Positions 1-42,535 of a DNA stretch of 42,535 bases are shown here, in pieces. The stretch's first letter is position 1. The number at the start of each line of letters is the position of its first letter. Position numbers and translations under genes: made by a program. Source of the stretch: Deltaproteobacteria bacterium. GTDB lineage: Bacteria > Myxococcota > JACRCW01 > JAFGSX01. The notes below the pieces were generated by a model that had not been told where the DNA came from, ran no database searches, and saw only the letters and a list, made by a program, of their open reading frames with translations. The stretch covers positions 1 to 42,535 of the forward strand of contig JAFGSX010000095.1 of NCBI GenBank assembly GCA_016934455.1, read 5' to 3'.

Positions 1-1
1 C

Positions 2-529
2 CCGCTCGCCGGTGGCGAATGGCAGCGCCGCGTGCTGGTGCCGCTGCGCGGAGCCGGGATGGGCTGGATGTCGAGCCTGGTCAGCGACGACCAGGGGGAG
101 CTGCAGGTGGCCTTTGCGGCCCGGGCGGGCGGGCGCCTCTATTTCGCGCCGGTGCCGGCCGCGGGAGAGCTGGTGCGGCCACCGCGGCTGGCGCGCGACC
201 TCAGGCGCATGCGGCTGTCCGCCGCCCCCAACGGAGAGCTGGTGCTGGCCGCGGCCGCGGGCGAGCGCGGCGCTCCCGAACGAAGCGCGCTGATCGTGCT
301 GCGACGCAGCGCCGGCAGGTGGCGGCAAACGCTGGTCGACGAGAGGCGGCCGGTGGGCGGCTTTCTCGACGTGGCCGCGGCACCGCGCGGCGAGGCGCTG
401 GTGCTCTACTCGGCCGAGGTCGATCGCGGCCTGTGGCTGTACGACGAGACGCGGATCGCGACGCGGGTGATCGAGCGGCAACCCGACAGCCAGCCCGCCA
501 GCGCGCCGGCTGCGCCCCGGGCGCGGTGA
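2..529 (+). CDS. 3' end of a hypothetical protein (beta-propeller-like), truncated by the window's left edge
   Basis: Frame 2 is open from the window start (PLAGGEWQRRVLVPLRG...) to the stop at 529; the listed ORF start at 32 is internal. Repeated 'GELVLAAAAGERG'-type strands are only suggestive of a propeller. Confidence 0.55.
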   Translation, partial: PLAGGEWQRRVLVPLRGAGMGWMSSLVSDDQGELQVAFAARAGGRLYFAPVPAAGELVRPPRLARDLRRMRLSAAPNGELVLAAAAGERGAPERSALIVLRRSAGRWRQTLVDERRPVGGFLDVAAAPRGEALVLYSAEVDRGLWLYDETRIATRVIERQPDSQPASAPAAPRAR

Positions 530-530
530 G

Positions 531-1532
531 CTACTCGGCGATGACCGTGCCCTTGACCGTTGGCTTGCCCGCTTTTTCCTTCTCTTTCTTGGGCACCTTC
601 TTGCCCCGGTCCACGGTCTCGCTGCGCGGGATCAGGGGCACCACCTCGATCTCGGCGACGTGGGTGTCGTCCTCCTTGTCGCCGAGGTAAACGCTCTCGA
701 TCTTGACCACCAGGTTGAGCGCCTTGCTGCGCCTGAGCTTGAAGAACTTGAACTCGGGCTTGTTGGCGAACACCAGCTCCTCGGTGTCGCCGCCGATGTT
801 GATGCCCAGGTCCGAGAAGTCCAACGCCGAAATCTCATCGCCGACGTCGGATTCGGTCTGCACCTCGAGCAGGGCGCGGTGCAGGCGGTTGGCCCGCTTG
901 AACTCCCTGGCATCGGTCGACTTGCCCGGGAAGACGCCGATCATGCCCACCCCGATCGGCTTGGACAGCTTGACGGTGACACTCTCGCCGACGCCGGTGC
1001 CCTCGACCCCTTCGGCCCAGGCGGTGTCGAGGTCGTCGTCGAGCACGGCCGCCGGGTTCTCGCCGCGCTTGGTGCTGGAGGCGATCGCGCGCAGGCCCCG
1101 GAGCGGACCGCGATCCTCGCCGTTGAACACGAACTGGTCGCCGTATTTCCAGGCGAGGTACACCTCTTCGTCGCCGCTCGGCCCGCTGTGCACCATGGTC
1201 ATCTCGAGCCGACCGCGCGCGCCCCGCACCTCGCTGGCGTAGGTGCTGTCGAAAAAGACGTGATAGGCGGGCCGGTACTGGCCGCCGCTCTGCCTCAGGA
1301 TCAGCAGCCCGCCCTCGGAGCCGCCGGCTCCGGCGGAGCGGTAGGCGACCGCCACGTCCTCGACGCCGTCGTCGTTGAAGTCGGCCTGCGCCACGCTGGT
1401 GATGCGGAAGTCGCGGCCCAGCGCCTGGTACTCGGGCGCGGCCTTGTAGCCCTCGAGTGCATGCCCGGGCCCAGCCACCAACGCGAGCGCGGCAGCGAAG
1501 GCGAGCGATGCTGAGGCGACACGAAGCGTCAT
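531..1532 (-). CDS. Secreted protein with an FG-GAP-like segment and a NADase-type glycan-binding/discoidin-like domain
   Basis: Signal peptide MTLRVASASLAFAAALALVAGPGHA; 'DFNDDGVEDVAVAY' FG-GAP-like motif; 'ENPAAVLDDDLDTAWAEGVEGTGVGESVTVKL' typical of discoidin-like domains. Start set at 1532 because GGCGGAGAG precedes that ATG. Confidence 0.75.
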   Translation of the reverse strand: MTLRVASASLAFAAALALVAGPGHALEGYKAAPEYQALGRDFRITSVAQADFNDDGVEDVAVAYRSAGAGGSEGGLLILRQSGGQYRPAYHVFFDSTYASEVRGARGRLEMTMVHSGPSGDEEVYLAWKYGDQFVFNGEDRGPLRGLRAIASSTKRGENPAAVLDDDLDTAWAEGVEGTGVGESVTVKLSKPIGVGMIGVFPGKSTDAREFKRANRLHRALLEVQTESDVGDEISALDFSDLGINIGGDTEELVFANKPEFKFFKLRRSKALNLVVKIESVYLGDKEDDTHVAEIEVVPLIPRSETVDRGKKVPKKEKEKAGKPTVKGTVIAE

Positions 1533-1570
1533 CTCTCCGCCGGATATCATCCTCTGGCACAACGGTACGG

Positions 1571-2167
1571 CTACTCAGTTGTAGTGTCAATTTTTAGTGG
1601 TCGCGTGATCATCATCACCGGCTGCAGAAAAAGATCGCGCGGGCCATAACTATGGCGCCGCTGCGGCTCGCCGGTCAGCACCGGACGGGTCAGCCAGGCC
1701 GGCATCAGCACCTCGCCGTCGATGGCCAGGCAGGCGGCGGTCTCCGGACCCAGCCGGGCGCGGGCGTCGGCGAACAGCCGGTCGAGCGCGCGGCGCGTCT
1801 GGCGCGGCGCGAGCGCCCGGTGCCGACGCTGTGCAGCCAGGCTGCCGGGCCGCTCCGGGTCGATGTGCCACAGCTCGTGCAACAGCGCCTCGAGCCGCCG
1901 CTCGGGCGTGCTCTGCCTGAACCAGAGCGGCCGCAGGGTCAGCTCGTACAACGCGCTCTGCCGCCCGAGGCGCACCTGCAGCGGCAGCCCGGGTCGGCAC
2001 AGCGAGCGGATCGAGGCGCGCGCCGCGCCGCGGGCCTGCCCGGTCACGATCAGGATCCGGCGCGCATCCACCGAACTCAGCGCGGGCAGCCGCCGGGTCA
2101 ACTCGTCGCAGAGCCGGTGCAGCGCCGGTGCCAGCTCGGGCCGGGAAGAGATCGGGCGCGTGACCAC
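1571..2167 (-). CDS. Putative zinc metallopeptidase (HELWH motif)
   Basis: 'LLHELWHIDP' is an HExxH motif in the context seen in putative phage-type metallopeptidase domains; GTG start. Confidence 0.65.
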   Translation of the reverse strand: MVTRPISSRPELAPALHRLCDELTRRLPALSSVDARRILIVTGQARGAARASIRSLCRPGLPLQVRLGRQSALYELTLRPLWFRQSTPERRLEALLHELWHIDPERPGSLAAQRRHRALAPRQTRRALDRLFADARARLGPETAACLAIDGEVLMPAWLTRPVLTGEPQRRHSYGPRDLFLQPVMMITRPLKIDTTTE

Positions 2168-2303
2168 GCGCTCACGCTAGCACGAACGCGCCGGACCCGA
2201 TCGGGCTTTTGCAGCCGCTCCTTGACTTGCACCAGCGCCGCGGTTACGAAGCGGGCTTTCATCCGCGGTGGCCATCGGCGGCGCGGCGAGAGCGAGGTGG
2301 CGC

Positions 2304-3281
2304 ATGGCCTTCCCCGAGCATCGGCTGCGCCGGCTGCGCCGCAGCGCCGGGTTGCGCCGGCTGGTGCGCGAGACGCGGCTCCAGATCGATCAACTGGTGC
2401 TGCCGATGCCGGTGGTGGGCGGCGGCGACGTCAGCGCGGAGGTGCCGTCGCTGCCGGGCGTGCGCCGGCTATCGGCGGAGCGCGCGGCCGAGCTGGCGGC
2501 CCGGGCCAGCGACGCCGGGATCGGAGCCGTGCTGCTGTGCGGGGTGGGCGAGCGCGCCGACGACCAGGGCAGCGAGGCGTGGAGCGACGGCGGCCCGGTG
2601 GCGCGCGCGGCCCGCGCCATCCGCAAGCAGCGACCCGGGCTGGTGCTGCTGACCGAGGTGGCGGTGGGCCCTTTCGCCAGCGGGGGCCGCGCCGGTCCGG
2701 TCGGCCGCGGCGGCGACGGCAGCGCGGCGGTCGACAACGACGCCGCGCTCGAGCTGATCGGCCAGATCGCGCTCTGCCACGCCCGCGCCGGCGTCGACAT
2801 CCTGGTTCCGATCGAGCAGATCGACGGCAGCGTCGGCTTCGCGCGCGAGGCTCTCGACGACAAGGGATTCGAGGCGGTGGCGATCGCGGCCAGCGGGCGG
2901 CTGGCGTCGGCCTTTGACGCGGCGCCGGCGGACGGCGGGGAACCGCCGCTGCTGGCCGCGGCCAGCGAGCTGCTCGATCCCGCCAATGGCGGCGAGGCGC
3001 TGCGCGCGCTGGCGCTGGGGATCGAGGAGGGCGCGGATCTGGCGCTGATCCGGCCGTCGCTCCCGGCGCTGGACCTGATCGGCGCGGCGCGGCGCGAGTT
3101 CGAGCTGCCGCTGGCCGCGTGCCAGGGGTGGGCCGAGTATGCGATGATCTGCGCCGCGGTTGAGATCTGCCGGATCGACGGCGCGGCGGCGCACCTCGAA
3201 TCGCTGCTGGCCGTGCACCGCGCGGGGGCAGATCTGATCGCAACGCCGTGGGCGCTGGAGGCTGCGCGCCGGCTGCGCTAG
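2304..3281 (+). CDS. HemB/porphobilinogen synthase homologue lacking catalytic residues (pseudoenzyme)
   Basis: Colinear with HemB: '[20 protein letters not shown]', 'LPGVRRLS', 'GIGAVLLCGV', 'GSEAW', 'VDNDAALELIGQIALCHARAGVDILVPIEQIDGSVGFAREALDDKGF', 'ALDIGEEGADLALIRPSLPALDLI'-type block, 'EYAMI'. Catalytic Lys and metal Cys positions substituted. ATG 2304 preferred over 2268 because AGGTGG lies upstream. Confidence 0.85.
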   Translation: MAFPEHRLRRLRRSAGLRRLVRETRLQIDQLVLPMPVVGGGDVSAEVPSLPGVRRLSAERAAELAARASDAGIGAVLLCGVGERADDQGSEAWSDGGPVARAARAIRKQRPGLVLLTEVAVGPFASGGRAGPVGRGGDGSAAVDNDAALELIGQIALCHARAGVDILVPIEQIDGSVGFAREALDDKGFEAVAIAASGRLASAFDAAPADGGEPPLLAAASELLDPANGGEALRALALGIEEGADLALIRPSLPALDLIGAARREFELPLAACQGWAEYAMICAAVEICRIDGAAAHLESLLAVHRAGADLIATPWALEAARRLR

Positions 3282-3300
3282 ACGCGGACCGGACCGGGGG

Positions 3301-3513
3301 TTGCCGGTGAAGGTGACGCGCTACAAGGTCGTCGAGTGCATGACAGTGGCCGACGACACGCTGGAGTCGATACTCAACGAGTGGACGCGCCAGGGCTGGG
3401 TCTTCGACGGCATGACCTTCGTGCCCAACGAGGCGAGCAAGCGGCCCAAGATGGCGTTCGTGATCTTCACCCGGCAGGAGGAGATCGCCGACGACTCGGG
3501 GGATGCGACGTGA
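3301..3513 (+). CDS. Small DUF4177-like protein
   Basis: 'VTRYKVVECMTVADDTLESILNEWTRQGWVFDGMTFVPN' resembles DUF4177 (YKVV...LNEWaxqGW). TTG start; GTG 3307 is an alternative. Confidence 0.6.
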   Translation: MPVKVTRYKVVECMTVADDTLESILNEWTRQGWVFDGMTFVPNEASKRPKMAFVIFTRQEEIADDSGDAT

Positions 3514-4220
3514 GCGAAGACGATCGCGATGGCCGTCCAGATCTCGGCCCGTCCGACGTCTGGGACAACGATCCGTCCGCGCAGCGCCGGCAGACGCCGA
3601 TGGCAGTGGTGACCGCGGCCGATTTCGAGCGCCTCGGCCAACCGATCGACAGCGCCTCCGCCGCGGGCGAGCCGACGACGCCGGCCGTCACCGCGATGTC
3701 GCCTGCCGCGGGCGATGCAGCGGACGCGGGCACGGGCGCCGACGCGGCGCCGCCCGCCGGCCAGCCGGAGGCCTCCGATCGGGCACCGACGCCGGCCAAG
3801 TCCGATCTGCAGTTGCGCGTCATCGCCCGCGCCATCGACGTCGCGATCTTCGCGCTGCTGGCCGAATCGGTGGCCTTTGTGGGCCCGCTGGCCGCGCTGG
3901 TCTACCTGCTGCTGGCCGACGCCCTGTTCGAGGGAGCCTCGGTCGGCAAGCGGCTGACCCGGCTGCGGGTGGTGCGCTCGCGCGATCGCAAGCCGGCCAA
4001 CGTCTTCGACTCGCTGCTGCGCAACGCACCGCTCGGCATCGCCGGGCTGTTCGTTCTGATCCCGCTCGTCGGCTGGGCGCTGTTTTTGACGCTCGGCCTC
4101 GCCATCCTGCTGTTCGAGGGCTACCTGGTCTGGACCGACGGCCGGGGCGTCCGCGCCGGCGACATCCTGGCCGGCACCCAGGTGATCGAGATGCGGCGCC
4201 AGATCGCCGGCGAGCGCTGA
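3510..4220 (+). CDS. RDD family membrane protein with a disordered N-terminus
   Basis: GTG overlaps the upstream TGA (GTGA). 'LQLRVIARAIDVAIFALL', 'ASVGKRLTRLRVV', 'NAPLGI...' match the RDD domain layout. Confidence 0.8.
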   Translation: MSEDDRDGRPDLGPSDVWDNDPSAQRRQTPMAVVTAADFERLGQPIDSASAAGEPTTPAVTAMSPAAGDAADAGTGADAAPPAGQPEASDRAPTPAKSDLQLRVIARAIDVAIFALLAESVAFVGPLAALVYLLLADALFEGASVGKRLTRLRVVRSRDRKPANVFDSLLRNAPLGIAGLFVLIPLVGWALFLTLGLAILLFEGYLVWTDGRGVRAGDILAGTQVIEMRRQIAGER

Positions 4221-4247
4221 CGCGCGCCGATCGCGCCGGTCCGGTGA

Positions 4248-4976
4248 TCAGGGCGCCGCGCTGCCGGGGCTGCTCGGCGTCGGCGGAGAGCCGGGCGCCG
4301 CGCGAAACGTGAACGGATAGGTGACGATCACGGTGCCGCCGCCCCGGGGGGCCTTCATGCGCAAGGCGTACATGGTCTCGCGCACGCACTCGGCCAGCTC
4401 GGGGTGCTGTTGCTCGGCCTCCTGGTTCAGGATATCGCTCGACGTCACGATGCCCCCCAGCTCGGGGGCGCCCTCGATCTTGAACTTGACCTTGAGCGTG
4501 ACATCGGGAAGCGGTTGGTCCTCGGGAGTCATCTCGTAGCACTCCCGGATCAGCGGCACGATCTCTCTGATGCGCGCCTGGATGTACTCCCTGTCGAGGC
4601 TGCCGAACTGGGAGTCGCTGCCCGGAGCGGACTGCGCCTGGCCCGCCGTCGCGGGCACGGCGGCCTCTTCCTCGGCTCGCTTCTTCTCGGTCAGCTTTTG
4701 CTGGATCGCCTTGAGCAACTGGGCGCGCTGCTCGGCGTCGATGCGCTCCACGCCCGGCACCTGCGTCTGCGGCAGGCGCAGCGGTCGGGCCGCTGTCGAC
4801 CGCGGCCCGGCCGCCCCAGCGGCGGGGTCGCCGGCAGCGGCGGGCGCGGTGGTCGGCGGCGTCTCGGGAATCGGCGGCGGTGACTGCCGCCGCAGGTACC
4901 AGATCAGCGCCACCACGGCCAGCAGCGCGATCGCGGTGGCGACCAGTTGCAGCAGCGACGACGATCGTCTGGCCAT
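4248..4976 (-). CDS. Membrane-anchored protein with an AgmX/TonB-like C-terminal domain
   Basis: N-terminal TM segment 'LLQLVATAIALLAVVALIWYL', Pro/Ala linker, then 'IREIVPLIRECYEM...PDVTLKVKFKIEGAPELGGIVTSSDIL...LAECVRETMYALRMKAPRGGGTVIVTYPFTF', as in myxobacterial AgmX/PglI C-terminal domains. Confidence 0.75.
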   Translation of the reverse strand: MARRSSSLLQLVATAIALLAVVALIWYLRRQSPPPIPETPPTTAPAAAGDPAAGAAGPRSTAARPLRLPQTQVPGVERIDAEQRAQLLKAIQQKLTEKKRAEEEAAVPATAGQAQSAPGSDSQFGSLDREYIQARIREIVPLIRECYEMTPEDQPLPDVTLKVKFKIEGAPELGGIVTSSDILNQEAEQQHPELAECVRETMYALRMKAPRGGGTVIVTYPFTFRAAPGSPPTPSSPGSAAP

Positions 4977-5147
4977 GACTGCTCCGACGCGAGGGGTGGG
5001 CCAGTGTAGCGTGCCGCCAGCGCGCGCACAACGCGGCCGCAGGCGCCGGCGCGGCGACCGCGGGTCGCGCTTGCGTTGGGTCGCGGTTTGGGTAATTTGC
5101 ACCCGTCGGCCGCCGCCACGGGCCGGGCGGCCGGGGAGAGACCAGGC

Positions 5148-5504
5148 ATGCCGTGCCGATCGCCGACGCTGTTGTTGGGTGGTGCGCTGCTGCTCGCCGG
5201 CTGCGCCACGACCAGGCTCGCCGAATCGATGCAGGTGACCGCACCCGAGGTCCATCCCGAGTTCACCAGCGACGCCAGCTTCAACGCCAAACTGTACTTC
5301 AAGAACGGGTCGGCCGAGGCGTGCGAGGTCGATGCCTACGAGCTGAGCTGGGAGGGTGGCGGTTTCAAGCGCATCGAGGCCAGGCCGACCTTCACCGTGC
5401 CCGCCAAGAAGACCGTCGACCGGGTGGTGACCGTCGGCTACGTCCGCGACGTGCGCGCGTTCCAGAAGAGCCTGAGCGTACAGGTCTACTGCCGCGTCAA
5501 ATGA
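5148..5504 (+). CDS. Small lipoprotein, LEA14-like fold possible
   Basis: Lipobox 'LLLAGCA'; conserved-looking mature domain; 3' end overlaps the convergent gene by 8 bp. Confidence 0.7.
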   Translation: MPCRSPTLLLGGALLLAGCATTRLAESMQVTAPEVHPEFTSDASFNAKLYFKNGSAEACEVDAYELSWEGGGFKRIEARPTFTVPAKKTVDRVVTVGYVRDVRAFQKSLSVQVYCRVK

Positions 5505-6828
5505 TCCCGTGCTTGCGCAGCAGCCGCTTGAACTGGGTGCGCTCTAAACCCGAGGCGCGCGCGGCCTGGCTGATGTTGTTGTCCGCGAGCTCGAGCTGCC
5601 GCACCAGGTAGTCGCGCTCGAAGCCCTCGAGCACGCGCCGCTTCTCGTCCTGAAACGGCGGCGGCGCGCGGCCGTCGCCGGCGATCTCGGTGCGGACCTC
5701 GCTGTCCTCTCCAAAACCGACCGGTTCGCGGCCGGTGGCGCGAAAGCGCGCCAGCGCGTTTCGCAGCTCGCGCACGTTGCCGGGCCAGACGTGGCCGGTG
5801 ATGAAGAGCTCGAGCGTGGCCGGCGCGATCGCCACCTCGCGGTGACCCATCTCCTCGAGCAGCACGCCGACCAGGACCGGGATGTCCTCGCGCCGTTCGC
5901 GCAGCGGCGGCACGGTCACGGTCACCGCGTTGAGCCGGAAGAACAGGTCCTTGCGAAAGCGGCCGGACTCGACCGCGGCGCCCAGGTCGCGGTTGGTGGC
6001 CGCGATGACCCTGGTGTCGACGGAGACGGTCTTTGACGAGCCGACCGGCCGCACCTGGTGCGACTCGAGCGCCCGCAGCAGCTTGGGCTGCAGCTCGAGC
6101 GGCAGCTCGCCGATCTCGTCGAGAAATATGGTTCCGCCGTCGGCGCGTTGGAAAGCGCCGCGGTAGTCGCTGTCGGCCCCGGTGAAGGCGCCGCGCCGGT
6201 GGCCGAACAGCTCGCTCTCGACCAGGGTCGGAGTCAACGCCGCGCAGTCGCAGACCTCGAACGGCCCCAGGCCGCGCTGCGAGTGGGCGTGGATCTCGCG
6301 CGCCACCAGCTCCTTGCCGACGCCGGTCTCGCCCAGGATCAGGGTGGCGTAGTCGATCCGCTCTAGCTTCTCGAGCAAGGCGTAGAGACGGCGCATTGCC
6401 GGCGAGGTGCCGATCAGCTTGCCATAGTGATCGAGCGCGCTGTGGGTCTCGCTGGCCGACTGATAGCGCGAGGCGAGCAGCAGCCGGGTATCGCCCACGC
6501 GCAGCGTCGATCCCAGCGGCAGCACCGCCCGCTCGACCCGGGTCTCGAGGTAGAAGGTGCCGTTCTTGCTGCCCAGGTCCGTGACCAGAAAGCCGTCTTC
6601 GGCGACGTCGATCCGGAGGTGGCGCGACGAGACGCGGCGGTCGTCGAGCACCAGGTCGCAACCCCGGCCGCGTCCGATCACCGCGCTGCCGCCCGGCAGC
6701 TCGAGGCGGGCGCCAGCGCTGGCGCCGAGCACGACGTGGATGGTGCAGCCGGGCAGCGGCGAGGTCTCCTCGTCGCCGCGTTCGAGGAGCAGCGAGATGG
6801 TCTTGCCGGGTTGCTCGAACGCGGACAT
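5497..6828 (-). CDS. FHA domain-containing sigma54-dependent transcriptional activator
   Basis: FHA 'GGSAVIGRGRGCDLVLDDRRVSSRHLRI...LGSKNGTFY'; AAA+ 'GETGVGKELVAREIH', 'GAFTGA' and 'GGTIFLDEIGELP'; 'WPGNVRELRN'; Fis-type HTH at the C-terminus. Confidence 0.95.
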   Translation of the reverse strand: MSAFEQPGKTISLLLERGDEETSPLPGCTIHVVLGASAGARLELPGGSAVIGRGRGCDLVLDDRRVSSRHLRIDVAEDGFLVTDLGSKNGTFYLETRVERAVLPLGSTLRVGDTRLLLASRYQSASETHSALDHYGKLIGTSPAMRRLYALLEKLERIDYATLILGETGVGKELVAREIHAHSQRGLGPFEVCDCAALTPTLVESELFGHRRGAFTGADSDYRGAFQRADGGTIFLDEIGELPLELQPKLLRALESHQVRPVGSSKTVSVDTRVIAATNRDLGAAVESGRFRKDLFFRLNAVTVTVPPLRERREDIPVLVGVLLEEMGHREVAIAPATLELFITGHVWPGNVRELRNALARFRATGREPVGFGEDSEVRTEIAGDGRAPPPFQDEKRRVLEGFERDYLVRQLELADNNISQAARASGLERTQFKRLLRKHGII

Positions 6829-6887
6829 GACGACAAAGCTACGCAATGCGGCGCGGGCGCGCAATCGCGGCGTCACCCCAAGCAACC

Positions 6888-7565
6888 TCAGCGACCGGCG
6901 TCGACGGCCGGCGCCAACGGCGCGGGTTGGTCGCGCAGCCGCTCGAGCAGCGCCAGGTAGTCGCCGCGCGGCATCTCCAGCGCGCCCATCTGCGACAGGA
7001 ACGGGTTGGGCACCTGGCCGTCGATCAGCGCAAAGCCGAGCTGGCACAGGTGGACGAGCGCGATCTTCGAGGCGTCGGGGCGGCGGCTGAACATCGATTC
7101 GCCGCAGAAGATCTTGCCCACGGCCACGCCGTACAGGCCGCCGACCAGGGCGCCGCCCTGCCAGCACTCGATCGAGTGGGCGTGGCCGGCGCGGTGCAGC
7201 GCGTTGTAAGCAGCGCGCATGTCGTCGGTGATCCAGGTGCCGTCGGCTCTGGCCCGCGGAGCGGCGCAGCCGGCGATGACCGCGGCGAAGTCGCGGTCGA
7301 CGGTGACCTGGTAGGGCCGCTGCCGCAGGCGCTTGCGCAGGCTGCGCGAGATCCTGAGCTGGTCGGGCACGAACACCGTGCGCGGATCGGGCGAGAACCA
7401 GAAGATCGGGTCGCCCTCGTTGTACCAGGGGAAGATGCCGTGGCGGTAGGCATACAGCAGCCGCTCCTGTCCGAGGTCGCCGCCCGCGGCGAGCAGGCCG
7501 CTCTCGAGCGCAGCGGTCACCGGCGGAAAGGCGTCGGGCGGGTCGAGCGGGTCGAGGATCCTCAT
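6888..7565 (-). CDS. aat: Leucyl/phenylalanyl-tRNA--protein transferase
   Basis: '[43 protein letters not shown]', '[27 protein letters not shown]', '[20 protein letters not shown]' are Aat signatures. Confidence 0.97.
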
Positions 7566-7597
7566 CCGGGGCTGGGGGGCCGGTCACCGAACGGCGA

Positions 7598-9523
7598 TCA
7601 CGGACAGGTGCCGCCGCTGGTGTTGATGATGCACTGGCCGGTGGCGCAGGTGTAGTTGGAGCAGCAGGGCTGCCCGGAGCCGCCGCAGGCCTCGCAGGTG
7701 TTGTTGTTGCGGCGGTTGCAGTAGGTGCTCGGCGCGGTGCAGTAGCGGTTCTGCTGGTTGCCGCAGCAGGGGTCGTCGAGCGCGCCGCAGGTGCCGCACG
7801 AGCTGTCGGTGCAGGTCTCGCGGTTGGCGCACTGATCGCTGGCCGCGGTGCAGGTGCCGCGCTCGCAGCAGCCTCCGCTGTCGCAGCTATTGAGCGGGCA
7901 ACAGGGTTCGTCGGCGCCGCCGCAGGCGACGCAGCGCTGGCTGCGCAGGTCGCAGGTCAGGCCGCTGGCGCAGGTGCCGTCGCCGCAGCAGGGATCGCCG
8001 ACCGCGGCGCCGCACACGCCGCAGATCCGGTCGAGCAGATCGCAGCCGAGCCCCGGGTCGCAGCTATTGTTCTCGCAGCACGGCTGGGTGTCGGCGCCGC
8101 ACGGCTCGCAGGTCGACTCGGCGGTGCACAGCAGGTTGGGCGCGCAGTTGGCGCCGATGCGCACGCACTCGGTGGCGGTCGGGATGTAACTGTTGCAGCA
8201 GCCGTTGGGGCAGGGCGTGTCGCCCGGGCAGCAGACCGTACCGGCCATGCCGCACTGGGTGCAGTTGCCGTCGGGGAAGCAGACGCCCCAGAAGCCGCAG
8301 CTCTCGCCCACGGCCACGCACTGCGGATCCCAGCCGCCGGTGCAGCAGCCGGTCTGGCAGACGTTGTCGGCGCAGCAGGGCTGGCCGGGTGCGCCGCAGG
8401 CGACGCAGGTACCATTGTCGCAGGTGGCCCCGGTCGCGGTGCAGACGTCGTCGGCGCAGCACGGCTGATCGAGACCGCCGCAGGCCACACAGGTTCCGTT
8501 GGCGCAGACCGCCCCGGAGGCGGTGCAGACATTGCCGCTGCAGCAGTTCTGGCCGATCGCGCCGCAGGTGCCGCAGGAGCCGTTGCCGCAGGTGCCGCCG
8601 AGATCCGGGCAGTCGGCGCCGGCGGCGACGCAGTCGCCGTCCACACAGCAGCCGCCGCTGGAGCAGAAATCGCCCGGGCAGCACGGCTCGCTGCTGGCGC
8701 CGTCGCCGCACGCCGCGCAGACGTTGTTCCAGCCGCAGTAGGCGTCGGTCGGGTCGGTGCAGGTGCCGCCGGCGCAGCACGCCTGGTCGATACCGCCGCA
8801 CGGCACGCAGTCACCGCTCCGGTCGCAGACGAGGGTGTCGCTGTCGCAGGTGCGGTTCGTGCAGCAGGGCTCGTCCTGGCCGCCGCAGGCGACGCATTGG
8901 TTGGTGCCGAAGGTATCGCAGACCGTGCCCGGCTCGCTGCAGCGCGGCGCGGTGTTGCAGCAGTCCTGGCCGAGCCCGCCGCAGGTCGCCGAGACGCACT
9001 CGCCGTTGCGGCAGACGAGATCGGTGCCGCACGGCTCGTCGTTGGTCAGCAAGGTGATGTTGCAGACCCGATTGCCGCTGCTGTCGCAGCCGAGGGTGCC
9101 GGTGACGCACGGGCCCATGCCCGGATCGCAGCTTCCGGAATAGGGGCAGAGCCCGCCGTCGCCGAGGCGGGCGTCGAAGACCGCCGTGTCGTAGCCGCCG
9201 CGGTCCTGACGCGGCGTATCGGGCTGCGCCGCGTCGGGCGTGCCCTGATCGGGCAGCGCCGCATCGGGCTGGACCAGATCGATGCCGAAGGTGTCCGTGC
9301 CCGTGTAGTCGGGTCCGGCGGTGTCGGGCCGCTGCTGGTCCGGAAGCGCGCTGTCCGGCCGCCACTGATCGGCGCCGGCCGCGTCGAGGCCGGGGTTGGC
9401 GTCGGTGGGCGCGGCACCGTCCGCCGGCGTCGCGGCGTCCTTGCCCGCCGGCGTCACCACCTGGCACTCGCAGGCCCAGAACAATGTGATCAACCACGCG
9501 CTCCACAGCCATTTCGTCTTCAT
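7598..9523 (-). CDS. Large secreted Cys-rich repeat protein (probable lipoprotein)
   Basis: N-terminal hydrophobic segment ending in Cys (WLITLFWACEC); PD-rich linker; then 13 'CG-x(2-5)-CC' modules such as CGGLDQPCCADDVCTATGATCDNGTCVAC. Confidence 0.85.
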   Translation of the reverse strand: MKTKWLWSAWLITLFWACECQVVTPAGKDAATPADGAAPTDANPGLDAAGADQWRPDSALPDQQRPDTAGPDYTGTDTFGIDLVQPDAALPDQGTPDAAQPDTPRQDRGGYDTAVFDARLGDGGLCPYSGSCDPGMGPCVTGTLGCDSSGNRVCNITLLTNDEPCGTDLVCRNGECVSATCGGLGQDCCNTAPRCSEPGTVCDTFGTNQCVACGGQDEPCCTNRTCDSDTLVCDRSGDCVPCGGIDQACCAGGTCTDPTDAYCGWNNVCAACGDGASSEPCCPGDFCSSGGCCVDGDCVAAGADCPDLGGTCGNGSCGTCGAIGQNCCSGNVCTASGAVCANGTCVACGGLDQPCCADDVCTATGATCDNGTCVACGAPGQPCCADNVCQTGCCTGGWDPQCVAVGESCGFWGVCFPDGNCTQCGMAGTVCCPGDTPCPNGCCNSYIPTATECVRIGANCAPNLLCTAESTCEPCGADTQPCCENNSCDPGLGCDLLDRICGVCGAAVGDPCCGDGTCASGLTCDLRSQRCVACGGADEPCCPLNSCDSGGCCERGTCTAASDQCANRETCTDSSCGTCGALDDPCCGNQQNRYCTAPSTYCNRRNNNTCEACGGSGQPCCSNYTCATGQCIINTSGGTCP

Positions 9524-9702
9524 CGATGACCCCACCGAAAGAGATAGTGTTTTTGCATCCTAGCATGGGGCGGTGGCGGGAGAGTAGCGCTCAACTGACA
9601 AGTGCTCAACGGACAGCGCGCGCCGCAGCGGAGCGCCGTCGAGGCTTGCGTCGCGGCCGGGACTGGCCAAGAGTCGATCGACACCACGACCGGGCGGGCC
9701 CG

Positions 9703-10074
9703 ATGGCCGACTTTCGCCAGGCGCTCCAGGCGCGAGCCTTCAGGCGGATCCGCGGCGCGGACTACAATCGCGCGCGCGAGGAGATCGAGGCGGGGCGCGA
9801 GCCGGGGGTCGCGGTCAAGCTGTTCTACGAGGTGATCCTCGACGACGACGTCGGCTGGGAGGCGTTCCGCGACCGCACCTTTCCGCGCTTCGCGCGTTAC
9901 CTGCGCGACAAGAAGCACGACCCCGAGTCGCCGCGCGGCGTGCTGGTGGCGGTCTTCGCCAACGAGCGCTGCCTGCTGCTGCACGGCCCGGACTTCGTGT
10001 CGCTGCTGACCGAGATCGAGGGCCTCAACGCCGCGGCGCTGCACTTTCGCGTGCTGCAGTGGCTCACCGACTGA
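9703..10074 (+). CDS. Hypothetical protein
   Basis: ORF with coherent composition: MADFRQALQARAFRRIRGADYNRAREEIEAG...LQWLTD; no family recognised. Confidence 0.6.
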   Translation: MADFRQALQARAFRRIRGADYNRAREEIEAGREPGVAVKLFYEVILDDDVGWEAFRDRTFPRFARYLRDKKHDPESPRGVLVAVFANERCLLLHGPDFVSLLTEIEGLNAAALHFRVLQWLTD

Positions 10075-10083
10075 GGCCTTGCC

Positions 10084-10770
10084 TTGGATCTGATCCTCTC
10101 CAGCGGCTACCTCGCATTTGCCCGCCACGTCGGGTTCCTGGCCGCGGTCGAGGAGGCCGGGCTCGCCGTGGGCGGTGTCTGCGGCACCTCGTCGGGAGCG
10201 CTGGTTGGCGCGCTCTGGGCGAGCGGCATGCGCGCGCCGGAGATCGCGCGGCTGCTCGGCGGGCGGCCGCCGATCGCCGCCCTGCGACCGAGCTCGACGC
10301 CGTGGCGCGGCCTGCTGTCGCTGGCGCCGCTGCGGCGCGAGCTGGGCGCGATCCTGCCGGCGACCTTCGACCGGCTGCCGATGGCCTTTGGCGCCGGCGC
10401 CACCGCCGCCGACGGCGCGCACCGACTGCTGGTCGAAGGCGACCTGGTCGAGTCGGTGCTGGCGTCGTGCGCCGTGCCCTATCTGTTCGCGGCCGTCGTC
10501 GTCGCCGGCCAGCCGCTGCGCGACGGCGGCGTGGTCGATCGCACGGCGCTGCGGCCGTGGCGCGCGCGGCGGCCAGCCGAGCTCGCGATCCTGCACCTGA
10601 TCGAGCGCAGCCGCGGCGCGGTCGCCGCCGAGGACCTCGGCGCGCTACCCGTGGTGCGCTCGGCGCGCTCGGGCGCCAGCCTCTGGTCGCTGGGCGACTT
10701 CGAGGGACAGGTCGAGCAGACGCGGCGGGCAGCGACCGAGGTGCTGGCGCGGCTCGCCGCGCCGCGCTAG
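10084..10770 (+). CDS. Patatin-like phospholipase
   Basis: GxSxG 'GTSSG' near the N-terminus ('VGGVCGTSSGALVGALWASGM') and 'LRDGGVVD' DG dyad. TTG start. Confidence 0.8.
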   Translation: MDLILSSGYLAFARHVGFLAAVEEAGLAVGGVCGTSSGALVGALWASGMRAPEIARLLGGRPPIAALRPSSTPWRGLLSLAPLRRELGAILPATFDRLPMAFGAGATAADGAHRLLVEGDLVESVLASCAVPYLFAAVVVAGQPLRDGGVVDRTALRPWRARRPAELAILHLIERSRGAVAAEDLGALPVVRSARSGASLWSLGDFEGQVEQTRRAATEVLARLAAPR

Positions 10771-10865
10771 CCGCCATGCTCCCGGCGCCGGGGCGGGAGG
10801 TGAATTTGCAGCTTCGCCTGGCCAGCGCAGCCGATGATATAGTCGGCCGCCGGGCGAGGTGGTTC

Positions 10866-11339
10866 ATGCGCGAGCAGCGGCCGTGGGCGGCGAGGCGGAG
10901 CCTGATCCTGGGCCTGCTGTTGATGGGCCTGCCGGCGGCCTGCCAGTACAACGCGCTCGAGGGCTCGATCGACAGCGAGCTCGGCCTGGACTTCACCGGC
11001 CTGCAGTTGCGCAAGCAGGACGACTACCTGCTGATCGAGTATCTGCGCGAATCGCAGCGGGGCACCGAGAAGGTGTGCAAGGTCGTGGTCCAGACCCGGC
11101 ATCTCGAGCTGCCGGCCAGCGGCGCGTTCGATCTGGACGGGCAGCGGTTTCTCGACCACTTCGAGCTGCAGCGATCGACTTTTGTCGGCGATACCTTTCC
11201 GGCCATCGACCGCGGCAATCTGCACTTCGAGGCGATCGAGTTTCGCCACGCCGGCTACGCCCGCGGCAGCTTCGAGGTTTTCTTCGTCAACACGCGGCGG
11301 CTCAAGGGCTGGTTCGACGGAACCATCAAGGAGATCTAG
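10866..11339 (+). CDS. Hypothetical lipoprotein
   Basis: 'LILGLLLMGLPAACQ' signal/lipobox; mature domain of unknown function. Confidence 0.65.
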   Translation: MREQRPWAARRSLILGLLLMGLPAACQYNALEGSIDSELGLDFTGLQLRKQDDYLLIEYLRESQRGTEKVCKVVVQTRHLELPASGAFDLDGQRFLDHFELQRSTFVGDTFPAIDRGNLHFEAIEFRHAGYARGSFEVFFVNTRRLKGWFDGTIKEI

Positions 11340-11360
11340 CGGCGAGTTCGCGCGGCGCGA

Positions 11361-12917
11361 TCAGAGGTCGCACGCTGCGCATGGTTCGACCGCCACCTCG
11401 CCGAAGTCCTGCGCGCTCAACTCGAACACCCCGCCCGGCGGATCCCACAGGTCGAGATCGCGCAGCACGCGGCCGCGCAGCTCGGCCCGCCTGAAGACCA
11501 CCTGGTCGCTGGCGCGGAACGCGGCCACCACCTCGATCACGTTGCCGCCCACCGGATGATCCTGCGCCACCGCGGTCTCGGCCATGGTCAGGTTGTCGAC
11601 CTGCAGCCGGTAGCAGGGCGGGGCCTCGGTGTCGGTCGCCGGCAGCTCGGTGAGCTGGTAGCGGTAGCCCCAGCCGCTCACCTCCTCGGGCGCGTTGGGC
11701 AGCCTCGGATCGAGGTGAAAGCGCACCTCGTCGAGATTGGCCACCAGGTCCAGGTCGTCGTCGCTGGTGGCGTCGTCGCGCGTCGGCTCGGTGCCCATCA
11801 GCACCTCCAGCCCGTCCAGCACCAGGTCGCCGTCGCTGTCCGGGTTGAGCGGCAGCGTGCCGCTCAACTGCTCCTCGCAATCGCGCAGGCCGTCGCGGTC
11901 GCGGTCGAGCGCGGCCTCGCCCGAGCAGCCCGGGTCGGCCAGGCGCGGATCGTATCCCCCCGGCGTGAAGTACTCGATGCCGTCGCGATAGCCGTCTCCG
12001 TCGCTGTCCGGATTGGCCGGGTCGAGACCGAGGTACTGCTCGCTGACGTCGTCGATCCCGTCGCCGTCGCTGTCGGCCACCAGCTCGCCGTTTCGCATCA
12101 GCGCGTGGCGGTTGAAGACCAGCGCCGACGCCAGGCGGTAGAAGAGCTGGATCGGCGCGCGGTCGATCTCGAACTCGATGCGCTCCCCGGCCGGGATGCT
12201 CTGGAAGCCGCCGTTGCCCATGGCGGCCAGGGTCTGCAGCAGCTCCTCCGCGTTGGCCGGGTCGCCGTCGGGGGCGTCGGGCGCGGCGCCGAGATAGGCG
12301 GTGTTGAAGCGGATCTCGGCCACCCGGCCAGCCACCTGCTCCATCAGCGCGGTCATGGCCGGGTAGAGCGCGGCCGGCTCGGTGACGCCGACGGTGGGGT
12401 AGCCGTCCGACAGCCAGTAGACCAGGTAGTGGGTGCGGGCCGCCCGATCGGCCGACAGCGTGCCGATGTCCGAGAGGATGAAATCGATCACCTCCGCCAG
12501 CGTGTCCGAGTAGTTGGTGCCGCCCTGGGCCGTGCCCACGTTCTGGATCGCGCCGTTGAGGGCCACCAGGTCGCGCGTGAAGCCGAAGGTCCGGCGATGC
12601 GGCTCGTCCGAGAAGGTGATGATGCCGAACGAGACGGTCTCCTCCTCGGCCAGGCTGCTGATGGCACTGCGCACCGCCTGCTCGCGGCGGCCCTCGGGGT
12701 CGTTCCAGCTATTGGAGAGCGAGGTGTCGATGACGAAGAGCACGCGGTAGGGCGCGTATCCGAGGGTCGGCGCCGGTGCGCAGATCTCGCCGCTCAGGCT
12801 CTGGCGCTCGATCGCCACCTCGCGGATGACGTGCTGCAGATCGGCGTAGGTGCAACCGGCCAGGCTGCCCAGCAGCGCGGCCGCGATCCCGATCGCGAGG
12901 GCTGGACGCGTCGTCAT
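11361..12917 (-). CDS. VWA-domain lipoprotein with calcium-binding (thrombospondin type-3-like) repeats
   Basis: Lipobox 'GSLAGCT'; intact MIDAS: DTSLS, 'GGTNYSD', 'WLSDGYPT'; 'DSDGDGIDDVSE', 'DSDGDGYRDGIE', 'DRDRDGLRDCEE', 'DSDGDLVLDGLE' repeats. Confidence 0.9.
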   Translation of the reverse strand: MTTRPALAIGIAAALLGSLAGCTYADLQHVIREVAIERQSLSGEICAPAPTLGYAPYRVLFVIDTSLSNSWNDPEGRREQAVRSAISSLAEEETVSFGIITFSDEPHRRTFGFTRDLVALNGAIQNVGTAQGGTNYSDTLAEVIDFILSDIGTLSADRAARTHYLVYWLSDGYPTVGVTEPAALYPAMTALMEQVAGRVAEIRFNTAYLGAAPDAPDGDPANAEELLQTLAAMGNGGFQSIPAGERIEFEIDRAPIQLFYRLASALVFNRHALMRNGELVADSDGDGIDDVSEQYLGLDPANPDSDGDGYRDGIEYFTPGGYDPRLADPGCSGEAALDRDRDGLRDCEEQLSGTLPLNPDSDGDLVLDGLEVLMGTEPTRDDATSDDDLDLVANLDEVRFHLDPRLPNAPEEVSGWGYRYQLTELPATDTEAPPCYRLQVDNLTMAETAVAQDHPVGGNVIEVVAAFRASDQVVFRRAELRGRVLRDLDLWDPPGGVFELSAQDFGEVAVEPCAACDL

Positions 12918-12920
12918 GGG

Positions 12921-14567
12921 TCACCCGTTGCACGGCGGACAGGCCATGTCTGTCCACTGGCAGCTATTGAGATCGCACACCTGCTTGACGTAGCCGCAGG
13001 CGGCGCCGTACTCGGGTCGGCAGAGCTGGGAGGTCTCGCGCTGCTGGCCCGCCTGGCAGGAGGGACAGCGCGAGCGATCCTCGGCCTCGCCCGACCAGCC
13101 GCAACCGCTGGCCAGGCAGGTGCGGGTGATGCTGTAGGTCAGGCCGCAGGTGTTGGCGCCGCAGGAGCGCTGCTCGACCTGGGTCTGCCCGGGCGTGCAC
13201 GCCTCGTCGAGCGGCAGGCAGGTGTTGGGATTGGCCGGGTATTGGCACTGGCTGTCGCAGACCAGCGTGCCCTGGCCGCAGCCGCCCTGCGGCGTGGTGC
13301 AGGAGACGGTGCGGGTCTGGCCGGTGCTGCACTCGGGGCAGAGCTCGCGCCCCTCGCTGCTGCTGCTCCAGCCATAGCCATCCGGGTTGCAGGTCTCGAC
13401 CCTGGTATAGGAGACGCCGCAGCCGCACGGGATGCTGGTGCGCCGCACCTCGCCCGGCGGGCACGATGACGAGCTGGCTCCGCAGGGCTCGCTGACGCCG
13501 GTCAACTGGCAATGGTCGTCGCAGCCGATCTCGCGCACGCCGCCGCGGCCGTCGTCGAGCTGGCAGCGCTCGAGCGTGCCCGGCACGCACTCGATCCGGC
13601 ACTCGCCGATGATCTCGCTGTGCTGGATGCCGACCTTGAGCTCGGCGCTGTCACCGCAGACCGGCACGCTGTGATCCTCGACGCAGGTGGTGCGCTCTAC
13701 GGTGTGGCCGCAGTCGCGGCCCGGCAGGCACGGGATCTCGCGCTCCACCACGGCGCCGATGGCGCAGCCGGTGCAGGCCGCGGGTGGACCCCACTCGCAC
13801 TGCGCATTGCACTCGATGGTCGCCACCAGGCCGGGCGCGCACTGCGACTCGGCGCACGGCACGGTGCGCACCTCGCCCGGCAGGCAGGCGCCCTGGTCCA
13901 GGCAGGCGCTCTCGGTCCAGAAGCAGCCGTCGCAGCGCTTGTGGCGGTGGCCGCACTTGCCGCACGGCTCGTCGAGCTGCTGGTCGCTGTTGCACTGCGG
14001 GTTCATGGCGGTGCAGGCCGCGATCGGCTCCCACAGGCAGTGCTCGTTGCAGGTGAGCGTGGTGCCGACGCAGGTGGCGCCGCAGTCCGGGCCGCTGCAG
14101 GTATCGCAGCGCTGCACCATCAGCTCGCCTGGTGTGCACTCGCACGGCTGCTCCGGCTGCTCGCAGCCGTCGCAACTCCCGGCGTACCAGGTCCCGTCGT
14201 CGAGGCAGATGTCGATGCGATCGCCGCTGCACGGGCATTCGCCGACGCGGACCTGGCCCGGCGCGCACTCCAGGCAGACCAGCGCCCCGCGCAGGCAGTG
14301 CGCGATCCCGGTACCGCCCGCGGCCAGGCTGCAGGCGCCGCCGCCGGTCTCCTCGTCGATATCGCCATCGCCGTCGTTGTCCCAGCCGTCGCAGATCTCG
14401 GTGCCCGGGGCGCTCTCGCCGGCGTCGAGGACGCTGCCCGCGTCCGGCGGCAGGGCACCCGACTTCCAGTCGTCCCGATGCTGGTCCGCGGTCGAGGCCC
14501 CCGGGTCGCCCCGGAGCTGGCACGACGTCACGGCCAGCAGCAGCAGCGCGATCCCCAGTGCTTTCAT
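12921..14567 (-). CDS. Secreted Cys-rich lipoprotein with a MopE-like metal-binding motif
   Basis: 'LLLLAVTSCQ' lipobox; 'EICDGWDNDGDGDIDEETGGG' (MopE-type motif); many 'C..G..x(2)V.C' Cys repeats; stop lies 3 bp before the VWA gene start. Confidence 0.8.
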   Translation of the reverse strand: MKALGIALLLLAVTSCQLRGDPGASTADQHRDDWKSGALPPDAGSVLDAGESAPGTEICDGWDNDGDGDIDEETGGGACSLAAGGTGIAHCLRGALVCLECAPGQVRVGECPCSGDRIDICLDDGTWYAGSCDGCEQPEQPCECTPGELMVQRCDTCSGPDCGATCVGTTLTCNEHCLWEPIAACTAMNPQCNSDQQLDEPCGKCGHRHKRCDGCFWTESACLDQGACLPGEVRTVPCAESQCAPGLVATIECNAQCEWGPPAACTGCAIGAVVEREIPCLPGRDCGHTVERTTCVEDHSVPVCGDSAELKVGIQHSEIIGECRIECVPGTLERCQLDDGRGGVREIGCDDHCQLTGVSEPCGASSSSCPPGEVRRTSIPCGCGVSYTRVETCNPDGYGWSSSSEGRELCPECSTGQTRTVSCTTPQGGCGQGTLVCDSQCQYPANPNTCLPLDEACTPGQTQVEQRSCGANTCGLTYSITRTCLASGCGWSGEAEDRSRCPSCQAGQQRETSQLCRPEYGAACGYVKQVCDLNSCQWTDMACPPCNG

Positions 14568-14885
14568 GACAGCCTCCGGTCGGGCGCATGTGCCCGCAAT
14601 CACACTCTGCAAGGGACGCGCCCTTGAAGAGGCACCACCCGTTGGCCCTCGGCTGTCTGTCCCAGCCATATGAAAAAATGAGGTTTTCTTCGACGCGCGG
14701 GCCGGTTCCGACGCCCATATATATACGCTGGCCGCGATCTGGTGCAGCGCTGCCTCAGGGGGCCGACAAACAGTGTCGGAGGGATCAGACGGCGATCACG
14801 CTCGCCTTGCATCGCGCGGGGGCGCTATGAAACCATACTCCCCGCAGCGACCACAGTCATCGAGACCAGGGTCAGGGGATCCCAC

Positions 14886-17800
14886 GTGACCGAGCAGCGC
14901 GACAGCCAGACTGCTGACAGCAGCGAGGCCAAGTTCCGGGCCATTTTCGATTCGACCACCGACGCCATCATGCTCCTCGACGAGCGGGGGTTTTTCGACT
15001 GCAACCCGGCGACGCTCGAGATGTTCGGCCTGGCGACCAAGCAGGAGTTCGTGGCGCTCCATCCGGCGCAGCTCTCGCCGCCGCTGCAACCCGACGGCAG
15101 CGACTCGCGGCAGGCCTCGAACCGGCACATCGCAGTCGCCTTCGAGACCGGCGGCAAAAAATTCGAGTGGATGCACCGCCGGTTTAGCGGCGACGACTTT
15201 CCGGCCGAGGTCTGGCTCACCCGCTTCGAGATCGCAGGCAAGCCGGTGCTGCAGGCGACCGTGCGCGACATCTCCGAACGCAAGCGCGTCGAGGACGCGC
15301 TGCGCGAGAGCGAGGAGCAATACCGGTCCCTGGTCACCAACGTGAACATCGGCGTCTACCGCAACACCCCCGGGCCGCAGGGACGTTTTTTGCGCGCCAA
15401 TCCGGCCATCGTGCAGATGTTCGGCTACGGCTCCGAGGAGGAGTTCCTGGGCATTCACGTCTCGGACCTGTACCACGATCAAGCCGAGCGCCAGAAATTC
15501 GTGGGCGAGATCCTGGCCGCGGGCTCGATCAAGAACCGCGAGATCTTCCTCCGGCGCAAGGACGGATCTCCGTTCTGGGGCGCGGTAACGGCGCGCGTCG
15601 TCTACGGCGACCAGGGCGAGATCAAGTGGCTGGACGGCGTCATCGAGGACATCAGCGAGCGCAAGCGCGTCGAGAAGGCGCTGCGGCAGGACATCACCGA
15701 GCGCAGGCAGGCGGAGGAGCAGCTCCGCGAGTCCGAGCGGCGGCTGGCCGACATCCTCCAGTTCTTCCCGGACCCGACCCTGGTGATCGACAACCACGGC
15801 CGGGTCACCGCCTGGAATCGCGCCATCGAAGAGCTGACCGGCGTACCCGCGGCCGAGATGCTCGGCACAGGCGACCGCGAATACGCGCTGCCGTTCTACG
15901 GCGAGCGGCGGCCCATCCTCATCGATCTGGCGCTGCAGGGCGACCCGGAGATCGAGAAGAAGTACACCACCATCTCCCGGCAGGGCGACACCCTCGCCGG
16001 CGAGGCCTACACGCCCAGGCTGCGCAACGGCAAGGTCCACCTGACCGCGACCGCCAGCGTGCTGCGCGACGCCACCGGCGAGATCGTCGGCGCCATCGAA
16101 TCGATCCGCGACAACACCGAGCGCAAGCAGGCCGAGGAGAAGCTGCGCCAGTCCGAGCGGCGGCTGACCGATCTGCTGCAGTTCTTGCCCGACGCCACGT
16201 TCGTGATCGATCGCGACGGTGTCGTCACGGCGTGGAACAAGGCGATCGAAGATCTGACCGGTGTCCCGGCGGCGGCCATGCTCGGCAAGGGCAACCGCGA
16301 ATACGCGCTGCCGTTCTACGGCGAGCGGCGGCCGCTGCTGCTCGACCTGACGCTGCGGCCCGACCCCGAGCTCGAGAAAAAATACTCCAACCTGGTCTGG
16401 CGCGGCAGCACCCTGTCGGGCGAGGCGGTCGCGCCGGCGCTGCCCGGCGGCGCCGCCTGCGTCTTCGGCGCAGCCGCGACCCTGCGCGACGCCGACGGCG
16501 CGATCATCGGGGCCATCGAGTCGGTCCGCGACATCACCGACCGCAAGCAGCTCGAGCAGGCGCTGCGCGAGAGCGAGCAGCGCACGCGCGGAATCCTCGA
16601 GAATGCCCCGGTCGGCATCTTCCGCTCGACGCCCGGCGGCCGCCTCCTGTCGATCAACCCCGAGGGCGTTCGCATCTGCGGCTATCGTTCGTTCGCCGAC
16701 CTACGCCAGGCGATCGGCGACCGCGCGCGGAACCTGTTCGTCGATCCGGCCGACTACGACCGCTTCGGTGCCGCCCTGGAAAAGCACGGCGCCGTCATCG
16801 ACTTCGAGTTTCTCGGCAAGCGCGCGGGCGGCCACCAGTTCTGGGTGTCGATGCACGCCACGCTCTCGCGCGACGACACCGGCAGATCGCTGTACCTCGA
16901 CGGTTTCTTCATCGACGTCAGCGAGCGCAAGCAGCTCGAGGAGGTGCTGCGCCAGGCCAAGGAGCTGGCGGAGGCGGCGGCGCGCGCCAAGGCCGAGTTC
17001 GTGGCCAACATGAGCCACGAGATCCGGACGCCGATGAACGGCGTCATGGCCATGATCGATCTGGCGCTCGACACCGAGCTGAGCGGCGAGCAGCGCGAGT
17101 ACCTGGAGCTGGCGCGCAGCTCGGCCGAGTCGCTGCTGACCGTGATCAACGACATCCTCGACTTCTCCAAGATCGAGGCCAAGAAGCTGGAGATCGAGCA
17201 GGTCGAGTTCTCGCTCAGCGAGGCGATCGACGCGGTGCTGCCGCTGATCGGAGTCGAGGCGCACCACAAGGGGCTCGAGCTGATGTGCGAGATCGCGCCC
17301 GGCGTGCCCAGCCAGCTCATCGGCGACCCGGTGCGGCTGAAGCAGGTGCTGCTCAACCTGCTCAAGAACGCCGTCAAGTTCACCAGCCGCGGCCACGTGC
17401 TGCTGGGGGTCAAGCAGAGACCGGCGCCCGGCGACGACGAGGTCGAGCTCGAGCTGACCGTCGCCGACACCGGCATCGGCATCGCCCCCGGCCAGATCGA
17501 CCGCATCTTCGACAGCTTCACCCAGTCCGACGCCAGCACCACGCGCAAGTACGGTGGCACCGGTCTCGGGTTGACCATCTGCAAGCGGCTGGTCGAGATG
17601 ATGGGCGGCGCGATCTGGGTCGAGAGCGCGCCCGGACAGGGCAGCGTGTTCCACTTCACGGTCCGGCTGCGGCGGCAGGCGGCGGCCCGGCCGGTGGCGC
17701 CGCTGACGCTGCCCGAGCTGACCGGATTGCGCGTGCTGGTGGTGGACGACAACGACCTCAACCGGCTGATCCTGACCAAGTACCTGACGTCCTGGGGCAC

Positions 17801-18947
17801 CCGGGTCGACGAGGCCGCCGACGGCGAGGCGGCGCTGCGCGCGGTGCGCGGCATCCCGCCGGGCGAGGCGAGCTACCGCATCATCCTGCTCGACTGCATG
17901 ATGCCGGGCGCCAACGGTTTCGAGGTGGCGCAGGCGCTGCGCACCGAGGGCGTCGACGAGCGCTGCGTCATCATCATGCTGTCGAGCCTCGACGAAAAAG
18001 GCGATCGCGAGCGCTGCCACCGGCTCAAGATCGCGCAGTTCCTGGTCAAGCCGGTGAGCCCGTCGTCGCTGTACAACGCCATCGTCGGCGTGCTCGGCCA
18101 GCAGCGCGCGGTCGAGACGGCGGCGCGACCGCTGCCCGAGGCGGCCAGCGCGTTGACCGCGCTGCCGCGCGACCTGCGGATCCTGGTCGCCGAGGACAAC
18201 CCGGTCAACGTCAAGGTGGTGGTGCGCCTGCTCGAGCGCGTCGGCCTGAGCGCGCTGGCGGCCGAGAACGGCGTGCAGGCGCTGCAGACGCTGCAGCGCG
18301 AGCAGATCGACCTGGTGCTGATGGACGTGCAGATGCCCGAGCTGGACGGGGTCGAGGCCACGCGCCGGATCCGCAGCGCCGAGCAGGGCAGCGGCCGGCA
18401 CCTGCCGATCATCGCTTTGACCGCGCACTCGATGCGCGGCGACCGCGAGCGCTTTCTCGCCGCCGGCATGGACGATTACCTGGCCAAGCCGATCAACGCC
18501 GCCGATTTTTACAAAATGCTGATCAAGCACGCGCCGCGGACCAAGGCCGCGCCGCCTGCCCAGCCCGCGGCGGACGCTGCCGCACCGGCGGCTGCAGCGC
18601 CAGCCGCGCCGTTCATCGACGCGCGAGACCTGAGCGATCGGCTGGGCGGCGACGACGAGCTGATGCGCGAGCTGCTCGGCATGTTCATCGCCGAATGCGA
18701 GGCGGCGCTGCAACGGGTGGTGCACGCGGTCCAGGGCGGCGACGCGGCCACGGTGCGGGCAGCGGCACACTATTACAAGGGCATGGCCGGCAATGTCTCG
18801 GCGTCGGCGCTGCGCGCCCACTGCTACGAGATGGAGCAGCGCGGGGCCGCGGGCGATCTCGGTGGCATGGAGGAGCTGGTCGAGCGGTTGCGCGGTCTGA
18901 CCGCGCGGACGGTACAGGCGATCCGAGACCGTCTCGGATCGTCGTAG
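14886..18947 (+). CDS. Hybrid sensor histidine kinase: five PAS domains, HisKA, HATPase, two REC, Hpt
   Basis: 'FVANMSHEIRTPMNGVM', 'VADTGIGIAPGQIDRIF', 'KYGGTGLGLTICKRLVEMMGG', 'ILLDCMMPGANGFE...LVKPVS', 'LVLMDVQMPELDGVEATRRIR...LAKPI', Hpt 'AAHYYKGMAGNVSA'. GTG 14886 chosen; the ORF is open from 14742. Confidence 0.93.
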   Translation: MTEQRDSQTADSSEAKFRAIFDSTTDAIMLLDERGFFDCNPATLEMFGLATKQEFVALHPAQLSPPLQPDGSDSRQASNRHIAVAFETGGKKFEWMHRRFSGDDFPAEVWLTRFEIAGKPVLQATVRDISERKRVEDALRESEEQYRSLVTNVNIGVYRNTPGPQGRFLRANPAIVQMFGYGSEEEFLGIHVSDLYHDQAERQKFVGEILAAGSIKNREIFLRRKDGSPFWGAVTARVVYGDQGEIKWLDGVIEDISERKRVEKALRQDITERRQAEEQLRESERRLADILQFFPDPTLVIDNHGRVTAWNRAIEELTGVPAAEMLGTGDREYALPFYGERRPILIDLALQGDPEIEKKYTTISRQGDTLAGEAYTPRLRNGKVHLTATASVLRDATGEIVGAIESIRDNTERKQAEEKLRQSERRLTDLLQFLPDATFVIDRDGVVTAWNKAIEDLTGVPAAAMLGKGNREYALPFYGERRPLLLDLTLRPDPELEKKYSNLVWRGSTLSGEAVAPALPGGAACVFGAAATLRDADGAIIGAIESVRDITDRKQLEQALRESEQRTRGILENAPVGIFRSTPGGRLLSINPEGVRICGYRSFADLRQAIGDRARNLFVDPADYDRFGAALEKHGAVIDFEFLGKRAGGHQFWVSMHATLSRDDTGRSLYLDGFFIDVSERKQLEEVLRQAKELAEAAARAKAEFVANMSHEIRTPMNGVMAMIDLALDTELSGEQREYLELARSSAESLLTVINDILDFSKIEAKKLEIEQVEFSLSEAIDAVLPLIGVEAHHKGLELMCEIAPGVPSQLIGDPVRLKQVLLNLLKNAVKFTSRGHVLLGVKQRPAPGDDEVELELTVADTGIGIAPGQIDRIFDSFTQSDASTTRKYGGTGLGLTICKRLVEMMGGAIWVESAPGQGSVFHFTVRLRRQAAARPVAPLTLPELTGLRVLVVDDNDLNRLILTKYLTSWGTRVDEAADGEAALRAVRGIPPGEASYRIILLDCMMPGANGFEVAQALRTEGVDERCVIIMLSSLDEKGDRERCHRLKIAQFLVKPVSPSSLYNAIVGVLGQQRAVETAARPLPEAASALTALPRDLRILVAEDNPVNVKVVVRLLERVGLSALAAENGVQALQTLQREQIDLVLMDVQMPELDGVEATRRIRSAEQGSGRHLPIIALTAHSMRGDRERFLAAGMDDYLAKPINAADFYKMLIKHAPRTKAAPPAQPAADAAAPAAAAPAAPFIDARDLSDRLGGDDELMRELLGMFIAECEAALQRVVHAVQGGDAATVRAAAHYYKGMAGNVSASALRAHCYEMEQRGAAGDLGGMEELVERLRGLTARTVQAIRDRLGSS
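15723..16562 (+). repeat. Tandem internal PAS-domain duplication (two 420 bp units)
   Basis: Unit starts at 15723 (LRESERRLADILQFFPD) and 16143 (LRQSERRLTDLLQFLPD). The stretch 'cgcgaatacgcgctgccgttctacggcgagcggcggcc' recurs exactly at a 420 bp offset. Confidence 0.85.
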
Positions 18948-18958
18948 GGGGCGCTGCC

Positions 18959-19888
18959 ATGAACGTGCTGGTGGTCGAGGACGATCCGGTCCACTGCAGG
19001 CTGATCGCGAGCCTGCTCGATCGCTGGGGTTACCCGGTGCGCACCGCCGGCGACGGGGAGCAGGCGCTGCGGGTGCTCGAGGAGAACACCGCCATCCAAC
19101 TCGCAATTGTCGACTGGATGATGCCCAAGCTCGACGGCATCGAGCTGTGCCGCGAGATCCGGCGCCGCTTCAACGAACCGTACCTGTACCTCGTGCTGCT
19201 CACCTCGCGCGACCAGCGCGACGACATCGTCACCGGCTTCGACGCCGGCGCCGACGACTACCTGATCAAGCCGGTGCACCACACCGAGCTGAGCGCGCGG
19301 CTGCGCGCCGCCAAGCGCATCCTCGATCTGCAGGAGAAGCTGCTGGCGGCGCAGGAGACGCTGCGCGTGCAGGCCATGCACGATGCGCTGACCGGCATCT
19401 GGAACCGCGGCGCCATCTTCGAGGCCCTGGGCCGGGAGCTCGATCGGACCAAGCGGCAACAGAGCCCGCTGGCCGTCATCATGATCGATCTCGACCACTT
19501 CAAGCAGATCAACGACCGGCACGGCCACCTGGTCGGCGATCAGGTGCTGCGCGAGGCGGCGCAGCGCATCCGGAGCGCGGTGCGCTCGTACGACAGCGTC
19601 GGCCGCTACGGCGGAGAGGAATTTCTGCTGGTGGCGCCCGGCTTCGACGCCGGGCAGGCGCTGGAGTTTGCCGAGCGCGTGCGGCGTCTGTTCGCCACCA
19701 ACCCGATCGTCACCAGCGCCGCTTCGCTTCCGGTGACGATGAGCCTCGGCGTGGTGGTCGTCGAAGCCGGACAGGAGCTCGCCAACGAGCGGGTGCTGGC
19801 AGCGGCCGACGATGCCCTGTACCGGGCCAAGAGCGGCGGCCGCGACCGGGCGGTGCTGGGAACCGTGCTAAGAGAGGAGAAGCCATGA
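18959..19888 (+). CDS. Response regulator with GGDEF diguanylate cyclase output
   Basis: REC 'MNVLVVEDDPVHCRLIASLL...LAIVDWMMPKLDG...LIKPV'; 'DALTGIWNRGAI', 'IDLDHFKQINDRHGHLVGD', 'RSYDSVGRYGGEEF' (RxxD I-site plus GGEEF). Confidence 0.95.
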   Translation: MNVLVVEDDPVHCRLIASLLDRWGYPVRTAGDGEQALRVLEENTAIQLAIVDWMMPKLDGIELCREIRRRFNEPYLYLVLLTSRDQRDDIVTGFDAGADDYLIKPVHHTELSARLRAAKRILDLQEKLLAAQETLRVQAMHDALTGIWNRGAIFEALGRELDRTKRQQSPLAVIMIDLDHFKQINDRHGHLVGDQVLREAAQRIRSAVRSYDSVGRYGGEEFLLVAPGFDAGQALEFAERVRRLFATNPIVTSAASLPVTMSLGVVVVEAGQELANERVLAAADDALYRAKSGGRDRAVLGTVLREEKP

Positions 19889-20250
19889 GGCGCATACTCA
19901 TCGTCGACGACGACCCTACCATCACCACACTCGAGGACAAGGTGCTGTCGCGCGAGGGTTACCAGGTGGTGGCAGCCGCCGACGGCGAGACGGCCAAGGC
20001 GCTGCTGCGCGAACAGCACTTCGACCTGCTGTTGCTCGACATCATGATGCCCGGCGTCGACGGCTTCGAGGTGGCGCGGGCCTTTCGCAGCGAGAGCAAG
20101 AACAAAAAGGTGCCCGTCATCTTCGTCACGTCGCGCACCGACGGCGCGGCGATGAAGGAGGGCTTTAAGGCTGGCGGGACGTTCTTCCTGGCCAAACCGC
20201 TCAACTCGATCCAGCTCAAACGGCTGGTCAATTCGCTGATCGCGGAGTAG
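19885..20250 (+). CDS. Stand-alone receiver-domain response regulator
   Basis: 'MRRILIVDDDPTITTLEDKVLSREGYQV...LLLLDIMMPGVDGFEVARAF...VIFVTSR...FLAKPLN'; ATGA overlap with the upstream gene. Confidence 0.95.
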   Translation: MRRILIVDDDPTITTLEDKVLSREGYQVVAAADGETAKALLREQHFDLLLLDIMMPGVDGFEVARAFRSESKNKKVPVIFVTSRTDGAAMKEGFKAGGTFFLAKPLNSIQLKRLVNSLIAE

Positions 20251-20274
20251 CGGCCCGCCGGATCGGCTCCGACC

Positions 20275-21213
20275 TCACGCCGGGAACGCGGCGGCGGAGA
20301 ACACGCGGTTCTTGCCGGCGCGCTTGGCCTCGTACTGCGCCGCGTCCGCGGCCGCCACCAGCTCGTCCACGGTGGCGCCGTGCAGGGGAAAGGCCGCCAC
20401 GCCCACGCTGACGGTCAACGGCCCGGGGAGGCCGTCGGCCAGCGACGACCAATCGAGCGCCGCCGCGGCCTCGCGAATCCGGTTGGCCTTGATCAGGCCG
20501 CCGCTCAGCGGCGTGTCCGGCAGCACCACGCAGAATTCCTCGCCGCCGTAGCGGACGGCGAAATCCGACGCCCGCAGGCCGCCATCCTCGGAGCTGAAGA
20601 GGCGGGAGATGCTCCGCAGCACCTGATCGCCCACCGCGTGCCCGAACCGATCATTGATGCGTTTGAAGTCGTCCACGTCGATGAAAAGGACGCACAGCGG
20701 TTTTTGACAGCGGCGCTCGCGGGCCAGCTCGAGCTTGAGGTGCTCGACGAAGTAGCGGCGGTTGAACAGGTTGGTCAGGCTGTCGCGCGTCGCCAGCCTC
20801 CTGTTCTCCCGATTCTGGTACAGCGCGTCGACCAGGGTCTTCAGGTCCACGGTGTGAAACGGCCGCTCCAGGTGGCGCTGGGCGGCCGCCGTGCCCGAGG
20901 TCTCGACCAGGGATGCGTAGTCGTGGCGCCCGGTGACCAGCACCCTGATGGTGTCGGGTAGCTCGCTCCGGATGCGCGCCAGGAAGGCAGCGCCGTCGAT
21001 GCTGGAGAGCTGCTGCTCCGTCACCACCACGTCGGGGCGGATCGAGCGCGCGATCGTCAGCGCCTCCTCGCCGTCGCGGGCCTGGTGGATCGCGAACTGG
21101 CGGTCGAAGGCCCGCGACAGGAACCTGAGATTGGATTCCTCCTCGTCGACCACCAGCATGTGGCCGATGGAGGAGTGCGTCGAGGATGCGCGCTGCGTCG
21201 GATCGAGGCTCAT
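20275..21213 (-). CDS. Diguanylate cyclase with a degenerate N-terminal receiver domain
   Basis: 'MLVVDEEESNLRFLSRAF', 'PDVVVTEQQLSSIDG' (Asp to Glu), 'HLERPF' (Lys to Arg); GGDEF domain 'DSLTNLFNRRYF', 'FIDVDDFKRINDRFGHAVGD', 'RASDFAVRYGGEEF'. Confidence 0.93.
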   Translation of the reverse strand: MSLDPTQRASSTHSSIGHMLVVDEEESNLRFLSRAFDRQFAIHQARDGEEALTIARSIRPDVVVTEQQLSSIDGAAFLARIRSELPDTIRVLVTGRHDYASLVETSGTAAAQRHLERPFHTVDLKTLVDALYQNRENRRLATRDSLTNLFNRRYFVEHLKLELARERRCQKPLCVLFIDVDDFKRINDRFGHAVGDQVLRSISRLFSSEDGGLRASDFAVRYGGEEFCVVLPDTPLSGGLIKANRIREAAAALDWSSLADGLPGPLTVSVGVAAFPLHGATVDELVAAADAAQYEAKRAGKNRVFSAAAFPA

Positions 21214-21301
21214 GGCGGTTCCCCGTGCATCACCGGGATCTGGCGAGACACGAGTTCTTGAACAAAAAAACCGCCAATGCAAGTGGCGACTGCAGGGGGG
21301 G

Positions 21302-22855
21302 TCAGCCCGCCAGCTCCTCGCGCGCGCGCTGCGCCACGCGCGCGAACGGCACCCTGGTCAGCTCTTCCATCAGGGCGCGCGCGCCGCCGTCCTCCATCTG
21401 GAACTTGACGACGTTGAAGCAGCCCCAGGCGGTCTTCTCGGTCGGGTCGGCGGCGAGCCGGCTGCGCAGGAACTTGAGCGCCTCGGGCAGCGGCATCAGC
21501 CGGTCCATGCCGCCCAGCGCGTTGCCGCGCACCTCCTCGTCCGGGTCGCTGGTCGCCGCGCGCATGAACAGCTCCTTGAGCTCCTGGTGCTCGGACATGT
21601 TGCAGGCCTGCCACGCCATCTTGCGCCGCACCTCGACGCTCGGATCGGACAGCAGCGCCTGGACGATGGTCGCGGTGCGCGGATCGACCGGCAGCCAATG
21701 CACGCAGTCGGCCAGCTCCTCGCGCACCGAGCTGTTCTGGTTCTGGGTATGCTGCTGCAGGGTGTCGAGGACCAGGTCGGCCATGCCGTGGTGATGGGCG
21801 ATGGTGATCGCCGACAGACAGGCCGTCTGCACGTCGGGCGACTGGTCGCGCGCCGCGGCCTGCACCGCGCGCTCGACCATGGCGCGGTCATCGGAGAAGT
21901 CGGCGAAGGCGCGATAGGCGGCGGCGCGCACGCCCGGGTCGGCGTCGTCGGTCAGCGCCAGGATCAACTGCTTGCGCTCGGGCAGCTCCTTGTCGGCGTC
22001 GAAATAGAGGCGGGTCGCCATCTCCGTGCGCACCTCGGGGTCGCGGTGACTGGCCAACTGTCGCACCAGCGGCAGCCCGCCCTCCTCCGCGAACTTGGCG
22101 GCGACCGTCACCACCTCGCGCATCATGTCGCTCGACAGCGACGGGTCGACGGCCATGGCCTCGAGCGCCTTGATGTGCTCGGGTGTGGCGCGGTTGTTGA
22201 GCACGTTGCCCCAGGCGGCCAGCGCCGCGGTGCGCACGCGCTCGCTGTTGCCCGGCCCCATCTTCTGGGCCAGCCAGGGCGCGATGTTGACGAAGTTGTT
22301 GTCGGCGTCGTAGGCGGCGCACAGCAGATCGGAGAGCGCTCGGCACAGCGTGTCCTCTTCCCGCGACATCAGGTCCGGGAACCGCCCCAGGATCTCCTCC
22401 TGCTTGGGCTTGCCCTTGAACAGGCCGCCGAACAGCCCCGGGTTGGCGCCCTCGGAGTTGGGCGAGATCACCTTGAGCTCGGTGTCGGCCGCAGGGTCCT
22501 TGACGCCCGGGATGTCGGCGGTCGCCATCACCTTGTAGGTGCCCTTGGGGTCGGTGCCGGTGGGCACCTGAAAGCTGAACTCGTACTTCTGCAGGCTGGC
22601 CGGCGGCAGATCCTGGTTGGCCACCACCGTGTTGTCGAGCAGCACCTGCATGTCGATCTGGGGCAGGCTCTGGCCGGGCTTGGTCGTCACCTTGACGTAG
22701 ACCAGCCGCACCTTGAGCGCGTTGAGCTTGAGCGGCTTCTTGCCGCCCGACAGCGTACAGGCGCCGGACAGCGTGCCGCCCTCGGGGATCATGTCGGTGT
22801 CGAGCTTGAGATCGAGCTTGGTGCCACCGCCGAACATCTTGTCGAGCAGACCCAT
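21302..22855 (-). CDS. Spo0M/arrestin-like N-terminal domain fused to HEAT repeats
   Basis: N-term 'MGLLDKMFGGGTKLDLKLDTDMIPEGGTLSGACTLSGGKKPLKLNALKVRLVYV' resembles Spo0M; the rest is HEAT-like ('DPEVRTEMATRLYF', 'DADPGVRAAAYRAFADF', 'DPSVEVRRKMAWQA', 'DPDEEVRGNALGGM'). Confidence 0.8.
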   Translation of the reverse strand: MGLLDKMFGGGTKLDLKLDTDMIPEGGTLSGACTLSGGKKPLKLNALKVRLVYVKVTTKPGQSLPQIDMQVLLDNTVVANQDLPPASLQKYEFSFQVPTGTDPKGTYKVMATADIPGVKDPAADTELKVISPNSEGANPGLFGGLFKGKPKQEEILGRFPDLMSREEDTLCRALSDLLCAAYDADNNFVNIAPWLAQKMGPGNSERVRTAALAAWGNVLNNRATPEHIKALEAMAVDPSLSSDMMREVVTVAAKFAEEGGLPLVRQLASHRDPEVRTEMATRLYFDADKELPERKQLILALTDDADPGVRAAAYRAFADFSDDRAMVERAVQAAARDQSPDVQTACLSAITIAHHHGMADLVLDTLQQHTQNQNSSVREELADCVHWLPVDPRTATIVQALLSDPSVEVRRKMAWQACNMSEHQELKELFMRAATSDPDEEVRGNALGGMDRLMPLPEALKFLRSRLAADPTEKTAWGCFNVVKFQMEDGGARALMEELTRVPFARVAQRAREELAG

Positions 22856-22962
22856 GACTCGCTCCTTTGTGTTGTGGGGCAGAACAGAGATCAGCGTTGT
22901 ACCACTGATCGCGCCGCCGTCGTACAATCCGCCGGCCGATATTGCGAGACTGGAGTTGGACG

Positions 22963-24483
22963 ATGGCGACCGACCTGGGGCTCAAGAAGCAGGACTTGGC
23001 GCAGATCGAGGCGCGCGGCATGACCGTCGGCCAGGTGAAGGCGATCGTCGACAAGCTGCGCCGCCCGCCCAAGTTCGTGGCGCTGGAGAAGGCCGCCACC
23101 CGTTACGACGGCGTCTTCGATCTGCCGGACGTCGAGCTGCTGGCGGCGCGCTTCGGCCAGCTCCGGCAGGTGCCGATGAAGTTCGCGCCGATGTCGGGTG
23201 CGGCGTCGCGCATGTTCGGCTTTCTCGAGCGGGTCGCAGCCGGCCAGGGCAAGGGCGACGACGACGCCAAGGCCAAGCGCCTGGCCGCGGCGCTCGATCC
23301 GCGAACGGCCGGACCGCGCCTGGCCTTTCGCGAGCCGCTGGTGGCCGCGCTGGCGCGGCGGGGCCTCGATCTGGACGCGCTGCTCGGGCGCGGCGAGCTC
23401 AAACCGGTGATCGCCGGTCTGATCGACGACGCCGGGCTGGGCTATCGCGGCAAGCCCAAGGCGCTGATCCCGTTCCACCTGCGCGACGGCCGGCCGGTTT
23501 ACGCGCTGGAGGAGCACCTGGCCGAGGCCGCGGCCTACGCCGGCAACCGGCTGCACGTCACCATCTCGCCCGAGCACCGGCCGCTCTACGACGCCGCGCT
23601 CGAGGAGATCCGCAGACAGAGCCCGGCGCTCAAGAAGGTCGAGATCGAGTTCTCCGAGCAGCACCGGGCCACCGACTCGGTCGCCATCGACGCCGAGACC
23701 GGCGCCCTCGTGCGCGAAGGCGACGGCACCATCGCCTTCTTCCCGGCCGGCCACGGCTCGCTGCTGCGCAACATCGACCGGCTCGGCCGGCCCGCGGTGC
23801 TGCGCAACGTCGACAACGTGCCCAAGCCGGAGGCCGCGCGGCGCCTGGTGGTGCGCTGGCACCAGGCGTTTGCCGTGGTGCTGGCCGACGTCAAGGCCGT
23901 GGTCGCCGAGGCGCTCGTCGCGATCGACGACGGCCGCGCCAGCGAACGCCTGCTCGACGGCTGCCTCAGCCGGCTCGAAGCGCTGCGCGTCAACCTGTTC
24001 CTCGAGCGGCTGCAGTACCGGCGCGCCAACCTGGAGCAGAAGCGCGCGCTGATGCAGGTTGCCCTCGACCGGCCTTTTAAAATAATGGGCGTGGTCAAGA
24101 ACCAGGGCGAGCCGGGCGGCGGGCCGTTCGTCGTCAACTACGGCGGCCAGCGCATCGTCTCGATCGTCGAGAAGGACGAGATCGCGCCCGAGCAGCGCTC
24201 GCTGATGGCCGACGGCGAATTTTTCAATCCGGTCGACCTGGTGATCGATCCCACCGATCACCGGGGCCAGCCGTACGACCTGACGCGCTTTGTAAACCAC
24301 AACCGCCACTTCATCGTGCGCAAGCCCTACCGCGGCCGCGACGTGATCAGGCTCGAGCACCCGGGCCTCTGGAACGGCGCCATGGACGGCTGGAACTCGC
24401 TGGTGGTCGCGATGCCGATCGAGGTCTTCGCCCCGGTCAAGGAGGTGACCGACCTGCTGCGTCCCGAGCACCAGGACGCGTGA
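22963..24483 (+). CDS. DUF4301 family protein
   Basis: 'PMKFAPMSGAASRMFGFL', 'EEHLAEAAAYAGNRLHVTISPEHRPLY', 'FSEQHRATDSVAID', 'FFPAGHGSLLRNIDRLGRPAVLRNVDNVP' fit the DUF4301 motif order. Confidence 0.85.
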   Translation: MATDLGLKKQDLAQIEARGMTVGQVKAIVDKLRRPPKFVALEKAATRYDGVFDLPDVELLAARFGQLRQVPMKFAPMSGAASRMFGFLERVAAGQGKGDDDAKAKRLAAALDPRTAGPRLAFREPLVAALARRGLDLDALLGRGELKPVIAGLIDDAGLGYRGKPKALIPFHLRDGRPVYALEEHLAEAAAYAGNRLHVTISPEHRPLYDAALEEIRRQSPALKKVEIEFSEQHRATDSVAIDAETGALVREGDGTIAFFPAGHGSLLRNIDRLGRPAVLRNVDNVPKPEAARRLVVRWHQAFAVVLADVKAVVAEALVAIDDGRASERLLDGCLSRLEALRVNLFLERLQYRRANLEQKRALMQVALDRPFKIMGVVKNQGEPGGGPFVVNYGGQRIVSIVEKDEIAPEQRSLMADGEFFNPVDLVIDPTDHRGQPYDLTRFVNHNRHFIVRKPYRGRDVIRLEHPGLWNGAMDGWNSLVVAMPIEVFAPVKEVTDLLRPEHQDA

Positions 24484-24498
24484 GGCGTGACGGGGCAC

Positions 24499-24762
24499 TC
24501 AGTCGACGCGCGCGCACCGGATGTCGTACAGCGTGCGCTGCCAGCAGCGGTAGACCTGCCGCTCGCCGCATCCGGTGGCGGTGTACTCGCGCGCGTCCTC
24601 CTCGGGGATGGCGCGGGTCTCGGTCACCTCGATCTCGTAGTAGGAGCAGAGCGAGCTCTGGGTGAAGCGCTCGCGCACGATGCGCGGCGCCGAGGCGCAG
24701 CCCGCCAGCAGCGCCGAGCCTATGACGACGAGGCAGAGGGCTGTCCGTGCCAGACTTCGCAT
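24499..24762 (-). CDS. Small hypothetical lipoprotein
   Basis: 'LVVIGSALLAGCAS' lipobox; Cys-containing mature part (SLCSYYEIEVTETRAIPEEDAREYTATGCGERQVYRCWQ). Confidence 0.65.
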   Translation of the reverse strand: MRSLARTALCLVVIGSALLAGCASAPRIVRERFTQSSLCSYYEIEVTETRAIPEEDAREYTATGCGERQVYRCWQRTLYDIRCARVD

Positions 24763-24854
24763 GGCGACAGACGGTAGAGGCGGCGGCGCGGCGTTGTCAA
24801 GGTGACGCGACCGGCGGCCTCGCCAATTTACCTCGGCGCTGATATTGATGAAAG

Positions 24855-26459
24855 ATGCCTCGCACGACGATCACTCCGATCGCGACGCCGCCCGCACGAA
24901 CCGCGCCCGCCGCGCCGGCCGACCGCGATGGATCGGCAGCGCCTGTCGCCGCCGCCGATGTCGCTCCGGCGCCGCTCGACGCGGTGACCGCGGCGGATCC
25001 CGCGGCGCCCGCCGCTGCCGATTTCGCGCGCAGCAGCGCCGGCGCCGACGTCGGATCGGTGCGCTTTGCGCCGGCGTTCGCGCGCAGCGCCGAGCCACCC
25101 CGGCCGATCGATCCCTCCCTCTACCGGAGCATCCTCGACGAGGCCGCGCGCGCCGACTGGCGCGATTGCGGCATCGATCCCAAACGCTATGTCGAGGAGC
25201 GCATCAGCAAGGAGCGGGTGCTCGACGTGCTGCGGGCGAATCCCGACGTCAAGATCACGCTGCACCGCGGCGCGATCAAGCTCAGCCAGGCCGGCTTCGT
25301 CGACTCCACCCGCTGCCTGCCGGCGTTTCACGATCACCCGCGCGACTATCCAGGCGCCGTCTACTGGCAGGCGCACGATCGCAGCCTGCACCTGATCGGC
25401 CTGGTCGGCGAGGACTGGTTCAGGCAGACCCTCTACATGCTGGCGGTCGAGGGGATCCCGGGACGCCAGATCCTGGTCGAGGGCAGCGACCGGCTCGATC
25501 AGATCCTGGCCCGTGAGCTCGGCCCGACCCTGGACCAGCACCGCTTCGCCAGCGTCACGGTCGGCACCGTGGGCGAGCTGACGCAGGGGCTCGAGCGGGT
25601 GCTGGCCGATCGCGGCCGTCCCGCCTACGCGGTCAAGGTGTTCGGGAAAATGCAGGCGCTGCTCGATCGGCAACTTGCAGAGGCCAAGCCCGCCAAGCGA
25701 CCGCGCTGGGAGGAGCGCCGGGCTCGTCTCGCCCGGATCGCGGCGCAGACCGGCGATGCCACCGAGCGCATGAAGCTGATCATGGCCGACCCGGTGCTGA
25801 CCGGGCCGCTGGGCGAGCTGCTCAAGGCCTACCGCGACGGACCGCCGTTCCGGGAGCTGCCCTGGACCGTGATCAACCTGCGGCGGCCGCTGTTCAGCCA
25901 CCGCGTCATCGAGATGGCGGGCAAGAAGCACCTGATCCTGCACGTCGGCGGCGCCCACGGCGACCTGGCGCGCGCCGGCGTCGAGTACGCGCTCCGGCGA
26001 CAGCCGACGATCGGCCGCGTCAACGTCTTCGGCTCGGCCGGCTCGTTCAGCGACGACCTGCCGCCTGACACCGTGATCCTGCCGCGGGGCGCGATCGCGA
26101 GCGCCGAGTCGGATCGTCCGCCGATCCCGATCGACAACAAGGCGGTCATCCCGGGGGCGCAGGCGGTTCGCCACAGCAATGTGTCGACGCTGCTGCGCGA
26201 GCACCGCGCCGGTCTCGAGGCGATGCGGCGCACGCCGGCCGAGACCGTCGACATGGAGGGCTACCACGTGGCAGCGGCGGTGGCCGCGGCGGGCCGGCCG
26301 GTCGAGCTGCGCGCGGTGTTCCGCGTCTCGGACGTGGCGACGTCGTCCGACCTGGGCGCGCACCGCGCCGATCGCGGGGCGACCAGCGACTACGCGAAGC
26401 GGCGCCTGGTCGACGAGCAGGTGGCCAGCCTGTTCTTTCTCGACGGGACGGGGGACTGA
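24855..26459 (+). CDS. Large protein with a C-terminal nucleoside phosphorylase (PNP/MTAN)-like domain
   Basis: C-terminal 'HLILHVGGAHGDLARAGVEYALRR...VNVFGSAGSFSDDLPPDTVILPRGAI...ETVDMEGYHVAAAV...LRAVFRVSDVA' has the G-x-A-G-(S/G) loop, P-x-D-x-V-I, and V-D-M-E-x-Y/x-x-A motifs of the phosphorylase superfamily. N-terminal ~330 aa unassigned. Confidence 0.6.
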   Translation: MPRTTITPIATPPARTAPAAPADRDGSAAPVAAADVAPAPLDAVTAADPAAPAAADFARSSAGADVGSVRFAPAFARSAEPPRPIDPSLYRSILDEAARADWRDCGIDPKRYVEERISKERVLDVLRANPDVKITLHRGAIKLSQAGFVDSTRCLPAFHDHPRDYPGAVYWQAHDRSLHLIGLVGEDWFRQTLYMLAVEGIPGRQILVEGSDRLDQILARELGPTLDQHRFASVTVGTVGELTQGLERVLADRGRPAYAVKVFGKMQALLDRQLAEAKPAKRPRWEERRARLARIAAQTGDATERMKLIMADPVLTGPLGELLKAYRDGPPFRELPWTVINLRRPLFSHRVIEMAGKKHLILHVGGAHGDLARAGVEYALRRQPTIGRVNVFGSAGSFSDDLPPDTVILPRGAIASAESDRPPIPIDNKAVIPGAQAVRHSNVSTLLREHRAGLEAMRRTPAETVDMEGYHVAAAVAAAGRPVELRAVFRVSDVATSSDLGAHRADRGATSDYAKRRLVDEQVASLFFLDGTGD

Positions 26460-26460
26460 C

Positions 26461-27024
26461 GTGCGCTGGGCGCCGCTCGAGGTGAACCTGCTAAACGGGA
26501 TGGCCGCGCTGGCCACGGCGCCGGGCAAGCGGTTCTTGATCGGCCCGGCCGGCGGGGATGGCCGCGCCGCGGTGGCTGCCCTGCTCGGCCGCGAGGCGCG
26601 CGCCTTTAACGAGGTCGAGCTCGACGTGGCCAAGCGCCACCTGCGCCAGATCGAGGAGCGGCTGACCAAGCTGGCCGAGGACTTCGAGTACGACCGCGCC
26701 GGCCGCGGAACGCCCTCCTACCTGCCGGGCGCGGGCACCACCATCGAGCGCATGGTGCGGCTGCGCGCCGATGTCGACAAGTACGCGCACGCGCTGGCCG
26801 CGCTCGAGCAGCGCGAGCAGGAGCTGGTCGACGCGGCGCTGGCGGCCTTCGAGCTGCGGTCGCGCGCCGAGCTCGAGGCGATCAAGGCCAGCGGCGACGA
26901 GGGCGTGGTGGTCGAGCTGCTCGGCGACGGCTGGTCGCTGGCGGGCAGCCGCGCCGAGCGTCTGAGCCAGCGCCGAGAGCTGCTCGGGCTACCCGCCGAC
27001 GCCGACTGGAACGAGGCCGGGTGA
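26461..27024 (+). CDS. Hypothetical coiled-coil protein
   Basis: GTG start immediately after the stop of the preceding gene; helical, Glu/Ala-rich 'HLRQIEERLTKLAEDFEYDRAGRG...'. Confidence 0.6.
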   Translation: MRWAPLEVNLLNGMAALATAPGKRFLIGPAGGDGRAAVAALLGREARAFNEVELDVAKRHLRQIEERLTKLAEDFEYDRAGRGTPSYLPGAGTTIERMVRLRADVDKYAHALAALEQREQELVDAALAAFELRSRAELEAIKASGDEGVVVELLGDGWSLAGSRAERLSQRRELLGLPADADWNEAG

Positions 27025-27103
27025 TTTGTCGCTAGCCGCTGGCCGGCGACTACCTGCTGGCGCTGATCGAGGACCGTGGCGCGCAGTGACCCCCGAACGG
27101 GTA

Positions 27104-27781
27104 TCAATCGCGGGCCGGCAGCCGGCGCCACAGCCACTCGTAAAAACCGTACTGGCGGAGGCCGCCTCCTATCAGCCTGCCAGTCCGGCCGAGAGCGTCT
27201 GGCAGCAGCACCAGGCTGGCGCCGCCAAAGATCGGCAAGACCCACCCCCCGCCCAGCTTGGTCAGGCCGCCCCCGGTGGTGGTCTCGAGCACGAGCGCCA
27301 GAGCGCCCACCAGCGCGACCGCGTATTCGACGACGACCGAGGCCCAGGTGAGTGTCAGCGGATGCAGGCCGAAGCGGCTGTGGAGCTCGGACTTGGCGCG
27401 GCTCGGCGCCAGGCCGAGCAGCGGCGACAGCGCCCACAGCGCGCACGCCCGAGCCTGCAGCACGGTCCGGTCGATCCGCTCTCGCTCGCGCTCGCGGACC
27501 GCGCCCAGATCGTAGACTATGGTTCTGCCGACGACGTTGAGCGCGGCATCTGGATCGCCGCGCCGCAGGACGTAGCAGATGCCGCCGTCCTCGGGTGCGC
27601 GCTGGTCGACCAGCAAGAAATCCTCGCCGTGAAAATGGATGACGGTGGGACGGTGCGGGCTGACTATCCAGTCCACCATCGGCAGCGGGGTGTAGACCTC
27701 GATCCCGTCTTCCGTGCGCACGACGACGTCGGGGCCGAGCTTGATCGACGCGATGGCCGGGCCGGGCGCGGGATCGACCAT
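27104..27781 (-). CDS. Hypothetical membrane protein
   Basis: Soluble N-terminal half ('RTEDGIEVYTPLPMVDWIVSPHRPTVIHFHGEDFLLVDQ') followed by hydrophobic segments ('TWASVVVEYAVALVGALALVLE', 'LPIFGGASLVLLPDAL'). Confidence 0.65.
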   Translation of the reverse strand: MVDPAPGPAIASIKLGPDVVVRTEDGIEVYTPLPMVDWIVSPHRPTVIHFHGEDFLLVDQRAPEDGGICYVLRRGDPDAALNVVGRTIVYDLGAVRERERERIDRTVLQARACALWALSPLLGLAPSRAKSELHSRFGLHPLTLTWASVVVEYAVALVGALALVLETTTGGGLTKLGGGWVLPIFGGASLVLLPDALGRTGRLIGGGLRQYGFYEWLWRRLPARD

Positions 27782-27923
27782 GGCGTGACCCCCTGTCCGG
27801 CCGCGGGCCGGCGATCGACGGCTGCAACGCGGGCTGCTGACCGGGGCGAGACCGACCTGGCACGAAGCCTCTAGTCAGAGCGACGCGAACCGCATCATAA
27901 TATCAGCTCTGGAGGAGGGGACG

Positions 27924-29555
27924 ATGGCGACCAAGGATCCGATCGCGCGCATCACCGCGCTCCTCGCCGACCCCGCGCCGGACAAGCGCGCGGCTGCCGC
28001 GATCGTGCTGGGGGAGCTCGAGATCAAGACACCGGCGGCGATCGATGAGCTGAGCGCGCTGCTCGACGACGAGTTGCCGCGCCTGCAGCGGCTGGCGCTG
28101 GAGGCGCTCGGCCGCGTCGGCGCCAAAAAGACGCTGGCCAAGATGCTGCCGCTGCTGGCCAGCCGCGACGACGAGGTGCGCGGCGCGGCGATCGCGGCGG
28201 TGACCGCGTTTGGCGACGAGGTGGTGCCGCAGCTCAAGCAGCGCGCTGCCGAGGCCGGCCCCGACGAGCGCCGGGCGCTGGACGCGATCCTGGCGCAGCT
28301 TGGCGGCAGCGCGGCCTTCAGCGCGCTGCTGCAGAGCCTGGAGAGCGCCGACGCGGAGCAGGCGCGCGCGGCGACGCGCGAGCTGCGCCAGTACTTCAAA
28401 GATGCCGACCGCAAGCAGCGCACGCTCTATCTGCACCAGACCCAGGGATTTCTGAGGCGGCTGCAGAAGAGAGAACCGCTGCCCGAGGTGGCGGTGGCGG
28501 CGGCGCTGCGTATCCTGGGTCACCTCGAGGACGAGCGCGCCACCGCAGTGCTGCTCGATTACGCCGAGGACCGCGCTGCGCCACCGGCGGTGCGGCAAGA
28601 GGCGCTGATCGGCCTGCGCTTCGCCATCGGCAAGAAACAGGAGCTCGGCCGCGCCATCGAGGTGCTGGTCGATGCCGCCTTCGCGCCCGACCGACAACTG
28701 GCGCAGACCGCGCTGATGACCCTGGGCGGCATGGAGATCCCGGCCCAACAGATGCCCGCGATCGAGAAGCTGGCGCGGCACAGCGATCCGGAGCGCGCTC
28801 GCTTTGCGCTGGAGCAGCTCGGCCGCCAGATCGATGCCCACTCGGCGCGGTTGCTGGCGCGGTTGCTCGGCGACTGCGGGGCGCAGCGCACAGAGGCGCT
28901 GGTGGCGATCCTCGAAAAGCGGCCCGACGCGACGCCGGAGCTGTGCAAGGTACTGCTCGAGATCGAGGACACCGACCGGATGTGGGCGATCAGGGGCGTG
29001 CTGCGCCGCCACCTCGAGTACCTGACGCCGGCGCTGCGCAAGAAGTTGCTCGATGCCGCAATCGATCGCCTGCGCGCCGGCGGCGGCCGCTGGAAGGCGC
29101 CGCTCGACCTGGTGCGCAGCGTCGATCCCGAGGGCACCTCTCGACGACTTCGCGAGCTGGCCGCGGCGCTCAAGAAGGGCAACAAGCCCGAACAGGCGCT
29201 GCACGTGCTGCGCGCGCTGTGCCGCGACGGCAGCGGCGATGACGACGATCGCCTGGCGCTGGCCGTGCTCGAGCTGGGTCAGAGCCGGCTCGACACCAAG
29301 CCGGGCGCCCGCTCCGACGACGAGTCGATACGGCTCTTCAACCAGCTCGCGATCAAGGGCTTCGACGTGGCCGGCCGCTTGCGCAAGGAGCGCAGCGTCA
29401 CGCTCGAGCAGCTCTACTACCTGGGCTTCCACTTCGTCGAGAGCGAGAGCCCGCTGGGCGAGGAGTTGCTGGACGCGGTGGTCAAGAAGGCCGGCCGCAA
29501 GAAGATCGGCGTCATGGCCAAGAACAAGCTCAAGATCGCCGGCCTGCTCGACTGA
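27924..29555 (+). CDS. HEAT-repeat protein
   Basis: Successive helical repeats: '[55 protein letters not shown]', '[28 protein letters not shown]'-type units. GGAGGAGGGG upstream of ATG. Confidence 0.85.
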
Positions 29556-29580
29556 AGAACACGGCACGAGGGAGCGCGTG

Positions 29581-30063
29581 ATGGAACTGATCAACGTCAA
29601 GCTGGAGATCCCGGACGGCGTCAATCTGGTGCTCGGGCAGAGCCACTTCATCAAGACCGCGGAGGACCTGTACGAGGTGATGGTGACCTCGGTGCCGGGC
29701 GCCAAGTTCGGCCTGGCCTTTGCCGAGGCATCGGGGCCTTGCCTTGTCCGCAGCGACGGCAACGACACCGAGCTGGTCGCGCTCGCGGTCAAGCAGTTGC
29801 TGGCGATCGGCGCCGGCCACAGTTTTCTGCTGCTGATGCGCGAGGCCTACCCGATCAACGTGCTCAACGCGATCAAGAGCTGCCCCGAGGTGTGCCGCAT
29901 CTTCTGCGCCACCGCCAATCCGCTCCAGGTGGTGGTGGCGCAGAGCGAGCAGGGGCGCGGCATCCTGGGCGTCATCGACGGCTCGTCGCCCACGGGGGTC
30001 GAGAGCGAGGACGACAAGAGAGCTCGCCGCGATTTCCTGCGCCAGATCGGCTACAAGCGCTGA
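29581..30063 (+). CDS. Adenosine-specific kinase (DUF355 family)
   Basis: '[121 protein letters not shown]' is the family signature throughout. Confidence 0.95.
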
Positions 30064-31016
30064 GCGGCGGTCGCCTCCAGGGCGCTCGCCGGCGCCGAGG
30101 CCGGCGCGCTGACCGGGCCGCTGGCCGGTCTGGTCGCGGCGGTCGAAGCCAGGGGGTCCGCGGCCAATTCGAGCTGCAAGAAGGTCACCGGGTCGACGTA
30201 GATCCCGCTCAACCTGACCGCGAAGTGCAGGTGCGGGCCGGTGACCCGACCCGTGCTGCCGAGCTTGCCGATGACCGTGCCGCGCTCGACAAGTTGCCCG
30301 GCCGCGACTTCGACGCTGCGCAGATGGAAGTACAGCGTGTACAGGCCGAGACCGTGGTCGAGGATCACGGTCCGGCCTGAGTAGTAGCGGCTACCGGCGA
30401 ACAGCACCCGGCCGCGGTTGGCGGCGGCGACCGGCTCGCCGCCGCTGCCGTCGAGGTCGATGCCCTTGTGGCGCGAGCGCAGCCTGCCGTTGAAAATGCG
30501 GCGCACGCCGAAGACGGAGGTCAGCTCGCTCTGCCGGGGCAAAATGAAATTGCCGCGCCACAGCCGCTCGCGGCTCGGCTCGCGCCACAGCTCGGCCAGC
30601 TCGCGCCGCTCGCGCCGGATCTGACGGCGCGCGGCCGGGCCGGGCCGGACAAAGCGGCGCGCCACGCGCAGCGTGTTGGATGGGTAGGCGCGGTCGACCA
30701 CGTCGACATCGAGCTCGACCTGCATCACCTCACCCGCCTCGAGCGCGTAGCTCAATGTCAGCGGCGCGCGGCCGACCGGGTCGTCGAGGCCGACGCCGAC
30801 CAGGCCCAGATAGCGGCCGTTGGCCCACGGCACCAGCTCCACCTGGCGACCGAATAGCCCCGCGGACAGGCTGGCCAGCGGCCGCTGCGGCCGGACCAGG
30901 ACGACGCCGGGCTGGCCCGGCGCGAGCGGGCCGCCGGAGAGCTCGACCGTGAACGGCGGACCGAGGTCAGCGGCGGTGACGACGAGCGAGGTCGTCCATG
31001 CGAGGAGGGCGAGCAC
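30051..31016 (-). CDS. M23 family metallopeptidase (LytM-like endopeptidase)
   Basis: '[53 protein letters not shown]...[18 protein letters not shown]': HxxxD and HxH zinc motifs. Confidence 0.95.
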
Positions 31017-31128
31017 GATCCGAGACTAACCGCTGGCGCAGGATTTGTCAGCGCCGGTCGCGTGCGCTAGATGGGGGGGGCGCTGGCGGCGCCGGCGGAC
31101 CGGGGGCGCCAGGGAGAGGAGGCTTGCG

Positions 31129-32313
31129 ATGCTGACCCCGACCCTTCGCGACGGTGTGCAGTGGGTGGGCGCCATCGACTGGGAGCGCCGCCTGTTCGAC
31201 GAGCTGATCCCGCTGCCCGACGGCACCACCTACAACGCCTACCTGGTGCGCGGCAGCGAGAAGGCCGCGCTGCTCGACACGGTTGACCCGCCGTTTGGCC
31301 AGCAGCTTCTCGATCGCCTCGACCAGCTCGGCGTCAAGCGGCTCGACTACGCGGTGGCGCATCACGCCGAGCAGGACCACTCGGGGTCGCTGCCGGCCGT
31401 GCTGGCGCGCTATCCCGAGGCCCGGGTGGTCTGCTCGCCCAAGGCCAAGAACATGCTGATCGACCTGCTGGGCATCGCCGAAGACCGCTTTCAGACCGTC
31501 GACGACGGCGCCACCATCGCGCTCGGCGGCAAGACGCTGCGCTTCATCCACTATCCGTGGGTGCACTGGCCCGAGACCATGCTCAGCTACCTCGAGGAGG
31601 AACGGCTGCTCTTCTCGTGCGACCTCTTCGGCTCGCACCTGGCGGTCGGCGACCCGCTGACGGCCGACGACAGCGCCGTGCTGCCTGCGGCCAAGCGCTA
31701 TTTCGCCGAGATCATGATGCCGTTCCGCACTCCGATCGAAAAGAACTTCGGCAAGGTGACCGGGCTGAGCATCGACCAGATCCTGCCCAGCCACGGCCCG
31801 ATCCATCGCCATCCGAAAACCATCGTCGACGCTTACCGCGACTGGGTCTCCGGCCCGCCCAAGAACCAGGCCGTGATCGCCTTTGCCTCCATGCACGACA
31901 GCACGCGGCGCATGGCGCGGTACCTGAGCGAGGCGCTGATCGGCCGCGGCGTCGGCGTCGATCTGTTTGGCCTGGCCGGCGCCGACCTGGGCCACCTGGC
32001 GACCGCGCTGGTCGACGCCGCCACCATCGTGCTCGGCTCGCCGATCGTCAGCGCCGGGCCCCACCCGCTGGTCGGTTACGCGGCCATGCTCGCCAACGTG
32101 CTCAAACCCAAGGCCCGCTACGCTGCGGTCATCGGCTCGTTCGGCTGGGGCGGCAAGCTGCCCGAGCAGATCGCGGCGCTGCTGCCCAACCTCAAGCTCG
32201 AGCTGCTGGAGCCGGTGGTGATCAAGGGCGCGCCCAAGGCCGCCGACCTGGCGGCGCTGGACAGGCTGGCCGAAGCCATCGCGCAAAAGCACGCGGCGCT
32301 GGCGAGCGCCTGA
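31129..32313 (+). CDS. FprA family A-type flavoprotein (flavodiiron protein)
   Basis: 'GTTYNAYLVRGSEKAALLDTVDP', 'AVAHHAEQDHSGSLP' (HxExDH), 'FIHYPWVHWPETMLSYLEEERLLFSCDLFGSH', 'ILPSHGPIHRHP', C-terminal flavodoxin 'ASMHDSTRRMARYL...GSFGWGG'. Confidence 0.95.
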   Translation: MLTPTLRDGVQWVGAIDWERRLFDELIPLPDGTTYNAYLVRGSEKAALLDTVDPPFGQQLLDRLDQLGVKRLDYAVAHHAEQDHSGSLPAVLARYPEARVVCSPKAKNMLIDLLGIAEDRFQTVDDGATIALGGKTLRFIHYPWVHWPETMLSYLEEERLLFSCDLFGSHLAVGDPLTADDSAVLPAAKRYFAEIMMPFRTPIEKNFGKVTGLSIDQILPSHGPIHRHPKTIVDAYRDWVSGPPKNQAVIAFASMHDSTRRMARYLSEALIGRGVGVDLFGLAGADLGHLATALVDAATIVLGSPIVSAGPHPLVGYAAMLANVLKPKARYAAVIGSFGWGGKLPEQIAALLPNLKLELLEPVVIKGAPKAADLAALDRLAEAIAQKHAALASA

Positions 32314-32405
32314 CAGCGCGCTGCCGCACGACCGCACGGCGATCTACAAGCCGGGGAGTCCGGGCGCCCTGTCAACAGGCGCGACATTTTCTGCGCCGAC
32401 CTGAT

Positions 32406-33596
32406 ATGAAGAAGCACGGGGTGAAGACGATGCAGGTCGGCTGGCCATCGAGAGCAGCGCTGCTCGAGCGCGTTGACGCCGGCGCGCGGCAGCAATTGCC
32501 CGCCGTCGCCACCTCGACCGCGGCGGCCACCGGCACCTCTCCGGGGCCGTCTGCCATCGACGGCCTGACCCTGCAGCCGGTGGCGCTGGATCGCGCCTCC
32601 GACTGCAGACGCGCCTGGCAGCGCAGCCTGCTGGCGCGGGTGCCGGACTCCCAGCTCGCGGCCGCGGTCGACGTCATGTTCGCCTACCACGGCGACGTCA
32701 ACTTCTTCGGCGAGCGCACCAGCGGCATGCGGCGCGTCAGCGGCTATGGCCCGCAGCGCAACCTGGACATCCAGTTCGCTCCCCACCGCAACAAGGTGCC
32801 CCTGGTCGAGATCAGCGATCAGGCCAAGAAGGAATGCGCGCTGTGCCGGCCGCCGTTTCCGGATGAACGCGGTCTGAGCTGGCGCGACTACGTGGTCTGG
32901 CCCAACGCGTTCCCCTACCTGCCACAGTCGGGCCAGCACGTCGTCATCACCGCCGACAAGCACATCGGTCAGCGTTTCACGCCGCAGATCCTGGGCGACA
33001 TGATCGATTACCAGCGCCATGCCGGCCAGCAGGCGCCGGTGACCCTGCATTACAACGGCATAGCCGGCAACAGCCAGTTCCACCTGCACTGGCAAGCGTC
33101 GCGCGAGAAGCTGCCGCTGCAGCGCCTGCTGGATGCGGGTGAGCTGCCGCTCGAACGCCTGCACAGCGCGGCCAACGGCCGCATCGAAAGCTACGAACAC
33201 GGTTACTACAACGGCATCCTGGTCACCGGCGACCGCTGCTATGTCACGCGCTGGGCCCAGTTGCTGGTCGAGCGGCTCGATTCAGATCCGCTGACCCGCG
33301 GCGCTTACAACCTGCTGCTTCTGCATCCGGCCGACGGCCAGGCGCGGCTGGTCGTGATCCCGCGCCGCGCCGACGAGCTCAAGCCGGAGGTGGCGAGCTT
33401 CGGCAAGGTGGGCTTCGGCGCTTTCAACCTCGGGGGCACCGTCGTCGTGCCCAGGGACGAGGTGCCCGACAACTTTGGCGACGATTACTTGGCCGCAGCG
33501 GCCAGGACCGTGGTGCGGCCGAGCGAGTTGAGCTGGCTGCGCGAGCTGATGCAGCAGCCCACGCACCCGATGCTGCGCGCACGCGCCAGCGCCTGA
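32406..33596 (+). CDS. GalT/Ap4A phosphorylase-like nucleotidyltransferase (DUF4922-type, HIT superfamily)
   Basis: 'HYNGIAGNSQFHLHWQ' (HxHxQ, GalT-branch motif), 'ECALCRPPFPDERG' and 'YVVWPNAFPYLPQSGQHVVITADKHIGQ'. Confidence 0.75.
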   Translation: MKKHGVKTMQVGWPSRAALLERVDAGARQQLPAVATSTAAATGTSPGPSAIDGLTLQPVALDRASDCRRAWQRSLLARVPDSQLAAAVDVMFAYHGDVNFFGERTSGMRRVSGYGPQRNLDIQFAPHRNKVPLVEISDQAKKECALCRPPFPDERGLSWRDYVVWPNAFPYLPQSGQHVVITADKHIGQRFTPQILGDMIDYQRHAGQQAPVTLHYNGIAGNSQFHLHWQASREKLPLQRLLDAGELPLERLHSAANGRIESYEHGYYNGILVTGDRCYVTRWAQLLVERLDSDPLTRGAYNLLLLHPADGQARLVVIPRRADELKPEVASFGKVGFGAFNLGGTVVVPRDEVPDNFGDDYLAAAARTVVRPSELSWLRELMQQPTHPMLRARASA

Positions 33597-34658
33597 TCAG
33601 CGCGCCTGGCTGGCCGGCGCCAGAGGTGACTGCCGCGCGCGGTAGGCGTCGCGCAGCGCGACGGCCCGGTCGGCCAGAGCCGCGTCCACGCTCTTGCCGC
33701 GCACCACCGCCAGCGCCTCGACCGACCGCGCCCTCCATTCGGCGAGCTGCGCCGGCGTCGGCGTGTGCACGGTGAGCCCGCGCCGGCGCATGATCGCGAT
33801 CGACGCCTCCGCGTCGGCCCGCGCCCGCGCGGTCAGCTCCCGACCGAGCTGCCGGGCACGGGCGCGGATGCGCTCGCGCGCCGCGGGATCGATCTGCTGC
33901 CAGACCGCCGCGGTCACGATGGTGCCGCCGAGCATCGAGCCCCAGCGCACGTCGATCAGGTGCGGCGTCAGCGGATAGCTGCCGAGCGCGACCGCGGTCA
34001 CCGGCGTGGTCGGAAACACCTCGACCAGGCCGGTCTGCAGCGAGGGTATGACGTCGACGTCGGACAGGATCACCGGCTCGAAGCCGAGCAGGGCAAAGCT
34101 CCTGGCCGCGTGCGGGTCGCCCGGCCACATCCACATCCGCATGCCCTTGACGTCGGCGACCGAGACCGCTGGCCGCCTGGTGAAAAACTGGATCCAGCCG
34201 CCGTCGCACCAGAACAGCGCGACGTAGCCGTCCTCCTCCAGCGCCCGGTCGAAGGTGGGCTGCATCTCGCCGACCACCGCGTCCATCTCGTCGGTGTCGT
34301 CGAAAAGCATCGGCAACTGCACCGCCATCTGCTCGGTGGTGATCAGCGCCAGCCCCTTGCTGGTCAGCGTCGCGGCGTGAAGCTGGCCGATGCGCAGCTT
34401 GCGCACGATGGCGGCCTCGTCGCCGACGCTGCCCGGGTAGATCTGCAGCCGCACGCGGCCACCGGTCTCGGCGCTGAAGACCTCGGCCAGCTCGAGCAGT
34501 GACTTGTGGACGATGGTGCCAAAGGGCGCCACCGTGCCCAGCTTGATCACGAGCGGTGCCGGCTCGGCGGTGGTACCTGGTGTCGGAGCCGGTATCAGCA
34601 AGGTGGCGAGCGCGATCGCCAGCGCGCCGGCGGCGCGGCCTGTCGCCCGGCCGCTCAA
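33597..34658 (-). CDS. TRAP transporter substrate-binding protein, DctP family
   Basis: 'LVIKLGTVAPFGTIVHKSLLELAEVFSAETGGRVRLQIYPGSVGDEAAIVRKLRIGQLHAATLTSKGLALI', 'VADVKGMRMWMWP'. TTG start overlaps the upstream TGA (TTGA). Confidence 0.9.
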   Translation of the reverse strand: MSGRATGRAAGALAIALATLLIPAPTPGTTAEPAPLVIKLGTVAPFGTIVHKSLLELAEVFSAETGGRVRLQIYPGSVGDEAAIVRKLRIGQLHAATLTSKGLALITTEQMAVQLPMLFDDTDEMDAVVGEMQPTFDRALEEDGYVALFWCDGGWIQFFTRRPAVSVADVKGMRMWMWPGDPHAARSFALLGFEPVILSDVDVIPSLQTGLVEVFPTTPVTAVALGSYPLTPHLIDVRWGSMLGGTIVTAAVWQQIDPAARERIRARARQLGRELTARARADAEASIAIMRRRGLTVHTPTPAQLAEWRARSVEALAVVRGKSVDAALADRAVALRDAYRARQSPLAPASQAR

Positions 34659-36148
34659 TCGAGCACCGCCTGCTCGCCGGTGCGCAGCACCTCGAGCACC
34701 TCGGCCGGGGTCTCGGCGGTCAGCAGCCGCTCCTTCACGTACTCGCTCTCGTGGAGCATGGTGGAGATGATCGTCTGCAGCCGCTGGTGAACGCGCGGCT
34801 GGCCGGCCGGGGTCAGCAGCACGATCAGCAGCAGCGCGCGCTCGGTCGTGCCCTGGCACTGCACGCCGCCGGAGGAACGCAACACCATCACGAACGGCTT
34901 GCTCAGCCCGCTCAGCCGCGCGTGCGGCATTGCGATGCCGTCGCCCAGGTACAGGCCGACCAGCTTCTCGCGTTCCTTGAGCGCCTTGATGAGCTGGTTG
35001 GCCGGCAGCGGCAGCGCCGAGGCCGGCATCAGCTTGAGAGCGGAGCGAACCGCCGCGACCGGCGATTCGCCGGCGACGTCGAGGTGGATGCGGTCGAGCA
35101 GCAGCGCGTCGGCCAGGCGCACCGGCTCCTCGTCCTCGAACTCGTCGCGGATGGTGCCGACCAGCTCCTCGATCACGTCCTCGAGCGTGATGAAGCCGCT
35201 CCACTGCCCGTTGCGGTCGGTCACCAGCGCGGCGTGCAACCGGCGGCGCTGCATCTCGGCGATCAACGACTCCAGCAGCGTGTTCTCGGAGGTGGTCAGG
35301 ATCGGCCGCATGAGCGCGCGCAAGTCGTGGGAACGCGCATCGGGGCGCATCACCAGATCCTTGAGGTGGATGAAACCGCACGGCAGATCGCGCTCGCCAT
35401 CGAGCAGCGGATAGCGGGTGAAGCGCGAGGCGCGGATCAGGCTGAGGTTGGTCTCCCAGTCGGCACGCGCGTCGAGGCAGCGCACCAGCGACCGCGGCCG
35501 CATCGCGTCGCGCACGGTCAGGCCGCCGAAGTCGAACACGTTTTCGAGAAAGATCAGCCGCCTAAACGACATCAGGCCGCGCTCCTGCGACTGGTCGAGG
35601 ATGATGCGCAGCTCCTCCTCGCTGTGCCGCTCCTCGGCGGTCGGCCGCGACACGCCGAGCAGGCGCAGGATGCCGTTGGTCAGCAGGTTGAGCAGCCAGA
35701 GCGCGGGAAAGAACAGGTGGCGCGCGTAGCGCAGCGGCTTGGCGATCGCCAGCGCCATCCGGTCGGCGAGCCGGATCGCCAGAAACTTGGGCACCTGCTC
35801 GCCGAGCACGATGTGCGAGCCCGAGACCAGGGCGTAGGAGGCGGCGAGCGCGACGCCGTAGCGCAGCGCCGTGTGGTCGGTGTCGCCGGCGAGAACGTCC
35901 AGAGCGCGCTTGCCGACCATGCCGAGGGCGATGCTGGCGAGGGTGATTCCGACCTGGCAGACGCTGAGGTACTCGTCGAGGTGGTCCTGGATGGCGGCCA
36001 GGGTGCGCGCCCGCCGATCGCCCGCGGCCTCGAGCTCGGCCACGCGCGACGATCGCACCTTGACGATGGCGAACTCGGCGAGCACGAAAAAGGCGTTGAG
36101 CGCGAGCAGGGCAAGCAGCGCCAGCGCGAGCGCGACCAGTTCGAACAC
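34655..36148 (-). CDS. CNNM transmembrane/CBS-pair protein with a C-terminal PTS EIIA (type 2)-like domain
   Basis: CNNM 'LALLALNAFFVLAEFAIVKVRSSRV...VCQVGITLASIALGMVGK...GEQVPKFLAIRLADRMAL'; CBS pair; EIIA-like 'LVGLYLGDGIAMPHARLSGLSKPFVMVLRSSGGVQ'. Confidence 0.88.
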   Translation of the reverse strand: MFELVALALALLALLALNAFFVLAEFAIVKVRSSRVAELEAAGDRRARTLAAIQDHLDEYLSVCQVGITLASIALGMVGKRALDVLAGDTDHTALRYGVALAASYALVSGSHIVLGEQVPKFLAIRLADRMALAIAKPLRYARHLFFPALWLLNLLTNGILRLLGVSRPTAEERHSEEELRIILDQSQERGLMSFRRLIFLENVFDFGGLTVRDAMRPRSLVRCLDARADWETNLSLIRASRFTRYPLLDGERDLPCGFIHLKDLVMRPDARSHDLRALMRPILTTSENTLLESLIAEMQRRRLHAALVTDRNGQWSGFITLEDVIEELVGTIRDEFEDEEPVRLADALLLDRIHLDVAGESPVAAVRSALKLMPASALPLPANQLIKALKEREKLVGLYLGDGIAMPHARLSGLSKPFVMVLRSSGGVQCQGTTERALLLIVLLTPAGQPRVHQRLQTIISTMLHESEYVKERLLTAETPAEVLEVLRTGEQAVLD

Positions 36149-36267
36149 CCGACCTCCAGCTTCCCGGCTCAGGACGACCGCTCCACCTTACCACGTTCGC
36201 CGGCGCGTGTTGCGAGGCGGCGATTGTGCGCCTTGACCTCGGGCAGGCGTGCCCCGACAATCGCGCC

Positions 36268-37623
36268 ATGAACATCATCGTCGCCGGCGCCGGTGAGGTG
36301 GGCAGCAGCGTGGCGCGCCACCTGGCGCGCGAGGGCCACGACGTCACCGTGATCGACCGCAACCCGGATCGCATCGCCAAGATCGGGGAGAGCGCCGACG
36401 TGCTGACCTACACCGGCTCCAGCGCGTCGCTGCGCGTGCTGCGCGAGGCGGGGGTGGCCAAGGCAGACCTGCTGATCGCGGTCAGCAACAACAACGAGGT
36501 CAACCTGCTGACCGCCATCATCGCCAAGCAGCTCGGCGTCAAGACCGCGGTCGCCCGCACCAGCGACCCCGACCAGGTCGACGCGGAGGTCGGCTTCAGC
36601 ACCGACGTGCTGGGTGTCGACCTGGTGGTCTGCCCGGAGGTGCTGACCGCGGCCGAGCTGACGCAGGTGGTTCGCTCGCGCGGCGCGGTGGCGATCGAGC
36701 GCTTCGCCCAGAACCGGGTCGAGCTGATCCAGCTCGCGGTGCAGCCCGGCACGGCGCCGACCCAGCACAAGCTGCGCGACCTCAAGCTGCCGCGCGGGGC
36801 GCTGGTGGTGGCGCTGCTGCGCAACGACGAGCTGATCGTGCCCTACGGCGACGATGTGCTGCACACCGACGACGACGCTTTCGTCATCGGCCGCACCGAC
36901 GTGATCGGGCAGATCGAGGCGCTGTTCGGCAAGCGCCGGGCCCGCGCCGGACGCCGCGTGATCTTGTTCGGCGGCGACCTGCTGGCGCGGGCGGTGGTCC
37001 GCTCGCTGCGCGACGAGAAGGCGCGCGTCACGGTCATCGATCGCAAGGCGGCGGCCTGCCAGGCGCTGGCGGTCGAACCCGACCTCAACGTGGTGCACGG
37101 CGACGCCACCGACGGCGGGCTGCTCAAGGAGGAGGGCATCGAGCACGCCGACATCTTCGCCGCGCTAACCCGCGAGGACGACCTCAACTTGCTGTCGACG
37201 CTGTTGGCCAAGCAGCTCGGCGCTCGCCGCACGCTGGCTTTGGTGCAGAAGACCGAGTACGCGGCGATCTACCGTCGGCTCGGCGTCGATGCCACCATCT
37301 GCCCCTGGCTGCTGGTGGCCAACCAGATCCTGCGCTACGTGCGGCCGAGCGAGCTGATCAGCATCTCCTTGCTCGAGGGCGGCAAGGGCGAGGTGCTCGA
37401 GTTCAGAGCGCGCGCGCGCAGCCGCATCGTCGGCAAACCGCTCAAGCAGCTCGACTTTCCGCGCGGTGCCATCATCGGCGCGGTGATGCGGCACGACGAG
37501 GCCTTCGTACCCGGAGGCGCCGACGCCATAGAGGTCGACGACCTGGTGGTGGTGTTCGCGCTGCCGCGAGTGCGCGAACAGGTGGCCAGGCTGTTTGGCG
37601 AACGCCACTGGCTGATCGGTTGA
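36268..37623 (+). CDS. trkA: Trk system potassium transporter, NAD-binding peripheral protein TrkA
   Basis: 'MNIIVAGAGEVGSSVARHLAREGHDVTVIDRNPDRI...', second Rossmann 'VILFGGDLLARAVVRSLRDEKARVTVIDRK', two TrkA-C-like regions. Confidence 0.95.
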   Translation: MNIIVAGAGEVGSSVARHLAREGHDVTVIDRNPDRIAKIGESADVLTYTGSSASLRVLREAGVAKADLLIAVSNNNEVNLLTAIIAKQLGVKTAVARTSDPDQVDAEVGFSTDVLGVDLVVCPEVLTAAELTQVVRSRGAVAIERFAQNRVELIQLAVQPGTAPTQHKLRDLKLPRGALVVALLRNDELIVPYGDDVLHTDDDAFVIGRTDVIGQIEALFGKRRARAGRRVILFGGDLLARAVVRSLRDEKARVTVIDRKAAACQALAVEPDLNVVHGDATDGGLLKEEGIEHADIFAALTREDDLNLLSTLLAKQLGARRTLALVQKTEYAAIYRRLGVDATICPWLLVANQILRYVRPSELISISLLEGGKGEVLEFRARARSRIVGKPLKQLDFPRGAIIGAVMRHDEAFVPGGADAIEVDDLVVVFALPRVREQVARLFGERHWLIG

Positions 37624-37633
37624 GGAACGCGAC

Positions 37634-39079
37634 GTGCACCCGAAGACCGTCGCCTACCTGTTGAGCCTGATCGTGGGCATCCTGGCCGCCTCGCTGGCGG
37701 TGCCGCTGGCGGCGGCGATCGCCTTTGGCGAGATTCGCAGCGCCTGGGCCTTTGGCGCCGCGCTGCTGTGCTCGGCGTTGACCGGGCTGGTGTTGCGGCG
37801 GCAGTCCGGAGCCGCACCGGCGACGGTCTACCGGCGCGAGGCGGTGGCCGTGGTCGGGTTGAGCTGGTTCTTGATCTCGCTGCTCGGCGGCCTGCCCTAT
37901 TTTCTCGACGGCTCGCTGCCGACATTGTTCGACTCGACCTTCGAGGCGGCCTCCGGTTTCACCACCACCGGCGCCTCGGTCTACCGCGAGGTCGAGACGC
38001 TGAGCCGCAGCATCCTGCTCTGGCGCTCGCTGACCCACTGGCTGGGAGGCATGGGCATCATCGTGCTGTTCGTCGCCATCTTCAGCCAGCTCGGCGTCGG
38101 CGGCCGCCGCCTGTTCGAGGTCGAGGTGCCGGGTCCGATCACCGAGGGGCTGCGGCCCAAGATCCGCGAGACCTCGAGCGCTCTGTGGCGCATCTACGTG
38201 ACGTTGACCCTGCTGCTGATCGGGGCGCTGATGCTGTGCGGTCTGGACTGGTTCGACGCGGTCAACCACGCCTTCGCCACCCTGGCCACCGGCGGCTTCT
38301 CGACCAGGAACTTGTCGGTCGCCGGCCTGAAGAACCCGGCCGCCGAATGGGTGATCGCGCTGTTCATGCTGATCGCCGGAGTCAACTTCGCGCTCTACTA
38401 CGCCGCGCTGCACGGCCGGCTGCGCACGCTGTGGCGCGACGTAGAGCTACGAGTGTACCTGGCGATCGTGGGGGTGGCGGCGCTGCTGATCGCGATCGAC
38501 ATCTGGGGCCGCTACGATTCGGTGCACGATACCCTCCGCGCCGCGGTGTTCCAGACCGTCGCCATCACCACCACCACCGGCTTCGCCAGCGATAACTTCG
38601 ACGCCTACCCGGTGACGAGCAAGGTGATCCTGGTGACGCTGATGTTCATCGGCGGCTGCGCCGGCAGCACCGCCGGCGGCCTCAAGGTGTCGCGCATCGT
38701 GGTCGCGCTCAAGGCGGCCTGGATCGAGGTGGTGCAGGGCTTTCACCCGCAGGGCGTGATCCGGTTGCGGCTGGGCAGCGCCGTCATCGGCGACGACATC
38801 GTGCGCAGCATCCTGGCCTACCTCGCGCTCTACTTCGCGATCTTCGTGGCCGGCTCGGTCGTCATGGCCGCGCTCGGCCTCGATCTGGTGACCGCGGTCA
38901 CCTCGGTCGTCGCCACCCTCGGCAGCATCGGCCCGGGGCTGGGCAAGATCGGCGCCATCGAGAACTACGCCTTCGTGCCGGCCGCGGGCAAGGCGGTGCT
39001 GATCTGCTGCATGATCCTGGGCCGGCTCGAGCTGACCGCGGTGCTGGCGTTGCTAAGCCGCGCGCTGTGGCGGCGCTGA
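37634..39079 (+). CDS. trkH: TrkH family potassium uptake protein
   Basis: 'FDSTFEAASGFTTTGASV', 'SLTHWLGGMGIIVLFVAIFSQLGVGGRRLFEVEVPGP', 'AVNHAFATLATGGFSTRN', 'FMFIGGCAGSTAGGLKV' type motifs; GTG start. Confidence 0.97.
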   Translation: MHPKTVAYLLSLIVGILAASLAVPLAAAIAFGEIRSAWAFGAALLCSALTGLVLRRQSGAAPATVYRREAVAVVGLSWFLISLLGGLPYFLDGSLPTLFDSTFEAASGFTTTGASVYREVETLSRSILLWRSLTHWLGGMGIIVLFVAIFSQLGVGGRRLFEVEVPGPITEGLRPKIRETSSALWRIYVTLTLLLIGALMLCGLDWFDAVNHAFATLATGGFSTRNLSVAGLKNPAAEWVIALFMLIAGVNFALYYAALHGRLRTLWRDVELRVYLAIVGVAALLIAIDIWGRYDSVHDTLRAAVFQTVAITTTTGFASDNFDAYPVTSKVILVTLMFIGGCAGSTAGGLKVSRIVVALKAAWIEVVQGFHPQGVIRLRLGSAVIGDDIVRSILAYLALYFAIFVAGSVVMAALGLDLVTAVTSVVATLGSIGPGLGKIGAIENYAFVPAAGKAVLICCMILGRLELTAVLALLSRALWRR

Positions 39080-39118
39080 TCGGCGGCTGCCGGCCGCCGG
39101 CGCTGCAGGGGTAGCCCG

Positions 39119-39703
39119 ATGAAGTGCCAATGGTTGACGCCACTGCTGATCTCTGCAGCGGTGCTTTCTGGCGGCGACGCCGCGGCGTCGACCATTCGCG
39201 CCACCGGCGGCATGGGGCTTACCATCTGGCCGATGCAGCTTCGACTAGGCGATCACAGCCACGACGGAATCGGCCTCGGAATCTCGGGCCGGGTGATGGC
39301 GCGGCTATGGGATCACCTGCGACTGCAGGCCGGGCTGCTGCAGGGCGAGTTTGAAGAAGCGGATCAGAGCAAGGCCAAGCGCTCTTTCATCTTCGGCGCG
39401 GTCGAGGCGCAGTTGCCGCTGTTTCTCGATGCCTACGCCCTGTTCGGCGCGCGCGCTGGCGGCTCCCACCTGGTCCTGGTGCAGACCGAGGAGCGCCTCG
39501 ACGACAACCGGCGCAGGGTACGCGACCTCGATCGTTGGACACCGCTGGTCGAGCCGACGGCGGCGCTGGGCTACCTGCTGGTAGACAAGTTTCACCTCGA
39601 GATCGAATGCGGGGTCGCCCTCGACTACGCCGACGGCGCGCTGCACACCTCGTACACGATCGTGCTCGGCATCTACTTCAGGATGTGGGACAGCGGCTGG
39701 TGA
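39119..39703 (+). CDS. Hypothetical secreted/outer-membrane beta-barrel-like protein
   Basis: Signal peptide 'LTPLLISAAVLSGGDAAAS'; alternating strands and a terminal aromatic strand 'SYTIVLGIYFRMWDSGW'. Confidence 0.65.
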   Translation: MKCQWLTPLLISAAVLSGGDAAASTIRATGGMGLTIWPMQLRLGDHSHDGIGLGISGRVMARLWDHLRLQAGLLQGEFEEADQSKAKRSFIFGAVEAQLPLFLDAYALFGARAGGSHLVLVQTEERLDDNRRRVRDLDRWTPLVEPTAALGYLLVDKFHLEIECGVALDYADGALHTSYTIVLGIYFRMWDSGW

Positions 39704-39712
39704 GCGATTGTT

Positions 39713-41011
39713 CTATGCATCCCAGTAGCTCTGCTCCAGGCTGTCCTCGCGCTCGGGCAAGCTGTGCCACAGCCGTGGCGAGTTGCGGCGCAGCACCTCG
39801 TAGCTGACGCGGTTGGCGTACTTGCAGATCTGGTGGATCGACGAATAGGTCAGGTAGCGCGCCTTGTGCTTGGGCGAGGTCGGCGACGCCAGCCGGTGGT
39901 GGATGTTGGCCGCGATGTCGTGCAGCAGCGCGGCCAGCGCCGAGTCGCCGGCGCCGTTGGTGTTGCGGATGACGCTCGGCCCGCCGAGGTAAGGGTTGAT
40001 GTGGGAGTAGATCTTGATCGGCGATCGGCAGTCGCGCCGGGCCATGGCGCGGCTGTACTCGAAGCGGTTGTACTCGGCGATCGACTTGGAATGGATCTGG
40101 TCGCGCGTCTCGCGACGCAGCGCCTCGTCGACGTGGCCGCACAGGTAGAGCCCGTGCTGGTCGCGGGTGAGCAGACACAGATCGCACAGCTCGAGCGCGG
40201 CCTGGCCCGCCAGCAGCGGATCGGACTGCTGGGTCAGCGCACCGACCTCGTCGAGATTGCCGGCGACGATGCAGATGCTGGCCTGGCGGATGACGTCGAT
40301 GAAGAAGTCGCGCTTCTCGCGCACCAGCGGTTCGGTGCCGAGCGACAGCACGACCGGCACCGCCGTCCGGTTGGCCAGCTCGATGGCGCGCATGGCGGCA
40401 CCGAAGATCGGCGTCCGCTCGTCGCGCAGCAGGTAGGTGGTCAGCACCAGCGCGGCGGCCCCGGTGATCAGCGGCTCGGGCACGGCGCTGGCCGGCAGGT
40501 CGTTCATGATGCCGCGGCTGATGCCGAAGCTGCGCTCGCCGTCGGGCGTGACGAAGCAGATGGCGCGCCCCAGCGGGCCGCCGGTCGGGTACAGGTAGCT
40601 CAGGTTGACGCGCGAGCTGGTGTTGCGCACGTAGTGAAAGGCGTAGTCGCCGACCGTGATCTGGCTGGTGATGCAGCCCAGCAGGTGCGAGTGGTCGTCG
40701 GCCAGCACCGAGTAGTTGTGCAGGGTGTTGCCGACAGCGCCGCCGGCGAACTCGCCGACCACGCGGCCGTCGGCCTTGAGCTGGCGGTAGACGCGGTCGA
40801 CCGTGGCGTCGTCGAGCAGCACCGACTGCCCCTTGGGGATGCCGGTCGCCTTGAGAAAAAGATCGTCGACGTGCGCCTCGACGTCGACCAGCAGTTGGTC
40901 GATGCCGACGATGTAGATCCGTTCGCCGTCGATCCGATCGTCAAACGAGACCCGGCCGCGCTCGGAGACCGGGAAGTAGTGCTTGGTCTTGCGTTTGCCA
41001 GGGAATTTCAT
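39713..41011 (-). CDS. gsk: Inosine-guanosine kinase
   Basis: 'MKFPGKRKTKHYFPVSERGR', 'VGIDQLLVDVEAHVDDLFL', 'FAGGAVGNTLHNYSVLADDHSHLLG', 'NTNGAGDSALAALLHDIAAN', 'CKYANRVSYEVL...LPEREDSLEQSYWDA' parallel E. coli Gsk along the full length. Confidence 0.97.
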   Translation of the reverse strand: MKFPGKRKTKHYFPVSERGRVSFDDRIDGERIYIVGIDQLLVDVEAHVDDLFLKATGIPKGQSVLLDDATVDRVYRQLKADGRVVGEFAGGAVGNTLHNYSVLADDHSHLLGCITSQITVGDYAFHYVRNTSSRVNLSYLYPTGGPLGRAICFVTPDGERSFGISRGIMNDLPASAVPEPLITGAAALVLTTYLLRDERTPIFGAAMRAIELANRTAVPVVLSLGTEPLVREKRDFFIDVIRQASICIVAGNLDEVGALTQQSDPLLAGQAALELCDLCLLTRDQHGLYLCGHVDEALRRETRDQIHSKSIAEYNRFEYSRAMARRDCRSPIKIYSHINPYLGGPSVIRNTNGAGDSALAALLHDIAANIHHRLASPTSPKHKARYLTYSSIHQICKYANRVSYEVLRRNSPRLWHSLPEREDSLEQSYWDA

Positions 41012-41116
41012 GGCTGCCTCGGCCGCCATCCGGGCCGTCGACCCGGACGACAGCGCTGCTCATAGCCGTCCCCCGCGCGCACCGCAAGCGGCGTCCGGCC
41101 GTGCTATACTGGGCCG

Positions 41117-42535
41117 ATGAAACGCTGCTGTGCTCTGCTCGCGAGCGCGCTCTGGGCCGCCTGCGCCGACAACGATCCGGCGCCGCCGGATGAGTTGTAC
41201 GATCTGGAGGTCAGCACCGCCGGCGGCTCGGCAGTGACCGCGCTCGGCGAGCCGAACGGCACCTTTCCCTGCTGGAAAGAGCGCGTCATCCACGTCTGGA
41301 GCAACCGCGCGCGAAGCGCTCCGCACGATGAGCTGCTGACCTGCCCCCCGGGCCGGGTCGCCGAAATCGAATGCTGGCCGGATGGCACCGCCGTCCCGCC
41401 CCTCGCCTGGAGCTACAATCTGAGCCGGTCTGCTCGGTTTCACTCGGCCCACCTGCTCCAGGCCGAGTGTTTTCAGCACGACTCGCCGTGCCCGCTGTTC
41501 GGCGACATCAGCAGCCGGTTCGACCCGGGCACGGAGTGCCCGACGGCCGAGATCCCGTGCTCGTGCTCCACCGGGGCGGCATCCTGCAACTCGCCCGACG
41601 CCGCTGCCAATACCTACTGGGCCACGCGCGTCGGCTATTTCGGCACCAGCCCGCGAGCCGAGAACATCGCCGGCGGCAACAGCGACCCCATCGCCTCGTT
41701 CAGGCAATGGATCTGCGAGGACACTGCCAATTCGGCCTGCGGCTATCATGGCAACGGCGACAACGGTCACCGCGTCAGCATCTTGAACAGCGCATTCGAG
41801 CGGCTAGGCGTCGGCTACTACACGCTGCCCAAATTCTACCGGCATATCTGGACCCAGGATTTTGGCGACGGCACGGTACCGACCGGCATCGTCTCGGGAG
41901 TCCATTACCCGCAGACCGGCGTCGACCTGGAGTTTCGCGCCAACTGGAACTTCGCGACAGCGCCGCAGACCAAACAGGTCAACATCGAGGGCACCTGCTA
42001 TCCGATGACCCTCGAGCGCGGGGAGAGCGCGAACAATGCCACCTACCTGGCCACGGTCTCCCTGCCGAGCGCAAGCTGCTCGCGCTATGTCTTCCACTTC
42101 ATCGATTCCAGCGGGGCCGACGTCTTTTATCCGTCGAGCGGCAGCCTGATGGTCAACTGCGGTGCGACCGAGTACGACAGCACGTCGCGGCCGCCGGATT
42201 GCACTAACGTCGACGCTGGTCAAAACGATGCCGCGCTTCCCGACACCGCGCTGCCCGACGCGGCGCAGCCCGACACCACGCTGCCAGACACCGCGCTGCC
42301 CGACGCGGCGCAGCCCGACACCACGCTGCCAGACACCGCGCTGCCCGACGCCGCACCACCGCAGGACGCCGCGCGGCCCGACGCCGCACCACCGCAGGAC
42401 GCCGCGCGGCCCGACACCGCGCTGCCCGACGCTGCGCGGCCCGACGCTGCGCAGCCCGACACCGCGCTGCCCGACACCGCGCAGCCCGACACCGCGCTGC
42501 CCGACACCGCGCAGCCCGACACCGCGCTGCCCGAC
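41117..42535 (+). CDS. CAP (SCP/PR-1/YkwD)-domain lipoprotein with a PD-rich repeat tail; 3' end outside the window
   Basis: Open frame from ATG 41117 to the right edge, not in the supplied ORF list. 'LLASALWAACAD' lipobox; CAP-like 'LSRSARFHSAHLLQAECFQHDSP', 'AENIAGGNSDPIASFRQWI', 'GHRVSILNSAFERLGVGYY', 'IWTQDFG'. Confidence 0.85.
   Translation, partial: MKRCCALLASALWAACADNDPAPPDELYDLEVSTAGGSAVTALGEPNGTFPCWKERVIHVWSNRARSAPHDELLTCPPGRVAEIECWPDGTAVPPLAWSYNLSRSARFHSAHLLQAECFQHDSPCPLFGDISSRFDPGTECPTAEIPCSCSTGAASCNSPDAAANTYWATRVGYFGTSPRAENIAGGNSDPIASFRQWICEDTANSACGYHGNGDNGHRVSILNSAFERLGVGYYTLPKFYRHIWTQDFGDGTVPTGIVSGVHYPQTGVDLEFRANWNFATAPQTKQVNIEGTCYPMTLERGESANNATYLATVSLPSASCSRYVFHFIDSSGADVFYPSSGSLMVNCGATEYDSTSRPPDCTNVDAGQNDAALPDTALPDAAQPDTTLPDTALPDAAQPDTTLPDTALPDAAPPQDAARPDAAPPQDAARPDTALPDAARPDAAQPDTALPDTAQPDTALPDTAQPDTALPD
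42227..42535 (+). repeat. In-frame PD-rich minisatellite (15 bp basal unit; 45, 33 and 30 bp higher-order units)
   Basis: DNA encodes [DTALPDAAQPDTTLP]x2 (45 bp), [DAAPPQDAARP]x2 (33 bp), then [DTALPDTAQP]n (30 bp), continuing to the window edge. Confidence 0.95.

Follow-up and report, generated by a model that had tools for sequence, protein, structure and literature searches.

A CNNM-CBS membrane protein of Myxococcota and Planctomycetota with a PTS EIIA domain in the CorC position, a candidate for control by phosphorylation in cis

The stretch of DNA analyzed here (the window; 42,535 nucleotides, contig JAFGSX010000095.1 of the metagenome-assembled genome (MAG) GCA_016934455.1, Deltaproteobacteria bacterium) contains, at positions 34655-36148 of the minus strand, an open reading frame of 497 amino acids in which a CNNM domain and a CBS pair are followed by a C-terminal PTS EIIA-2 domain. 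The features of the locus are:

34655..36148, minus strand: CNNM-CBS-EIIA fusion gene, 497 aa, GTG start (open reading frame, Pfam, tblastn)
36153..36157, minus strand: probable ribosome-binding site GGAGG, four bases upstream of the GTG of the fusion gene (sequence)
35570..36121, minus strand: CNNM (DUF21) transmembrane domain, residues 10-193 (Pfam and PDB alignment)
35159..35518, minus strand: CBS pair, residues about 211-330 (Pfam for the second CBS, PDB alignments for both, Foldseek)
34682..35095, minus strand: PTS_EIIA_2 domain, residues 352-489, occupying the CorC_HlyC position
34922..34924, minus strand: His409, predicted phosphoacceptor, equivalent to His73 of E. coli PtsN (PDB profile alignment, family alignment)
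34787..34789, minus strand: His454, second active-site histidine, equivalent to His120 of E. coli PtsN (PDB profile alignment, family alignment)
33597..34658, minus strand: gene for a DctP-type solute-binding protein, with a possible TTG start that overlaps the fusion gene's stop (TTGA)
36226..37623, plus strand: TrkA gene, divergent neighbor of the fusion gene (context only)
37634..39079, plus strand: TrkH gene, following the TrkA gene (context only)

The DctP-type gene is a possible operon partner of the fusion gene; the overlap does not recur at the other loci of the fusion. Elsewhere on the minus strand of the window, positions 39713-41029 encode an inosine/guanosine kinase (NF011655, 561.9 bits, cut-off 367) adjoining an unassigned 194 aa open reading frame, and an open reading frame at 42220-42522, at the contig end, is made of GSAVSG/GCAASG-like repeat units and is apparently of low complexity.

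A Pfam scan of the 497 aa protein assigned residues 10-193 to CNNM (E-value 3.5e-46, 157.6 bits against a cut-off of 28.4), residues 280-330 to the second CBS module (3.1e-9, over the gathering score) and residues 352-489 to PTS_EIIA_2 (8.8e-16, 58.6 bits against a cut-off of 27), and returned zero matches to CorC_HlyC. PDB alignments cover both CBS modules, the second of which is the one detected by Pfam. The HMM search bears out the fusion of CNNM, CBS and EIIA-like domains claimed in the initial annotation, and Pfam, PDB profile alignment and Foldseek agree with its placing of an EIIA-like domain where CorC/HlyC is usual. According to a genome search, the fusion is the sole CNNM protein found in the MAG.

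In a PDB profile search, His409 fell on His73 and His454 on His120 of E. coli EIIA-Ntr (1a6j), and GIAMPHAR of the fusion, proposed from the outset as a phosphoacceptor motif, aligns with GIAIPHGK of the E. coli protein. An AlphaFold model of the EIIA domain, built from 24 natural sequences, reached a pLDDT of 93.4 and a pTM of 0.89, and its best Foldseek matches were EIIA-Ntr structures (1a6j, E-value 1.4e-9, TM 0.82/0.86), so that structure prediction leads to the same assignment. The full-length AlphaFold model matched MtCorB (1.5e-19); its TM values reached 0.88 against solved CBS pairs and 0.86 (of the target) against EIIA-Ntr. Domain packing was not read from this model because of its pTM of 0.40 and a pLDDT below 50 at residues 168-201 and 333-337. 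The fused domain thus resembles EIIA-Ntr (PtsN) in fold and in a phosphoacceptor histidine within GxAxPHxR/K, but it is covalently part of a predicted membrane transporter and lies under the cut-off of the PtsN equivalog TIGR01419 (34 bits against 138.7), and the MAG retains a separate, ordinary ptsN gene, adjoining rpoN-like and hpf-like (ribosome-hibernation-factor-like) genes.

A tblastn search of 38 related genomes gave full-length matches in three other genomes (59-67% identity), and 6 of 196 Myxococcota genomes contain the fusion. Full-length sequences account for 25 of the 27 loci that a scan of 85,462 species genomes yielded; the loci lie in MAGs labeled Myxococcota or Deltaproteobacteria, Planctomycetota and, once each, Acidobacteria and Proteobacteria. 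The CBS-EIIA junction was matched at 1e-20 or better in 42 of 394 sampled Planctomycetota genomes (query genome included), and 39 of the 40 matches fetched were complete CNNM-CBS-EIIA proteins with 38-83% identity to the best-matching member of the named set, the one exception (L126) having another architecture. The window sequence, 25 named loci and these 39 further Planctomycetota sequences make up a set of 65 full-length members. Pfam detected CNNM, CBS and EIIA domains in 27/27 members of the family alignment A5 and CorC_HlyC in 0/27, and found the same three domains in far-diverged members; CorC_HlyC was present in all three unfused Myxococcota CNNM proteins scanned. In a tree of the CNNM-CBS part, for which the unfused set consisted solely of 24 Myxococcota CNNM proteins, a branch (100/99) splits the 65 fusions from the unfused proteins. 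The Myxococcota fusions are a single group (100/98) that branches from within the Planctomycetota sequences, suggesting that the fusion may have entered Myxococcota by a single transfer, and the Acidobacteria- and Proteobacteria-labeled fusions sit within the Myxococcota clade. Among plasmid relatives, no record spans 80% of the query; the matches listed stop at the CBS pair or shortly beyond it. One locus carries a tandem CNNM-CBS-EIIA pair (L078:639-2228 and 2948-4477) with a 202 aa gene in between, and one genome (G219) has four matches.

Among the 65 full-length members, the EIIA domains share a mean pairwise identity of 42% (lowest 20%), and His409 is retained in 64; Pro408, His409, Arg411, Pro447, Ser468 and Ala478 are the six EIIA columns each kept in 64/65. 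At the His454 column, 15 of the 66 aligned rows have Gln instead. As judged from these alignments, the fusion with its predicted active histidine has been retained in two phyla whose members are mostly uncultured. In one fusion (L106), Arg replaces the phosphoacceptor His (ALPRMR), which makes it a natural phospho-dead variant.

The MAG (5.6 Mb, 82% complete) has a single EI gene and a single HPr gene, side by side and preceded by EIIA-Man-like and RapZ-like genes. The EI shows the active-site motif GGKTSHTAILA and the HPr shows GLHARAA and a Ser46-type KSIMG, and the genome check for phosphate donors found both encoded with their active-site histidines. Neither observation that would count against the initial annotation was made: the C-terminus is not CorC_HlyC, and a PTS phosphodonor is not absent. 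Among the genomes of the named records, HPr is encoded in 27/27 and EI in 26/27. However, HPr is near-universal in both phyla (180/196 Myxococcota and 193/200 Planctomycetota genomes, 92-97%), and its co-occurrence was rejected as a link to the fusion; as EI and HPr are common in most genomes of both phyla, their presence, which the idea requires, only permits phosphorylation and is no evidence of a link.

The membrane part of the fusion retains the residues expected of a CorB-like core. In PDB alignments, Glu117-x-x-Pro120-Lys121 corresponds to the Glu111 pi-helix motif of MtCorB, and the three residues are kept in 66/66, 64/66 and 65/66 rows, respectively; in TtCorB, mutation of Glu118/Pro121/Lys122 lowered Mg2+ transport (PMC8242095). 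The CBS ATP-site residues Arg245 and Asp324 are present in 65/66 and 64/66 rows, and Arg245 falls on the ATP-site Arg235 of MtCorB, the column at which 7m1u (R235L structure) has Leu. Because Arg245 and Glu117-Pro-Lys are retained, an ATP-gated CorB-like core is plausible. The fusion shares the CNNM domain, the CBS pair, Glu-x-x-Pro-Lys and the ATP-site Arg with the CNNM/CorB-CorC family (MtCorB, TpCorC, MpfA, PaeA), whereas the C-terminal CorC_HlyC domain of that family is replaced by PTS EIIA.

We propose, with a probability of about 0.6, that the protein is a CNNM-type exporter and that HPr-dependent phosphorylation of its fused EIIA domain gates it in cis. The domains, the fold, the conserved catalytic and ligand residues and the donors encoded in the genome are observed, and from them we infer phosphorylation, its coupling to transport, the direction and the substrate. 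The EIIA-Ntr-like domain would form the terminal part of the cytosolic gate, in place of CorC, in a CNNM/CorB-type cation exporter, whose CBS pair would bind Mg2+-ATP as CorB does. EI would charge HPr from PEP and HPr~P would phosphorylate His409, the phosphorylation state of which would alter the packing of EIIA on the CBS pair and thereby open or close the membrane domain, and the transporter would in this way read ATP plus the PEP/pyruvate state. Since the EIIA domain that replaces CorC has its phosphoacceptor intact, control in cis by HPr is the most economical reading. Against it speak the unlinked PTS genes, the near-universal HPr, the unreliable inter-domain model, the Gln at the His454 column and the L106 protein lacking His409. 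Control by phosphotransfer or metabolic state, as first suggested, is supported by the retention of the histidine over deep divergence, but phosphorylation itself is a prediction.

In E. coli, the K+/H+ antiporter YcgO is silenced when unphosphorylated PtsN binds its CorC domain (PMC11808508), so that an EIIA-Ntr at the CorC position of a cation transporter has a precedent in trans. Both systems bring EIIA-Ntr to a CorC-type C-terminal region, but PtsN does so in trans, with the CorC domain of its target intact, whereas the fusion carries EIIA in cis and lacks CorC. Conversely, the YcgO model would be supported by the fusion, as evolution placed EIIA exactly at the CorC position. In MtCorB the CorC domain contacts CBS2 and is thought to act on it (PMC8242095). 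In the lactose transporter LacS, also a secondary transporter with a fused EIIA, HPr phosphorylates the EIIA-Glc-like domain and so controls transport, and the same source names LacS the sole bacterial transporter under direct phosphorylation control (PMC10710835). LacS differs in having an EIIA-Glc type domain on a sugar symporter that is unrelated in fold and substrate.

What the protein transports is less firmly predicted. The initial annotation spoke of a divalent-cation transporter, and Glu117-Pro120-Lys121 are kept, but the top NCBIfam subfamily is PaeA polyamine export (NF052568, 8.1e-38), and the Mg2+-cavity positions Ser21, Ser25 and Asn75 of MtCorB, all three polar, align with Asn18, Val22 and Ser72 of the fusion. 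In view of these changes and the PaeA match, the predicted transporter may be of the metal or the polyamine type, with Mg2+ or a polyamine as substrate. Both observations could indicate regulated transport of a polyamine or some other organic cation in place of Mg2+ or Co2+, which appears possible though doubtful: at 130.3 bits against a cut-off of 500 the fusion is not a PaeA orthologue, and the NxFFV..E pattern may not discriminate. MpfA-type Mg2+ exporters share this motif. An organic cation as substrate is compatible with gating in cis by phosphorylation. The fusion is placed in the CNNM/CorB family and is neither PtsN nor PaeA.

The EIIA domain might instead regulate unphosphorylated in vivo, as a structural dimerization or docking module like the EIIA-fold cytoplasmic domain of band 3. 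The EIIA model also matches the cytoplasmic domains of band 3, AE2 and NDCBE in Foldseek, and Band_3_cyto is weakly matched by Pfam in 5 of 27 members, indicating that the fold is used as a transporter module elsewhere. Band 3 and the other SLC4 anion exchangers likewise carry an EIIA-like fold on a transporter, but they are eukaryotic, have this domain at the N-terminus and match in fold at 13-19% identity. As CorC contacts CBS2 in MtCorB (PMC8242095), its replacement could be purely structural. However, a structural module need not keep an active-site histidine, and His409 is so strictly held, together with the flanking Pro and Arg, that a mere scaffold role is not expected; phosphate donors are also encoded in the genomes concerned. 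We therefore regard a structural role as unlikely.

Less probable still is that the fusion is a sensor whose CNNM core transports little and whose EIIA domain serves as phosphate sink or as a dock for PTS-controlled proteins such as Trk. The fusion gene is divergent to trkA-trkH in the window, E. coli EIIA-Ntr binds TrkA according to a review (PMC13104625), and transport by CNNM/CorB proteins themselves was long disputed (PMC8242095). On the other hand, the CorB pi-helix Glu-x-x-Pro-Lys is kept, as expected of a working transport core, and trkAH adjacency, seen in the window, occurs at none of the other 27 loci. No PTS gene is linked to the fusion at any of the 28 loci examined, and linkage to Trk or PTS genes was rejected as a functional clue. 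Some Planctomycetaceae have PSD1/DUF1553 and DUF2237 genes near the fusion, and two loci have a purL-type (FGAM synthase) gene; these recurrent neighbors say little on function. That a chimera, a frame error or a misassembly made the fusion, a concern with a draft MAG of 613 contigs and 82% completeness, is refuted by full-length relatives (49-67% identity) that come from independent assemblies of two phyla and form one clade.

No paper describing a CNNM-CBS-EIIA fusion was found in the literature, although architecture databases such as InterPro may list it uncommented; the CNNM and EIIA domains are each known, and their combination, its breadth and its histidine conservation were in no paper found. 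If phosphorylation gates the fused transporter in cis, it would join LacS as a second kind of bacterial transporter under the control of its own phosphorylation; no other ion transporter is known to us to be so controlled. Cells may then switch the transporter by energy and carbon state, and the efflux of metals or polyamines may come under covalent control in cis by the regulatory PTS, beyond the binding of free PtsN. Chances appear about even for the broader claim that Planctomycetota and Myxococcota share a widespread class of ion transporters switched by a fused EIIA domain whose histidine is phosphorylated directly at the expense of PEP, one protein integrating ATP (through the CBS pair) and PEP/pyruvate (through EIIA). 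According to a 2008 survey (PMC2405797), Planctomycetes have a regulatory EI but lack PTS sugar transporters; the fusion family would provide a concrete, testable target for their PTS.

Fusion of EIIA to ion transporters is, judging by predicted proteins, a recurring theme. Na+/H+ exchangers with a C-terminal EIIA domain occur in the same phylum (L046:1456-3168, minus strand; L054:1-1875, plus strand), their active sites reading PHG and PHA, and a 1137 aa open frame (L045) carries an N-terminal EIIA domain (AVPHCR) on what by eye resembles a cation P-type ATPase. At five loci of Opitutales MAGs (L082-L086, e.g., L082:3905-5272), EIIA is fused to DacZ_P and DAC (diadenylate cyclase), the domains being assigned by Pfam in L082 and by sequence likeness in L083-L086, and these proteins are possible PTS-controlled c-di-AMP synthases.
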